From positions 1 to 54,203 of the forward strand of contig JACQQV010000011.1 in assembly GCA_016206785.1 (NCBI GenBank): DNA of 54,203 nt, read 5' to 3'. Below, piece by piece: positions 1-54,203 of this stretch. The DNA is from Candidatus Omnitrophota bacterium (lineage in GTDB: Bacteria; Omnitrophota; Gorgyraeia; JACQQV01). How positions within the stretch are numbered: position 1 is the first letter of the stretch; each line of letters opens with the position of its first letter. The notes below the pieces were generated by a model, which saw only the letters and a list, made by a program, of their open reading frames with translations, made no database searches and was not told where the DNA came from. The position numbers and the translations under genes were made by a program.

Positions 1-130
1 CTTCGGCAAAGCCCTTTTTATTCAGGACAAAAGTGATGGCTGAGGTTAAGGTGGTTTTCCCATGATCGACATGACCGATCGTTCCGACGTTCACATGAGG
101 CTTACTCCGTTCAAACTTTTCCTTGGCCAT
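1..130 (-). CDS. tuf: Elongation factor Tu, N-terminal fragment
   Basis: The first 43 codons of EF-Tu, the GTPase that delivers aminoacyl-tRNA to the ribosome. The rest lies beyond base 1. The protein starts [20 protein letters not shown] and continues through the P-loop GHVDHGKT into [17 protein letters not shown], a near-universal EF-Tu start. A strong ribosome binding site (GGAGG at 136-140 on the minus strand) precedes the ATG at 130. tRNA-Thr(GGT) lies 78 bases upstream in the same direction, as in the thrT-tufB pair of many bacteria, so co-transcription is likely. Confidence 0.97.
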
Positions 131-208
131 GGTGACCTCCTACGTTTTCGACGAAAATAAACTCCCCTTCAAGAATGCTACAATGTTTATCCTAGAACCA
201 TCGACGGA

Positions 209-284
209 TGGAGCTGCTGACCGGTCTTGAACCGGTGACCCCGTCCTTACCAAGGACGTGCTCTACCGACTGAGCTACAGCAGC
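209..284 (-). tRNA. tRNA-Thr (anticodon GGT)
   Basis: A full cloverleaf on the minus strand: acceptor GCTGCTG pairs with CAGCAGC. The anticodon stem CGTCC/GGACG encloses TTGGTAA, giving anticodon GGT. The T arm is CCGGTTCAAGACCGG. Discriminator T and CCA are encoded (TCCA, 209-212). It lies just upstream of tuf, the position of thrT in the thrU-tyrU-glyT-thrT-tufB operon. Only 13 bases separate it from the small HTH gene upstream. Confidence 0.97.
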
Positions 285-297
285 AAAGGAGACAGGA

Positions 298-522
298 TTA
301 CTTTCTCTTTAAAGTGTAGTTGTTCGCGCTATTCTTTTGCATCTCAGCGGTCAACCACTCATCAAGAATATCCCTTTTGAACCTCCATTGACCCCCCAAT
401 TTAAAGGCGGGAATTTGACCGTTTCCCACAAGGCGGTAGATAGTGGATTGATGCACTTCGAGGTAATCCGCAGCGTCTTTAATCCCCATCATCCCGCTTC
501 CATTTCGCTTATACTGGGCCAT
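298..522 (-). CDS. Small helix-turn-helix DNA-binding protein, excisionase/MerR-like
   Basis: A 74-residue protein with one winged HTH of the excisionase (HTH_17) type. The core reads GIKDAADYLEVHQSTIYRLV, followed by NGQIPAFKLGGQWRFKRDIL, which is the recognition helix, the glycine turn and the RFKRxDL wing seen in this family. I place the start at the ATG at 522 because GGGAGG (531-536) sits 8 bases upstream of it. The in-frame ATG at 528 would leave only 2 bases. It is followed by tRNA-Thr and tuf on the same strand and has its own promoter. Such proteins can be excisionases or small transcription factors. No integrase is in the window, so the role is unknown. Confidence 0.8.
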   Translation of the reverse strand: MAQYKRNGSGMMGIKDAADYLEVHQSTIYRLVGNGQIPAFKLGGQWRFKRDILDEWLTAEMQKNSANNYTLKRK

Positions 523-540
523 GTTCATCGCCTCCCTACT

Positions 541-557
541 TCACGCCCAGAGCGTGA
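541..557. promoter_or_regulatory. 6-bp palindrome in the leader of the HTH gene
   Basis: TCACGC and GCGTGA flank a 5-base centre between the promoter and the ribosome binding site of the small HTH gene. It could be an operator for autoregulation or a leader hairpin. Only the symmetry is seen; the function is inference. Confidence 0.35.
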
Positions 558-617
558 CTTCTTTTATTAATTTTAATCAATTTTACTCAAAATTATTTAA
601 GATGGAAAAGATAAAAT

Positions 618-647
618 AATTTATCACACTCTCTATTCCCTTGTCAA
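618..647 (-). promoter_or_regulatory. Sigma-70-type promoter for the HTH gene / tRNA-Thr / tuf
   Basis: TTGACA (minus strand, 642-647) and TAAATT (618-623) are separated by 18 bases, in an AT-rich stretch between the end of aconitase and the HTH gene. It would give a leader of about 90 bases and could drive the HTH gene, tRNA-Thr(GGT) and tuf together. Confidence 0.6.
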
Positions 648-656
648 GTCATTTTT

Positions 657-2918
657 TTATGAGGTGGAAGGAGCGCGGGAGAGGTTTAAAGCACCCCCCG
701 CCTTAAACCAGCGGATTTGCTCATCTGTATGGGAATGCTTAAGCTGCAGCGTTTCTGTAGTGCCGTCTGTATGGGAAAGACGCATCACGATCGGCTCCCC
801 TTTAACGATCTTTGAGAGGCCGATGAGACTTACCCGGTCGTCTTCCCTGATCCGGTCATAATCGGAAGGGCTCGTAAAGGTGCAGGAAAGGATCCCCTGT
901 TTTTTAAGATTGGTTTCATGAATGCGGGCAAAACTCTTGGTGATCACCGCCTTGCAGCCGAGCCATCTGGGAGACATCGCCGCATGTTCACGACTCGATC
1001 CTTCACCGTAATTTTCATCTCCGATCACGACCCACCCAAGCTCCCGGCTTTTATAATCTCGCGCGATCTCCGCAAGAGGCATGACCTTCCCTCCTTCAAG
1101 CCAGTTTTTCCCCTTCCCCGCTTCTGGAACAAAGGCGTTGGTCGCCGCTAAGAAAAGGTTGTCGCTAATCTTATCCAAATGCCCTCGGTATTTAAGCCAC
1201 GGGCCGGCGGGGGAGATGTGATCTGTGGTGCATTTTCCTTTCGCCTTGATGAGAATCGGAAGTTTTTCAAAATCTTTTCCATCCCAGCCCGGAAAAGGTT
1301 CGAGGAGTTGAAGACGTTCACTTGCCGGTGCAACCTTAAGCTGAATTTTCTTTCTCTCCGTTACGGAGAGAGGTGGAAGATACCCTGCTTCCCCTGCGGC
1401 AAACCCCCTCTCTGGAAGCTCCGGTGCCGTGGGGGGCGTCAGTCGGATCTTCTTTCCATCGGGTGTGGTCAGAAAATCGGTCAAGGGGTTAAAATGAAGA
1501 TCCCCTGCCAAGGCCATGGCGGTCACGATTTCAGGACTTCCGATAAACGCAAGGGTCTCGGCGTTTCCGTCGTTTCGTCGTGGAAAATTCCGGTTAAAGG
1601 AGGTGATGATGGAATTTTTCTCACCCGCTTGAATGTCATCCCTCCTCCATTGACCGATACAAGGACCGCAGGCATTGGCCAAGACTGTGCCGCCGATCGC
1701 TGAAAGAAGTTCTAGTTGACCGTCTCGCTGAATGGTGTTATGGATTTGATCGGAACCAGGGGTAATCAGAAAATAACATTGGGCCTTGAGCCCTGCAGCC
1801 TTCGCCTCCCTCGCTACAAAAGCGGCGCGGCCGAGATCTTCGTAGGAAGAATTCGTGCAACTTCCGATGAGGGCTGCGCAAAGTCGAGAAGGATATCCTT
1901 CTTTTTTAACGTCTTTGGCAAGTGCTGAAATGGGACGGGCCACATCGGGCGAATGAGGACCGACCACGTAGGGTTCTAGCGTGGAAAGATTGATTTCGAC
2001 CACCTCGTCGTAAAATCGCTTTGGATCCTTTTCGACTTCGGCATCCGCCACAAGAAATTCACGATACTGCCCGGCAAGTGTCGCGGCCTCCTCCCGTTTT
2101 GTGGCGCGCAGGTAGGTCGCCATCCGATCATCATAAGGAAAGACGGACGTCGTTGCGCCGAGTTCTGCGCCCATGTTGGTCATGGTTCCCTTCCCTGTTG
2201 CGCTGATGGAAGAGGTCCCCGGGCCGAGGTACTCGATGATTTTGTCCGTTCCTCCCTTTGTGGTCAGTAACCCACAGAGCTTCAAAATGACATCTTTCGC
2301 GGAGGTCCAGCCACTGAGCCGTCCTGTAAGATGTACACCGATGAGTTTCGGGCACTTGACTTCCCACGGAAGACCTGACATCACATCCGCCGCATCCGCA
2401 CCTCCCACCCCGATCGCAAGCATTCCCAGGCCTCCTGCATTCGGTGTATGGGAATCGGTCCCGATCATGAGCCCTCCCGGGAAGGCGTATTGTTCTAGGA
2501 CCACCTGATGAATAATTCCTGCACCCGGTTGCCAAAAACCGATGCCGTATCTTTGAGAGGCACTTCTTAAGAAATCGTAGACCTCCTGATTCGTCTTTAA
2601 GGCGTTCCTCATGTCTTCAGCCGCGCCGACCCTTGCTTGAATCAGATGGTCACAATGGACCGTGGTGGGAACGGCGACGGTTTCCCGACCTGCCAGCATG
2701 AATTGAAGAAGTGCCATCTGGGCGGTTGCATCCTGCATCGCGACCCGATCGGGCGAAAGCGACAGATAACTTTTCCCCCGGATGAATTCCTGTGTTTTAA
2801 GATCGGAGGCGTGGGAAACCAGAATTTTTTCGGCAAGGGTCAAAGGACGGCCGAGTTTTTTCCGGCCGAAGTCATGTTTTTCTTTGAGGCCCTGGTAAAG
2901 TTTTATAATGGCATCCAT
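657..2918 (-). CDS. acn: Aconitate hydratase
   Basis: Isomerises citrate and isocitrate in the TCA cycle, in the cytoplasm. The 753-residue protein has the length and layout of the mitochondrial-type aconitase family. Cysteine ligands of the [4Fe-4S] cluster are visible: C354 in GSCTNSSYEDL and C417/C420 in ANACGPCIGQW. The substrate-binding stretch IGTDSHTPNAGGLGMLAIG lies at 152-170 and the swivel domain carries GDENYGEGSSREHAA. The gene starts 43 bases from the divergent release-factor-like gene. It separates tRNA-Gly from tRNA-Thr(GGT) in what is elsewhere one tRNA cluster. No clear -10/-35 pair was found for it. Confidence 0.97.
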   Translation of the reverse strand: MDAIIKLYQGLKEKHDFGRKKLGRPLTLAEKILVSHASDLKTQEFIRGKSYLSLSPDRVAMQDATAQMALLQFMLAGRETVAVPTTVHCDHLIQARVGAAEDMRNALKTNQEVYDFLRSASQRYGIGFWQPGAGIIHQVVLEQYAFPGGLMIGTDSHTPNAGGLGMLAIGVGGADAADVMSGLPWEVKCPKLIGVHLTGRLSGWTSAKDVILKLCGLLTTKGGTDKIIEYLGPGTSSISATGKGTMTNMGAELGATTSVFPYDDRMATYLRATKREEAATLAGQYREFLVADAEVEKDPKRFYDEVVEINLSTLEPYVVGPHSPDVARPISALAKDVKKEGYPSRLCAALIGSCTNSSYEDLGRAAFVAREAKAAGLKAQCYFLITPGSDQIHNTIQRDGQLELLSAIGGTVLANACGPCIGQWRRDDIQAGEKNSIITSFNRNFPRRNDGNAETLAFIGSPEIVTAMALAGDLHFNPLTDFLTTPDGKKIRLTPPTAPELPERGFAAGEAGYLPPLSVTERKKIQLKVAPASERLQLLEPFPGWDGKDFEKLPILIKAKGKCTTDHISPAGPWLKYRGHLDKISDNLFLAATNAFVPEAGKGKNWLEGGKVMPLAEIARDYKSRELGWVVIGDENYGEGSSREHAAMSPRWLGCKAVITKSFARIHETNLKKQGILSCTFTSPSDYDRIREDDRVSLIGLSKIVKGEPIVMRLSHTDGTTETLQLKHSHTDEQIRWFKAGGALNLSRAPSTS

Positions 2919-2946
2919 CTGAATGTCGCTATTCTACCGGGAGGGA

Positions 2947-2955
2947 TGGTATAAT
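2947..2955 (+). promoter_or_regulatory. Extended -10 promoter for the release-factor-like gene
   Basis: TGGTATAAT is an extended -10 element (TGnTATAAT) ending 6 bases before the ATG at 2962. No good -35 is seen, as is usual for extended -10 promoters. Transcription would begin at or within a base or two of the start codon, giving a leaderless mRNA. Confidence 0.5.
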
Positions 2956-2961
2956 AAAACC

Positions 2962-3378
2962 ATGGCCCTCTTTCCGGTCTCCCCTGGAAAAGAAAGACTT
3001 CTTCTTGAAAAAATGAAACGCCTCGGCGTCCGCGAAGAGGAGTTCGTGGAACGTTTCGTCCGCTCGGGTGGAGCAGGCGGACAAAACGTCAACAAAGTCT
3101 CTACTTGCGTTCATCTCAAACATCTCCCCACAGGTCTTGAAGTCAAGTGCCAGGAAGAACGCTCCCAGGCCCTGAACCGGTTCCTCGCGCGGCGGACCCT
3201 CCTTGATAAAATTGAGGAGAAACTCCTCGGGAAACTCAGCGCCGAGCGGAAACGAATTGAGAAAATCAGGCGTCAGAAACGGAAACGTTCAAAACGGGCT
3301 AAAGAAAAGATGCTCGCCCTCAAAAAACACCATTCCCGAAAAAAATCGCTCCGCGGCCCTGTGCGAGGCGATGAATAA
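2962..3378 (+). CDS. Peptide chain release factor-like protein (GGQ domain only)
   Basis: A 138-residue class-I release factor catalytic domain without codon-recognition domains, as in ribosome-rescue factors (ArfB/YaeJ, RF-1 domain proteins). The peptidyl-tRNA hydrolysis motif is clear in [17 protein letters not shown], and the C-terminus is a long Arg/Lys-rich tail ([20 protein letters not shown]) of the kind that enters the mRNA channel. The likely role is hydrolysis of peptidyl-tRNA on stalled ribosomes. I chose the ATG at 2962 ([10 protein letters not shown]) because a TATAAT ends at 2955. The upstream ATG at 2923 would lie before that promoter. It is convergent with tRNA-Gly, 8 bases away. 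Confidence 0.85.
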
Positions 3379-3386
3379 TTAAAATT

Positions 3387-3460
3387 TGGAGCGGGCGATG
3401 AGAATCGAACTCACGTGAGTAGCTTGGAAGGCTACCGTTCTACCATTGAACTACGCCCGC
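3387..3460 (-). tRNA. tRNA-Gly (anticodon TCC)
   Basis: Acceptor GCGGGCG/CGCCCGC and anticodon stem GTAGC/GCTAC around CTTCCAA give anticodon TCC. The T arm is GTGAGTTCGATTCTCAT. TCCA is encoded at the 3' end. It corresponds to glyT of the thrU-tyrU-glyT-thrT-tufB order. Its 5' end directly abuts a structured repeat. Confidence 0.96.
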
Positions 3461-3580
3461 GCGCTCGCAAATGAGTGAAACGAATTGCTCGCTTTCCAAT
3501 GGGGGAAACTACGTTTCCCCCCTATGGCGGGGTTTGTCTCATGGCAACCACTACAAACCCCTGTTACCCCCCTTCCTAAT
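3461..3580 (-). repeat. tRNA-junction structured repeat, copy A
   Basis: First of three copies of a ~120-base element that lies on the transcribed strand directly 5' of a tRNA, with no gap. It contains a constant stretch CCCCCTATGGCGGGG (plus strand) joining two hairpins: 3501-3509 with 3513-3521 (9 bp, 3-base loop) and 3529-3537 with 3553-3561 (9 bp, 15-base loop). A conserved CTGTTACCCCC and CCTTTCCT-like border follows. It begins right after the stop codon of the 73-residue coiled-coil gene. Other copies: 4070-4190 and 10737-10860. Confidence 0.85.
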
Positions 3581-3581
3581 T

Positions 3582-3803
3582 CTATTTCACCTTTGATTCT
3601 AAAAGAGCAAGGCGCTGATCGGTCTGTTTGGCAAAGATCTTGAAAAGAATCCGGAGATCGACAATTTCTTGTCTCACGGACTGGAAACCTTGCTCCATTT
3701 CCTGCTTCATCTCGTTTCTTAAGGAAATGAGACCTTCCGCAACTATTTTGACACCATCTCGAACTTCTTCTAGTAAAACCTCGAATCGTTCTTTTTCACC
3801 CAT
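3582..3803 (-). CDS. Small coiled-coil protein, function unknown
   Basis: A 73-residue charged protein starting MGEKERFEVLLEEVRDGVKI, helical throughout, with heptad-like spacing of L, I and V. There is no signal peptide or membrane segment. Small proteins with this MGEK.RFE.LLEE start recur next to other genes in diverse bacteria, from memory, without known function. It lies between tRNA-Tyr (65 bases upstream) and tRNA-Gly (downstream across repeat copy A). It therefore interrupts the usual Tyr-Gly tRNA pair and would share their transcript. Confidence 0.7.
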   Translation of the reverse strand: MGEKERFEVLLEEVRDGVKIVAEGLISLRNEMKQEMEQGFQSVRQEIVDLRILFKIFAKQTDQRLALLESKVK

Positions 3804-3868
3804 GATCTTCGATTTCCTCTATTACGATTCTCGGCTCCCTTTTAATACGATACGCTATTCGCTAAAGA

Positions 3869-3953
3869 TGGTGGAGAGGGCAGGGTTCGAACCTGCGAAG
3901 GCAGAGCCACCAGATTTACAGTCTGGCCCCGTTGGCCACTTGGGTACCTCTCC
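3869..3953 (-). tRNA. tRNA-Tyr (anticodon GTA)
   Basis: An 85-base class II tRNA with a long variable arm. Acceptor GGAGAGG/CCTCTCC; anticodon stem CCAGA/TCTGG encloses CTGTAAA (anticodon GTA); T arm GCAGGTTCGAACCCTGC; encoded ACCA. It follows tRNA-Thr(TGT) by 44 bases, as tyrU follows thrU. Confidence 0.96.
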
Positions 3954-3997
3954 ACATGTTAAAGGATAAAGTTTCATATAAAATCCCTACAGAGCGG

Positions 3998-4069
3998 AGC
4001 CGGCAGAGGGAATTGAACCCCCGACCCGCGGTTTACAAAACCGCTGCTCTGCCCCTGAGCTATGCCGGC
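3998..4069 (-). tRNA. tRNA-Thr (anticodon TGT)
   Basis: Acceptor GCCGGCA/TGCCGGC; anticodon stem GCGGT/ACCGC around TTTGTAA gives TGT; T arm GGGGGTTCAATTCCCTC. The 3' end reads TCCG, so the CCA tail is not encoded, unlike the neighbouring Gly, Tyr and Thr(GGT) genes. It corresponds to thrU. Its 5' end abuts repeat copy B. Confidence 0.95.
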
Positions 4070-4190
4070 GTCGTTCGCAAATCCATGAAAACGAAGTGCT
4101 CTCTCCCCAATGGGGAAAACCAAGGTTTTCCCCCTATGGCGGGGTTTGTCTGGTATAACATTCTACAAACCCCTGTTACCCCCTTTCCTT
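4070..4190 (-). repeat. tRNA-junction structured repeat, copy B
   Basis: Second copy of the element. It fills the whole gap between the stop codon of nnrD (TAA at 4189-4191, immediately followed by GGAAAGGGGGTAAC on the minus strand) and the 5' end of tRNA-Thr(TGT). The hairpins are GGGGAAAACC/GGTTTTCCCC and GGGGTTTGT/ACAAACCCC. The second loop differs completely in sequence from copy A while both stems are kept. Confidence 0.85.
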
Positions 4191-5034
4191 AAGAACTAAC
4201 TTTCTTGAAGGCTTGAGGTAAATATCTTAAAAGGTCGCTGGCGATGAGGCTGACTTCCCCCTTTTCTTTGACGGCGAGATCCCCGGCGAGTCCATGAACA
4301 TACACACCCCGACATGCCGCCAGAAAAGGATCCATCCCCTGGCCTAAAAAACTTCCGATGATTCCGGTCAAGACATCCCCGCACCCTCCCGTCGCCATAC
4401 CGGGATTTCCTGTCCGGTTGATATAGAGCTTACCTTGAGGAGAAGCGACGACCGTCCGGTATCCTTTCAAGACGGTCGTCACATTGTACCGCAACGCAAA
4501 CTGTTTGACTATTCTCTTTCGATCTTCCTGAACCGTCTTACTCGTTTTTCGAATCAGTCGCCCCATTTCACCAGGATGAGGCGTCATGACGATAGAACAC
4601 CTTGCCTTCTTGAGCACCGCCGGGTTTTTGGCAATTGCATTCAGACCATCCGCATCCATCACTGCCGGTTTAGAAAGTTTTGGAATAAGGCGATGAACCA
4701 ACTGGATAGTTTCCCGCTGTTGTGAGAGACCGGGACCGATCGCAACGGCATCCACCGTTTTGCATTTCTTCAGGATGGGAGTGAGTGATTTCAAAGAAAA
4801 ACTTTGTGCCTTTGTCTCAGGAAGGGGAAGAATCATGAGTTCTAAAAATTTCCGCGCGACAATAGGGTAAAGACTCTTGGGAACCGCCAGCGTGACAAGG
4901 CCGCTTCCTGAAAGAAGGGCTGCCCGGCTGCAGAGAAGGGCCGCACCCGCGTATCCCAGAGAACCCGCAACCACAAAGAGATGGCCAAAATCCCCCTTGT
5001 GAGAGTCTTTTCGGCGTCTTTCTAAAAATTTCAT
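4189..5034 (-). CDS. nnrD: ADP-dependent (S)-NAD(P)H-hydrate dehydratase
   Basis: Repairs hydrated NAD(P)H by ADP-dependent dehydration in the cytoplasm. The 281-residue protein has the ribokinase-like fold motifs GDFGHLFVVAGSLGYAGAA near the N-terminus, MDADGLNAIA, MTPHPGEMGRL, and the nucleotide/catalytic signature GNPGMATGGCGDVLTG near residue 230. It is the stand-alone dehydratase; the NnrE epimerase domain often fused in front is absent. The start ATG overlaps the stop of acpS by 4 bases (ATGA), so the two are translationally coupled. The stop codon merges into repeat copy B. Confidence 0.93.
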   Translation of the reverse strand: MKFLERRRKDSHKGDFGHLFVVAGSLGYAGAALLCSRAALLSGSGLVTLAVPKSLYPIVARKFLELMILPLPETKAQSFSLKSLTPILKKCKTVDAVAIGPGLSQQRETIQLVHRLIPKLSKPAVMDADGLNAIAKNPAVLKKARCSIVMTPHPGEMGRLIRKTSKTVQEDRKRIVKQFALRYNVTTVLKGYRTVVASPQGKLYINRTGNPGMATGGCGDVLTGIIGSFLGQGMDPFLAACRGVYVHGLAGDLAVKEKGEVSLIASDLLRYLPQAFKKVSS

Positions 5035-5438
5035 CGCTTCTTTCGTGTCTCTTTCCCAATGAGAAGCGCTGTCCCGACTGCATACGACTTGGAGTGGGAC
5101 ATGCTCACCACCACTTCCACCACCTCTTTCGGTAGTTGAAGAGATCCTTTTCCGTTCGGGGCATGAAGCACAATTTTAGGAACCCCTTCCTTGGTATTGA
5201 CCACTTCAATCTGCCTTAGAGAGGAGGGCCTATCTTCTCTCTCACCGAATGCTTTGACGACCGCCTCTTTCGTGGCAAAGCGGGCCGCCAAACTTTCAAA
5301 CCGATTTTTCTTTCTCCGAACGTAGCGGAGTTCGCGGGGGGTGAACACCTTGCTTAAGAAATTCTTCCCCCATTTTTGAATGCTTTTCCGTATGCGGCCC
5401 ACCTCCACAATGTCGACACCGTTTCCAAGAATTTTCAT
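5031..5438 (-). CDS. acpS: Holo-[acyl-carrier-protein] synthase
   Basis: Transfers 4'-phosphopantetheine from CoA to apo-ACP for fatty acid synthesis. The 135 residues fit AcpS. The signature GNGVDIVEVGRIRKSIQKWG carries the Mg-binding Asp, FTPRELRY follows, and FATKEAVVKAFG contains the second metal-binding Glu and the catalytic Lys. It overlaps pdxJ upstream and nnrD downstream by 4 bases each. The order pdxJ-acpS is conserved in many Gram-negatives. Confidence 0.95.
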   Translation of the reverse strand: MKILGNGVDIVEVGRIRKSIQKWGKNFLSKVFTPRELRYVRRKKNRFESLAARFATKEAVVKAFGEREDRPSSLRQIEVVNTKEGVPKIVLHAPNGKGSLQLPKEVVEVVVSMSHSKSYAVGTALLIGKETRKKR

Positions 5439-6154
5439 GAAAGAAGCCTCTTCATCTCGCGGACCGCTTCCGCGAATCCCACGAAAATGGCGTAAGAGAC
5501 GATTGCATGTCCGATATTCAGTTCCTCAATTTCCCGAATGCGCGCCACCGCCCGAACATTTTGATAATGGAGCCCATGTCCTGCAGCTACTTCTAACCCG
5601 ATCGCCTTCGCCTCTCCACAGTAACGCCGGATCAACCCGAGTTCCCTTTGAGCGATTGAGAGGCTCTTGGCATTGGCATAACGCCCTGTATGAAACTCGA
5701 CTGTTTTCACCCCTGTTCTCCAAGAGGCTTCAAGCTGTTTTCCGTTAGGGTCAATAAAAAGACTGACGCGAATTCTTTTCTCTTCGAATGCGTGGACCAG
5801 GCGCTTGACCTTTTCTCGATGGGAAAAAACATCCAAGCCCCCCTCTGTCGTGAGTTCCCTCCTCTGTTCTGGAACCAGAGTGACTTTAGGAACCTTAAGC
5901 CGTTTTGCAATGCGAACGATGTCCTCATTCATCGACATCTCCAGATTAAGAGGCAGTTGGATTTTTTCAAGAAGAAAGCGGATATCTCTTTCTTGAATAT
6001 GGCGTCTGTCTTCGCGCAGATGACAGACGATTCCGTCCGCACCAGATCTTTCGCATATCTTCGCAGCCCGGATGGGATCGGGGTAAGAGCCCTTTCTGGC
6101 TTCCCGAAGGGTTGCGACATGGTCAATGTTGACCCCTAACCGGACCCTTCCCAT
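5435..6154 (-). CDS. pdxJ: Pyridoxine 5'-phosphate synthase
   Basis: Condenses 1-deoxy-xylulose 5-phosphate and 3-amino-2-oxopropyl phosphate to form vitamin B6 phosphate. The protein has 239 residues, the normal length. Family motifs are VNIDHVATLREAR at the start, ADGIVCHLREDRRHI, LNLEMSMNEDI, TLVPEQRRELTTEGGLD, VEFHTGRYANA and AAGHGLHYQNV. It overlaps folP upstream by 19 bases and acpS downstream by 4, inside the ftsH-folP-pdxJ-acpS-nnrD run. Confidence 0.97.
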   Translation of the reverse strand: MGRVRLGVNIDHVATLREARKGSYPDPIRAAKICERSGADGIVCHLREDRRHIQERDIRFLLEKIQLPLNLEMSMNEDIVRIAKRLKVPKVTLVPEQRRELTTEGGLDVFSHREKVKRLVHAFEEKRIRVSLFIDPNGKQLEASWRTGVKTVEFHTGRYANAKSLSIAQRELGLIRRYCGEAKAIGLEVAAGHGLHYQNVRAVARIREIEELNIGHAIVSYAIFVGFAEAVREMKRLLS

Positions 6155-7044
6155 TCTCCTTTTCTTTCATACCGAATGGCATCTGCCATTCGAACGACCT
6201 GCTTCATTTCGGCAACGTCATGGACGCGAACGATATTCGCACCATGGAGTACGGAAATGGCAACGGTTGCCGCAGTCCCAAAAAGCCGTCGGTCCACCGG
6301 AAGGTCTAAGACAGCCCCGATGAACGACTTTCTCGACGTACCAATGAGAAGAGGTCTCCCAAGTTTTTTAAATTCACGAAGGTTTCGTAGAATTTCAAGG
6401 TTATGGGCAACTGTTTTTCCAAATCCAATTCCGGGGTCAAGGAGGATCGATTCTTCCCGAACCCCTGCGCGAAGGGCTGTTTCTATTCCCTCTTCAAAAT
6501 ATTCGAGAATCTCGGGAATCAGATTCTCATAAGTAGGACTTTCTTGCATCGTGCGTGGAGTCCCTCTCATATGCATCAGAACAAGACCCGCCCCATACTG
6601 GGCCACGACTTTGGCCATACGGGGATCTCCTCGAAGACCTGTGACATCGTTCACCAGTAACGCACCCTGCTTAAACGCAAGTTCTGCCACTTCTGATTTG
6701 GAGGTGTCAATGGAAAGGATGGCGTCCCATTCCTTCTTCCACGCCTGAAGTACAGGGAGAATGCGGTGTATCTCTTCCTTAGACGAAACAGCCGAAGCCC
6801 CTGGCCGCGTCGACTCCCCTCCAAGATCAATGAAATCCGCCCCGCACTCGATAAGAGAGTGAAGTCGATGAAGGGCCTGTTCCGGTTCGAAATATTTTCC
6901 GCCATCTGAAAATGAGTCAGGCGTCACATTCAAAACGCCCATGAGATAGGTTCTGCGTCCCAGAGGAAGGGATCTCTCCCGCAAAACGAAGGTGGAAGTT
7001 TCGTCGGTAGGAACTCTAAGAGGAGGGAACTTGATCGGTTCCAT
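6136..7044 (-). CDS. folP: Dihydropteroate synthase
   Basis: Joins p-aminobenzoate to 6-hydroxymethyl-dihydropterin diphosphate in folate synthesis. The 302-residue TIM barrel shows LMGVLNVTPDSFSDGG near residue 35, FIDLGGESTRPGA, LSIDTSK, LVNDVTGLRGDP, VLMHMRGTP, DPGIGFGKT and GTSRKSFIG. It overlaps the end of ftsH by 29 bases, so the first residues ([12 protein letters not shown]) come from the overlap. The ftsH-folP pairing is also found in gamma-proteobacteria. Confidence 0.96.
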   Translation of the reverse strand: MEPIKFPPLRVPTDETSTFVLRERSLPLGRRTYLMGVLNVTPDSFSDGGKYFEPEQALHRLHSLIECGADFIDLGGESTRPGASAVSSKEEIHRILPVLQAWKKEWDAILSIDTSKSEVAELAFKQGALLVNDVTGLRGDPRMAKVVAQYGAGLVLMHMRGTPRTMQESPTYENLIPEILEYFEEGIETALRAGVREESILLDPGIGFGKTVAHNLEILRNLREFKKLGRPLLIGTSRKSFIGAVLDLPVDRRLFGTAATVAISVLHGANIVRVHDVAEMKQVVRMADAIRYERKGEWEGSG

Positions 7045-8926
7045 CGGTTTTTTTAGTAAGAGGAAGTCCTAAAATGGTCCGAACCTCTTCGGCCTCAAGA
7101 ACCTCTTTTTCCATGAGTTGCTGCGAAAGTTTCTTCAGATCATCCAGATGGGCAGTGAGTTCGGCTTTCGCCTTTTCATAGCATTCATCCACAATTTTCC
7201 GAACTTCCTGGTCAATGAGGACGGCGGTCGCTTCGCTATAATTTCGTTCTTCGATAATGTCACGACCCAGGAAAACTTGGGACTCCCGTCTTCCGAAAGT
7301 GAGGTAACCCAGTTTATCACTCATTCCAAATTCGCAGACCATCTTCCTCGCAATCGCCGTGGCCACCTCAAGGTCGTTCTGCGCCCCTGTCGTAGTTTCT
7401 CTATGGACCAGTTCCTCAGCCGCACGACCTCCCATCAAAACCGTTAATCTTCCCAGCAGTTCCGTTTTGGTTGTGATGTACCGATCTTCCAGGGGAAGTT
7501 GCATGGTATAGCCTAATGCAGCGGTCCCGCGCGGAATGATGGAGACTTTATGCAAAGGATCGGCACCCGGAACCAGAAGCGCAAGGAGGGTATGTCCTGA
7601 TTCGTGCGTCGCGACGACCATCTTTTCATAATCGCTAATTACACGGCTCTTCCGTTCAGGACCTGCCATGACCCGTTCAATGGATTCTTCCAATTCGCTC
7701 ATCGTCACTGTCTTTTTGTCCCGTCGGGCGCCCAGGAGGGCCGCTTCATTTGCCAGATTCGCTAAATCTGCTCCGGAAAATCCCGGCGTCTGGCGCGCAA
7801 TCGATTTCAAATTAACATCTTTATCGAGCTTAATGCGGCGGGTATGGACCTTCAAAATTTCTTCACGGCCTATAATGTCCGGTCGGTCGATGACAATCTG
7901 GCGGTCAAAACGCCCGGGGCGAAGAAGGGCTGAATCCAATACATCCGGCCGGTTCGTCGCCGCAATGAGAATGACCCCCTCCTCCGTATTGAAACCGTCC
8001 ATCTCTACCAAAAGGGCATTCAACGTCTGTTCCCGCTCATCATGGCCACCGCCGATCCCGGCAAAACGTTGTCGACCGACCGCATCGATTTCGTCGATAA
8101 AGATAATGCACCCCCGACCACTCGCCTTTGCTGATTTTTTCGCCTGTTCAAAAAGGTCTCGAACCCGAGAGGCCCCCACCCCTACGAACATTTCGACAAA
8201 ATCAGATCCGGAAATATTGAAGAAAGGAACATCCGCCTCTCCGGAAACAGCTTTCGCCAGAAGGGTCTTCCCTGTTCCGGGAGGTCCCATGAGAAGAACC
8301 CCTTTCGGAATCTTTCCCCCGAGTCGCTGAAACTTTTTAGGGTCCTTCAGAAATTCGATCACCTCCTGAAGTTCTTCTTTTGCCTCATCAACCCCTGCAA
8401 CGTCCTCAAAGGTTATCTTCACCTTTCCTTCCGAGCGCCTGGCGCGGCTTTTCCCAAAGGCAAGAATTCTCCCGCCCCCTTGGGCACCGCGGTAAAACAC
8501 AAACCAAAGAAAAGCAATGAAAATAATCATGGGAAGGAGAGAAGAGACAAGACTTGTCCAGATCTCTCGGGACGTCTGGACTTTGAAGTCCTTCACATGG
8601 TCCCGCATCAGCCGAATCATCTCCGCGTCATTCGGGGGGATATTGACGGAATAAGGAGTCCCGTCGCTCAACTGGCCTTGTAAGGTATTCTCCATCAGAG
8701 TAGCGGAAGAGATTTTATGGGTCTCTTCATTGCCCTGTAGCATCGTATAGAACTCACCGTAAGGGATCTCTCTCGTCATTCTCATGGGGAGGAGAATCCG
8801 CCAAAGATAGGCGATGCCGAAGAAAACAAGCATCCAAATGACGAAGGTTCTCAAGAACCGGTTGTCAGGTGGAGGATTGCTTTTTCGATCTCTCTTAATC
8901 TCTTTACCTTTCAGGTCTTGCGTCAT
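7016..8926 (-). CDS. ftsH: ATP-dependent zinc metalloprotease FtsH
   Basis: Inner-membrane AAA+ protease that degrades misfolded and regulatory proteins. The 636 residues contain two transmembrane helices (about 27-47 and 122-143) around a periplasmic loop, Walker A GPPGTGKT at 214-221, Walker [12 protein letters not shown] near 275, the second region of homology GRFDRQI near 338, and the zinc site HESGH at 441-445 with downstream [12 protein letters not shown] supplying the third ligand. It sits between tilS (34-base gap) and folP (overlap). Confidence 0.98.
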
Positions 8927-8959
8927 TTTTCTTCCCTATTTCCTAAGCATATAAGTATA

Positions 8960-10021
8960 CTAAATTTTTTTCCTTAACACAAGGGATTTGCTAAAGATAA
9001 GCTTTGTCGGAGTAGCCATAAGATCCAAGGCATCTGGGAGAGAGGTGCGGAAATGCTTTCGGTCAAGAAGTCCTGCGACCGATTTCCAATCCGAATAACC
9101 GACCTTGTCCATTCCGGCCCCCAACTCCCGAAGGGTCTTTCGGAAAAGCTCCTTCTGAATGGCAACTGGAAATTTCGAAAACGTCTTCCTTCTGAGAACC
9201 ACCTGGTCTTTCTTCGACGTTAAGAGGGCCTCCTCAAAGGCGCACCCTGCCTCTTTTCGGAGATACTCATAGTCTTCGGAAAGATTCCTTCCGAGGTGTA
9301 CCAAGATTTCCTTAATATGAGGGTTATACTCTTTGGCCAAGAGAGGAAGAAGTTCATGACGAATCCGGTTTCGACGATACGAACGGTCCAGATTGGAAGA
9401 ATCTTCACGCCAGGGAATTTTCTCTTTTTGGAGATAAGCCTGAATTTCTTCTCTCGAGACATCCTTCAAAGGACGGATGATGCGACAAGAACCCAGTTCC
9501 CGCTCGTAAGGAATCCCCCGCAACCCTGAAAGACCGCTTCCCCGAAGGAGCCTAAAAAGGATCGTCTCCGCATCATCATCAAAGGTATGGGCAAGGGCGA
9601 TTTTTTTTGCGGCCACCGACCGGCAGACTTTTTCGAAAAACTGATAACGGGCATCCCGGGCTTTCTCCTCCGAAATCTTACCGTTTCCCGGACGATCCCA
9701 TCTCCCCACAACGAGAGGGATGTTGAGTTTCTTGCAAAAAGCAGCGACGAACCGCTCATCTTCATCAGATTCTTGCCCTCGCATACAGTGGTTATAGTGT
9801 GCGGCCGTCAAAGTGAGATGCCATTTTTCCCTGTTCCTCTTTAGGCAATAAAGGAGAAAAACGGAATCGCACCCTCCTGAAATTCCTACCACGACGCGGT
9901 CTGCTACCACGAATAATCCTGTTCTTTCCCACAGCTCTGAAAGCCGTTCCGGTGGTTTTAAGAACTTTTTTCTGGTGGAACCGTGAATGAAACCGGATAG
10001 GTTGTAATAGTCCCTGTCCAT
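8960..10021 (-). CDS. tilS: tRNA(Ile)-lysidine synthase
   Basis: Converts C34 of the CAT-anticodon isoleucine tRNA to lysidine so that it reads AUA. The 353 residues begin with the N-type ATP pyrophosphatase domain: P-loop SGGCDS at 48-53, then AAHYNHCMRGQESDEDE. The lysidine-specific part follows, with ALAHTFDDDAETILFRLLRG and YRRNRIRHELLPLL. The ATG at 10021 overlaps the preceding gene by 64 bases, but no other ATG/GTG/TTG lies between it and the P-loop at a reasonable distance, so I kept it. It precedes ftsH, a common tilS-ftsH pair. A CAT-anticodon tRNA lies 640 bases upstream. Confidence 0.94.
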   Translation of the reverse strand: MDRDYYNLSGFIHGSTRKKFLKPPERLSELWERTGLFVVADRVVVGISGGCDSVFLLYCLKRNREKWHLTLTAAHYNHCMRGQESDEDERFVAAFCKKLNIPLVVGRWDRPGNGKISEEKARDARYQFFEKVCRSVAAKKIALAHTFDDDAETILFRLLRGSGLSGLRGIPYERELGSCRIIRPLKDVSREEIQAYLQKEKIPWREDSSNLDRSYRRNRIRHELLPLLAKEYNPHIKEILVHLGRNLSEDYEYLRKEAGCAFEEALLTSKKDQVVLRRKTFSKFPVAIQKELFRKTLRELGAGMDKVGYSDWKSVAGLLDRKHFRTSLPDALDLMATPTKLIFSKSLVLRKKI

Positions 10022-10614
10022 AAGTCTTTTAGTTCATCCTCTTCTACCGGAGCAAAGAAAACGTAACTTCCACGAATGAGGTAGGACCCCGGCTTGTCAA
10101 CATGTATCCCCTCCACTTTCGGGAACTGAATACTCTGCCCTGGGCCTAGTTTCATGAGATCCTTCTTTAGGGGGAGAGTGTAATTAGGCCTCTTTGAAGC
10201 AAAAACGACTTTTCCTCGTTTGTCTCGAATTTCATAAACAGGGGTGGCCAGACGTCCATCAATCCAAAACGCTTTTCTTGAGCCGTTCCTCAAAGTGAAT
10301 TTTGGAACAATGGCCTCCTTGGGTGCATACTCTTTCTTATCAATGGTGAATTGTGCGAGAGGAAACCTGGTCCTTTCGAGGGTATCTTGTAGGGCCTGTT
10401 GCTGGTCGCGGATGGTTTTTTGAAGATCGATGATCTTTCGATGCTGCATCTCCGCCTCGAGGGCTTCCTTAGCCTTCTTTTCCTTTTCTGCCGCCTCCTT
10501 GGCCTCTTTCATTTTCTCTTCCTGAAGTTCTTTCTTTGTCTTTTCCGAAAATACGGTTTGAGGCAAAAAAATAAGACCCGCTCCTAAAAGAAGTGCAATG
10601 ATCGTTTTTCTCAT
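9958..10614 (-). CDS. Secreted protein with coiled coil and beta-sandwich-like domain, unknown function
   Basis: A 218-residue protein with a clear signal peptide (MRKTIIALLLGAGLIFLPQT, cleavage after VFS). A strongly charged helical segment (about 24-85, rich in K, E and A, coiled-coil-like) is followed by a domain with alternating hydrophobic strands from about residue 90 on. I do not recognise the family. An AAGGAG ribosome binding site precedes the ATG. It lies 46 bases downstream of tRNA-Met and overlaps tilS by 64 bases, so it is part of the operon. A periplasmic role is inferred from the signal peptide only. Confidence 0.75.
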   Translation of the reverse strand: MRKTIIALLLGAGLIFLPQTVFSEKTKKELQEEKMKEAKEAAEKEKKAKEALEAEMQHRKIIDLQKTIRDQQQALQDTLERTRFPLAQFTIDKKEYAPKEAIVPKFTLRNGSRKAFWIDGRLATPVYEIRDKRGKVVFASKRPNYTLPLKKDLMKLGPGQSIQFPKVEGIHVDKPGSYLIRGSYVFFAPVEEDELKDLWTGTITTYPVSFTVPPEKSS

Positions 10615-10660
10615 GTCGTTTTCTCCTTATACCTTACACGTTTCACCTGACACGGGGTTA

Positions 10661-10736
10661 TGGTGGCGGCGAAGGGACTCGAACCCCTGACCCATGGATT
10701 ATGATTCCACTGCTCTACCGACTGAGCTACGCCGCC
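10661..10736 (-). tRNA. tRNA-Met (anticodon CAT), elongator type
   Basis: Acceptor GGCGGCG/CGCCGCC, anticodon loop ATCATAA (CAT), T arm AGGGGTTCGAGTCCCTT, encoded ACCA. A CAT anticodon could also mark the TilS substrate tRNA-Ile2. The G4-C69 and G5-C68 pairs are unlike the C4-G69/C5-G68 pairs that E. coli TilS recognises, and the acceptor resembles elongator tRNA-Met, so Met is preferred. It is not an initiator because the first pair is intact. It stands between mnmA and the secreted-protein/tilS genes, directly 3' of repeat copy C. Confidence 0.85.
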
Positions 10737-10860
10737 TCGCTCGCGAATACAGTTTAAGCGAATCGCTCGCTCTCCAATGGGGAAAACCTTAGGTTTTCCC
10801 CCTATGGCGGGGCTTGTCTCAAGAAAAACCTCTTCAAGCCCCTGTTACCCCCTTTCCTAA
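10737..10860 (-). repeat. tRNA-junction structured repeat, copy C
   Basis: Third copy, filling the interval between mnmA and tRNA-Met and abutting the tRNA 5' end. Stem 1 is GGGGAAAACC/GGTTTTCCCC. Stem 2 is GGGGCTTG/CAAGCCCC: a T-to-C change on one side is matched by A-to-G on the other relative to copies A and B. The constant CCCCCTATGGCGGGG and CTGTTACCCCCTTTCCTAA parts are kept. Confidence 0.85.
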
Positions 10861-10902
10861 ATAAAACTCAAAGTCTTTGGTCTTGGGTCTTTGGTCTATC
10901 TT

Positions 10903-11958
10903 TTACCGGATCCAACCGCCGGCGACGACGGTCTCCCCGTCGTAAAAGACGGCGGCCTGGCCGGGGGTCACGGCATACGCAGGGTCCTTAAATGTGATCC
11001 TGCAAGAAGTCCCTTCCCGACAAACAGACGCCCTCGCCTTTGGATGCTTGTAGCGGATTTTGACCCAAAGGTCCCTCGTCTTACCCTCTGGAAATTCCTC
11101 AGAAATCCAATTCACTTGATCCACCCACATCTCCCGACGCGCAAGGGCTTCTCGCGGGCCGACGATCAGACGATTACCAGAACGGTCGATGGCCGTCACA
11201 TAGATAGCCCTTCCGACAGAAATTCTTAATCCGCTTCTCTGTCCCACCGTAAAGGCGTGAAGACCTGGATGCTTTCCTAAAATCTTTCCGTTCTCATCCA
11301 CGATCTCTCCCTCCCGAGCGTCCATCCCCTCTTCCTTAAGATAGGTCCGATAATCCTTCCCTCCTAAAAAACAGGCATCCTGACTTTCCGCTTTCTCCGC
11401 CACGCGAAGTCCAAACCGGCGGGCCTGCGCGCGGACTTCTCCTTTAGTCATTTCGCCGACAGGAAAAAGGATGTGACTCAGTTTTTCCTGCATCAAGCCG
11501 AAAAGGACATACGATTGGTCTTTCTCAATATATTTCGCTTCCTTGAGGTGATAGCGTCGGGCGTCTGGATTGTAGGAGACTCTTGCGTAATGACCTGTTG
11601 CGATATACTCATACCCCATTCCTTGCGCCTTCTTGAGCAGGGCGCCGAATTTGACATGGTCATTGCAAGGAATACAGGGATTGGGGGTTCTCCCTTGAGC
11701 ATATTCTGAAACAAAATAGCGGACAACCTTTTCCCGAAAGAGTTCCTCTAGATTGATCAGATAAAAAGGAATTCCTAACTGATAGGCCACGGAACGGGCA
11801 TCCTCCGGCGAATAACAGCTCTTTTTGGGCTCTTCCCCGCAGAGTTCTGCCGGCCAGCTCTTGATCGCCATCCCGACCACCTCATGTCCCTGCTCGTGAA
11901 GAAGACAAGCGGCCACCGAGCTATCCACCCCACCACTCATTGCCACCACGACCTTCAT
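10903..11958 (-). CDS. mnmA: tRNA-specific 2-thiouridylase MnmA
   Basis: Thiolates U34 of tRNA-Lys, Glu and Gln. The 351-residue protein starts MKVVVAMSGGVDSSVAACLL, with the PP-loop in the first 15 residues. The catalytic cysteines lie in NPCIPCNDHVKFG and SQDACFLGG, and ATGHYARV and FTVGQRSGL complete the family pattern. The frame is open to 12105, but the added N-terminus has no family similarity and would run through the promoter, so the ATG at 11958 is chosen. It is the first gene of the long tRNA-modification/ftsH operon and is divergent from the ferredoxin gene. Confidence 0.96.
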   Translation of the reverse strand: MKVVVAMSGGVDSSVAACLLHEQGHEVVGMAIKSWPAELCGEEPKKSCYSPEDARSVAYQLGIPFYLINLEELFREKVVRYFVSEYAQGRTPNPCIPCNDHVKFGALLKKAQGMGYEYIATGHYARVSYNPDARRYHLKEAKYIEKDQSYVLFGLMQEKLSHILFPVGEMTKGEVRAQARRFGLRVAEKAESQDACFLGGKDYRTYLKEEGMDAREGEIVDENGKILGKHPGLHAFTVGQRSGLRISVGRAIYVTAIDRSGNRLIVGPREALARREMWVDQVNWISEEFPEGKTRDLWVKIRYKHPKARASVCREGTSCRITFKDPAYAVTPGQAAVFYDGETVVAGGWIR

Positions 11959-11998
11959 CTTACCCACATCTGTAACCCCTTTGAATAGACAGGAAATT

Positions 11999-12028
11999 AG
12001 TATAACATGAAAGGGGTCTCTCGTGCAA
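11999..12028 (-). promoter_or_regulatory. Promoter for mnmA
   Basis: TTGCAC (12023-12028) and TATACT (11999-12004) on the minus strand are 18 bases apart. The -10 lies inside an 8-bp inverted repeat, ACCCCTTT at 11975-11982 and AAAGGGGT at 12010-12017. The leader would be about 35 bases. Confidence 0.6.
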
Positions 12029-12048
12029 GAGCCTGCCACACAAGAAGT

Positions 12049-12077
12049 TTGACAAAAACAGGACCTTTTGTTAGAGT
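12049..12077 (+). promoter_or_regulatory. Promoter for the ferredoxin operon, predicted leaderless
   Basis: TTGACA (12049-12054), 17 bases, TAGAGT (12072-12077), then 7 bases to the ATG at 12085. The expected transcription start falls at the start codon and no ribosome binding site is present. Confidence 0.65.
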
Positions 12078-12084
12078 AACTTCC

Positions 12085-12468
12085 ATGCCGTCTGAGTACG
12101 ATCATTACAAAGATATTCCCCCCTTACCTGCTAAGATTACAGAGAAGAAGAGAAGGCCTAAACTCGTGGCGGTCGTTGATGAAGATAATTGCACGGGGTG
12201 TCTCGCGTGTGTCCCGTTTTGTCCGGTGGATTGTATCGCTACAGTCCCCAAGGAGAAATATGGGATTTCCCTCCCTCCGGTTCAAATCAAATTCAACGAA
12301 TGCATTGGATGCCAGATATGCGCCCGTGTGTGCACCAAATTAACCTGGGATGCGATTGAAATGTTACCGACGGAAGAATTTGAGAAAAAATATAGAATAG
12401 AATTAACGGAAACAAAGACCCCGCCTTACGGCATCCCTAAAGACCCTGCCTCATCCCAACTGGGATAA
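12085..12468 (+). CDS. Ferredoxin-type protein with two [4Fe-4S] motifs
   Basis: A 127-residue cytoplasmic electron carrier. The first cluster motif is C36-x2-C39-x2-C42-x3-C46-P (NCTGCLACVPFCPVDC) and the second is C73-x2-C76-x2-C79-x3-C83 followed by T, not P. An extra Cys sits at 50. A ~35-residue N-terminal extension rich in P and K and a ~40-residue C-terminal tail flank the ferredoxin core. I start it at MPSEYDHYKD because the promoter -10 ends 7 bases before it. Six bases separate it from the membrane protein gene downstream, so it probably serves a membrane-bound electron transfer step; the partner is unknown. Confidence 0.85.
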   Translation: MPSEYDHYKDIPPLPAKITEKKRRPKLVAVVDEDNCTGCLACVPFCPVDCIATVPKEKYGISLPPVQIKFNECIGCQICARVCTKLTWDAIEMLPTEEFEKKYRIELTETKTPPYGIPKDPASSQLG

Positions 12469-12474
12469 CCCTCC

Positions 12475-12954
12475 ATGTGGGTTTACATGATGACCTGTTA
12501 TATCATGACCCTTTTCACATTTATTTTTCTGATTACAGCATTTTTCCAAGGAATTTTTAAGTTTACGGTATTTGAGGCGAGTCACGTGTCATTCATGATC
12601 TTAACGGCTATTCTTTACCTTTTCACAGAGACGCTTGTGATTTTCTTTTTCGTGGGCACGGGGATGGGTATCAAAGAATCTGTCCTTGATCATAAACGGG
12701 ACCCTCAGTTTCACCGCCGTTCAATCGCAATTAAAAGAAAGGTCTTTCCACCGATTGTCTTAAATATACTCTTTATGATTATTTTATTTGTCCTCGTCGG
12801 AGCTGTAGATACGCATCGTTTCCCGATCTGGGCCTATCACATTATTTTTTTAGGATGTATCGTTCACTTTGTGAAAACGAAAATTACCCAAAATCAAAGT
12901 TTCGGCGATATTATGAAAATTGTCCTCGACATGTCCGAAGTAAAAAAAGAGTGA
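12475..12954 (+). CDS. Polytopic membrane protein next to ferredoxin, unknown function
   Basis: A 159-residue protein with about four transmembrane helices (roughly 5-25, 38-62, 92-112 and 117-133), joined by a basic cytoplasmic loop around GIKESVLDHKRDPQFHRRSI. That loop and the AVDTHRFPIWAYH segment contain the only evident His clusters. I do not recognise the family. It follows the ferredoxin by 6 bases, which suggests a ferredoxin-linked membrane component. An alternative start is the Met at residue 5 or 6. Confidence 0.75.
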   Translation: MWVYMMTCYIMTLFTFIFLITAFFQGIFKFTVFEASHVSFMILTAILYLFTETLVIFFFVGTGMGIKESVLDHKRDPQFHRRSIAIKRKVFPPIVLNILFMIILFVLVGAVDTHRFPIWAYHIIFLGCIVHFVKTKITQNQSFGDIMKIVLDMSEVKKE

Positions 12955-12973
12955 TCACGAAGTGTATTATATT

Positions 12974-13114
12974 GTGAAGTTCATTCAAGCGGCAGGACTA
13001 TCGATTATTCTGATCGGATTCTTACAAAAATTTCCGGCACTGATGAGCCCCAAGGTATTCCTGTTGGGGGTGGGCATCTTTATGTTGGGTTGGCTGATCA
13101 ACCGCTACTCATAG
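12974..13114 (+). CDS. 46-residue membrane microprotein, GTG start
   Basis: An open frame starting at GTG 12974 encodes two short hydrophobic helices (KFIQAAGLSIILIGFLQKF and PKVFLLGVGIFMLGWLINRY) and ends at TAG 13114. It lies 19 bases after the membrane protein and overlaps the tail of the convergent DUF420 gene by 6 bases. The ribosome binding site is weak and an in-frame GTG at 12962 is possible. It is supported by its two-helix pattern and operon position only. Confidence 0.5.
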   Translation: MKFIQAAGLSIILIGFLQKFPALMSPKVFLLGVGIFMLGWLINRYS

Positions 13115-13522
13115 CCCGTAGAGCATCCAATAGATCAAAACGCCCGTTACCGAAACATACACCCACACGGGAAATAACCAGCGTGTAATACGCGTATGGG
13201 ATGCAAAGTCTTTTCTCACTGCATGATAAACAGCCATAAGGCTAAAAGGAACGATCACCGCCGCTAAAGGGGTATGGGTGAGAAGAATGGTAAAATAAAT
13301 GATTCTTGATAGTCCCCTGCCTGGATAGCGCGTGAGGCCTCTTCCTGAGAGGTGATACGCAAGATAGAAGCAGAGAAAAAGGAAAGACGCGCCTAAGGCG
13401 GCGCTCATAAAATTTTTATGAGCGTTTTCCTTTTTTTCCCTGATCGCTTTCCAGCCGAGAATAAGGAAAATGGCTGACGTCGCATTCAGGCATGCGTTAA
13501 CGGTGGGTAAGATGTGCGGCAT
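13109..13522 (-). CDS. DUF420 (CtaM-like) membrane protein
   Basis: A 137-residue, four-helix membrane protein of the DUF420 family. Its pattern is FMSAALGASFLFLCFYLAYH, FTILLTHTPLAAVIVPFSLM and RWLFPVWVYVSVTGVLIYWM with conserved His residues. In Firmicutes, CtaM (DUF420) is needed to mature aa3 oxidase. Here it is the last gene of the cox operon and overlaps SCO by 26 bases, which fits an assembly role. Confidence 0.85.
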   Translation of the reverse strand: MPHILPTVNACLNATSAIFLILGWKAIREKKENAHKNFMSAALGASFLFLCFYLAYHLSGRGLTRYPGRGLSRIIYFTILLTHTPLAAVIVPFSLMAVYHAVRKDFASHTRITRWLFPVWVYVSVTGVLIYWMLYGL

Positions 13523-14084
13523 CTTTTAACAATCGATCGATCTCTTCCTGTTTTGTACCGTCATAGTAACCCCGGATAAACCCGTTGGAATCCACAAGAG
13601 GAAGAAAGGCAGTATGGAAGACGGGTTCCTGAATGTCGCCCAGTTTAAAACTCACCACGACAACCTCGGTGATGTCTTCCCTTGCGCCGGTTAAAAAGTA
13701 CCAATTCTTTTTATCCCCAAATTTCTTGGCATAGAGGGCCAAGGCCTTCGGGGAATCTTGATCAGGATTTACGGTAATCGAGACAAGAGTGATATCTTCC
13801 ACCTGCTCGAAGGTGCGGCTTAAGGCTGCCATATTTTTCGAAATGAGGGGGCAGATCCCGCTGCACGTTGTAAAAAAGAAACTCGCAATCCAAACCTTAC
13901 CATTTAACTGATCGGAATTAAATTCTCGACCCTCCGAATCCTTTAATATGAAATGTTGCACTTGCCCCAAGAGAGGTAATTTGGGGATCGAGGACTTTTT
14001 GACAAATGGAAATACAGAAAAGGCTACGCATAAAGAGAGAAAAAGGCAAGCGATGAAACCGATTAAAATGTTTTTTAATTTCAT
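13497..14084 (-). CDS. SCO1/SenC-family copper chaperone
   Basis: Delivers copper to the CuA site of cytochrome oxidase in the periplasm. The 195-residue protein has an N-terminal anchor (about 5-27) and a thioredoxin-like fold with the copper-binding Cys pair C74-x3-C78 in FTTCSGICPL and the third ligand H157 in EPVFHTAF. It overlaps ctaB by 4 bases. Confidence 0.94.
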   Translation of the reverse strand: MKLKNILIGFIACLFLSLCVAFSVFPFVKKSSIPKLPLLGQVQHFILKDSEGREFNSDQLNGKVWIASFFFTTCSGICPLISKNMAALSRTFEQVEDITLVSITVNPDQDSPKALALYAKKFGDKKNWYFLTGAREDITEVVVVSFKLGDIQEPVFHTAFLPLVDSNGFIRGYYDGTKQEEIDRLLKDAAHLTHR

Positions 14085-14959
14085 GGCAGATGAGATGCAA
14101 ACGTGCTATCCAAGACAATTAAAATGAGTAGTGCGGGGATATACATAACCGTTGCTTTAAGAAGTTTCCTTCCATCCGCATTCGATTGAGAGCGGACAAA
14201 ACTGTTTGCCACAAAGAGGAGTGCAATACCGGACAATAGGATCCCTATTAAATAAAAATAACCGGATAGGCCTCTCAGTGTGGGAATCATCGAGACAGGA
14301 ATGAGGGCCAGTGTGCACCACTTTATGTGTGATAAAGATGCCTCCCCGTTAGATGCAATGTTGAGCAGTATTTTAAAACCCGCCTTTTTATAATCCTCCC
14401 TGAACATCCAGGTAATGGCATAGAAATGGGGATGCTGCCAGATAAATAAGATGAGAAAGAGCGTCCCTGCGTCAAAGTTGAGGGTCCCTGTTGCGGCAGC
14501 CCAACCTGCCAGAGGCGGTATCGCACCGGGAAAGGCACCCACGGTCGTACTCAAAGCGCTTACTCTTTTCATCGGCGTATAGACCATAATGTATAAAAAG
14601 GCGGCCAAAAGACATAAGAAGGCGGCGAGGATATTGACTTGTGTGTAGAGTACGGTTATGCCGAGTAGGACAAGACAGATTCCAAAGGCTAACGCGTGCG
14701 AAGGCATGATCACGCCAGAAGGGATTGGGCGATTCTGCGTCCGCTCCATTTTAGAATCATACTCCCGCTCCAGATAATGGTTGAGAGCCGATGAGCCGCC
14801 ACACGTCAGTGCAATTCCCATAAGCAATTTTAGGTAAGGGGTGACGGCAACGAGGCCTTTGGCACCCAAATAATAGCCGATCGTTGTCGTGACCAAAACC
14901 AATGTAAGAATTCGTGGTTTCGAAAGTTCGAGATACGCTAACAAATATTTTTTCTTCAT
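14081..14959 (-). CDS. ctaB: Protoheme IX farnesyltransferase (heme O synthase)
   Basis: Adds the farnesyl group to heme B, making heme O for the oxidase. The 292-residue UbiA-family membrane protein carries the first Asp-rich motif in NHYLEREYDSKMERTQNRP and the second region around FREDYKKAGFKIL, with about nine helices. It follows ctaA by one base and overlaps SCO by 4. Confidence 0.96.
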   Translation of the reverse strand: MKKKYLLAYLELSKPRILTLVLVTTTIGYYLGAKGLVAVTPYLKLLMGIALTCGGSSALNHYLEREYDSKMERTQNRPIPSGVIMPSHALAFGICLVLLGITVLYTQVNILAAFLCLLAAFLYIMVYTPMKRVSALSTTVGAFPGAIPPLAGWAAATGTLNFDAGTLFLILFIWQHPHFYAITWMFREDYKKAGFKILLNIASNGEASLSHIKWCTLALIPVSMIPTLRGLSGYFYLIGILLSGIALLFVANSFVRSQSNADGRKLLKATVMYIPALLILIVLDSTFASHLP

Positions 14960-14960
14960 C

Positions 14961-15893
14961 TTAAGTTAAAAGAAGTCTTTTCGTTTCTTGAAAGGAGAGT
15001 GGTGCACTTCGTAAAACAAGCACAACCGACACGCCCAAAACCGCCGCTCCCGTCACGACATGAAAACTCGTAAGGGTCGCAGACTTTTGGGTCAAGACGG
15101 TCGAAATCCCTAATAACAGTTGAGCAAGCGTCAGCAGATCAAGTAGGAAAAGCGAAGACAGGATACGGCTCTCTTTTGTGTATATTTTTATGCAAACCCT
15201 ATTGAGCCAGCATAACACAATAGCAATAACGATTGCGCCCAGAAGATGAATGAAGAAAAGAATTTCGGGAATGGCTAAACCAGAACCGGTATGACGCATG
15301 AGTGAGCCCAATATCAATTGGACATAAACAAGTATACCGAAAAGAAGAGACAATCTTAGGATCCTCGGGTTCACCCCGTTAGAGATTCCATCTCTAACGG
15401 GGTCAACATCCCTTGCGCTTTTCTCGGCCAACTCCCGCTCTTTCGATTGGCTGTACGCAATAAGAATAGTGAAGATAAAAAAGGTTTGAGCCAATACCGC
15501 GTGAGAAACAGAGATGGGGGTTGGTAAGAAAAATAAGACGGTCAACCCGCCGAGCAGGCCTTGGACAGCGACAGCCGCGAATGAACAAAAACCCAACGTG
15601 CGAACCCATCGTCTTTTCTCTGCCACGCCAAGCCAGATCGCAAGACAAAGCGTTAGACAACCGGCCAGTGCTGCCACCATCCGGTGGCCATGTTCATAGA
15701 AAACGCCCCCCACCATGGGAGGAAAGAGCGTGCCGTAAGAAAGCGGCCAATCCGGGACGGCCAAACCGGAACCGGTGCTTGTCACCATCCCCCCTACAAA
15801 AATTAAAAAGAGGGTAAAGAAACAGGTGAATTTTGAAAAATGTCTTAATCCGACGTTAGTTCCAGAAATCGTCATGCTTTTCATCTTTACCAC
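14961..15893 (-). CDS. ctaA: Heme A synthase
   Basis: Oxidises heme O to heme A, which together with CoxA indicates an aa3-type enzyme. The ~310-residue membrane protein has eight helices in two similar halves. The family motifs are GGMVTSTGSGLAVPDWPLSYG, FYEHGHRMVA and LGSLMRHTGSGLAIPE, with paired His heme ligands. The start is uncertain: GTG 15893, ATG 15884 or ATG 15875 (MTISGTNVGL). All three overlap the end of coxB. Confidence 0.92.
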   Translation of the reverse strand: MVKMKSMTISGTNVGLRHFSKFTCFFTLFLIFVGGMVTSTGSGLAVPDWPLSYGTLFPPMVGGVFYEHGHRMVAALAGCLTLCLAIWLGVAEKRRWVRTLGFCSFAAVAVQGLLGGLTVLFFLPTPISVSHAVLAQTFFIFTILIAYSQSKERELAEKSARDVDPVRDGISNGVNPRILRLSLLFGILVYVQLILGSLMRHTGSGLAIPEILFFIHLLGAIVIAIVLCWLNRVCIKIYTKESRILSSLFLLDLLTLAQLLLGISTVLTQKSATLTSFHVVTGAAVLGVSVVLVLRSAPLSFQETKRLLLT

Positions 15894-16632
15894 TGGAGGC
15901 AGACTGTTCTAAAAGCCACGCCTTAAATTCTTCAAGGCTGTGAACGGTTAAAAAGCCACGCATCCGATAATGACCTAGGCCGCAGAGTTGCGCACAGGCA
16001 ATCTCCCATGATCCTTTTCGGATCGGGGTGAACCAAACAGGGATGCGCATCCCGGGAATGACATCTTGTTTCACGCGCATGACCGGAAGGGAGAAACTAT
16101 GCATCACATCACGGGAAGTCAAATAGATAAGAGCGGTTTTGCCCACAGGAAGGTGCAGCTGGTTAATGGTAGTGACATCGTCAATGCCAGCCGGGTCATC
16201 GGGACTAAGACCCATCGGGTTTGATTGTTTGTCAAAAAATTTCCAGTCTGTTTTACCGAATATTCCATCAGGGCCGGAATAATGGATATTCCAAGCAAAT
16301 TGTTCCGCATTGACCCTCACTTCAAAGACATCACCCCCGCGGGGGAGGGCGACGACGTTTTTTACCCAGAAGGGAATGGAAAATCCTAAAAGGATTACCG
16401 CCTCAAACAGGACAATCCCCATTTCAACAACTGTTGAGACATGGGAATGAACGCCTTTATAGTTGGCCTTCGGGTTTCTTTTCCTTCGGAACTTGAATAA
16501 AACGACAACAAAATACACACTCCATCCGATAAAGAGGAGAAACATCAAGATGTGAATCAGATAGATAACCCTATCGACTTCATATCCGTGTGCGGAGGCC
16601 ACAATGGGCAGGAATTGTTTCAAGAAGCGCAT
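15856..16632 (-). CDS. coxB: Cytochrome c oxidase subunit II
   Basis: Carries the CuA centre that accepts electrons from cytochrome c. The 258-residue protein has two transmembrane helices (about 22-47 and 70-92) and a cupredoxin domain with a complete CuA site: H178 (DVMHSF), C213, C217, H221 and M224 (CAQLCGLGHYRM). The aromatic patch FAWNIHY is present. No fused heme c domain follows; the protein ends in a charged tail. It overlaps the preceding small ORF by 13 bases. Confidence 0.96.
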   Translation of the reverse strand: MRFLKQFLPIVASAHGYEVDRVIYLIHILMFLLFIGWSVYFVVVLFKFRRKRNPKANYKGVHSHVSTVVEMGIVLFEAVILLGFSIPFWVKNVVALPRGGDVFEVRVNAEQFAWNIHYSGPDGIFGKTDWKFFDKQSNPMGLSPDDPAGIDDVTTINQLHLPVGKTALIYLTSRDVMHSFSLPVMRVKQDVIPGMRIPVWFTPIRKGSWEIACAQLCGLGHYRMRGFLTVHSLEEFKAWLLEQSASSGKDEKHDDFWN

Positions 16633-16739
16633 CCCCTTTCGCGTTTACGAATACTTAAGAAAAATTTTGCAAAGAGAGCCAAAACCACGACCGTAATGGC
16701 CAATAAACAAAGGACCGATGCCCGCAAGGCGATATTCAT
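16620..16739 (-). CDS. Small single-helix membrane protein in the cox operon
   Basis: A 39-residue frame, MNIALRASVLCLLAITVVVL followed by a basic tail (SIRKRERGCAS), with one transmembrane helix. AAGGA lies 8 bases before the ATG. It overlaps the coxB start, giving coupling. The frame is open to 16811, but the upstream part overlaps the previous gene. It may be a small accessory subunit; no family is recognised. Confidence 0.5.
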   Translation of the reverse strand: MNIALRASVLCLLAITVVVLALFAKFFLSIRKRERGCAS

Positions 16740-16770
16740 CGGATCATCCTTGAGAGGCGAGAAGCAGACG

Positions 16771-16971
16771 CTACACCAAAGTTTTAGTTTTTTTGATAAA
16801 GGAGATTTCATAGATCACAAGGCCCATGGCAGTGACGAGCGACAGGATGGCTGTGACAACGTAAGAGGCGCCACGAAGTTCGTGGTATTGGACAAACCCC
16901 CAATAGGAAAATCCCAAGCATAAAAGGACGGCGGAGGTCATAAAGACAATGTGGAACTCTTTAAGGGACAT
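16771..16971 (-). CDS. Small two-helix membrane protein in the cox operon
   Basis: About 67 residues starting MSLKEFHIVFMTSAVLLCLG, with two transmembrane helices and a basic C-terminus. It overlaps the end of coxD by 11 bases. A longer start at 16986 is possible. The family is unknown; the position between subunits IV and II suggests an accessory or assembly protein. Confidence 0.6.
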   Translation of the reverse strand: MSLKEFHIVFMTSAVLLCLGFSYWGFVQYHELRGASYVVTAILSLVTAMGLVIYEISFIKKTKTLV

Positions 16972-17251
16972 GGCGGAGTCCTTCATAAACGTTCAATCGA
17001 CCAACGAGAACGAGCCCCATCATGACGATGAAAAGAAATAGTGTGGAAAGGAGAAGGATGTGGATTATCTTTCTCTCAGAGAGTAGATGCATAAAAAAGG
17101 AGGCGACCAAAGATCCTTTAAAGGTGGCGATCAAAAGCGCGATGAAAATGGCCAGTGCGATACCGAGATGAAGTCTACGGACAGTGACCGTCATGGCGGT
17201 GAGGAGCAAGAGGGCAAGTCCTACACCTACATATTTTTTAGAATCTTTCAT
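16961..17251 (-). CDS. coxD: Cytochrome c oxidase subunit IV (prokaryotic type)
   Basis: A 96-residue, three-helix protein of the prokaryotic cytochrome oxidase subunit IV family: HLGIALAIFIALLIATFKGS, SFFMHLLSERKIIHILLL and FLFIVMMGLVLVGRL. The ATG at 17251 overlaps the coxC stop in an ATGA. The frame extends upstream to 17305, but that part lies inside coxC. Confidence 0.85.
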   Translation of the reverse strand: MKDSKKYVGVGLALLLLTAMTVTVRRLHLGIALAIFIALLIATFKGSLVASFFMHLLSERKIIHILLLSTLFLFIVMMGLVLVGRLNVYEGLRHVP

Positions 17252-17847
17252 AAGAGATAGAGGATCGGGAATAGGAATATCCAGACCAAATCGACAAAGT
17301 GCCAATAAAGACCTGCAATTTCAATGCGGTTTGTAAATCTTTCTGGCTCGGATTGCCACATGTTGGCTCCAGGCCCCCAAAAATAGGTATTCACCCCAAT
17401 ACCCCCAAGAACATGCAGGGCATGGAGGCCCGTGAGCGTAAAATAAATGGCCCAAAATGTGCTTTTACCTGGATAGAGATGATGCTCAAACTTTGGGATA
17501 TATTCAAGGAATAATTTCACAACGATAAAGAGTACCGCCAAAATAATGGTGAACCCCATGTACATTTTATATTTCCCCAGGTTCTTTTCCTTTAATGAAA
17601 CCCAGGCAAAGACCATGGTCACACTGGATGAAATGAGGACTACGGTGTTGAAAGTACCAAGGGGAATGCTTAAGAGACTGGCCCCCAGTGGCCAGTGGAG
17701 GGCTCCCAAACGAAGAATGACATAGGTGGCAAACAAAGCGCCAAAGAGCATGACTTCTGAAGCCAAAAAGAGCCAGATGCCGAGTCTTGCGTTGTATAAC
17801 CCCGTATCTTCCCGGGCTTTGACAGTATAAGGGATCGCATCCATCAC
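17248..17847 (-). CDS. coxC: Cytochrome c oxidase subunit III
   Basis: A 199-residue membrane subunit with five helices, the short form of subunit III. Typical stretches are LGIWLFLASEVMLFGALFAT, GFTIILAVLFIVVKLFLEY and GLHALHVLGGIG, with the C-terminal EIAGLYWHFVDLVWIFLFP. It starts 3 bases after the coxA stop codon. Confidence 0.95.
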   Translation of the reverse strand: MMDAIPYTVKAREDTGLYNARLGIWLFLASEVMLFGALFATYVILRLGALHWPLGASLLSIPLGTFNTVVLISSSVTMVFAWVSLKEKNLGKYKMYMGFTIILAVLFIVVKLFLEYIPKFEHHLYPGKSTFWAIYFTLTGLHALHVLGGIGVNTYFWGPGANMWQSEPERFTNRIEIAGLYWHFVDLVWIFLFPILYLL

Positions 17848-17850
17848 GAT

Positions 17851-19578
17851 TTAAGGTTCATTTTGCGGCGTAAAATCTCTGGAGGCCCCGGGGACACTGT
17901 ATTCATAAGGACCACGATAGACGGTAGGCGTTGTCTCAAAATTGCCGTGACCGGGGGGTGTCGGCGTCTGCCATTCCAAGGTGGTCGCTTCCCACGGGTT
18001 GTCCGACGTCACTTTTTTCCCTTTGAAAATACTAAAGACAAAATTGAAGATAAATGGGAGTTGCGCCACAGCCAAAGCCCAAGCCGAATAGGAGCTCACT
18101 TTGTTTAAAGACAAAACGCCTTGGGCATGGGCATACTGGAGTCCTCCGTCATACAACCGGCGAGAGACCCCCGCGAGTCCCTGGATCAGCATCGGGAAAA
18201 ATATGGCATTCATGAGTAAAAGGGATGGCCAGAAATGAAGTTTCCCCAAAAATTCATTCATCTGTCTTCCCGTAAACTTGGGAAACCAATGATAGATTCC
18301 CGCAAAAAGGGCAAAAATGACCCCCGGGGCCACCACATAATGAAAGTGGCCGATGACGTAATAGGTGTCATGAAGATGAATATCCGAGACAGAAAGGCCC
18401 AGAGGAAGGCCTGTCAAACCGCCCATGCCAAACATCGGCAGAAACGCTAAAGCAAAGAGCATCGCCGTGTTCAATCGGATCGATCCGCCCCAAAGGGAAA
18501 TGAACAAACAAGAGAGTATCACAACGGAAGGGATCGATATAATCATCGTTGTCGCCTGGAAAAACGAACTCATCGCCGTTCCCATCCCGGTCAAAAACAT
18601 ATGATGTGCCCAGACGATAAACGACATGAATCCAATAAAGAGTACCGAATAAACCATCGATGTGTACCCCCAGAGGGGTTTTCGGATATTGTTGGCGATA
18701 ATTTCAGCCACAATACCCATTGCCGGAAGTAGGATGACATATACTTCAGGGTGGGCTAGGAACCAGAAGAGATGCTGCCACAAAAGGACACTCCCTCCCC
18801 CGCTACCCTTTAAAGGCTCCCCACTAATCATCAAACCGCTTGGTAAAAAGAAACTGGTGTGGGCGAGACGATCCATGAGTTGCAGGATTCCCGCGGCTTC
18901 AAGAGGGGGAAAAGCCAACAAGAGGAGAAATGCGGTCACGAGCTGAGACCACACAAAAAAGGGGAGGCGCATAAAGGTCAAGCCTTCTGTTCGTAGTTGC
19001 AAGACTGTCGTGATGAAATTGATGGATCCGAGTAATGAGGAAGTAATGAGAAAAACCATCCCTATGAGCCAGACCGTCTGTCCGATCGTCGCGATATCGG
19101 CCAAGGGTGGGTAAGAAGTCCAGCCGGAGGAGGCTGCCCCACCGGGGAGTATAAAACTAAAGAGCATCGTGAGACCCCCAAGAAAAAAGACCCAGTAACT
19201 CGCCATATTGAGCTTCGGAAAGGCCATATCCGGGGCGCCTATTTGAAGCGGAACAAGGAGATTCCCAAAACAGCCGACCCCTAACGGCACAACACCCAAG
19301 AAGACCATAATCGTCCCATGCATCGCCCCTAATTCATTGTAGAATTCTGGAAGCATAATCCCCCCCGGGGCCCTACTTTCTCCAAAGAATTTCCCTATAA
19401 AAGGAATGGCCGTGCCGGGAAAGGCAAGTTGCCAGCGCATGAGCATCATGAGAGAAAAGCCGAACAAAAGAAAAAAGAGGGATGTCAATCCATACTGAAT
19501 CCCTATGACTTTATGATCGATGGAGAAAAGATATTTTCGAAAGACATGCATTCGGTGGGAATCGTGGTGAGGATTCAT
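17851..19578 (-). CDS. coxA: Cytochrome c oxidase subunit I
   Basis: Catalytic subunit of the aa3-type heme-copper oxidase. In 575 residues, heme a ligands H87 and H413, heme a3 ligand H411 (GHFHYVV), CuB ligands H276, H325 and H326, and cross-linked Tyr280 (HPEVY) are all present. D-pathway residues D117 (GAPDMAFPKLN) and E278 are kept. The K-pathway Lys (K354 in Paracoccus numbering, which matches here by eye) is Ile: IPSVVILSCLF where TGIKIF is expected. The stop of the cupredoxin gene and this ATG share an A (TAATG). Confidence 0.98.
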   Translation of the reverse strand: MNPHHDSHRMHVFRKYLFSIDHKVIGIQYGLTSLFFLLFGFSLMMLMRWQLAFPGTAIPFIGKFFGESRAPGGIMLPEFYNELGAMHGTIMVFLGVVPLGVGCFGNLLVPLQIGAPDMAFPKLNMASYWVFFLGGLTMLFSFILPGGAASSGWTSYPPLADIATIGQTVWLIGMVFLITSSLLGSINFITTVLQLRTEGLTFMRLPFFVWSQLVTAFLLLLAFPPLEAAGILQLMDRLAHTSFFLPSGLMISGEPLKGSGGGSVLLWQHLFWFLAHPEVYVILLPAMGIVAEIIANNIRKPLWGYTSMVYSVLFIGFMSFIVWAHHMFLTGMGTAMSSFFQATTMIISIPSVVILSCLFISLWGGSIRLNTAMLFALAFLPMFGMGGLTGLPLGLSVSDIHLHDTYYVIGHFHYVVAPGVIFALFAGIYHWFPKFTGRQMNEFLGKLHFWPSLLLMNAIFFPMLIQGLAGVSRRLYDGGLQYAHAQGVLSLNKVSSYSAWALAVAQLPFIFNFVFSIFKGKKVTSDNPWEATTLEWQTPTPPGHGNFETTPTVYRGPYEYSVPGASRDFTPQNEP

Positions 19579-20297
19579 TAGGGTTTTGAGAAAGTAAAGT
19601 CAAGTTCTTTCGTCTCCCCCTCAGCCAAGGTGACCGTCGCTTTTTGAGCAGGCAGTTTTTCATGCCAGGCCTCTACTTCATAGGTGCCGGCCGGGAGGTT
19701 ATCAATCTTGTATTGGCCATTCGGTTGTGTCACGTAAAAGAAGGGGTGGTTCATGACAGTGATCCAGGCCCCCATCCAAGGGTGGACGTCGCACTTGATC
19801 GGAAAAGGGGCGACTTCGACTTTGTCGAATGTCTTTGTGGCTTCTTTGCGGAATTGTGGCATCGCCATGTTGAACTCTGCGTTAATCTTAGGGAGCACAT
19901 GGAGATTGTGTAAGGTCCCGTCGGGATTTAGGAATTTGATGGGTTGACCCACCATGACGGAAATCACGTGCGGGCTGTATCTACATCCCTCCTGCGTCAA
20001 CACGAAGGGTTCAGTAGGGGTGGGGTACGTTTTAGAAGGAAGACCGCTTGTCACGCGGACAAGCGCATTTCCTAAGGTCTTCGTTGTTTCGTCGCCGAGG
20101 ACAAGGGTTTCCGGGAAAACCTCTCCCGAATGTTTTGCCAAACAGACCGGGTCGGCCTCCATTTTGATCCCTTTAAACTTGGGGATTTCACCCTGATAGG
20201 TGGCTTTTCCGGTGAGTGAGGCCGCATCACTACGTGTCCCTATGAAGAACAACGTCGCTAAAACAATAACGGCAATTAAAATAAAACGCTTTTTCAT
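19578..20297 (-). CDS. Secreted cupredoxin-like protein with C-terminal carboxypeptidase-regulatory-type domain
   Basis: A 239-residue exported protein (signal peptide about 1-26). The middle domain has copper-site candidates H130/H133 in LHNLHVLP and C169-x2-H172-x2-M175 in KCDVHPWMGAW, a plastocyanin/azurin-like pattern. The last ~50 residues (GQYKIDNLPAGTYEVEAWHE) resemble the beta-sandwich CarboxypepD_reg domain. As first gene of the cox operon it may donate electrons to, or carry copper for, the oxidase; that is inference. A GGGGAG ribosome binding site and a good promoter precede it. Confidence 0.82.
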   Translation of the reverse strand: MKKRFILIAVIVLATLFFIGTRSDAASLTGKATYQGEIPKFKGIKMEADPVCLAKHSGEVFPETLVLGDETTKTLGNALVRVTSGLPSKTYPTPTEPFVLTQEGCRYSPHVISVMVGQPIKFLNPDGTLHNLHVLPKINAEFNMAMPQFRKEATKTFDKVEVAPFPIKCDVHPWMGAWITVMNHPFFYVTQPNGQYKIDNLPAGTYEVEAWHEKLPAQKATVTLAEGETKELDFTFSKP

Positions 20298-20322
20298 GGT
20301 TACTCCCCTCTTTGATTATTCT

Positions 20323-20351
20323 ATGTTACTATAACGATCCGTTTTTGTCAA
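20323..20351 (-). promoter_or_regulatory. Promoter for the cytochrome oxidase operon
   Basis: TTGACA (20346-20351), 17 bases, TAACAT (20323-20328) on the minus strand, with a ~20-base leader containing GGGGAG before the cupredoxin ATG. Confidence 0.7.
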
Positions 20352-20368
20352 GAAGGCTACGCGAATGA

Positions 20369-20731
20369 TTATTTACGGAACCGCTCGTATTGCATGGCGA
20401 GGGGGTGGCTGAAGGGTTTCAGATGCTTAGGGATGTCAAATTCTCTAAAAAGGCTGCCGCATCGATAGCAATTCACAATCGTGGGAACACGTTTGTACAA
20501 AATCCAATCGATGAGGGCGAAGATGGGCAAGCTCAGTCCGTACGTCCATGGAACTAAAGCGATCCCGATCGCCACCACAAGACATCCGAGGGTTTGGTTA
20601 AAATCTTTGGAGAGATAGAACTGAAGACATTGACAAAGCGCACAACGATCAAAAAGGGTGTCGAGACTATCAATTTTTCCTATTTGCTTGGCACAATGAG
20701 GACAAGTCAGATCACCTTGGCGAGCCTCCAC
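20369..20731 (-). CDS. Zinc-ribbon membrane protein, start uncertain
   Basis: The GTG-initiated frame of 120 residues has CxxC pairs (CPHC, CALC, CYRC), a KDFNQTLGCLVVAIGIALVP membrane segment, ALIDWILYKRVP and a C-terminal KPFSHP. The same frame continues upstream without a stop to about 20815 and adds another pair, YQCNQCKQSC, that proteins of this kind normally have. There is no ATG, GTG or TTG in that extension. An ATT at 20794, 10 bases after AAAAAGG, could be the true start, or an indel has occurred in the A-rich stretch. Function unknown. Confidence 0.65.
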   Translation of the reverse strand: MEARQGDLTCPHCAKQIGKIDSLDTLFDRCALCQCLQFYLSKDFNQTLGCLVVAIGIALVPWTYGLSLPIFALIDWILYKRVPTIVNCYRCGSLFREFDIPKHLKPFSHPLAMQYERFRK

Positions 20732-20829
20732 CTCACAGGACTGTTTGCATTGATTGCATTGGTATGTAATAGTTTGCTTTTTTGAATTTTTAATTGTAAT
20801 TTTGCCTTTTTCGTTTCACCTTTTAAATT

Positions 20830-21645
20830 TCACAATGCGACACCATACTTCACCAAATAATATTTATACGCAAGGTCCCCCATGAGGACAGAAACTAAAA
20901 CGACATAGAGGACCCCTGTTGCGGACTGGGTGTTTTTGAATTTTAAAATCTCTTTCACAAAAAATAATGCAATGAAAGGAAGGAGTGCCCCGAAACATAT
21001 GCCAATCCATAATAGAAATCCCTCCACTCCCATCAAAAAATTGATCGTAGTCATTTTGTCCCCCCCGTACAGCATTTTCCCGAAAAAGAGAAAATAGAAG
21101 TCCCAAAGGATTCGAAGTCCCAGTAAGGTCCAAAGGACGTTATTGGCGCGCCTTAAATGGTCGATGGGGAGCCCCCGGACGTTCAGGTAATGATGCCCCA
21201 AGGTCATGCTGTGCAAAGAAGAAGAGAGGATGAGGCCTGCAAGGATACTGACAGCGGTTATCCCTTCTTTAAACGGAAGGTGAGGAAGCAGTTCTAATTG
21301 CGTCCGAGCAAAAGCAAAAAGGCCCAATAGAGTCGAGAAAACGATAAAAAGAGCTTGAGGAGTTTCTTTTTTCCAATAGAAAAAGGTAAGTAAGGCGAGT
21401 GAGAAAAACCATAGGATGAGAAGACCCTTCGTGAAAGAGGCAAGGTCGCTGGTCAGAAGATAAACAGAAACCACCCCGCCCATCACAAGCGGCATGCCCA
21501 AATGAAACCGATGGAATCCCCCTTTTATAGGAGACCTCGCATGAATCAAAAAGCAAAGGGGGTAGAAAATACCGAGACCTAAGAATGTGAGTGTAGAAAT
21601 AATCCTCAACATGTCTATAAATGAGGGCTTTGGGTCATGAAGCAT
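20830..21645 (-). CDS. Conserved multi-pass membrane protein, unknown function
   Basis: Up to 271 residues with about eight transmembrane helices. A striking conserved-looking stretch is SLHSMTLGHHYLNVRGLPID, with paired His residues that could bind heme or metal. A TGCTATAAT extended -10 element ends at 21646, immediately before the first ATG (21645). Transcripts from it would therefore favour the Met at 21612 (MLRIISTLTF). The neighbours (cox operon, zinc-ribbon protein) hint at respiration, but no family is recognised. Confidence 0.75.
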   Translation of the reverse strand: MLHDPKPSFIDMLRIISTLTFLGLGIFYPLCFLIHARSPIKGGFHRFHLGMPLVMGGVVSVYLLTSDLASFTKGLLILWFFSLALLTFFYWKKETPQALFIVFSTLLGLFAFARTQLELLPHLPFKEGITAVSILAGLILSSSLHSMTLGHHYLNVRGLPIDHLRRANNVLWTLLGLRILWDFYFLFFGKMLYGGDKMTTINFLMGVEGFLLWIGICFGALLPFIALFFVKEILKFKNTQSATGVLYVVLVSVLMGDLAYKYYLVKYGVAL

Positions 21646-21654
21646 ATTATAGCA
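21646..21654 (-). promoter_or_regulatory. Extended -10 promoter for the membrane protein
   Basis: TGCTATAAT on the minus strand. It lies directly before the first in-frame ATG, so translation likely starts at a later codon. Confidence 0.5.
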
Positions 21655-21697
21655 GAAGTGGAGAAATCGGGATGAGGTAAGAAATGAAGAGGGAGGG

Positions 21698-21730
21698 AAA
21701 AAAGCGGGCCCGGTATCAAGCCGGGCCCGC
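21698..21730 (-). terminator. Rho-independent terminator of csp
   Basis: GCGGGCCCGG, a 7-base loop, CCGGGCCCGC and six T on the minus strand, 12 bases after the csp stop. A 10-bp GC-rich stem and a T tract make a strong intrinsic terminator. Confidence 0.92.
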
Positions 21731-21741
21731 GGCCTTTCAGG

Positions 21742-21942
21742 TTATAGTTTCACCACGTTTGTGGCCTGTTCGCCTTTAGGGCCCTGCGTGATATCAAATT
21801 CAACAGATTGGCCTTCTGCTAAAGACTTGTAACCATCCCCTTGAATCGCGCTGTGATGTACGAAGACATCTTTGCCCGATTCAGGAGTAATAAATCCATA
21901 ACCTTTTTGGTCACTGAACCACTTGACAATTCCTTTTGCCAT
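21742..21942 (-). CDS. csp: Cold-shock domain protein (CspA family)
   Basis: A 66-residue RNA chaperone that melts RNA secondary structure. RNP1 (KGYGFITPE) and RNP2 (DVFVHHSAI) motifs are present, and the ends [17 protein letters not shown] and [10 protein letters not shown] are canonical. AAAAGGAGG lies 9 bases upstream of the ATG. It is a single-gene unit with its own promoter, a ~115-base structured leader and a terminator. The leader suggests control by RNA structure. Confidence 0.97.
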
Positions 21943-21971
21943 TACTCACTACCTCCTTTTCGTAACATTTA

Positions 21972-22055
21972 TAGTAAATAATGGCAGAATAAAAATACCG
22001 CAAGGTGAGTTCATCTATACCTTGCGGTCCTAGATCTCTAATCCCTTATTTACTA
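21972..22055 (-). promoter_or_regulatory. Structured csp leader with a terminator-like hairpin inside a long-range helix
   Basis: Inner hairpin: CCGCAAGGT, 12-base loop, ACCTTGCGG (21998-22027), followed on the minus strand by TATTTTTATT. Outer helix: TAGTAAATAA at the predicted 5' end (22046-22055) is perfectly complementary to TTATTTACTA at 21972-21981, just before the ribosome binding site. The layout resembles an attenuator or thermosensor. Confidence 0.7.
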
Positions 22056-22063
22056 CAGAGAAT

Positions 22064-22092
22064 AGTATACCTGAGAAGCCTTGACTTGTCAA
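22064..22092 (-). promoter_or_regulatory. Promoter for csp
   Basis: TTGACA (22087-22092), exactly 17 bases, TATACT (22064-22069) on the minus strand. The predicted start is near 22057, giving a ~115-base leader. Confidence 0.8.
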
Positions 22093-22143
22093 GTGGAAAA
22101 TTGACCGGCACCCCTCTGCCCGTCAGGTTAAATTGTTTCTGGT

Positions 22144-22689
22144 TCATGGGTCCTCTATCACAATTTCCTCAATCCGAATCGGCTCCAGGGGCTTATCCTG
22201 CGCATCGCGCTTTACGTTTGCAATGGCATGCACCACCTCCATCCCTTCCGTGACCCGCCCAAAGACCGAGTGATGGTCATCGAGCCAGGGGGTCGGCACT
22301 TCGGTGATAAAAAACTGGCTTCCGTTTGTATCCGGACCCGCATTCGCCATGGAGAGGACCCCCGGTCGGTCATGGCGGAGGTTCGGTGAAAATTCATCCT
22401 TAAAGGTATACCCCGGCCCTCCCATTCCGGTACCGGTCGGGTCGCCGGTTTGAAGCATAAATTTCGGGATCACGCGATGAAAAATAATCCCGTTATAAAA
22501 CCCCTTACGGGCAAGCGTCAGGAAATTTTCAACTGTTTTTGGCGCTTCCTTCGGGTAAAGTTCGGCGCCGATCTCTCCCTTGGTGGTCTTAAGCGTAATC
22601 TTCACACTCCCCTCCTCTGTATATCCCCTCGTTGTTAAAAAGAGAACTGCTGCGGCAACGCACAAAAATCCCTTTCCTTCTTTTAACAT
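22144..22689 (-). CDS. ppiA: Secreted peptidyl-prolyl cis-trans isomerase, cyclophilin type
   Basis: A 181-residue cyclophilin that speeds prolyl isomerisation during folding in the periplasm. An N-terminal signal peptide ([16 protein letters not shown]) precedes the domain. Family motifs are [40 protein letters not shown] and [11 protein letters not shown]. It is not tightly linked to the genes on either side. Confidence 0.93.
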
Positions 22690-22735
22690 GGATGTTTCTC
22701 TCTTTCTTAAGAATACTGAATAGGTGTCGCGTCCC

Positions 22736-22799
22736 CGGAATTTACTCGGTGGGTACCCTGGGCCAGACTTCTGTCCTACCCAATAACGAAATTCCGATA
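22736..22799. repeat. Imperfect palindrome, REP-like remnant
   Basis: CGGAATTT and AAATTCCG flank a ~50-base centre with an inner GGGTA/TACCC pair. The flank GGTGTCGCGTCCCCGGAATT resembles sequence seen beside REP/Y1-transposase elements, from memory. No second copy was found in the window. Confidence 0.35.
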
Positions 22800-22830
22800 A
22801 AACCCCTTACCTTTATCTTCTCATCGGGCT

Positions 22831-22935
22831 TCATGGTAATGATGCATTTGTAACATACTCCGCTGCTCCACAAGGAGTGCTAAACAGGCAAAGTGCCAAT
22901 GTCATGAGCAAAGTGCAAATCGATACTTTCTTCAT
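22831..22935 (-). pseudogene. Signal-peptide ORF, probably a frameshifted small secreted protein
   Basis: Starting 14 bases after the octaheme cytochrome stop, the frame reads MKKVSICTLLMTLALCLFST PC GAAEYV and stops after 34 residues. One frame over, the reading continues as [19 protein letters not shown] and runs on into the REP-like palindrome. A one-base loss in GAGTATGTTAC would explain a signal peptide severed from a CxxC metal-binding domain. Alternatively it is a real tiny exported peptide. Confidence 0.4.
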
Positions 22936-22949
22936 CACAATTCCCGGGT

Positions 22950-25877
22950 TTATTCAGAGGGTAAAATCATTGGTTTTGTCTCGTTTTCTGCGGATAAGGA
23001 TAATAAATAATTCCTCAATACGCGGATCTGCTCATGTTCGTTTCCCTCTAAGATGTCGGAAGGACCAGAGTCCTCAAAAGTGGCTGGATCAAAATAGGTC
23101 GGCATCTTCGTCCCGGGAAGTAGAGCGGCCGGATTCTTAAGCCATTCCATAATCCACTGGGGTTTAAGTCTTTCTTTGGCTAACGCAAAATTGGGGGCCC
23201 ATCGGTCAGGGGAACCGGGAGGCATCTTATTTCCAACAATGTGGCACTGCGCACAATCAAAATACTCTTTGGAGAAAAGTTTGAGAGCGGCCTTGTGCTC
23301 TTCTTCTGTGAGGGTTGTATCGACTCTCTCCGTAAAGGGAAATTCTTCGTTATCCAGTTCATTAAAATATTTGACCAAGGCATTTAACCGCGTGGCATTA
23401 AAATTGAATGACGGCATCCTTACCTTTAACCATGGGCGGATGGTGGTTGGGTGCTCAAGGAAATGATATAGCCATTCTGTGTGGACTTTTTTGCCTTCAC
23501 CGATGAGATTCGGCGGGCTAAAACTGGTCACTAGCGCATCCGCCTCACTTTCGGAACGATTGTCGTACTTCACAAGCCATTCTTGAATGCTTTCCCGGAT
23601 CGTTCCTCCCTCCCCCTCGATCACATGGCAGGCCTGACAGTTATAAAGATGAACGACTTTCTGACCCGCTTCGAGATGGAGGTTCCGGGTCGTACGCGGC
23701 ATTTTCCTTCTTTCGACAGAGGCGCCATCCACAAACCCCATGAGTGCCGTGACCAATGCGTCGTTTTCTTCCTCAGAAAAATAAAAATTGGGCATTTTTA
23801 ATTTCTCATCAGGCACCTTCACTTTGCCTTCATCAAAGATACGCGGATTTCGTAATTTTTGCTCAAACCACGCAAAATTGGTATGGTCAAGATGGGTAAG
23901 CCCGAAATCAAGCTTATGGACCGATTTACTTCCCTCCTCCGTCAGTTCCGTTCCGACAGGATTGGCATGCTCGAATCCTTTGATATCGTGGCAAGCATAG
24001 CAGCCGTAGTGACTGATGAGTCGTTCACCGGCAAAATTCAGCTTTTGATTCAAATCCATCGACGTGACCTTTTGTTTTGCCGCCGTATGTGTTTCCATCT
24101 TGGTTAAGAATCCCAGTAATATCTCGTCAATCGCTTGTTCGTTGACTTCTGGCACAACTTTTTTGTCAAAATCATCATTTCGATCGGAGGCAAGATATGC
24201 TGCGATATCCGCCGCTTCTTGATCTGTCAGTCGCAAATTGGGCATTCGCGTTTGGGCATGGTACCTCGCAGGATCTTTGAGCCAATTGTAAAGCCACTCT
24301 TTCGTTGTCTTGGAACCGAGTCCTATTAAATTCGGCCCGTGCTGGCGTCTTAAGATATCCCGTGTTGTCGCTTGGTTGTCTTCGACCCTTTGGATCTGGT
24401 GGCAGGCAAGACACCCCACGGAAGAAACAAGTTCCTTTCCTCTTTCTGCATTTCCCGAAGCGGGGAGGGGTTTCATTTCAAACGGTTCGCTGGCGGAGAC
24501 AAGATAATGGACCATGGCCAGGATTTCCTGTTGGGTACGCTTTTTCGACTCGGGGTCGCCGTTATTCGACTGGTTAAAAAAAGTAGGCATCCAGGTATTA
24601 TGCCGGAAAGAGCGCGGGTTCTCGATCCATCGGTAAGCCCAATCCTTTGTTAATTTTGAGTCTAATTTTCTTAAGCTAGGTCCCGATCTAGGCCAGTCTT
24701 CATATTGTTTGATGAGATGACAGTTAAAGCAACCTGCTTTCTCGACCAAGTGTATTCCGAGATTCAGTTTTTCAGCCCCCTGAAGGGTGACTTGGTTACC
24801 GTGGCATTTGAAACATCCTGCTTGCGCATATTGAAGAGGGAGCATCGGTTCATCCCAAAGTTCCATTCTCGTCCACTGGTACTTTCTTTTCCACTCCTCC
24901 TTTTGCTTCTCTTCCGAGGGGGTGTGGGCTGCAGAGGTAAAGTCTGTTCCACGACCGCGGCCTCCATGGCAGACCGTGCATCCAAGTTCTTCTAAGGGAT
25001 GCGGTGAATTTTTACCAAGATACAACTCAAGATTCGGGTGAGTCCTGTACGGTTGAGGGGCATCCTTGTACTCGGGATTTGTAATACCCTGGTGGCAGGT
25101 GATGCACCGATCCACCTTCGGGACCTGCATAAAATTGACATTGTCCGTGAGGTCTCTTAAAACAATTTGCTGAATTTTCACATTTGGATTGGCGAAGTCG
25201 ATGAGGGGTAAATCGCGTACTTTGTCGGCGATCCGGGTGGCAAGCGACATCGCTGACGGATCAATGATCTTAAGTTTTCTCTCTAGAACGTCTTTTTGCG
25301 AAGTCATCTGGTGCAGATCGCGTTCAAGGTTTCGCAGACTTTCTGAAGAGCGATCGATAATCGCAACCTTGTCTTTTAATTTTTGATTCGATTCTTCGAC
25401 AACGAGTTGAAGGTCTTTTACCTTTTTGTCATACTTGAGAAAGTCCGCTTTGGCCTCTTCAAGGCTTTCTGATGGCTGCGCTTTTGCAGACTCATAACGG
25501 TATCGTGCTGCATCCAGTTCAGACTTTGCAAATTTGAGTTCCTGCTCGGTCAAATCTCTTTTAGCACGTAAATGGACGATCTCTTTTTTGAGGTCTTCAA
25601 GGCCAGAGCGACTCGCCTCGTAATCCTTCCGGGCTTCCTTTATCTCCTTCAACAAGGCCTGGTACGCTTCCTGACTTTCAAGGGCGCGATGCGCCTCTTC
25701 ATACTTGGCTTTCGTTTTTGCGATTTCAAGGGTCCGGAACTCTGTCTGATGGTGCTTCCACTGACGCACATAGTCGCTCAAGAAAAGCCACCCGAGGGAA
25801 AGCAATAGGAGGATGCTTGATATGGAAAAGATGAGGTTTAACTTGTTTCGATTGTAGTGTCGTTCGTCGGGCAGCAC
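22950..25877 (-). CDS. Membrane-anchored octaheme cytochrome c of the bc complex
   Basis: 975 residues: an N-terminal membrane helix (about 13-34), a long coiled coil (about 45-205), then eight CxxCH heme sites at 258, 300, 355, 383, 489, 626, 747 and 875. The last five are followed by a W-(L/I)-x-(N/H/D)-P...M-P-x-F/L pattern (for example TRMPNLRL, LKMPNFYF, TKMPTYFD), which supplies Met ligands as in class I cytochromes. It is the last large gene after Rieske, cytochrome b6 and subunit IV, so it very likely carries electrons out of the complex. The large helical stalk is unusual. Confidence 0.9.
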   Translation of the reverse strand: MLPDERHYNRNKLNLIFSISSILLLLSLGWLFLSDYVRQWKHHQTEFRTLEIAKTKAKYEEAHRALESQEAYQALLKEIKEARKDYEASRSGLEDLKKEIVHLRAKRDLTEQELKFAKSELDAARYRYESAKAQPSESLEEAKADFLKYDKKVKDLQLVVEESNQKLKDKVAIIDRSSESLRNLERDLHQMTSQKDVLERKLKIIDPSAMSLATRIADKVRDLPLIDFANPNVKIQQIVLRDLTDNVNFMQVPKVDRCITCHQGITNPEYKDAPQPYRTHPNLELYLGKNSPHPLEELGCTVCHGGRGRGTDFTSAAHTPSEEKQKEEWKRKYQWTRMELWDEPMLPLQYAQAGCFKCHGNQVTLQGAEKLNLGIHLVEKAGCFNCHLIKQYEDWPRSGPSLRKLDSKLTKDWAYRWIENPRSFRHNTWMPTFFNQSNNGDPESKKRTQQEILAMVHYLVSASEPFEMKPLPASGNAERGKELVSSVGCLACHQIQRVEDNQATTRDILRRQHGPNLIGLGSKTTKEWLYNWLKDPARYHAQTRMPNLRLTDQEAADIAAYLASDRNDDFDKKVVPEVNEQAIDEILLGFLTKMETHTAAKQKVTSMDLNQKLNFAGERLISHYGCYACHDIKGFEHANPVGTELTEEGSKSVHKLDFGLTHLDHTNFAWFEQKLRNPRIFDEGKVKVPDEKLKMPNFYFSEEENDALVTALMGFVDGASVERRKMPRTTRNLHLEAGQKVVHLYNCQACHVIEGEGGTIRESIQEWLVKYDNRSESEADALVTSFSPPNLIGEGKKVHTEWLYHFLEHPTTIRPWLKVRMPSFNFNATRLNALVKYFNELDNEEFPFTERVDTTLTEEEHKAALKLFSKEYFDCAQCHIVGNKMPPGSPDRWAPNFALAKERLKPQWIMEWLKNPAALLPGTKMPTYFDPATFEDSGPSDILEGNEHEQIRVLRNYLLSLSAENETKPMILPSE

Positions 25878-25885
25878 TTTTTTCT

Positions 25886-27001
25886 CTATATATTAAAGAA
25901 AAACTCGGGGATGGCGATGATATATTTAATATTGAAAGCCCACCGCAAAAACATCTTCATCGGCAGACTCGCTGCGATGAGGAGTAATACGACAAAGACG
26001 CTATAGCGAAATGCCCCTAAATTTTTGAAGATATTTCTAAAAAGTGTCTTCGCGAGTAACGGAGGTAAGATGCCGAAGTAAGAGACCATGAGGAAAAATC
26101 CTGGCAGCTCCCGCAGGATTATATTTTGTGGCACTTGACGTTTAAACCAAATCATATAAAAGTATTCCGACAGATTTACATTTGTTAAGACCTCCAGTTT
26201 ATTGACATCCCAATATTCAAAGGGGCCAAAGAAATTCCAATTTGGACCGCGAAGGAATGTTCCAACGGTGATTAAAAAAATCCAAAAGAGAAGCCAAAGC
26301 GTTACAAAAATGGAAATCGCCATTTTCCTCTCTTTAAAGGAATAATAGCCGCGCCCTTTTTTATTACTGTCTAAATAAGGAATCGCCATGAGCCCCAAAA
26401 TAATCACCGTCGGAAAGACGACACCCGCGAGCCAGGGGTCGAAGTAAACCAGCATCTCTTGAAGACCTAAAAAATACCAGGGGGCCTTCGACGGGTTAGG
26501 AGACACGGTTGGATTGGCCGGCTCCTCCAGAGGGGCCTTAAGTAGAATCGACCACACCATCAAAAGGATCGTACAGAGAATCAGGGAGATGAATTCGATA
26601 TAAACAAGGTCAGGCCAAACCAGCACCTTTTCTTTGGCATCTCCGGCCTCACTCGATTCTTTCCCCTCGTCCATCCTGGCATCGTTCTCATAGGCCTGTT
26701 TCATACTGACCCATAAAAAGAAGTTGACCAGAAATAAGAGGCCGACAATAGGGACATTGTCCGGCTTTGTAACGATTTTCTTAAAATTAGGATCGGTTAA
26801 ACCAAAGGCAAAGAATGCGATCATGAGCGAAAAGAAGATGATGCCCCCCATGCGGGTCCAAAGTTTGTAGAGCCTTAATTTTTTGTTTATTTTGAACAAG
26901 ATTTCATTTGGCGGGAACATCAACACTGTGAAAACAAGCAGGAGAGGAAAAAGGACCCGCGGTCTTGTCACGTGATTTACGAAGTCTTTAAAGGCTTCCA
27001 T
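25886..27001 (-). CDS. Cytochrome bc complex subunit IV-like (C-terminal cytochrome b half)
   Basis: A 371-residue membrane protein corresponding to the C-terminal part of cytochrome b, extended N-terminally and C-terminally with extra helices. The Qo-site motif reads KAPWYFLGLQEMLVYFDPWL: the PEWY position is APWY, so the usual Glu is absent. I use the ATG at 27001 (MEAFKDFVNH), which follows the petB stop by one base; the frame is open to 27040. It lies 8 bases from the octaheme gene. Confidence 0.88.
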   Translation of the reverse strand: MEAFKDFVNHVTRPRVLFPLLLVFTVLMFPPNEILFKINKKLRLYKLWTRMGGIIFFSLMIAFFAFGLTDPNFKKIVTKPDNVPIVGLLFLVNFFLWVSMKQAYENDARMDEGKESSEAGDAKEKVLVWPDLVYIEFISLILCTILLMVWSILLKAPLEEPANPTVSPNPSKAPWYFLGLQEMLVYFDPWLAGVVFPTVIILGLMAIPYLDSNKKGRGYYSFKERKMAISIFVTLWLLFWIFLITVGTFLRGPNWNFFGPFEYWDVNKLEVLTNVNLSEYFYMIWFKRQVPQNIILRELPGFFLMVSYFGILPPLLAKTLFRNIFKNLGAFRYSVFVVLLLIAASLPMKMFLRWAFNIKYIIAIPEFFFNI

Positions 27002-27002
27002 A

Positions 27003-27797
27003 TTATAATGGTGTTGAAATGCCCCCGTCCTTTCGAACACGCCAAAAATGAACAGACATAAAAATCATGATGATAAAAGGAAGGCCGATGCAATGCAGAA
27101 CATAGAATCGCAACAAGGCCCCTTCTCCAACGAATCGACCGCCAAGAAGAGCGAAACGGGCGTCACTCGAGGGGGTGATAAAATTCACATCACCCAGGGC
27201 GAGAAGTGAGGATCCTGGGCCCAATGCCCCGGCGAAGGGTGTTGCCCCAGCCATATTGGACCCTACCGTAATCGCCCAGATCGCCAATTGATCCCAAGGC
27301 AAGAGATACCCCGTAAAACTTAAGAGCATGGTCAGTACCAAGAGAATCACGCCAACCACCCAGTTGAATTCCCTGGGAGGTTTATACGCTCCCGTCATAA
27401 AAACGCGAAACATATGAAGCCAGACGGAAATGACCATGAGGTGTGCACCCCATCGATGGATTTCCCGCATGATTCCCAAAGGAACCTGCTCTCTCAAATC
27501 GATCATATCCCCGTAAGCGTACTCAACCGTAGGCCTGTAGTAAAACATAAGAAGTATCCCTGTGACCGTCAAAACGAGGAATATAAAAAACGAAAGGCCG
27601 CCCATACACCAGGTGTATTTGAGTTTCACACCACTCACCGGTAGCCGGGCCGGATGGAGGTGGAGAAAGACATCGTTTAAAATGATCATCATCCGCTGAC
27701 GGCGCGAGCGGGGAACACCGGTGCGAAAGATAGACTTTACGACTTGAGTTTCTGCAATTCTACCCAAAATATTTTTCTTATCGCCTGAATTCGCCAT
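27003..27797 (-). CDS. petB: Cytochrome b6-type subunit of the bc complex
   Basis: A 264-residue membrane protein holding the two b hemes. The His pairs lie in [20 protein letters not shown] and [11 protein letters not shown]...MSVHFWRV. Cys64 in [12 protein letters not shown] aligns with Cys35 of chloroplast/Bacillus b6 (FYCLGG), the site that anchors the extra heme ci/cn. Split b plus subunit IV and this Cys make it b6-like, not a mitochondrial-type b. It follows Rieske by 12 bases. Confidence 0.93.
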
Positions 27798-27809
27798 CGA
27801 TTTCTCTCC

Positions 27810-28388
27810 TTAAGTCACGATAAATGAGTCGGGATCTGACCATTCCCCCTTTTCTTGCTGAAATTTTACGGTTTTATCAACGATGATTTCACCGTCGGGC
27901 GACAAAGATATTTTGAATCGCTCTAACGGCCTAGGTGCCGGACCTTCAAAATTGATCCCTGTCCGATAATATCCGCTTCCATGGCAAGGACATTTAAATT
28001 TATTCTCATTCGGCAGCCAATTCGGGGTACACCCCAGATGCGTACACACAGTTGAGAGGGCAAAGATTTTTTCGGAATCACGAACAATCCACACGCGATG
28101 CTGTTTCTTGAAACGTTCGGAGACTTCACCGACGTTGTAATCGCCGATAAAACCGGCTGAAAACGATTGCTTGGGTTCGAAGAGGACGTTCGGAAAGAGA
28201 TATCGGAGTAGCATTGTCCCAAAACCCGCAGCGACAGCTGCGAACGCGGCCCAGCCCAAGAACAAAAGTTTTAGGAATGAACGCCTGTCCATCACTTCGG
28301 TGGACGCCGTTTGTTCTTGGCGGGTGATGGGGGTGGCAACGACGGATTTGTTTTCCGCGTCCCCCTGCAGAGGATTAGGCACGGTCAT
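27810..28388 (-). CDS. Rieske iron-sulfur protein of the bc complex
   Basis: A 192-residue [2Fe-2S] protein that takes electrons from quinol at the Qo site. Ligands C115/H117 lie in CTHLGC and C133/H136 in CPCHGSGY, with C120 and C135 available for the stabilising disulfide. The N-terminus has DRRSFLKLLFLGW and a hydrophobic anchor, a Tat-type signal; tatA lies two genes upstream. It overlaps the HEAT gene by 4 bases. Confidence 0.95.
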   Translation of the reverse strand: MTVPNPLQGDAENKSVVATPITRQEQTASTEVMDRRSFLKLLFLGWAAFAAVAAGFGTMLLRYLFPNVLFEPKQSFSAGFIGDYNVGEVSERFKKQHRVWIVRDSEKIFALSTVCTHLGCTPNWLPNENKFKCPCHGSGYYRTGINFEGPAPRPLERFKISLSPDGEIIVDKTVKFQQEKGEWSDPDSFIVT

Positions 28389-29188
28389 TTTAATTTTTCT
28401 AAAGCGGCGGATCTAACTTTCATATTGCTATCCGTTTTTGAGAGTCGTAGAAGCTCTGCATTCAATTCCGGTTCATCGAATAAAGAAGCTGCTTCGATTG
28501 CGGAGAGCAGAAGATAATTTTGTTCTTCAGAATCGACTTCTGGGAATGCGGAAAGGTATTCACGGTCGAGCATCTTTAAAATGATCGGTTTTCCTGTACC
28601 ATCGCCCATCTTTGCGAGGGATATGGCCGCCCCCCACTGAACGTTAGGCTCAGCATCATACAGTACTTTTCTTAATCTGTCAATCGATGAGGGATGGGCG
28701 ATATTTCCGAGTGCAACAACAGTGATGGAACGAATGCGGGCATCAGGATGATTCAAAAATTGGTTTAGAAGAGCGGCGCCACGCTGGTCTTTAAGCATCC
28801 CGATCGCGTAGATCACTGCTGGTAAATTTTCCTGTTTTTCGTTCAAAAGGTCTTCCGTTAAGGGCTCAAAGAATGTGGCCTTTCCTGTTCGCCCCATGGC
28901 AAGCGCTATGTATTGGCGGACACGAGGGTCATCCTGTTTTGATTTTCTAAAAGTGCTTGTCATTTCTTGGGTGAAGCTTTCCTCTTCCGGAATGAGGCCC
29001 GGATTGACTAACATCTTAGAGAGCTCAAAGGCTGATTGCCAGCGCTTTGTTGCGCCACCCACCTTTACATCTTCCAAAAGATCATAGACTGTTTGCTTTT
29101 CACGTGTTAAAAGCCGAATCGCTGCAACCAGCATCGCACAAGAGACGGCGATGATAAACGGTATGACGATGAACGAATGCATCATCAT
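28385..29188 (-). CDS. Membrane-anchored HEAT-repeat protein of the bc operon
   Basis: About 267 residues with one N-terminal membrane helix (SFIVIPFIIAVSCAMLVAAI) followed by HEAT/PBS-lyase-type helical repeats (QYIALAMGRTGK, PAVIYAIGMLKDQRGAALLN, IRSITVVALGNIAHPSSIDR, PNVQWGAAISLAKMGDGTGK). It is a likely scaffold or assembly factor for the complex. The frame is open to 29344 but overlaps tatA, so one of the three Met codons at 29182-29188 is the probable start. Confidence 0.8.
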   Translation of the reverse strand: MMMHSFIVIPFIIAVSCAMLVAAIRLLTREKQTVYDLLEDVKVGGATKRWQSAFELSKMLVNPGLIPEEESFTQEMTSTFRKSKQDDPRVRQYIALAMGRTGKATFFEPLTEDLLNEKQENLPAVIYAIGMLKDQRGAALLNQFLNHPDARIRSITVVALGNIAHPSSIDRLRKVLYDAEPNVQWGAAISLAKMGDGTGKPIILKMLDREYLSAFPEVDSEEQNYLLLSAIEAASLFDEPELNAELLRLSKTDSNMKVRSAALEKLK

Positions 29189-29213
29189 CCGTTTAAGTGA
29201 GTTCCCCTCTTTA

Positions 29214-29393
29214 TTATTTCTTCCCTTTCTTATCCTCGTCTTTTTCTTCATGCTTCTCGCCTTGTACCGCTTTTTTAAACTCCCGGATGCCGTCTCCCAA
29301 GGCCTTTCCAATTTCAGGGAGCCTCTTCGCTCCGAAGAGAACAAGGATAATGGCCAAAACGATCAGAAGTTCTCCAAATCCGATATTTCCCAT
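29214..29393 (-). CDS. tatA: Sec-independent translocase component TatA/TatE
   Basis: A 59-residue protein with the family pattern: short N-terminal helix GFGELLIVLAIILVLFGAKR, LPEIGKALGDGIREFKKAV amphipathic helix, then a charged tail of E, D and K. It helps to export folded proteins such as the Rieske protein two genes downstream. AAAGGAGG lies 6 bases from the ATG at 29393; the ATG at 29399 is too close. Confidence 0.93.
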   Translation of the reverse strand: MGNIGFGELLIVLAIILVLFGAKRLPEIGKALGDGIREFKKAVQGEKHEEKDEDKKGKK

Positions 29394-29413
29394 GAGCATC
29401 CTCCTTTTGAGGG

Positions 29414-30427
29414 TCAGTGGCTGCGGGTCAAGGTATACTCTGCAAGGTGGGCAAGACTTTCTTGCGTCTGACGCACTTTCAAATCGGCGACCTCTCGTTT
29501 CGCCATTTGCATATAGGCGCGGGCTCGCTCCATAGAGCGCTCCACTGTCCCATGTCTGGCCACCAGACGGCGGATTTCATCTGCCGCTTCTCCGTTCTGA
29601 GATTCTTGAATGATCTCTTTAATCTTTTTCTTTTCAGCGTCAGAAATTTTTTGAAGAAGATAGATGAGGGGCAAAGTCGGCTTCCCTTTCTGAATATCTG
29701 TCCCGAGAGACTTTCCCATCTTCTCTTCGTCTCCCACCAAATCCAGACAGTCATCCACAATTTGGAAACCGATCCCGAAATAAAGACCATATTGGGAAAG
29801 ACGTTCGACTTCTTCCTTGGAGGCACCCCCTAAATAAGCACCTAGCTCACAGGCGCGGGAAATAAGGGAGGCGGTCTTCCGCTCGATCATCGTGACATAT
29901 TTCTCTTCGGAAAGGGAAAAATCGTAGCGGGCGACCAACTGCCCCAACTCCCCCATACAGATCACCTTTGCCGTTTCAATGAGATCCTGCAATACTTTCA
30001 TCTCACGGAGTTCCGAAAGAATGATGAAAGATTTAGCGTACACGTAGTCCCCCAATACCACCGAGATCTCGTTGCCCCATCGGAAATTGAGGGTTTCTTT
30101 TCTGCGGCGGAGCATCGCCTCATCCAGGACATCGTCATGGATGAGGGTGGCCGTATGGAGTAACTCGATCGACGTTGCGAGTTTTACAATGCAGTGGGAG
30201 AATTGACCGCCGATTTGTGCCGAAAAAAGGACGAGGGCGGGCCGAAGCATCTTTCCCCGGTCTCCTAAAAGAAACTCAAGGACTATGGAACTGAAACCAT
30301 CGTACCCCTTCAGTTCCTTTTCAAATTCCCGGGACACCTCGACGAGTTCCTTTTCAATCGGTCGATAAATGTCTGAAAGAGTCACCGTTTTCTCTTTTGC
30401 ATTACTTGACTGCATCATATAACCCAA
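29414..30427 (-). CDS. ispB: Long-chain polyprenyl diphosphate synthase
   Basis: Makes the isoprenoid side chain of the respiratory quinone. About 335 residues with both Asp-rich motifs: LIHDDVLDEAMLRRRK and FQIVDDCLDLVGDE, and GKPTLPLIYLL typical of trans-type synthases. The chain length cannot be read by eye. It overlaps ubiE by about 26 bases; starts at 30427 or the Met codons at 30418/30415 are possible. Confidence 0.92.
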   Translation of the reverse strand: MGYMMQSSNAKEKTVTLSDIYRPIEKELVEVSREFEKELKGYDGFSSIVLEFLLGDRGKMLRPALVLFSAQIGGQFSHCIVKLATSIELLHTATLIHDDVLDEAMLRRRKETLNFRWGNEISVVLGDYVYAKSFIILSELREMKVLQDLIETAKVICMGELGQLVARYDFSLSEEKYVTMIERKTASLISRACELGAYLGGASKEEVERLSQYGLYFGIGFQIVDDCLDLVGDEEKMGKSLGTDIQKGKPTLPLIYLLQKISDAEKKKIKEIIQESQNGEAADEIRRLVARHGTVERSMERARAYMQMAKREVADLKVRQTQESLAHLAEYTLTRSH

Positions 30428-31100
30428 TGGCTCCCGGCGGAAGAGCCCTGAAGGAGACCTGCCGAAAACCGGCCGAACGGAGCCTCCCGCAGAATTCCGC
30501 GGGTGTCTGAAAACCGATGACGGAATTGTTTAAATAAAGAAAGGGGTAGAGCCTGCCGCAGGTTAAAAATCCGATAATCGGAACAACCCCTTTCAGGTAA
30601 CATCGGTAAAAAAGGCCGCTCACGTGATTGCTTGGGCGATTGATTTCCAAGATGACCGCATGACCTCCTGACTTGAGCACACGAACCATTTCCCTTAGCC
30701 CCTGATCGAGATCGATGAGGTTTCGCATGGAAAAACCGCTTGTAACATAATCGAAAACCCCTTCTTGAAAGGAGAGGTGCTCGGCTTGGCCCATGAGAAG
30801 CAAAATCTTTTCCTCTTTTCCGAGCCGCTTAAGTTTTTTCCGGGCAAGCTCAAGCATCCCCTTGGAGAAATCGACTCCCACCACCTGCCCCTTTCCATTG
30901 AGCCGTGCCGCGAATTGAAGAGCAAGTTCCCCTGTACCGGTACAAACATCAAGAATTTTTGCATCTTCCTTTTCCACAGTTCGGGAGGCGCACTTCCGCC
31001 AATACCGGTCTAAGAAAAAGGTCGAGGCGGTGTTAAAAAGGTCGTACCGAGGACTGATCCGATCAAAAAGATCTTTAATGAATCCCTCGGTCTTTTTCAT
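30402..31100 (-). CDS. ubiE: Ubiquinone/menaquinone biosynthesis C-methyltransferase UbiE/MenG
   Basis: SAM-dependent methylation of the quinone ring. The 232-residue protein has the family start FIKDLFDRISPRYDLFNTA, SAM motif LDVCTGTGELALQFA, VVGVDFSKGMLELARKK and VTSGFSMRNLIDLDQGLREM. Whether the quinone is menaquinone or ubiquinone is not resolved by this gene. It overlaps hemL by 4 bases. Confidence 0.94.
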   Translation of the reverse strand: MKKTEGFIKDLFDRISPRYDLFNTASTFFLDRYWRKCASRTVEKEDAKILDVCTGTGELALQFAARLNGKGQVVGVDFSKGMLELARKKLKRLGKEEKILLLMGQAEHLSFQEGVFDYVTSGFSMRNLIDLDQGLREMVRVLKSGGHAVILEINRPSNHVSGLFYRCYLKGVVPIIGFLTCGRLYPFLYLNNSVIGFQTPAEFCGRLRSAGFRQVSFRALPPGAIGLYDAVK

Positions 31101-32410
31101 GAAAGGATCCTAAGCACTTCTGAAAAGACCTCTTTTGTTTTTTCAAGATCTTGCGCGGAATGGGCAAGGCTCAGGAAAGAGGCCTCAAAAGGGGAGGGTG
31201 GAAAATAAACTCCTCGCTTAAGACACTCGTGGAAGAAACGCTTGTACTGCTTCTTGTTCAATGTTTCAAGATCCTGATAGGTCGCGGCAGAGGAGATGCC
31301 GAAGAAAAGGGTGAAGAGCGAGCCGACTCTTGAAACAAACCCTTTCAGTTTTCTTTTCAGGAATTCTTTCTGGATCGCTTCTTCCAAAGAGGCTCCTTTT
31401 TCTTCCAGCACCTCATAAGTGTTTTTCCTTGAAAGGATTTTAAGCATCGTGTTGCCGCAGGCCACAGAAAGAGGATTTCCTGAGAGGGTCCCCGCTTGAT
31501 ACACCGGGCCTTCCGGCGCAAGAAGATCCATGATCTCTTTTCTTCCCCCAAAGGCACCAATCGGAAGCCCCCCTCCGATGATTTTCCCAAGAATCGTAAG
31601 ATCCGGGGTTACCCCGTAACGCTCCTGAGCCCCTCCCAGTCCCACTCGAAAGCCGGTGATGACCTCGTCAAAAACAAGAAGGGTATTGTACCGCTTTGTG
31701 ATTTCTCGGAGGAGTTCCAAAAATCCACTTCTTGGAGGAATGACCCCCATATTTCCTGCAATCGGTTCGACGATCACACAGGCAATCTCTTTTCCCTCCT
31801 TTTCAAAAATGGATTGAACGGCTGAAAGATCATTGTAGGAGGCGATAAGAGTTTTCTCCAAAAGCCCCCGCGGAAGACCAGCGCTTGTCGGAGCACCGGT
31901 GCTCAGAGCCCCTGAACCCGCCTTGACCAGAAGGGTGTCCACATGACCATGGTAACATCCCTCGAATTTAAGGATCTTTTCCCGACGCGTAAAAGCCCGC
32001 ACAAGCCGCAGGGCGCTCATCACCGCCTCCGTCCCAGAAGAAACCAGGCGGACTTTTTCAAGAGACGGCATAAAGTCTCGAATATGCTGGGCAAGTTCTA
32101 CTTCTCCCTCGGTCGGGGCGCCGAAACTGGTCCCCTTCATGAGAACCTTCCGAAGCGCGTCGGTCAGTTCCGCGTTCGCGTGGCCGAGAATGAGTGGGCC
32201 CCAGCTCATGACATAGTCGATATACTCTTTTCCGTCGACATCGTAGATCTTGGAACCGAAGCCACGGTCGATGAAAAGGGGCGTCCCACCGACCGCCCGA
32301 AAAGAGCGGACAGGGCTATTGACCCCTCCCGGAATTAACGACTTCGCCTCTTCCCAGAGTCTTTCACTTTTTGTGCGAGACGGTTTTAAGGTGAGTGTGG
32401 CTTTCATCAT
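31097..32410 (-). CDS. hemL: Glutamate-1-semialdehyde 2,1-aminomutase
   Basis: A PLP enzyme that makes 5-aminolevulinate by the C5 pathway, with HemA. About 437 residues with IPGGVNSPVRSF, SSGTEAVMSALRLVRAFT, FEGCYHGHVDTLLVKAGSG, the cofactor Asp in LLVFDEVITGFR, and the PLP Lys in LTILGKIIGGGLPIGAFGG. The frame is open to 32446; the Met at 32410 or 32407 (MKATLTLKPS) suits the family, leaving a ~45-base overlap with hemB. Confidence 0.96.
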   Translation of the reverse strand: MMKATLTLKPSRTKSERLWEEAKSLIPGGVNSPVRSFRAVGGTPLFIDRGFGSKIYDVDGKEYIDYVMSWGPLILGHANAELTDALRKVLMKGTSFGAPTEGEVELAQHIRDFMPSLEKVRLVSSGTEAVMSALRLVRAFTRREKILKFEGCYHGHVDTLLVKAGSGALSTGAPTSAGLPRGLLEKTLIASYNDLSAVQSIFEKEGKEIACVIVEPIAGNMGVIPPRSGFLELLREITKRYNTLLVFDEVITGFRVGLGGAQERYGVTPDLTILGKIIGGGLPIGAFGGRKEIMDLLAPEGPVYQAGTLSGNPLSVACGNTMLKILSRKNTYEVLEEKGASLEEAIQKEFLKRKLKGFVSRVGSLFTLFFGISSAATYQDLETLNKKQYKRFFHECLKRGVYFPPSPFEASFLSLAHSAQDLEKTKEVFSEVLRILS

Positions 32411-33407
32411 TTTTGTTTTTAAGAAGTGAAGCAACCTCTTTCGCAAAATAGGTAATCACCATATCGGCTCCGGCACGTCGGATAGAGGTGAGAAGTTCAA
32501 GCTTCACCCGATCCTCATCCAAGAATCCCGCTCTTGCACCCGCCTTGACCATCGCATACTCTCCGCTCACGCAATACGCGGCGAGAGGGACCTTAAACTG
32601 CTGTTTGGCGCGATAGATGAGATCAAGATAAGGGAGCGCGGGCTTCACCATCAAAATATCGGCCCCCTCCTCAAGATCTAAACGCATCTCCCGGAGTGCT
32701 TCATCGCTATTGGCAGGATCAAGCTGATAGGTCGAGCGATCGCCAAAACTCGGGGCACTGTGCGCCGCTTCTCGGAAAGGGCCATAGAGTGCAGACGTAA
32801 CCTTGGCGGAATAGGAGAGAATCGGGATCTCTGAAAATCCATGCTCATCCAATTTTTTCCGAATGACCCCGACCCGACCGTCCATCATATCACTGGGGGC
32901 GACCATGTCGGACCCCGCCTCTGCCTGGGAAAGGGCGACCTGCGAAAGAAGCTCAAGGGTTTTGTCATTTTCAATCCGGAATTCGTCCCTCCCCCCTTCT
33001 TCAACGATGCCGCAGTGACCGTGGCTTGTATAAGCGCACAAACAAACGTCTGTGATCACCAAAAGATCTTCCACCTCTTCCTTAATGGTTCTTACCGCTT
33101 TTTGGACGATGCCGTCTTTGGCATAGGCCCCCGATCCAAGGCTATCTTTTTTGTCGGGAACCCCGAAAAGGAGAATGGCAGGGATATCCAGACTTCGAAT
33201 CTCCTCTGCCTCTTTTACGAGTTCATCCACCGATAAATGAAATTGCCCGGAGAGTGAAGGGATCGGAGAGCGGACCCCTTTCCCTTCGACGGCAAAAAGG
33301 GGCATGATGAGATGGTCCACCGTGAGTGTTGTTTCCCGAACAAGTCGCCGGAGCGATTCTTTACGGCGTAGTCTTCTTAATCGTGTCATCGGAAATCCCA
33401 TGTTCAC
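32364..33407 (-). CDS. hemB: Porphobilinogen synthase
   Basis: Condenses two 5-aminolevulinate molecules. The 347 residues show the zinc-type metal site DVCLCAYTSHGHCG, SDMMDGRVGVIR, the active-site Lys in ILSYSAKVTSALYGPFR and the second Lys in DILMVKPALPYLD. The start overlaps the cobA-hemD stop in an ATGA. Confidence 0.97.
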   Translation of the reverse strand: MNMGFPMTRLRRLRRKESLRRLVRETTLTVDHLIMPLFAVEGKGVRSPIPSLSGQFHLSVDELVKEAEEIRSLDIPAILLFGVPDKKDSLGSGAYAKDGIVQKAVRTIKEEVEDLLVITDVCLCAYTSHGHCGIVEEGGRDEFRIENDKTLELLSQVALSQAEAGSDMVAPSDMMDGRVGVIRKKLDEHGFSEIPILSYSAKVTSALYGPFREAAHSAPSFGDRSTYQLDPANSDEALREMRLDLEEGADILMVKPALPYLDLIYRAKQQFKVPLAAYCVSGEYAMVKAGARAGFLDEDRVKLELLTSIRRAGADMVITYFAKEVASLLKNKNDESHTHLKTVSHKK

Positions 33408-34927
33408 TTTCCTTTCGCTGGGTTGATCATCGCTTCAAGAAGCCCTTCTGTCGTGTGACGCTTTGCTTCGATGGAGACGCGAAGACCGAGGTCGCGACAC
33501 CGCTTGGAGGTGACCGGACCGATCGAGGCAACCGCTGTCCCGTCGATCAAGGCCTTAGGGGTCACCCCTGGAAAAAAATCAAAAAAGTAGTCTACACAGG
33601 AGGAACTTGTAAAGGTGATGATATCAATGCCTCCCCTTCGAAGTGTCTCCAAAACCGACTTTGCCGAGACGCTTGTTTTCTTTAAGCCATAAAGACGGAT
33701 GACCTTCACGGAGGCTCCCCTCTTTTTAAGAGAAGAGGAAAGAAAGGTCCGTGCCCCCTCTGCATGAAAAAGGAGTACCTTTTTTCCTCGAAGCTCAATC
33801 CGTCTCTTGCGGATCTCTCCCACAAGGCCTTCTTGGGTAAATCTTCTTGGAAGAAGCGAGACGGTGAGATTCCCTTTTTCAAGGGCTTCTTTCGTTTTCG
33901 GCCCGATCGCCGCGATTTTAACATGTGCGATCCCCTTCAAAGATCCCCCGAACTTCTCCCAGTAGATGAGAAAGAGGGCTACACCGTTCACGCTGTTAAA
34001 AAAACACCAGTCGTATGTGGAGAGAGAAGAAATGAGCGCCCTCCATTCCCTTTCTTTTCCAAGCGGCATGATTTCGCCCGTTGGAAGTGTGAGAACCTCC
34101 GCCCCTTTCTCTTCGAGGATCCTTGCAAATTGTTCCGCCTGCCCCTTGGGGCGGGTGACAAGAATCCTTTTCCCGAAAAGGGGTTTTGATTCATACCAGT
34201 TCAAAAATCGGCGAAGACGAACGACCTCCCCCACCACAAAAACAGCGGGTGGGGTTATTCTTCTTGAGGCGCGGACAATGGTTGCAAGTGTGCCAGTGAT
34301 CGTGTTCTGTCGGGAACTTGTCCCCCATCGAATAAGCGCACAAGGCGTCTTCGGAGACCTGCCGTTCTTGATCAATTTCTCAACAATTTCAGGAAGCATG
34401 CGAACCCCCATCAAAACAACGAGGGTATCTACGCCAGTTGCAAGTTTCCCCCATCGGAGGCTCGAGGTCTCCTTGTCCGGTCGTTCGGTCCCTGTGATGA
34501 TGCCGACGCTGGAGGCGTAGTGTCTGTCTGAAATCGGAATCCCGGCATACGCGGGGCAGGCCACAGCGCTCGAAACACCCGGAACCACCTCAAAAAGGAT
34601 TTTATGCTTGGCAAGTGTGAGAAGCTCTTCAGAGGCTCTTCCAAAAAGGAGCGGATCTCCTCCTTTGAGGCGAACAATTTTCTTCCCCTCTTTTGCGAAC
34701 TTCAAAAGAAGACGGTGGATCTTCTCCTGCGACGTCGACTTGATCCCTCCCCTCTTTCCTACATAAATTTTTTTCGCTTCCTTTGGGGCATACCGGAGAA
34801 GAGAGGGATTCACAAGGTCGTCGTAAAGAACCACCTCGGCCTCTTCAAGACGCTCTCTTCCCTTTAAGGTCAGAAGGCCGGGGTCCCACGGACCCGCTCC
34901 GACAAGTGTCACCTTACCCTTTGCCAT
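33404..34927 (-). CDS. cobA-hemD: Fused uroporphyrinogen-III C-methyltransferase / uroporphyrinogen-III synthase
   Basis: 507 residues. The N-terminal half (about 1-245) is the SAM-dependent methyltransferase that makes precorrin-2: VTLVGAGPWDPGLLTLKG, IVRLKGGDPLLFGRASEEL, PGVSSAVACPAYAGIPISDR. The first glycine-rich loop has Trp where the usual GAGPGDP has Gly. The C-terminal half (about 250-500) is HemD: GKRILVTRPKGQAEQFA and ITFTSSSCVDYFF. This fusion is common in C5-pathway bacteria. With the Met8-like protein it gives a complete route towards siroheme except perhaps chelation. Confidence 0.95.
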   Translation of the reverse strand: MAKGKVTLVGAGPWDPGLLTLKGRERLEEAEVVLYDDLVNPSLLRYAPKEAKKIYVGKRGGIKSTSQEKIHRLLLKFAKEGKKIVRLKGGDPLLFGRASEELLTLAKHKILFEVVPGVSSAVACPAYAGIPISDRHYASSVGIITGTERPDKETSSLRWGKLATGVDTLVVLMGVRMLPEIVEKLIKNGRSPKTPCALIRWGTSSRQNTITGTLATIVRASRRITPPAVFVVGEVVRLRRFLNWYESKPLFGKRILVTRPKGQAEQFARILEEKGAEVLTLPTGEIMPLGKEREWRALISSLSTYDWCFFNSVNGVALFLIYWEKFGGSLKGIAHVKIAAIGPKTKEALEKGNLTVSLLPRRFTQEGLVGEIRKRRIELRGKKVLLFHAEGARTFLSSSLKKRGASVKVIRLYGLKKTSVSAKSVLETLRRGGIDIITFTSSSCVDYFFDFFPGVTPKALIDGTAVASIGPVTSKRCRDLGLRVSIEAKRHTTEGLLEAMINPAKGK

Positions 34928-35831
34928 TCAAAAGTTCCTCCGCCCCCATCTCAAAAAATTGGTCTCCTAATTTTTCTCCTACTTTTTCCGAATCTTCGGG
35001 AGTCCCTTTCAGACGTGCACGGATCTCCCTTTGTCCATCCTCCCCCAAAAGGACTCCTTCCAAGACGAGCGCTTTCCCTTTCAGGGTTCCTAACGCTCCA
35101 AGGGGGAGTTGACACCCTCCTCCGAGACGGGAAAGAAAAGCACGTTCCGCCGTCACGCACCGCCTTGTTTCAAGATCATCCAACTGAGAAACCATTTCTC
35201 CTAATTCACGGTCTTTCTTCCGAACCTGAACTGCAAGGGCCCCCTGTCCGGGTGCAGGAAGCATGATGTCCAAAGGAATTGGCCAAACTTTTTTCGGATC
35301 TACCCCAAATCGACGAAGCCCCGCCATCGCTAAGACGAGTGCATCAAACCCTTTTTCTTCCAATTTTCGAAGTCGCGTATCCAGATTCCCACGAATCCCC
35401 ACCACCTCAAAGGTGCCATTGAAATGGAGAAGCTGTAACTTCCTCCGTTCGCTCCCTGTCCCGATCCTACTCCCGCTCCGTAGCGCTGAAAGAGAACGCC
35501 CATCTGTTGTCACGAGCGCATCCTGCGGATTTTCACGTCTCGTGATCGCCGCAATTCGCAATTTCTCAGGAGCGACGGTCGGGAGATCCTTCAGACTATG
35601 AACCGCAATATCGACGCTCTCTTCAAGAAGTGACTCTTCCAGTTCCTTTGTAAAGAAACCGACCGTTTCAGAATGACGTTGAAGAAGCTTCTCTGTCTTG
35701 TCGCCCTGCGTTTCTACCCGTTTGAGTTGAAAATCGCTCTTTGGAAAAAGATGCTTGAGTTTCTTCTGGATCTCTTCGGCTTGGGAAAGCGCTAAGCGAC
35801 TTCCCCTTGTGCCGATCGTGATGCTATCCAT
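34914..35831 (-). CDS. hemC: Hydroxymethylbilane synthase
   Basis: Polymerises four porphobilinogens. The 305-residue protein has IGTRGSRLALSQAEEI, IAVHSLKDLPT, IGTGSERRKLQL, IRGNLDTRLRKL and the dipyrromethane-cofactor Cys in LSRLGGGCQLPLGA. It overlaps hemA by 8 bases and cobA-hemD by 14. Confidence 0.97.
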   Translation of the reverse strand: MDSITIGTRGSRLALSQAEEIQKKLKHLFPKSDFQLKRVETQGDKTEKLLQRHSETVGFFTKELEESLLEESVDIAVHSLKDLPTVAPEKLRIAAITRRENPQDALVTTDGRSLSALRSGSRIGTGSERRKLQLLHFNGTFEVVGIRGNLDTRLRKLEEKGFDALVLAMAGLRRFGVDPKKVWPIPLDIMLPAPGQGALAVQVRKKDRELGEMVSQLDDLETRRCVTAERAFLSRLGGGCQLPLGALGTLKGKALVLEGVLLGEDGQREIRARLKGTPEDSEKVGEKLGDQFFEMGAEELLNGKG

Positions 35832-36864
35832 GAGAAGAGGCTGCCTGAAGAAGTGCCGCCGCCTTCAAGGTTTCTCTCCGAATAAGCGCGAGACCCTTTT
35901 CCATCTCTAAAGCCCTCTCGAGGGTACTGGAACGGGTCACCTTTTCAAGATCATCGATGTTGTAGAGAAAAACATTCTCGATCCGGTCTACCGCCGGTTC
36001 GATATTTCGTGGAACCCCGATGTCGATGAGGAATAGGGGTCGACCGCGCCGTTTCTTCATCAAAGGGAGAAGTTCCTCCTTTGTCACGACAAAATGGGGT
36101 GCGGCGGTTGAACTGATGACGATGTCGACCTTTTCCATCCTTTCGAAAAGGTGATCAAAATGAATGGCAACTCCCTTTAACCGCTTCGCCAATTCCTCTG
36201 CACGCAAAAACGAACGGTTCGATACGAGAATAGAACTCGCTCCAGCCTTGAGAAGGTGTCGCGCCGTAAGTTCTCCCATCTTGCCCGCCCCGATCACCAT
36301 AATGGTCCGCTGCGAGAGGTCCCCGAAGATCTTCTCCGCCATAAGCACCGCCACCGACCCGACCGAACAGAGGCCTCTTCCGATCCCGGTTTCGGTGCGA
36401 ACCTTTTTGGCAACGCGGAGAGAACGCTGAAACAGAAGATGAAGTGCTTTCTCAAGTTTTCTTTGGGCCTGGGCCGTTAAATAGGCCTGCTTCACCTGCC
36501 CCAAAATTTCGCTTTCCCCGAGAACCAGCGAATCGAGCCCCGAGGCAACTTTAAAGAGATGCTCCACTCCTCTTTCGCCAGGATGAACATAGAGGGCATT
36601 CTCAAATTGGCCTCTCTCAATCTTGTGGTACTCGGCGAGGAACGATTTTACTCTCTCGAGTTCGCCGTCCAGGCTCGAGAGGAGCATATAGAACTCGGTC
36701 CGGTTGCAGGTTGAAAGACAAACGCATGAGGCAAGTCCCGTATAATCGCCGAATGCGGAAAGGAGCACAGGGAGTCTTGAAGGAGTCACCGCAAAGCGCT
36801 CTCGAAGCTCTACAGGAGCGGTCTTATGATTTAAACCGATGACGACGAATTGTTTCTGGCTCAT
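35824..36864 (-). CDS. hemA: Glutamyl-tRNA reductase
   Basis: Reduces glutamyl-tRNA to glutamate-1-semialdehyde, the committed step of C5 tetrapyrrole synthesis. 346 residues, shorter than the usual ~420-450 because the C-terminal dimerisation domain is reduced. The N-terminus is IGLNHKTAPVELRERFA, the catalytic Cys is in CVCLSTCNRTEFY, and GEPEILGQ-like LGESEILGQVKQAY and the NADPH loop VIGAGKMGELTARHL are clear. The start is the ATG at 36864, overlapping the ccsA-like stop by 4 bases. Confidence 0.95.
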   Translation of the reverse strand: MSQKQFVVIGLNHKTAPVELRERFAVTPSRLPVLLSAFGDYTGLASCVCLSTCNRTEFYMLLSSLDGELERVKSFLAEYHKIERGQFENALYVHPGERGVEHLFKVASGLDSLVLGESEILGQVKQAYLTAQAQRKLEKALHLLFQRSLRVAKKVRTETGIGRGLCSVGSVAVLMAEKIFGDLSQRTIMVIGAGKMGELTARHLLKAGASSILVSNRSFLRAEELAKRLKGVAIHFDHLFERMEKVDIVISSTAAPHFVVTKEELLPLMKKRRGRPLFLIDIGVPRNIEPAVDRIENVFLYNIDDLEKVTRSSTLERALEMEKGLALIRRETLKAAALLQAASSHG

Positions 36865-37685
36865 GGGAGACTCGCCATGGAAAGATAGACCGGATGTTGA
36901 ACCCCAATAAAGGTGAGAATGACCCAACCAAAAAGGAGAATGGAAAAGAGCATGACCTTCCTTCCCCTCACCCAAGCAAACCATCGGCTCATCAAAAGAG
37001 AAACGTACAAGGCCCATGTGAGAAAGGAGACGATCACCTTCGGGTCGTACCCGATCGAAAAACCGACAGTGGCCCTCGTCCAAAGAAGACCGAAGAGGAT
37101 TCCGAGAGAATAAAGAAAAACGCCTAATGTAAGAAATCGACCGTTCGCCTCCTCCAAAACGTCCAGGGAAGGAAGTCCTCGGTAGAAACGCCCGGTGGTC
37201 TTCTGCTTAATCTGCCTCTCTAACACAAGGTACATGAACCCCGTGATAAAGGTGAGTGCAAAGGCGGCGTAACTGACAAAAAGAAGTGCCGTGTGAAGTC
37301 CGAAATAGAATGTAGAAAAGGAACCGTTCCAAAATACTTTCTGATGGACGTTTAAACTGGCCACCAAAATGAGAAAAAAGACGAGGGGAAGCACAAACGC
37401 CCCCAACACCTGAATCCGATACCGAAACGTTGAGAGATAGGATGCCCATACGACGGCCCACGCAAAAAAGGTGGTCGCTTCAAAAATGCCGGCTGTTGGG
37501 AGACGTCCTTCTTTGAAAAGGAAAAATCCCAAGAAAAGAGAATGGCAAATGAACCCGATAACCCAAATCCCTTTCCCGAGTGTTAACAGCGGACTCTTTT
37601 CGGTCGCCAGATAGAGGAGATAGACCACACCTCCTAAAAGGTAGAGGGTGGCCATGCTGCAAAAAAGACTGAGGGGAGCGGTCAT
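36861..37685 (-). CDS. CcsA/HemX-like membrane protein
   Basis: A 274-residue, eight-helix membrane protein of the cytochrome c assembly (CcsA/ResC/HemX) family, with conserved stretches GLHTALLFVSYAAFALTFIT, MYLVLERQIK and GVFLYSLGILFGLLWTRATV. HemX beside hemA in Bacillus controls HemA level; CcsA handles heme for cytochrome c maturation. The first-in-line position before hemA suits a HemX role, and the demand for c hemes suits CcsA. It overlaps both neighbours by 4 bases. Confidence 0.85.
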   Translation of the reverse strand: MTAPLSLFCSMATLYLLGGVVYLLYLATEKSPLLTLGKGIWVIGFICHSLFLGFFLFKEGRLPTAGIFEATTFFAWAVVWASYLSTFRYRIQVLGAFVLPLVFFLILVASLNVHQKVFWNGSFSTFYFGLHTALLFVSYAAFALTFITGFMYLVLERQIKQKTTGRFYRGLPSLDVLEEANGRFLTLGVFLYSLGILFGLLWTRATVGFSIGYDPKVIVSFLTWALYVSLLMSRWFAWVRGRKVMLFSILLFGWVILTFIGVQHPVYLSMASLP

Positions 37686-38320
37686 GAAACAGATCCCCCG
37701 TAAAGAATCTCGCGGATCCTCTTTTTGGCTTCAGGGCGCTTTCCCTTTTGAAGAAGGGTAAGGACGTTTGAGGAAATCACTTTTTCAAAACGCCGCTTCC
37801 GGTTGCGTGAAGAAGGGATTCGTCGGATGACTTCCTTTCGCATTTCAGCCATGAGATCCAAGAATTCACCAAATTCCTTCCCATATTTTTTTTCAAGGTC
37901 CTTCCGGATCTTCTTGGAAAGGGCAGGGCTTGACCCGTTTGTAGAGATGGCAATGGTCAAAGGGCCCCGCTTAAAAAGACTCGGCACAGTGAAGGTGCAA
38001 TCTTCCGGTTGATCGACAACATTGACAAGAAGATTTTTTTTCTGGCAGAGTTTTCCGATAAACGAGTTCGTCGTCGGATCATCCGTTGCAACAATGATAA
38101 GAAAGTGGTTTTTGAGGTGCCTTTCCTTAAAGCGAACCTGAAGTACACGGATCCGCCCTGCCTTACCGAGCCGTTTCAGTTTCTCCCCAAGTTGGGGGGC
38201 CACCACGGTCAGTAACGCACCGGCCCGGAGAAGACCCTTGACCTTTCGGTAGGCAACCTCCCCCCCTCCCACCACAAGGCACCTTTTTTCCCTAACGTCA
38301 AGATTGACTGGGTAATACAT
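37682..38320 (-). CDS. Precorrin-2 dehydrogenase / sirohydrochlorin ferrochelatase-like
   Basis: A 212-residue CysG N-terminal/Met8p-type protein: MYYPVNLDVREKRCLVVGGG (NAD-binding), VAYRKVKGLLRAGA, NVVDQPEDCTFTVPSLFKRG and AISTNGSSPALSKKIR. It oxidises precorrin-2 and may insert iron. First gene of the heme/quinone/bc run. The ATG fits the family start and lies about where transcription should begin, so the mRNA is probably leaderless. Confidence 0.93.
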   Translation of the reverse strand: MYYPVNLDVREKRCLVVGGGEVAYRKVKGLLRAGALLTVVAPQLGEKLKRLGKAGRIRVLQVRFKERHLKNHFLIIVATDDPTTNSFIGKLCQKKNLLVNVVDQPEDCTFTVPSLFKRGPLTIAISTNGSSPALSKKIRKDLEKKYGKEFGEFLDLMAEMRKEVIRRIPSSRNRKRRFEKVISSNVLTLLQKGKRPEAKKRIREILYGGSVS

Positions 38321-38328
38321 TTCTTATT

Positions 38329-38357
38329 ATAATAGCGTGAAAGCGGTTTTTTGTCAA
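38329..38357 (-). promoter_or_regulatory. Promoter of the heme-quinone-bc operon
   Basis: TTGACA (38352-38357), 17 bases, TATTAT (38329-38334) on the minus strand, with TATAAT also readable at 38326-38331. The expected start of transcription is at 38319-38323, on or beside the ATG at 38320. Confidence 0.7.
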
Positions 38358-38411
38358 TGGAAAGTGAGGGTAAAAAGCAAGGGAGCAGGTGCGAGAAAAG
38401 TCAAAGAGGTG

Positions 38412-39032
38412 TTAGCTCAAGGCCTCTTCGTCCAAGGAAGCGATCTCCTCTTCAATTTCTTCCAGTTCCTCTTCTGAAAGATCGTCTCCTTCCCCTAGAG
38501 CATTCAGGAGTTCGAGGTCCTCTTCAAGGTCATCGGAAGAGGCTTCCCCTTCCATTTGGGCAAGCATCAGGTATTCATCGACCGCCGCAGACTCTTCTTC
38601 AAGAGACTCTACCCCTTCTGGGTAAAGGCTGGTGGCTCCTTCTTCAAGTTTGGCAAGTGCTGTAAGGTCCCGCTTCATTGCGAATTCTTGGTAACGACCC
38701 GGGACAATCCAGACACCGATGAGCAGCATGAGCGAAAGGGTCACCGGCACCCAGAGAGGGGCCCAACTTCTGCGGCGAACGGGAAGCACCATCTCCCTGG
38801 AGGGGCGGGAATCCCGGATCCTTTCAAAAAGGGTCCTCCGCATCTCCTCGAAAAGGGAATCAGAAGCGGAGGCGTCTTGTAACAGAACGCTCCTCAACTG
38901 TTCCACTTCTTTTAATCTTTGTGAACAGGAGGCGCATTGGGTGAGATGGTCCCGAACGACCGTTTCCTCCTCTCGGTCCAGTTCCTGATCCAGGTAACCG
39001 ATAAGCGACTTCTCAATGGTTTCACACGACAT
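38412..39032 (-). CDS. Anti-sigma factor with zinc-finger domain
   Basis: About 206 residues. The N-terminal zf-HC2 domain (SCETIEKSLIGYLDQELDRE then HLTQCASCSQRL, the His-x3-Cys-x2-Cys zinc motif) should bind the cognate ECF sigma factor. A membrane helix lies near PLWVPVTLSLMLLIGVWIVP, and the C-terminus is extremely acidic (about 45 residues of E, D, L and S). It follows the sigma gene by 5 bases. The acidic tail could be the periplasmic counterpart of the basic secreted protein two genes upstream; this is inference. Confidence 0.9.
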   Translation of the reverse strand: MSCETIEKSLIGYLDQELDREEETVVRDHLTQCASCSQRLKEVEQLRSVLLQDASASDSLFEEMRRTLFERIRDSRPSREMVLPVRRRSWAPLWVPVTLSLMLLIGVWIVPGRYQEFAMKRDLTALAKLEEGATSLYPEGVESLEEESAAVDEYLMLAQMEGEASSDDLEEDLELLNALGEGDDLSEEELEEIEEEIASLDEEALS

Positions 39033-39037
39033 CGTGA

Positions 39038-39640
39038 TCACCCCTTTGATAACTCCAAATAGTCTTGCAACACACTCCGCATCTTTGAAATGGCATGGAA
39101 AATATTTGCCTTTACCGCCCCGGGAGTCAGTTCCGTGAGTTCTGCGATCTCCCGGATTTTCATTCCGTCGATCATTTTCAAAGCGAAAACAGTCCGTTGC
39201 CTCCAGGGAAGTCCCTTCATCGCTTCTTCTATTTTTTGACCCAGCTCTGTTTGGGCCAACTCCTCTGAAGGGGTCTTGAGCGTCACCCCCTCAAGACTTT
39301 CCTCTTCTTCCTCTGTCATCGGAACAGTCCTAAGAATAATCCTTCCCCAAACACTCTTTTTTCTCTGTTCATCGCGACAGCGGTTCACAAGGACCCGGAA
39401 GAAGTAGGTTCGGAAGCTCGATTCTCCTCGGAAGTTTTTGAGCGAGAGATAGAGATTGAAAAAACATTCCTGAAGCACATCCTTCGCATCCTCCCGGCTT
39501 CCAACGAGTGTGTAAGCAAGCCCAAAGGCCTCCTTTTCATACCTCTTGACCAAGACCTCGTACGCCTTGAGGTCATCTTGTTCTTGGACCTGGCGTACGA
39601 GATCAAGGTCTGAGAGTGTGCTATCGACGGCCACCGCCAC
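39038..39640 (-). CDS. ECF-type RNA polymerase sigma factor
   Basis: About 200 residues with region 2 (YEVLVKRYEKEAFGLAYTLV, DAKDVLQECFFNLYLSLKNF, SFRTYFFRVLVNRCRDE) and region 4 (LPWRQRTVFALKMIDGMKIR, EIAELTELTPGAVKANIFHA). The frame opens at 39739 inside the previous gene. AGGAGGAGGG lies 7 bases before the GTG at 39640, which I take as the start. It overlaps the upstream gene by 20 bases and is paired with the anti-sigma gene. Confidence 0.92.
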   Translation of the reverse strand: MAVAVDSTLSDLDLVRQVQEQDDLKAYEVLVKRYEKEAFGLAYTLVGSREDAKDVLQECFFNLYLSLKNFRGESSFRTYFFRVLVNRCRDEQRKKSVWGRIILRTVPMTEEEEESLEGVTLKTPSEELAQTELGQKIEEAMKGLPWRQRTVFALKMIDGMKIREIAELTELTPGAVKANIFHAISKMRSVLQDYLELSKG

Positions 39641-40397
39641 CGCGAGGCCCTCCTCCTCCACTCCTACGAGCTCCACCGCCCGGTCCTCGGAGACCCCCTG
39701 TATCCTGCTGAATACCCTGTTTTCCTTCAAACCGTTCAATATTCCGGCCGATCCTCTCGGTAGCCCTTGGGCTCGCTTCTGTTTCAGAAAGTCGATCTCG
39801 CATCTCTTGTCTTTTTTCGATTACCCGCTCATGGGCTCCATCCCGACGGTCAAATCGGTCTTCTCGGCGATCCCAAACATCTTCACGTTTGTCCCGGATA
39901 TCTTCCCGGAAATCCCGACGATCCTCTCGTCGGTCCCTAAAGTCCTCGCGACGATCCTGACGACGCTCGACCCATTCTCTCCGACGTTCCTGCCGCCTCT
40001 GCATAATCCGTTCATAAATTTCAGGATGGTTCTGTTTCAAATGTTGCAGTCTTCTTTCCAGATGCGCCTTTCGCCTTTCCATAATCTCCGTATACTTTTC
40101 AGGATTCGCTTCTCTGAGATGAGCAAGGTGTTCTTTCCGGACTTTCCGGTGATGCGCCATAAACTCACTAAATTTCTCCGGATCGCTCTGCTTGAGTTCC
40201 TTGAGCCGCGCACGGACCTTTTCCTTCTTGTCATGGACCTTCTGGTCGTACGCCTTCGGATCCTTTCCCTTCAGTTCCCGAAGGGCATTCACCTTCTCCT
40301 GAACCGCCTCCGGCGGAGCAGCCAAGGCTTTTGCCGTAACCCCATTGATAGAAATAGATAACAACGCTGACAAAACCCAAAATGTGGTTTTTTTCAT
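39621..40397 (-). CDS. Secreted Arg/Glu-rich protein with four 26-residue repeats
   Basis: 258 residues: signal peptide (cleavage after AKALAA), then four helical repeats whose markers DPKAY (46), DPEKF (72), NPEKY (98) and HPEIY (124) fall at exactly 26-residue spacing. An R/E/D-rich stretch (about 144-200, RREDRRDFREDIRDKRED-like) and a Gly/Arg-rich tail follow. It is the first gene of an operon with an ECF sigma factor and anti-sigma, so it is a likely target or effector of that stress response. No family is recognised; a CpxP-like periplasmic sensor is one idea. Confidence 0.8.
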   Translation of the reverse strand: MKKTTFWVLSALLSISINGVTAKALAAPPEAVQEKVNALRELKGKDPKAYDQKVHDKKEKVRARLKELKQSDPEKFSEFMAHHRKVRKEHLAHLREANPEKYTEIMERRKAHLERRLQHLKQNHPEIYERIMQRRQERRREWVERRQDRREDFRDRREDRRDFREDIRDKREDVWDRREDRFDRRDGAHERVIEKRQEMRDRLSETEASPRATERIGRNIERFEGKQGIQQDTGGLRGPGGGARRSGGGGPRGGGGRR

Positions 40398-40434
40398 CTA
40401 AAATCCCTCCTTCGTTTTTTGACTTTCTACCGTA

Positions 40435-40461
40435 TTAGACGAAGGAACCTCCAAAAGGTTT
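40435..40461 (-). promoter_or_regulatory. Candidate ECF-sigma promoter
   Basis: AAACC (40457-40461), 15 bases, CGTCTAA (40435-40441) on the minus strand, resembling the AAC...CGTC pattern of ECF promoters. It lies ahead of the repeat protein/sigma/anti-sigma operon, which suggests autoregulation. Confidence 0.45.
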
Positions 40462-40479
40462 AACCGCTTTTTAAAAAAA

Positions 40480-40893
40480 TTATTCCCCCATCGCCTTCAC
40501 GACGACCCGCTTTTTTCTCTGGCCATCGAACTCGTAATAAAAAATCGACTGCCAAGGCCCAAGGTCGAGTTTCCCTTTTGTGATCGGAACAATCACCTGA
40601 TGACCCATGAGAAGATTTTTAAGGTGGGCATCGCCATTCGTTTCTCCTGAGGCATGGTGGTGGTAGTTGGGGCCCTCCGGACAGAGCCTTTGGAGCCATT
40701 CCTCCATGTCCTGGAAGAGTCCCTCCTCATTGTCATTGATGTAGACACTGGCGGTAATATGCATCGCGGAGACAAGAACAAATCCTTCTTCAATCTTGCT
40801 CTTCTTGACAATTTCCTCCACTTTGTCGGTGAGATAGACAATCTCGCGGTGTTTTTTGGTATTCAACCAGAGATATTCGGTGTAGGATTTCAT
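40480..40893 (-). CDS. yjbQ: YjbQ/UPF0047 family protein
   Basis: A 137-residue single-domain protein with the UPF0047 pattern: [58 protein letters not shown]. Members have weak thiamine-phosphate synthase activity, and the true role is unclear. The ATG at 40893 shares a base with the stop of the lipoprotein gene (TAATG), so it ends the queD-folE-lipoprotein-yjbQ operon. Confidence 0.9.
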
Positions 40894-41114
40894 TACCAGA
40901 GGTGTTTCTTTTCCCATTCCCGAATCTGCCGGGAGGTCTCTTTGACGCTATTCATCAATTGGACGAAGGGACCTTGTTCGACGTAGGGAGTGGAGTAGGC
41001 TTCGAAGGAATAGGTGAGAGGATCGCGGTACTCACGCCTCGTAAAGGTGGAGGACGCACTGCATCCTGACGCGAAGAGAATAAGAAGAAGTAAAAAGGGT
41101 CTGATCCTTTTCAC
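40893..41114 (-). CDS. Small lipoprotein, unknown function
   Basis: A 73-residue protein with a lipoprotein signal: [20 protein letters not shown], lipobox ASGC. The mature part is only ~55 residues, with Tyr-rich and charged segments and no recognised domain. It follows folE by 6 bases and overlaps yjbQ. Confidence 0.75.
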
Positions 41115-41120
41115 CTTCGT

Positions 41121-41708
41121 TTAGCGTCGATCGCTCTTGATGAGGTTCATGAATTCAGAGCGGGAACGGGAGTCTTTTCTGAAAACACCAAGCATGGAAC
41201 TCGTGATCGCGTACGCGTTCTGCTTCTCCACCCCACGCATCGCCATACACAGGTGGAATGCCTCGATGACGACCGCCACCCCTTGAGGCCTTAACACCTC
41301 TTGAAGACAGTTGGCAATTTGACTCGTCAGCCGTTCCTGAACCTGAAGACGTCTTGCAAAGACATCCACAAGTCGGGGAATCTTTGAAAGTCCAATCAAC
41401 CTTCCGTCGGGGATGTAAGCGACATGGCATTTCCCGTAAAAAGGGAGAAGATGGTGCTCGCAGAGACTAAAGAGTTCAATGTCCCGCACCGCCACCATCT
41501 CGTCGTAAGGCTCTTCATAGATGGCGCCATTGAGAACTTCTTGCGCATTTTTGGTATAGCCGCTCGTGAGATACCGGATCGCCTTTTCAAAGCGGTGGGG
41601 GGTCTTGAGCAGCCCTTCGCGCGAGGGATCTTCCCCGATTTGGACCAGAAGCTCCTCAACGAGCTCTGAAATGGTTGCCTCACCCTTAATGGCCGGATGC
41701 ATCCTCAT
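41121..41708 (-). CDS. folE: GTP cyclohydrolase I
   Basis: Converts GTP to dihydroneopterin triphosphate, the first step to folate and queuosine. 195 residues with the zinc site [20 protein letters not shown] and [15 protein letters not shown], plus [20 protein letters not shown] and TSSMLGVF. All catalytic residues expected of the IA type are visible. It overlaps the QueD-like gene by 4 bases. Confidence 0.96.
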
Positions 41709-42061
41709 TCACCTCGATAGATGACCGTTTCACTGTCCGCCTGCTGTAATTTAATCTCATAAAGAGCCCCCTTGGGAAACTCTTCCTCCAATTGTTTCCA
41801 AAAAGCCCTCACCAAATTCTCTGCGGTCGGATTCTTCCCCTCCAGAAATGGGGATGCCCTCTCAAGATGCTTGTAGTTCACATGGGATAAAATCTTTTTT
41901 TCGATCTTCTGGGTGATCTTTTCGAAATCGGGGAGAGCCCCTCTCTTCTCATCCGGCCTCCCCCGGACTGTCACTTCCAGAACATAATTATGTCCCGCCC
42001 ATTTTGAATTTTTGAGGGCGTGGCTTGCGCTAAAATGGATCTTTTTGGTGAGATAAACCAT
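41705..42061 (-). CDS. queD: 6-pyruvoyl-tetrahydropterin synthase/QueD-like protein lacking catalytic residues
   Basis: A 118-residue T-fold protein of the PTPS/QueD family ([52 protein letters not shown]). Compared with active members, the stretch with the catalytic Cys and the first His of HGHNY is shortened to NSKWAGHNY; the catalytic Asp-His of LDHKNL is NY (VNYKHL); and the pterin-binding Glu of YET is Gln. Normal QueD chemistry therefore looks unlikely. It is the first gene before folE, with the start codon 5 bases after a -10 box. Confidence 0.8.
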
Positions 42062-42066
42062 GCTCT

Positions 42067-42095
42067 ATTTTAGCGCCTTTGGAAAACCGTGTCAA
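42067..42095 (-). promoter_or_regulatory. Promoter of the queD-folE operon, predicted leaderless
   Basis: TTGACA (42090-42095), 17 bases, TAAAAT (42067-42072), then 5 bases to the ATG at 42061, all on the minus strand. Confidence 0.7.
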
Positions 42096-42123
42096 TGGGT
42101 CGGTCGATGCAAACGACTCTTGT

Positions 42124-43707
42124 TCAGGAAGCATAAATGCGGTAATCGATCTGTGGGAAAAGGGCATCCTTCCCTTCTATTTCTGAAAGGAGCCCTTCAT
42201 CGACAGCATGATTTTTTAAGTCATGGTAAAGTCGGTCAAAACGGGCGGCATGATCTTGTATCCGCTTGTTGGCGTAAGGAACAAACGTTCCCGTTTTTAA
42301 GATAAATGCCCAATCGCTCGATTGGGCGAGTAAAAGTTCGCGCGCCATCTGGTTTAACACTCTCCGTTCAAGGGCGGTTGGGGCCTTATAGGCGTTCGCC
42401 ATCTCGATCATCTTCTCCGTCATCTTATGGAGGTGCCGGTAGATCCAATCGTTGGACCCTTCCAACCAGACCTCACTATATCCTTTCCACCCCCAACTCG
42501 AAAGAGAAGGGGTCATCACCTGATTTTTCGGATACCGTTTAAGATACTCGCTCGGTGTGATGAGTTTTATCGCTTTCTGGTCATAATGGATCTTCCGGAT
42601 GAGAAAATTGAGCCAGTCGGGTCCTTCAAACCACCAGTGACCGAAGAGTTCCGCATCATAGGGGGCAACGACGATCGGCTGACGCCCCATGATTCTTTCG
42701 AGATGCTCCGCCTGTTTTTCCCGGTTAAACATAAAGTTTCCCGCATGCTCCGCCGCCTTTTTAAGAGCCGCTTCAGGAACGTACGGGGCCTTTTCATCCG
42801 TCTCACCGGTGATCTTAAAATACTTAATCCCTGTGTTCATCCGATGACCGTCCGGACTGATGTAAGGACGGATATAGTCAAATTCGAGGTCGTATCCGAT
42901 ATCTCGATAAAAGTCCCGGTAATTGTGGTCGCCGGGATATCCTTCGATCGCACTCCAGACAGACTTGGACGATTCCATATCCCTTCCGAAACAGGCGACA
43001 CCCGACCGGCAATAGACCGGCGCAAAGATCCCGAATTTCGGACGGGGGGACCCGAAAAGGATGCCATGGGTATCGACAAAGAAATATTTGATGTGAAACT
43101 CCTTCAGGACTTCATCGTCGCCGGGATGATAGCCGCACTCCGGAAGCCAAAATCCTTTGGGATTCTGACCAAAGACCGATCGGTAAAGGGTAACGGCCGT
43201 GCCGACCTGTGCCCGGACAGCGCTTCGATAGAGGGAGGTCAGGGGAAGGTAGCCATGGGTCGCCCCGCAGGTGATGAGTTCCACGACACCAAGATCTTGA
43301 TATCGTTTGAAGGCCTGTAACAGATGCTTCTGATAGCGGTCCGCAAAAAGGAAGCGGGCTTTTTGAAAACGGTGGTGATACAGGAGAGCCAGTTTGTGGA
43401 ATTCCGGTTGCCACCTCGTCCGCTCAATTTCCTGCTCGGTCAGACGGAGGAGCTTGTCCAGATGACGCAGGTAGCGGCCTTGAAGAAGCGGATCCAGAAG
43501 CATCGAGAGGAGGGTCGGAGAAAGAGAAAGGGTGATGCGGAAGTCGACCCGATCTTCGATCAGTTTGTCAAAGATGTCGATCAACGGCAGGTAGGTCTCG
43601 GTCAGCGCCTCAAACAGCCAATGCTCTTCCAGAAAAAACTCATGTTCTGGATGGCGGACGTAAGGAAGATGGGCGTGCAGGACAATTGCCAGATACCCTT
43701 TTTCCAT
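42124..43707 (-). CDS. GH57-family 1,4-alpha-glucan branching enzyme
   Basis: Introduces alpha-1,6 branches into glycogen-type glucans. The 527-residue protein has the GH57 start LAIVLHAHLPYVRHPE, the nucleophile E190 in KGFWLPECGYHPG and the acid/base D351 in VAPYDAELFGHWWFEGPDWL, close to the E184/D353 spacing of archaeal-type branching enzymes. The C-terminal helical DUF1957 domain is present. It starts 5 bases after the DUF4912 gene, a recurrent pair. Confidence 0.93.
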   Translation of the reverse strand: MEKGYLAIVLHAHLPYVRHPEHEFFLEEHWLFEALTETYLPLIDIFDKLIEDRVDFRITLSLSPTLLSMLLDPLLQGRYLRHLDKLLRLTEQEIERTRWQPEFHKLALLYHHRFQKARFLFADRYQKHLLQAFKRYQDLGVVELITCGATHGYLPLTSLYRSAVRAQVGTAVTLYRSVFGQNPKGFWLPECGYHPGDDEVLKEFHIKYFFVDTHGILFGSPRPKFGIFAPVYCRSGVACFGRDMESSKSVWSAIEGYPGDHNYRDFYRDIGYDLEFDYIRPYISPDGHRMNTGIKYFKITGETDEKAPYVPEAALKKAAEHAGNFMFNREKQAEHLERIMGRQPIVVAPYDAELFGHWWFEGPDWLNFLIRKIHYDQKAIKLITPSEYLKRYPKNQVMTPSLSSWGWKGYSEVWLEGSNDWIYRHLHKMTEKMIEMANAYKAPTALERRVLNQMARELLLAQSSDWAFILKTGTFVPYANKRIQDHAARFDRLYHDLKNHAVDEGLLSEIEGKDALFPQIDYRIYAS

Positions 43708-43712
43708 GAAGT

Positions 43713-44831
43713 TCAGACGGTCTGCCGCGTTACGATGGGACTTACCCTACGCGTCTCCACCTCATCAGGGCTTTTGGCTTCTATCTTGATTTCCTGTTTG
43801 CCGTCGGGGAGGGTGTACCGGAGTGAAAATGTTCCGTCCGGATTGAGGCGGATCGGTTGATGCTGAACGGAGACGGAAGCCTTGGGATCCGTTGCGCCAT
43901 AGACAATCAGCTCACAGTCCACTTTAAGCCAAAACGATCGTTCCTTTTCTTTCATCTTAAAGAAACTCGCAAATCCGCTGGCACCGCCGGAAGAGACCTG
44001 TTCGAGGAGATGTTTCTTGAAAAATTCTTTCATCTCGAGCGAGCTTTTGCCGATGCCGTAGCCTCCGGAAAGCCCGAACAATTTCCAATAGTCGTCTTCA
44101 GAGGTCATCCATTCCTCATCCACCACTTCAGACATTCCGAAGCGAGGTGTGGTCACCCGATTCGACCGGCAGAGGAGATGGAAGGAACCGTCATGGGCGA
44201 CGATCCCGAGATCCACAATGAAATCGCGGTTCGGCTCTCCCACTTCGATATACCAATTTTTGGCAAGCCCAGACACTCCGATGTCAAAAAAGCGGTGAGC
44301 GTTTCGCCCATTAAAATCGATTCCTGTGACATCGTAAACCCGGAGGACCGACTTTTGGGGAGACAACCCTTTCTCGCGCATCGCGTGAAGGGTCCGCTCC
44401 TCGACCTCCCGATTCACCTCCCAATAGGCGTGAATCCACCATGGATCGCGGACAAGAAGAACAATCTTGTGATCCCCATATCCCGATGGAAAAGAGAAGG
44501 CGCTTTCTTCTAATTTCTTATGAGGGGCTGGATAAAAGGAGGCTCTTTCTTCAAGACGTTGGATCTCGCTTTCAATCTTTGCAACCTCTCGAACGAGCTG
44601 TCTTTCCCCTTTCCCTTCAGCACTCTGATGTTCGAGGATCAGGAGCCTGCGGCGCAAACGGTCAATTTTTGCACGAAACGATTGGCGACGATCCCGTTCA
44701 ATATTGCGGGTTAAAAGAGGGATGCGGGGTGCCGCCTTGACCTTGGAGGAGACCTTTTTGGCCGACACCTTCCGCGAACTCTTCGTACGACCTGTTTTCT
44801 TTGTCTGAGCCTGTCTACTTTTCTTACGCAT
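43713..44831 (-). CDS. DUF4912 domain protein
   Basis: 372 residues: a Lys/Arg/Ser-rich N-terminus (about 1-35), a coiled-coil region (about 45-95), and the DUF4912 core with KIVLLVRDPWWIHAYWEVN, RVYDVTGIDFNGRNA, YIEVGEPNRDFIVDLG and VTTPRFGMSEVVDEEWM. The domain looks like a carbohydrate-binding or Ig-like sandwich. Its tight pairing with a glucan branching enzyme implies a role with polysaccharide. The molecular function is unknown. Confidence 0.88.
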   Translation of the reverse strand: MRKKSRQAQTKKTGRTKSSRKVSAKKVSSKVKAAPRIPLLTRNIERDRRQSFRAKIDRLRRRLLILEHQSAEGKGERQLVREVAKIESEIQRLEERASFYPAPHKKLEESAFSFPSGYGDHKIVLLVRDPWWIHAYWEVNREVEERTLHAMREKGLSPQKSVLRVYDVTGIDFNGRNAHRFFDIGVSGLAKNWYIEVGEPNRDFIVDLGIVAHDGSFHLLCRSNRVTTPRFGMSEVVDEEWMTSEDDYWKLFGLSGGYGIGKSSLEMKEFFKKHLLEQVSSGGASGFASFFKMKEKERSFWLKVDCELIVYGATDPKASVSVQHQPIRLNPDGTFSLRYTLPDGKQEIKIEAKSPDEVETRRVSPIVTRQTV

Positions 44832-44864
44832 GCCTTAGGACTCCTTTACCGTTCGATAAGCCTC

Positions 44865-44893
44865 ATTATAACAAGAATGGCTGGATGAAACAA
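44865..44893 (-). promoter_or_regulatory. Promoter for DUF4912/branching enzyme
   Basis: TTGTTT (44888-44893), 17 bases, TATAAT (44865-44870) with an extended TG (TGTTATAAT) on the minus strand. AAGGAG precedes the ATG at 44831. Confidence 0.65.
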
Positions 44894-44915
44894 CTGATTA
44901 TTTCTTCTGGGAATT

Positions 44916-45446
44916 TTAGGAAGATTCGCTGAGGATCGCTATCAAAAAAGGAGTAGGATTCAAGAACTTCTTTCCCTGGCGGATCTCAAAGTGGAGATGA
45001 GGGGAAATCGCTTTTGAAGAGGCATTCCCTGTTTTACCGACCGAACCGATCAATTGGCCCTGCCGTACGCGACTATGATCAGAAACATAAATCTCAGAAA
45101 GGTGGCCATAGAGAGATTTTGTCCCGTCGCGATGGGTGACGGTAACAAACTTCCCCATCCCACGCGGAACATTGCCGATCCTCGCCCTGCCGGAGCGAAC
45201 CGCAACCACCGGCGTCCCGACTTCCGCGAGAAGGTCGACCCCCTGGTGGTGCCTTCCTCCATTCCGCTTCGCCCCGAAATCCCCTTTGCCTAAACGATCT
45301 CTTCGAATCGCGATATTCTTCGTCGACGGGAGAGGCGAAATCCATGCCTGCCTGTCACGGTAATAATAAAATTCCTCGAACAGGTAGAAAGATAAGGAAA
45401 GAACAAAGGCTAGCCCTAAGAAAAGAGGGAGATACTTTCGTCGCAT
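44916..45446 (-). CDS. M23-family (LytM-type) peptidase
   Basis: A 176-residue zinc endopeptidase or its degenerate relative, acting on peptidoglycan cross-links in the periplasm. There is an N-terminal membrane anchor (about 5-24), then the metal motifs RHHQGVDLLAE (HxxxD) and HLHFEIRQGK (HxH), with YGHL between. Both are intact, so it may be active. The gene stands alone, divergent from the HD-GYP gene. Confidence 0.92.
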   Translation of the reverse strand: MRRKYLPLFLGLAFVLSLSFYLFEEFYYYRDRQAWISPLPSTKNIAIRRDRLGKGDFGAKRNGGRHHQGVDLLAEVGTPVVAVRSGRARIGNVPRGMGKFVTVTHRDGTKSLYGHLSEIYVSDHSRVRQGQLIGSVGKTGNASSKAISPHLHFEIRQGKKFLNPTPFLIAILSESS

Positions 45447-45624
45447 CGTCTCATCTCGTTACATTCTTTCGTCATATCTTCTTTCCTAACTATGATATCA
45501 AAAAAAGGGACTTTTTTAAAGTAAAAAAAGCAAACATTTTAAAACGATTTTTTATGGAAGGAACGCCGTAACCTGAATGATTGCAATAAGAAAAAATATG
45601 CCCAAACGATAAACTCGAGTGACC

Positions 45625-45653
45625 TTGACAATCATAACCCCATAGGGTATACT
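45625..45653 (+). promoter_or_regulatory. Promoter for the GAF-HD-GYP gene
   Basis: TTGACA (45625-45630), 17 bases, TATACT (45648-45653). Transcription should begin near 45660, just ahead of a 10-bp palindrome. Confidence 0.8.
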
Positions 45654-45662
45654 TCTTGTTGA

Positions 45663-45690
45663 AAAGGTGTTTTTATCATTAAACACCTTT
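45663..45690 (+). promoter_or_regulatory. 10-bp palindrome at the transcription start of the GAF-HD-GYP gene
   Basis: AAAGGTGTTT, 8-base spacer, AAACACCTTT, perfectly symmetric, beginning about 10 bases after the -10. It could be a repressor operator or a 5'-end stabilising hairpin. The interval from 45447 to 45662 otherwise holds only AT-rich sequence and the promoter. Confidence 0.6.
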
Positions 45691-45732
45691 ATCAAAAGAG
45701 GCGCATGGGGGTGCCTGGAAGGGGTAGGGGTC

Positions 45733-46917
45733 ATGGGTCCCCGTAGGAAAAAGAAAGGGGCTACTTCCTTAGCGCAAACTCTCCAGAAATACCACACCAT
45801 CACAAGAAGTTTCAAGAAAAAAGTCCTCGCCCGAAGCAACACTCTGCAGATTCTAAACAAAGAGCTTGAGGCGGTCTTTGAGATTTCAAACAGCATGATC
45901 AGTTTTCCGGACTTTTCCCAAGTCCTCGAACTGATTACCCGTTTGGTCGGGAACGTGATGCAGGTGAACGCCTGCGCACTGCGCCTCTACGACATGGAGA
46001 AAAAGACGCTTCTCCCTGGCGCCACCTTTGGCCTCGACGAGGAATACCTTGTAAAGACCCCTTTGCGTTTGGGAGAAGGGGTCTCAGGACTTGCGATCAA
46101 AGATCGCATGCCCATCGTCGTCACGGATGTCCTGAAAGATCCAAGGGTCCGGTATCCCCACGCGCTTGCCAATCACGGTTGTCGGGCGATTCTCTCCGTC
46201 CCGGTCCTTTTTTACGATGAGGTGCTTGGAACGCTCGCGGTTTACACAAAAGGGCCTCGCGCCTTTACCCACAATGACATCCGGCTCCTCCTCACCTTCG
46301 CTTCACAGGCGGCCCTCGCCATCAAAAATTCCCAGCTCCATGAGACAACCCAGATGAGTTACTTCGATACCATCAACGCTTTTGTCATGGCGATGGAGGC
46401 CCGACATCCCTATACCCGCGGGCATGCAGAACGGGTAACGCGCTATGCGCTGGAGGCGGGACGGAAAGTGAACCTCCCTGAGAAAGACCTTGCGGCGATC
46501 CGATATGGCGCAAAGCTCCACGACATCGGGAAGATCGCCGTTCCTGACCATATCCTGGATAAACCAGGGAAACTCACCGTGGCCGAACGGGCCCAGATTG
46601 AACTCCATCCAAGTCGAGGGGCAGAAATGCTTGAGCCTCTGCACTTCCTTCATCATGGACTCTGTGTGATCCGGAATCACCACGAACGCTATGATGGGAA
46701 GGGCTACCCGGACGGCCTGGCGGGAGAAGAAACGCCTCTTATGGCAAGGGTCGTTTCCGTCGCAGATGCCTTTGATGCCATGACCACAGACCGTTCTTAT
46801 CGGAAGGCGCTCACTGTGCCGGATGCGATGATCGAGATCAAACGCCAAACGGGCACCCAGTTTGACCCCCTCGTTGCAGAAGCCTTTTTGGAACTTTTAA
46901 ACCAGGTCGCAGCATAG
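45733..46917 (+). CDS. GAF-domain HD-GYP phosphodiesterase
   Basis: A 394-residue cytoplasmic signalling protein: a basic N-terminus and coiled coil, a GAF sensor domain (about 60-200), and an HD-GYP domain (about 210-390) that degrades cyclic di-GMP. Metal and catalytic motifs are complete: HTRGHAER-like YTRGHAERVTRYAL, KLHDIGKIAVPD, IELHPSRGAEML, RNHHERYDGKGYPDGLAGEE and VSVADAFDAMTTDRSYRKA. The start at 45733 (MGPRRKKKG) follows GGGGTAGGGG; an upstream ATG at 45667 lies in the palindrome. Confidence 0.92.
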   Translation: MGPRRKKKGATSLAQTLQKYHTITRSFKKKVLARSNTLQILNKELEAVFEISNSMISFPDFSQVLELITRLVGNVMQVNACALRLYDMEKKTLLPGATFGLDEEYLVKTPLRLGEGVSGLAIKDRMPIVVTDVLKDPRVRYPHALANHGCRAILSVPVLFYDEVLGTLAVYTKGPRAFTHNDIRLLLTFASQAALAIKNSQLHETTQMSYFDTINAFVMAMEARHPYTRGHAERVTRYALEAGRKVNLPEKDLAAIRYGAKLHDIGKIAVPDHILDKPGKLTVAERAQIELHPSRGAEMLEPLHFLHHGLCVIRNHHERYDGKGYPDGLAGEETPLMARVVSVADAFDAMTTDRSYRKALTVPDAMIEIKRQTGTQFDPLVAEAFLELLNQVAA

Positions 46918-46961
46918 CCTTTTCCCCACGTTTCACCTTCCACAGGATGCTATCAAACTAT

Positions 46962-46989
46962 TTGACATTCTTTGGTATTGCGCTACAAT
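46962..46989 (+). promoter_or_regulatory. Promoter for the CBM48-MIPS-CDP-alcohol transferase operon
   Basis: TTGACA (46962-46967), 16 bases, TACAAT (46984-46989), followed by AAAGGAGG before the ATG at 47014. Confidence 0.7.
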
Positions 46990-47013
46990 AGGATGTTTAG
47001 AAAGGAGGAGACT

Positions 47014-47304
47014 ATGGTACGGGTACTCACACGGGAAAGAAGAACCAAACAGAGCGCCCTCTTTGTCCTAGAGGCCCCCTTTGCAAAATCGGTCTCTGTG
47101 GCGGGGAGCTTTAACAAGTGGAATCCTAAGGAACACCCGATGAGAAAGGGACGGAATGGCACCTGGTCCACACAACTTTCTCTCACCCCAGGCACCTACG
47201 AGTATAAATTCGTGGTCGATGGATCTTGGCAGGAGGATCCCCAAGCCGAAGCGTATGCCCAGAATCCTTACGGGACTCGGAACGCCCTGATCACTGTGCA
47301 ATAA
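47014..47304 (+). CDS. Small glycogen-binding (CBM48/AMPK-beta type) protein
   Basis: A 96-residue stand-alone early-set domain of the CBM48/AMPK1-CBM type: KSVSVAGSFNKWNPKEHPMR, GTWSTQLSLTPGTYEYKFVV and DGSWQEDPQAEAYAQNPYGT include the Trp, Lys and Asn residues that bind glucan. AAAGGAGG is 5 bases from the ATG. It is followed by the inositol-phosphate synthase gene and lies in the same neighbourhood as two GH57 enzymes. A link to glycogen sensing is inference. Confidence 0.88.
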   Translation: MVRVLTRERRTKQSALFVLEAPFAKSVSVAGSFNKWNPKEHPMRKGRNGTWSTQLSLTPGTYEYKFVVDGSWQEDPQAEAYAQNPYGTRNALITVQ

Positions 47305-47316
47305 AGGTTACCGCAC

Positions 47317-48429
47317 GTGACACAAAAAAAAGCGATACGGATCGGGATTGTGGGAGTGGGAAATTGCGCCAGTTCCCTCATCCAAGGAATTGAATATTAC
47401 CGCGTCCATTCCCACAATGGAAAAAAAGAGACTGTCGGCCTCATGAATTATGGGCTCGGTGGGTATAGCCCGGCAGACATCCTGCCTGTTTGTGCCTTTG
47501 ACATCGACAAACGGAAGGTCGGAAAGCCCCTCAAGGAAGCCCTGTTTTCCCTTCCCAACTGTACCAAACCGATTTATCAGAACTTCGAGGACTCCCGTTT
47601 CACGGTCCAGATGGGCGATCCCTTCGATGGCGTTCCGAACCATATGAAGGATTTCCCTGAAGAGAGTCGGTTTGTCATCTCCACCCAAAGGCCTTCGAAT
47701 GTGAAAAGAATCTTAAGGGAGAGTGGCGCGGAGATTCTTCTTAATTACCTCCCTGTCGGCTCTGAAGTCGCAACGCGTTTTTATGCGGAGCGCTGTCTTG
47801 AGACCGGTGTGAGCCTCATTAACTGCATCCCCGTCTTTATCGCCAGTGATCCTCATTGGGCGAAACGATTCCGCGAAAAAAATATTCCTCTGATCGGTGA
47901 CGACATCAAATCTCAAATGGGGGCCACCATCATTCACCGCACCCTCGCAAAGCTTTTCACTGACCGAGGGGTGAAAATCGACCGGACGTATCAGCTCAAC
48001 ACAGGAGGGAATACCGACTTTCTCAACATGCTGGATAAAAAGAGACTTGCTTCGAAAAAAATTTCTAAAACAGAGGCGGTGCAATCTTCTCTCGACATTC
48101 CCCTGTCGCCCGAAAACATTCACATCGGGCCCTCAGACTATGTGCCCTGGCAGAAAGACAATAAGGTATGCTTTATCCGCATAGAAGGCCGCGGTTTTGG
48201 TGGAATTCCCCTGGATCTGGAACTCCGTCTCTCTGTAGAAGATTCTCCCAATTCAGCGGGGGTCGCGATCGATGCCATTCGCTGCTGCCGGATCGCCAGA
48301 GACCGAGGCATAGGCGGGCCCCTCATCTCCATCTCCGCCTACACCATGAAACATCCCCCCAAGCAGATCTGCGACGACAAGGCGAAAGAACTCGTGAAAC
48401 ATTTCGTCCTCGGTAGGATTGAAAGGTAG
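47317..48429 (+). CDS. ino1: myo-Inositol-1-phosphate synthase
   Basis: Converts glucose 6-phosphate to inositol 1-phosphate with NAD. The 370-residue protein starts at GTG and has the NAD loop RIGIVGVGNCASSLIQGIEY, the inositol-synthase motif PLIGDDIKSQMGATIIHRTL, QLNTGGNTDFLNMLD, and DYVPWQKDNKVCFIRIEGRG. Its length is that of the bacterial/archaeal type. It overlaps the start region of the CDP-alcohol transferase, so its product likely feeds an inositol phospholipid. Confidence 0.94.
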   Translation: MTQKKAIRIGIVGVGNCASSLIQGIEYYRVHSHNGKKETVGLMNYGLGGYSPADILPVCAFDIDKRKVGKPLKEALFSLPNCTKPIYQNFEDSRFTVQMGDPFDGVPNHMKDFPEESRFVISTQRPSNVKRILRESGAEILLNYLPVGSEVATRFYAERCLETGVSLINCIPVFIASDPHWAKRFREKNIPLIGDDIKSQMGATIIHRTLAKLFTDRGVKIDRTYQLNTGGNTDFLNMLDKKRLASKKISKTEAVQSSLDIPLSPENIHIGPSDYVPWQKDNKVCFIRIEGRGFGGIPLDLELRLSVEDSPNSAGVAIDAIRCCRIARDRGIGGPLISISAYTMKHPPKQICDDKAKELVKHFVLGRIER

Positions 48430-48433
48430 CCCC

Positions 48434-49087
48434 TTGCGCCTTGTTCCGAATACGATTACCCTCCTCGGCTTCCCCGCGGGTCTACTCGCTGGTTCTTTTC
48501 TCTACAAAGGTGCTTTTCTTTCCTCCGCAGCCTTTCTCCTTCTCCTTTGTGCCTGCGATGTTTTGGACGGGGCCCTCGCAAAAAAGAAGGGGCTTTCTAC
48601 CCCCTTCGGGGCCTTCCTCGACTCGACGGTGGACCGTGCCACAGAGTTCTTTCTTTTTATGGGGGCTCTCTTTTACTACTTTAAGGAGGGATCGGTGGAG
48701 ATGGCGGTTGTGACCTATGGGGCCCTGACCGGGTCGTTTCTTGTCAGTTACACCAGGGCCCGTGCGGAGAACTTCATCAAAAATTGCCGGGTAGGATTTT
48801 GGGAAAGGCCGGAACGGCTTCTCCTTTTTCTTCTGGGACTTCTGGGGGGTCGTCTCAAGACATCTCTCGGAATTTTGTTCATTGGAAGTACCTTAACGGC
48901 CCTTGACCGCATCCTCCACACGCGTCATGCGTTACAGCACGACGAAAAGGATCTCTTCGAGACAAATGCGACATCCCTCCCTCTCTATCGAAAGATCCTT
49001 TTCTGGCGGTATCCTCGGAGGAGCTGGCCCTACAGGATCTACGCGGGAGTCGTGGTACTCCTCACCCTCACCGTCAAACTTCCCTAA
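48434..49087 (+). CDS. CDP-alcohol phosphatidyltransferase family protein
   Basis: A ~217-residue membrane enzyme with about six helices. The family signature D-x2-D-G-x2-A-K-x8-G-x3-D-x3-D is complete in CDVLDGALAKKKG and STPFGAFLDSTVDR (the usual Arg is Lys). Because it directly follows inositol-1-phosphate synthase, the likely reaction is CDP-diacylglycerol plus inositol phosphate to phosphatidylinositol phosphate. No ATG is available; TTG at 48434 (reading LRLVPNTITLLGF) or TTG at 48419 is the start. Confidence 0.85.
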   Translation: MRLVPNTITLLGFPAGLLAGSFLYKGAFLSSAAFLLLLCACDVLDGALAKKKGLSTPFGAFLDSTVDRATEFFLFMGALFYYFKEGSVEMAVVTYGALTGSFLVSYTRARAENFIKNCRVGFWERPERLLLFLLGLLGGRLKTSLGILFIGSTLTALDRILHTRHALQHDEKDLFETNATSLPLYRKILFWRYPRRSWPYRIYAGVVVLLTLTVKLP

Positions 49088-51198
49088 ACGGACCAAACGG
49101 TCGATTCAAACTCCGGGGTCGGCCGTTTCACACGAAAGGATCCATACGGAGGCCAACGTTCAAGAATAAACTCCTCTGCGACGATCGAAATCGAAAAATG
49201 GAGTTCCTCCCCTTCTTTTACCTCAAGTTCTTCCCAACCGATCCCCATTTCAATAATCTCTCCCATCGAGAAACGGAAGGTCGAGAATCTTGGATTTTCA
49301 AAAGAACCCTGTTGGATCTCCTGTTCAATCTCATGGGCTTCCTCTTTCCAGCCCAAACGGATCAAAAGAGGCTTCTCTTTCTCCAAAAGCGTTTGATCAA
49401 AATCGAGACGGATAAAAAAGGATGTGGCATTGAAGCCGTAATAAAAATGCTTGAGGAAACTTTCCATCCGATGCATGGAGCCCCCCTGTTTTGAAAGATC
49501 AAGATGCCCCGCCTGGAGCCATTCCAGATAGGAAGTCTGCCGGCCATCGAGGATGGGGGTGAAAAATTTCGTCGGTTCACTTAGAGACTTTGAACTCTCA
49601 CGGATAGGAGCCTTCAGGTGAACCGGAATTTCTAATCCGAGGGAAAGATAAACGTGGGAGAGATGATTCCTAAAGAGTTGGTCAAAGAGTTCCTTGTGGC
49701 TCGAATCATGATCGTCCCCGTACCACCAGTTCCAATCACTCCCTTCCGCCGCATAGAGGGACTGTTGTGCTTCTTGTCGCGCCGGTTCGGGCCCAGAAAA
49801 ATTTAAAATTTCTTTGCGCGCTTTCTCCAGATATTCCCAGGCGGTATTTTTTTCTGGGTGGCCAATCCAGATTCTAAAATTTCCAGCGATCCAGGATCCG
49901 GGAAAAATGGAGGAGAGGGACGGAAGCGTCTCAAAATGGGTAAGCGCTTCACTTACCGTCACGGCCTTGAGCATCGGATCTTTTGAAATCCCTTCATAGA
50001 GAAAGTGCAAAAAGTCGTTCCCATCATTGGCATAATGTTCCCATGCATTTTCACCATCGAGGATAATGCCGACGACATGAGGTTTCTTCTCATGTTTAAA
50101 ATATTCTTTGATCCGGCGCAGCTGCCCCAGAAGGTCTCGCGCCGCATCGTGGGCTGGGTATCCCGCGTAGCGGAATCCGATCGCATCGGAGAGGTTTCTA
50201 TCTCTAAAAAGGAGAGCGATCTTTCCCTCTCCTTTTCCAAATTGATACGGGCTATAGAGGAGAGAAGCGTCCCTTGTCTTTTTAAGGGTCCGAAGAAGAA
50301 TTTCCTCATCCGTCGCGGCCCATTGGAAGCCTGCCTCGATCGCCATCTGAAGGGTTTCCTCACTGACTGAGCCCTCAGAAGGCCAGAGACCTCTCGGGGG
50401 ACGACCAAAGTGTTTCTGGTAATGGACCACGGAACCTTCGAGTTGCGAACGTGCGTCTTCGGGATGAGAAAAACGCTGTTTGGGGAGGGGGAGGTCGGGC
50501 ACTGCCACTCTGGCAATCTGTGTATCGCAGAGAAGCGGGAGGATCGGGTGGAAATAAGGAGTGGTCGTGATTTCAATTTTCCCATCTTCCTGAAATGCTC
50601 GATAGGTTGAAACGATGTCCCCGAGAATTTTCTTTTGGAGTTCGAGGATGACCGTTTTATCCCCCTCGGTAAAACGGTGTCGCTTTACAAGATCCTTGAG
50701 CTCGGGAAATTTTTTCTGAAAAGAAGGGTCAAACCAGGCAAGATTGGAGAGGCACTGAAGATCTAAAAAATCTTGGAGGGTAAAATAATGGTGGGCACGC
50801 CGGAGTGCTGCGGGGGTTATGGTTTTTCCCCTTTTCTCCAGAAGTTCCTGGTATCGGGGAAATTTCCCCACCATGTGGGTCCAATGGGCCATGAAGAAAT
50901 TTAAGAGGAGAAAATCTTTTTCCTCCAAAGAGAGTTCGTCCGCTTTTTTTTCTGTCATCTCCCAATAAAGGTCCTTCTCGCCGGTAGCGAGCGACTCCAG
51001 TTGATCGATGAGGCAAGGGACGAGATTAAACGTTTGATGCATGGAGGGAAACTCATTCAAAAGGAGCACCATATCGAGGTAGTCTTTGATGCCATGAAAG
51101 CGAACCCAAGGAAGGACCGCCTTACGACCCAAGAGCGGGTCCCGGTATTCCGGTTGATGCATATGCCAGAGAAAGCAGAGGTAGAGAGGGTGAGACAT
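49084..51198 (-). CDS. GH57-family glycoside hydrolase, alpha-amylase-like
   Basis: A 704-residue cytoplasmic enzyme (no signal peptide). The N-terminal GH57 catalytic domain starts YLCFLWHMHQPEYRDPLLGR, with the nucleophile E275 in PPRGLWPSEGSVSEE and the acid/base D381 in VVGIILDGENAWEHY. The C-terminal part carries FRIWIGHPEKNTAWEYLEKA and a beta-rich end. It probably hydrolyses or transfers maltodextrin/glycogen chains. The ATG lies 10 bases after TATAAT, so the leader is only about 3 bases. It is convergent with the CDP-alcohol transferase (4-base overlap). Confidence 0.92.
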   Translation of the reverse strand: MSHPLYLCFLWHMHQPEYRDPLLGRKAVLPWVRFHGIKDYLDMVLLLNEFPSMHQTFNLVPCLIDQLESLATGEKDLYWEMTEKKADELSLEEKDFLLLNFFMAHWTHMVGKFPRYQELLEKRGKTITPAALRRAHHYFTLQDFLDLQCLSNLAWFDPSFQKKFPELKDLVKRHRFTEGDKTVILELQKKILGDIVSTYRAFQEDGKIEITTTPYFHPILPLLCDTQIARVAVPDLPLPKQRFSHPEDARSQLEGSVVHYQKHFGRPPRGLWPSEGSVSEETLQMAIEAGFQWAATDEEILLRTLKKTRDASLLYSPYQFGKGEGKIALLFRDRNLSDAIGFRYAGYPAHDAARDLLGQLRRIKEYFKHEKKPHVVGIILDGENAWEHYANDGNDFLHFLYEGISKDPMLKAVTVSEALTHFETLPSLSSIFPGSWIAGNFRIWIGHPEKNTAWEYLEKARKEILNFSGPEPARQEAQQSLYAAEGSDWNWWYGDDHDSSHKELFDQLFRNHLSHVYLSLGLEIPVHLKAPIRESSKSLSEPTKFFTPILDGRQTSYLEWLQAGHLDLSKQGGSMHRMESFLKHFYYGFNATSFFIRLDFDQTLLEKEKPLLIRLGWKEEAHEIEQEIQQGSFENPRFSTFRFSMGEIIEMGIGWEELEVKEGEELHFSISIVAEEFILERWPPYGSFRVKRPTPEFESTVWSV

Positions 51199-51208
51199 CG
51201 TGGAGGAT

Positions 51209-51217
51209 ATTATAACA
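51209..51217 (-). promoter_or_regulatory. Extended -10 promoter for the GH57 hydrolase
   Basis: TGTTATAAT on the minus strand, 10 bases before the ATG at 51198. No convincing -35. Predicted leader of 3-4 bases. Confidence 0.5.
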
Positions 51218-51234
51218 TAAATTCATGGCCTCAT

Positions 51235-51267
51235 TAAAAAACCCCCTGGGCCTTGCGACCCAGGGGG
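51235..51267 (-). terminator. Rho-independent terminator of the porin gene
   Basis: CCCCCTGGG, 8-base loop, CCCAGGGGG and a run of T on the minus strand, 20 bases after the porin stop. Strong 9-bp stem. Confidence 0.93.
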
Positions 51268-51287
51268 TCAAAACACAAAACTAAACC

Positions 51288-52658
51288 TTAGAAGGCGACG
51301 GATACACCTCCGGTGACTTGAATTGCAGTGTCTCTTGCATCCGGCTCCCAGGCATCTCCCGGTGAGAAGACAGCGATCGCGGAATTGAGCGCGACATCCT
51401 CTGTGTAGTCATAGGTCGCAGTGAAGTCAAACTCATTCCCGTATTCTTCATCATCCGTGTAGACGCCGGTGTTATCTGTTGCACCAACACCGGCCGCAGC
51501 AGAGGTATCATTTTCCTCAACCAGTTGGAAATAATACCAATCGGCGGTAACGGTGAGGTCCTCGAGAGGTACAAAACTCGCACCAAGGTTGACGATGTGC
51601 ATGTTGGTGTTCGAGTTCTGAGGTGTTCCACCACTCACCGTCGAAAGATTCATCCGATCGGCGATGATACCCCAGGTCTGGTCCTCTGCAAGTGGGATCC
51701 AAGACTCCTGGTCACCCGCATTCCCCACCTCTTCTCCTGAGAAAAAGGCATATTGAAGCTTTACCGCAGGTTTGAAGGTGGTGTTGAAGGTATACTGACC
51801 ATTGAACTGGAAGGCGTTTGCGGATTGATCACGGTTCGGCGTGAAGTCACCGGTTTCAAAAGCAAGTTCGCCCCCCACTGTGAGACTCTCCGTCGGTTCG
51901 ACATTTCCTCTGATACCAAAGGTATAGAGCGTCTCCCCTCTGAACGATCCACCCCGCTGAGGTTGAATTTGGGCGATGGAGGAGGCTGTCTCTGCGACTC
52001 CCAGATCCTGATAACCGACCACATAGGCGGCTACGTTTGCGTTGTAGCTCCCGACCGCATAGTCCACATCGACGCCCCACAGATCGATATCCCGTGAGAC
52101 AGTCCCTGTCTCATCGAGTTTTGCATAGAAACTATCGATCGTGATCGGATCGAAATCAAGGACGCTACGGACGGCGTCAAAGGCTTTCCTGACACTGAAC
52201 TCTCTTGCGACAAGCCCTGTCTCTGCAGACTGTGAATTGTTGTCCACATCACCGACCACAAGCGCATTGCCATAACGAAGTTCCTGACGACCAAGCGTCA
52301 AGGTGAGCGGTGAATACAAGAACTCCTTGAGGGAGATCGAAGCAAGATCAATCACAACCCCTGTATCCCCGGAGGAAGTGATCCCTTCCGCTTCATCGTC
52401 CCAGTCCCGCTCATTGAGCAACCGAACGGTCGTCGAGACATTGTCGGTTAAATCTGCATCGACCCTGACGCGAGTCGTCGTGTTGAACCAATCCTGATCG
52501 TCGTCGTCTGCCCCGGCGTCACTGAAGTCAAATTCTTTGCGGTAACCGATATAGGTGTTAAGATCACCGCTCACTTTCACGTTCTGTACTTCAGCGTATG
52601 CTGGCATGACAACGAAGACCAACAATGCCAAAGCGCAAAACAGCGCTGATTTCTTCAT
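51288..52658 (-). CDS. Outer-membrane porin, alginate-export type
   Basis: 456 residues with a signal peptide (MKKSALFCALALLVFVVMPA YA) and many alternating beta strands. The alginate-export family pattern includes LTLGRQELRYGNALVVGDVD and DLWGVDVDYAVGSYNANVAA, and the protein ends in Phe (GVSVAF), typical for beta-barrel insertion. It is rich in D, N and T, as loops of acidic porins are. The substrate is unknown. It is a single-gene unit with a strong promoter, a ~200-base leader and a terminator, so it is likely abundant. Confidence 0.9.
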   Translation of the reverse strand: MKKSALFCALALLVFVVMPAYAEVQNVKVSGDLNTYIGYRKEFDFSDAGADDDDQDWFNTTTRVRVDADLTDNVSTTVRLLNERDWDDEAEGITSSGDTGVVIDLASISLKEFLYSPLTLTLGRQELRYGNALVVGDVDNNSQSAETGLVAREFSVRKAFDAVRSVLDFDPITIDSFYAKLDETGTVSRDIDLWGVDVDYAVGSYNANVAAYVVGYQDLGVAETASSIAQIQPQRGGSFRGETLYTFGIRGNVEPTESLTVGGELAFETGDFTPNRDQSANAFQFNGQYTFNTTFKPAVKLQYAFFSGEEVGNAGDQESWIPLAEDQTWGIIADRMNLSTVSGGTPQNSNTNMHIVNLGASFVPLEDLTVTADWYYFQLVEENDTSAAAGVGATDNTGVYTDDEEYGNEFDFTATYDYTEDVALNSAIAVFSPGDAWEPDARDTAIQVTGGVSVAF

Positions 52659-52864
52659 TCATTCCTCCTTCAAAGTTTGAAACGAAATAACCTTTTTTTG
52701 TATAGGTGGTTAGCCTCATTCGTCTTCTTGAATCACCTTAAGGACCTTGCAGTTTTTATCTGCATCGTCCGATAACTTCGGCTTTCTAGTTCTTCCCCCC
52801 TTTCCTCGCCAAGATTAAAGTTACCTAATTTGTTTTTAGTCCTACCTTTTCAAGTAGTTAAAGT
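52659..52864 (-). promoter_or_regulatory. Long structured 5' leader of the porin gene
   Basis: No gene is seen between the porin and tRNA-Arg (52659-53018). The predicted ~200-base leader contains a hairpin GGAC-GA-TGCAG / CTGCA-AG-GTCC (52742-52770) directly preceded by a CCGA/TCGG hairpin (52769-52781). GGAGGAATG is the ribosome binding site. It does not match a riboswitch I can name. Confidence 0.5.
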
Positions 52865-52894
52865 ATCCTAACACAATTTCCTTTGAAGTGTCAA
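52865..52894 (-). promoter_or_regulatory. Promoter of the porin gene
   Basis: TTGACA (52889-52894), 18 bases, TAGGAT (52865-52870) on the minus strand. Confidence 0.7.
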
Positions 52895-53018
52895 GTATTT
52901 TTTTCCAAGTACTCGGAAGTTTTCTATAACTCTATGTGATTAAAAAAGTTGTGTATTGAACAAGCGTTCATTTTTGTACGCCCCATTTTATCCGACCTAT
53001 GAGGATAAAGCGAATTCA

Positions 53019-53094
53019 TGCCCCTGGAGAGATTCGAACTCCCGACACAAGGTTTAGGAAACCTCTGCTCTGTCCATATCTGAGCTACAGGGGC
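53019..53094 (-). tRNA. tRNA-Arg (anticodon CCT)
   Basis: Acceptor GCCCCTG/CAGGGGC, anticodon stem GAGGT/ACCTT around TTCCTAA (CCT), T arm GGGAGTTCGAATCTCTC. The discriminator is A; the following TGA shows that CCA is not encoded. The D loop is slightly enlarged. It lies 7 bases after apt and is probably co-transcribed. Confidence 0.93.
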
Positions 53095-53101
53095 GCTATC
53101 T

Positions 53102-53617
53102 TTAAAACGAAAGCAAGGAGGAAACCGGATATCCCTTAAGACGTTCTCTCCCCTTTAAGAAAGAAAGCTCGACGAGAAAAACGACGCCAACCACACGACC
53201 TCCGAGGGACCGTACCAGTTCCACCACGGCCGCTGCGGTTCCCCCTGTGGCTAAAAGGTCATCGACAATGAGGACCTTCTCTCCTTCGTGAATCGCGTCT
53301 TCATGAATTTCAAGCGTGTCTTCTCCGTATTCCAACGCATAGGTAATCCGCTTGGTCCGATAAGGAAGTTTCCCCTTTTTTCGCACTGGAACAAGACCGG
53401 CCCCCAGTCGGTAGGCGATCGCCCCTCCCAGAATAAAACCTCTCGCTTCGACGCAGGCGACGAGATCCACTTTCTTTCTGGAAAATTTTCCGGCGATCTC
53501 ATCGACAACCTTTCCGAAGGAATTCGGATCGCGAAGGAGGGGGGTGATGTCTTTAAAAATGATCCCTTCCTTCGGAAAATTTGGAATATCTCGGACGAGG
53601 GCCTGGAGTTCTTTCAT
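53102..53617 (-). CDS. apt: Adenine phosphoribosyltransferase
   Basis: Salvages adenine to AMP with PRPP. 171 residues with FPKEGIIFKDITPLLRDP, VACVEARGFILGGAIAYRLG, VPVRKKGKLPY and the PRPP loop VLIVDDLLATGGTAAAVVEL. It follows the sigma factor gene by 12 bases. Confidence 0.97.
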   Translation of the reverse strand: MKELQALVRDIPNFPKEGIIFKDITPLLRDPNSFGKVVDEIAGKFSRKKVDLVACVEARGFILGGAIAYRLGAGLVPVRKKGKLPYRTKRITYALEYGEDTLEIHEDAIHEGEKVLIVDDLLATGGTAAAVVELVRSLGGRVVGVVFLVELSFLKGRERLKGYPVSSLLSF

Positions 53618-53629
53618 GAAAAGGTCAAA

Positions 53630-54203
53630 CTACTCGAACCCTTTGAGAATGAGGTTCTCAGTGGCCAGGAGAGCTTTCAGCTTGCGCATGGCGGTATTTT
53701 CAATTTGTCTCACGCGTTCGCGGGTGATGCCAAATCGTTTGGCGGTTTCAGAAAGGGTATGGGTCACCCCGTCTCGGAGGCCGAACCGGAGCGTTAGAAT
53801 CTCTTGTTCGCGTTTATTCATTTTTTCCAAAAGGTCTTTCACCCGTTCGTGACGGATGATCTTTCCGAATTCGTCGACGGGCGAAAGGCTCGCCTCGTCC
53901 TCGATCAAATCCATAAATTGACCCGAATCATCCTCTCCAATCGGTGCATCGAGTGATGTCGTCCGAGAGACGAAACTACTGATTTCCTTCACCTTCTTGA
54001 TCGGCATCCTCATCGCCTTGGCGAGTTCATTGGTCCGGGGTTTGCGACCCAACCTCTGCGTCAGTTCCTCTTGTATCTTTTTTAAACGACTGAGCGTTTC
54101 GACCATATATACGGGAACGCGGATCGTTTTCCCTTGATTGGCAATCGCCCGCGTAATGTATTGTTTCACCCACCACGCCCCATACGTCGAGAAACGATAC
54201 CCC
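53630..54203 (-). CDS. rpoS: RNA polymerase sigma-70 factor, RpoS/RpoD type, C-terminal part
   Basis: The 3' part of a group 1/2 sigma factor; the 5' end lies beyond the window. It begins in region 2.4 (GYRFSTYGAWWVKQYITRAI), then region 3 (TIRVPVYMVETLSRLKKIQE, LGRKPRTNELA) and region 4 (LTLRFGLRDGVTHTLSETAK, RFGITRERVRQIENTAMRKL). Region 3 and the apt neighbour fit RpoS of delta-type bacteria better than RpoD, but this is not certain. Read alone, an internal ATG at 54169 would wrongly suggest a complete small gene. Confidence 0.9.
   Translation of the reverse strand, partial: GYRFSTYGAWWVKQYITRAIANQGKTIRVPVYMVETLSRLKKIQEELTQRLGRKPRTNELAKAMRMPIKKVKEISSFVSRTTSLDAPIGEDDSGQFMDLIEDEASLSPVDEFGKIIRHERVKDLLEKMNKREQEILTLRFGLRDGVTHTLSETAKRFGITRERVRQIENTAMRKLKALLATENLILKGFE

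Follow-up and report, generated by a model that had tools for sequence, protein, structure and literature searches.

A candidate mobile hairpin element without protein genes at tRNA gene boundaries in Omnitrophota

Omnitrophota are a poorly known bacterial phylum. In one of their genomes, a structured repeat is found three times within the window (the whole stretch of 54,203 nucleotides that was analysed), each time directly in front of a tRNA gene. What is this repeat, and what ties it to tRNA genes? Many bacteria carry small palindromic mobile elements, whose choice of site is to our knowledge mostly unexplained. A preliminary description of the locus had named two candidates, a new non-coding RNA and a mini-element homing to tRNA genes. 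The features of the three copies are given below, where R1 is a covariance model built from the source-genome copies and P1, P2 and P3 are hairpins.

3387..3460, minus strand: tRNA-Gly(TCC)
3461..3577, minus strand: element copy A (R1, 127 bits), flush upstream of tRNA-Gly(TCC)
3562..3577, minus strand: 5' conserved segment of copy A, AGGAAGGGGGGTAACA, nearly invariant in the six own-genome copies
3529..3561, minus strand: hairpin P2 of copy A, stem and loop both variable
3496..3527, minus strand: hairpin P1 of copy A, CCATAGGGGGGAAAC..GTTTCCCCCATTGG
3461..3495, minus strand: hairpin P3 of copy A with tandem G.A pairs, GCGAGCAA..TTTGCGAGC, 3' end at tRNA +1
3996..4069, minus strand: tRNA-Thr(TGT)
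4071..4189, minus strand: element copy B (R1, 134 bits), 1 nt upstream of tRNA-Thr(TGT)
4141..4173, minus strand: hairpin P2 of copy B
4107..4139, minus strand: hairpin P1 of copy B
4071..4106, minus strand: hairpin P3 of copy B, placed by position, its stem being poor in this copy
10661..10736, minus strand: tRNA-Met(CAT)
10737..10858, minus strand: element copy C (R1, 129 bits), flush with tRNA-Met(CAT)
10809..10842, minus strand: hairpin P2 of copy C, GGGGCTTG/CAAGCCCC
10774..10807, minus strand: hairpin P1 of copy C
10737..10773, minus strand: hairpin P3 of copy C, GCGAGCGA..TTCGCGAGC

Since the three tRNAs lie on the minus strand, each of them has the element upstream and in the same sense. 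The model bounds agree with the places at which the copies had first been described, and the stems quoted there, together with the invariant linker CCCCCTATGGCGGGG, are present in the window copies. The zero gap to the tRNA holds for the Gly and Met copies (0 nt) but not for the Thr copy (1 nt). Both hairpins of the original two-hairpin structure were also recovered; a third one, P3, which lies between them and the tRNA, had been missed. Read in the sense of the tRNA, the element runs from AGGAARGGGGGTAACA through hairpin P2, the dinucleotide CG, hairpin P1 (CCATAGGGGGAAAAC..GTTTTCCCCATTGG) and hairpin P3 to position +1 of the tRNA. Its core can be written as AGGAAGGGGTRACA, the variable stem P2, CG, P1 (CCATAGGGGAAAC..GTTTCCCCTATGG) and P3. 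The 5' end of copy B overlaps the stop codon of a 281-aa gene (4189-5034). Between tRNA-Tyr and copy A, the minus strand also holds a small open reading frame of about 73 aa (approximately 3586-3805) which possibly encodes a coiled coil.

The source genome assembly comprises 1.6 Mb in 50 contigs, and 41 tRNAs were found in it. BLAST revealed six copies of the element and a covariance model a seventh, all of them joined to a tRNA 5' end in one common orientation. The three further BLAST copies precede tRNA-Pro(GGG), tRNA-Gly(CCC) and tRNA-Asp(GTC), and the seventh, more divergent copy, found with the core covariance model, forms the leader of tRNA-Leu(CAA). By eye, the leader of tRNA-Cys(GCA) is similar to the element as well; the remaining tRNAs of the genome are without it. 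The source-genome copies are about 80% identical to one another and look old and fixed. On contig C14, between tRNA-Met and tRNA-Val(CAC), just the final 15 nt (GCGATTCGCGAGCGA) of the element stand before tRNA-Val(CAC), a possible remnant.

Comparison of copies showed that the stem and loop of P2 vary freely while pairing is kept. In the Pro copy P2 has GGCG/CGCC instead of GGGG/CCCC, and in the Asp copy an unrelated stem stands in its place and still pairs fully (GTCCGCCAA/TTGGCGGAC). Among the six copies, 96.8% of cells were paired against 91.1% in shuffled alignments; double changes numbered 9 where shuffling gave 2.9, and none of 500 shuffles reached as high a value. In a core alignment of 39 sequences, which was fitted to the model, the values were 97.8% against 73.4%, with 189 double-change cells against 53. 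A separate and independent set of 67 hits gave 89.6% against 70.6% and 249 double-change cells against 77 (0 of 500 shuffles); its lower pairing is largely due to two P2 positions which are mostly non-standard and which, as read from the sequences, appear to be tandem G.A pairs. The paired stem changes first noted in the window, and the selection on a folded strand proposed from them, were thus borne out in all three sets, including the larger alignment in which covariation was to be sought.

The same kind of pairing is found in P3. What look like GCGAGC "direct repeats" beside the tRNA are more plausibly the two arms of P3, held together via tandem G.A pairs, and in relatives these arms change together (GGAGCGTC/GACGCGAC, GGAGCACC/GGTGCGAC and GGAGGACCC/GGGTCCGAC). 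Moreover, P3 arms pair better within one copy than across copies (0 of 2000 permutations as high). A further hairpin, P0, is often seen by eye upstream of the core in related genomes and is absent from the source-genome copies. G-U pairs are scarce (6 of about 730 and 17 of about 770 pairs), as would be expected of single-stranded DNA or perfect palindromes more than of classical RNA; G.A pairs fit either RNA or single-stranded DNA. Because G-U outnumbers A-C and G.A outnumbers T.C, the tRNA-facing strand is taken to be the one that folds.

Placement was examined with R3, a core-only covariance model which was built from 39 diverse copies and contains no tRNA sequence. It yielded 139 distinct copies, 81 of which abut an intact tRNA or tmRNA, a degree of adjacency with a binomial p of about 1e-44 even were 10% of positions to qualify. 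This search, with its listing of 3' neighbours, had been proposed at the outset to learn whether copies gather at tRNA 5' ends, and the fixation to such ends stood in part. In 49 copies the 3' end of the element abuts a tRNA 5' end in sense, but in 32 it abuts a tRNA or tmRNA 3' end in antisense, and others lie at tRNA fragments or away from tRNAs. At least 18 copies adjoin a tRNA fragment; at most 40 have neither tRNA nor fragment by a crude motif search, and some of these are fragments by eye. As the acceptor stem is an inverted repeat, we infer that both main placements put the tail of the element at the same kind of edge.

Distances from core to tRNA cluster mostly at 21-36, 42-57 and 80-93 nt, which are the lengths of P3 variants. 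At most 5' sense sites P3 is rich in GC and has tandem G.A pairs; at 3' antisense sites it is, in several families, AT-rich and resembles a terminator. Some copies have an intact tRNA on one side and, on the other, its 3' end repeated directly (29 nt in L142; also L141, L130, L124 and L077), and fragment-flanked copies show, by eye, an inverted T-arm piece at their other side. The tRNA-3'-end repeats resemble att duplications or the spacer repeats of E. coli tyrT. The left flank was, as a general rule, no more complementary to the tRNA end next to the element than in permutations. A consistent promoter between element and tRNA was not found, one being present only in some copies with a long P3.

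Are these sites filled by insertion? Genome G281, with 19 copies, was compared with its congener G084 at five syntenic sites; in G084, R3 had no match at E ≤ 0.1 in 33 loci (30 tRNA genes and three clusters). The Cys-Leu-Val spacers measure about 12 and 22 nt when empty (G084) and about 189 and 297 nt when filled (G281). At tRNA-Glu, 5 nt separate the stop codon of the preceding gene from the tRNA in G084, against roughly 310 nt in G281. Insertions in G281 facing empty sites in G084 are also found at Thr-Tyr-Gly, Ser-GCT and Gly-CCC. In the copies compared, filled sites end in CGAC followed by 0-3 nt and then the tRNA.

A second congeneric pair gave similar results in both directions. In G067, a 209-nt antisense copy lies right behind tRNA-Gly and is missing in G041, where the flanks of the empty site join through GTATTAAAAAG. 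Two copies at tRNA-Thr in G067 face none in G041, while at one tRNA-Ser locus G041 is filled and G067 empty. Presence and absence at orthologous sites, the mark of a mobile element, was therefore found in both pairs, although lineage loss rather than gain could lie behind part of the differences. Between the two candidates of the preliminary description, the filled and empty sites favour tRNA homing, and a non-coding RNA with a regulatory role alone has become the less favoured option.

Among the 384 genomes of the same class that were searched, R1 matched 52 at E ≤ 0.001 and R3 matched 68 at E ≤ 1e-5, the latter patchily across families. A detailed search counted 7 copies in the source genome, 14 in G067, 19 in G281, 4 in G054, 3 in G145 and 0 in G023. 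BLAST with one copy gave no match in 38 class relatives, the sequences being too diverged. A pattern scan of named genomes found the element in "Candidatus Omnitrophota bacterium MohnsGC05_bin046". Its restriction to Omnitrophota is provisional, as other phyla were covered by one exact-pattern scan alone. No element was found in viral contigs by exact-pattern scans or in phages and plasmids by blastn, and the literature searches made returned no tRNA-tied repeat for Omnitrophota. At Rfam gathering thresholds, tRNAs alone matched in the window; at E ≤ 1, 12 loci gave tRNA, tmRNA and scattered weak matches, mostly over tRNA genes and none consistent with the element. The initial impression that no named family applies thus agrees with Rfam at gathering and permissive thresholds alike.

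From this evidence we consider it fairly probable that the repeat is a protein-less mobile hairpin element whose copies, once inserted at tRNA boundaries, act as pre-tRNA leaders. Copies are about 120-320 nt long and consist of a chain of hairpins with no protein gene. An enzyme supplied in trans would recognize the folded single strand, either as single-stranded DNA hairpins or as an RNA intermediate, and attach the 3' end of the element to a tRNA gene at its acceptor-stem edge. At the 5' side, the copy would then be transcribed as a pre-tRNA leader and removed by RNase P, which would make the insertion nearly harmless. RNase P RNA is present in 6 of 6 genomes tested. The near-identical single-stranded segments of the source-genome copies could reflect a function after insertion, and a regulatory leader role acquired at that stage is possible and compatible with mobility. 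A bolder version seems unlikely to us: that the element belongs to a hitherto undescribed class of mobile elements, based on RNA or on a single strand, which land on the acceptor-stem edge from either side, possibly by way of an RNA intermediate linked to the tRNA; RNase P would make the 3' end of this intermediate, and some enzyme would copy the RNA back into DNA.

The Y1 transposase family (PF01797) was considered as mobilizer and proved not to discriminate. It occurs in 11 of 12 genomes tested, one of them element-free, and is absent from the element-bearing G107; it is too widespread to be implicated or excluded. No element was found within the retrieved neighbourhoods of six Y1 transposase genes. 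Terminal inverted repeats were not seen (the two ends of own-genome copies match at 3-5 of 15 positions), and no target-site duplication is visible in the filled and empty pairs shown, whose spacers have diverged.

Another reading, possible though distinctly less likely than mobility, is that of a functional structured 5' tRNA leader: with P1-P2-P3 stacked on the acceptor stem, it would govern how selected tRNAs are transcribed, how stable they are or how RNase P cleaves them. All own-genome copies (6-7 of 6-7) are sense 5' leaders with nearly invariant single-stranded segments, the strand signal (G-U over A-C, G.A over T.C) favours the tRNA-sense strand, and the foot of P3, flush with tRNA +1, is a conserved tandem G.A. 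In addition, a -10-like TATAAT lies 9-11 nt before the element at source tRNA-Leu(CAA) and at tRNA-Ser of G281. However, the tRNAs that bear the element differ from genome to genome, congeners manage without it, antisense 3' copies and fragment-adjacent copies cannot be leaders, and G-U pairs are rare for RNA.

The repeats of tRNA 3' ends bring up mini-islands of a tRNA-specific site-specific recombinase, with the tRNA 3' end as att core and integrases acting in trans. Several copies do lie between an intact tRNA and such a repeat (L142, L141, L130, L124), yet the direct repeat brackets a minority of copies (with L077 added) and no duplicated tRNA segment was seen at 5' sense insertions. One element core is also found with att-like repeats of many different tRNAs, and an unsystematic look linked no integrase or cargo to the element, so that we regard this reading as improbable. 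Least probable is a transcription terminator or insulator that keeps neighbouring transcription out of tRNA genes. The sense strand of the element points at the tRNA in both main placements, and P3 is terminator-like in antisense 3' copies; against this, the gene behind 3' antisense copies more often points away from the tRNA (14 vs 6), so neighbour-gene orientation does not support the role, and several 5' copies separate tRNAs that are neighbours in the same operon.

The mobile hairpin element can be compared with several known systems. In E. coli, the spacer repeats of tyrT (rtT RNA) are units downstream of a tRNA gene that are delimited by copies of the tRNA 3' end. They resemble the fragment-flanked copies of the element; unlike them, most element copies lie at 5' ends or in antisense. 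The tyrT repeats belong to one operon, and we know of no fold which they share with the element. Tn7-like CAST and the eukaryotic Ty1/Ty3 also target their insertion to tRNA gene neighbourhoods. These are large and carry transposase or integrase genes, and Ty1 and CAST insert tens to hundreds of bp from the tRNA gene, whereas the element is small, protein-less and 0-3 nt from the tRNA in the copies compared.

REP and REPIN sequences are small gene-free intergenic palindromes which occur in many copies per genome and for which movement in trans by TnpA_REP (RAYT), in the form of single-stranded hairpins, is assumed (PMC8266576, PMC3116915). The element is likewise a small intergenic palindromic unit without genes, but its copies are few and concentrated at tRNA boundaries, and it has no consistent link to a Y1 transposase. 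The GTAG test for REP membership failed: the hairpin feet are AACAG (P1) and CG (P2), and GTAG occurs only inside loops of some copies. Mitochondrial hairpin and double-hairpin elements are non-coding hairpin chains dispersed in intergenic space and presumed mobile (PMC2800124). They share with the element the chain of hairpins and the lack of coding capacity; the source passages considered do not describe them as tied to tRNA ends (PMC2800124). A MITE of a DDE transposon was rejected on terminal inverted repeats and target-site duplication, and an integron attC on its motifs, with no GTTRRRY in six own-genome copies and RYYYAAC once, in one copy. Since the REP, MITE and attC tests failed, the repeat is filed as a small palindromic mobile element with a tRNA-edge target rule, outside named families.

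This rule is unusually exact, with the 3' end of the element at the edge of the tRNA gene, in sense at the 5' side or in antisense at the 3' side. Together with the natural filled and empty pairs in congeners, it makes the targeting question directly testable. If the proposed mobility holds, a number of pre-tRNAs in this phylum would have acquired long folded leaders by insertion, a possible route for the origin of new tRNA leaders and non-coding RNAs.

Several further features came to light. In G054 (L125, 780-1200), a tRNA-Asn gene is split near the D arm by roughly 300 nt with a weak likeness to group I introns (14.8 bits, E 0.23), and in G121 (C41:2928-3512) the RNase P RNA match spans 585 nt against a 367-position model, which suggests an internal insertion. 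Downstream of tRNA-Phe and tRNA-Tyr (L077/L275 and L063), small sequences that lack the P1-P2 core are likewise bracketed by tRNA 3'-end repeats. Beside elements in L078 and L244, tRNA-Arg and tRNA-Val genes appear to have GC-rich palindromes inserted in their D loop (TTCCGCCCC..GGGGCGG). At six loci (L056, L074, L075, L113, L234 and L280), antisense 3' fragments of tRNA or tmRNA stop within the T loop or the anticodon loop and give way to a hairpin starting CCTACTAC; several such hairpins end in GTAGG, as if another, REP-like (GTAG) hairpin element had entered tRNA loops.
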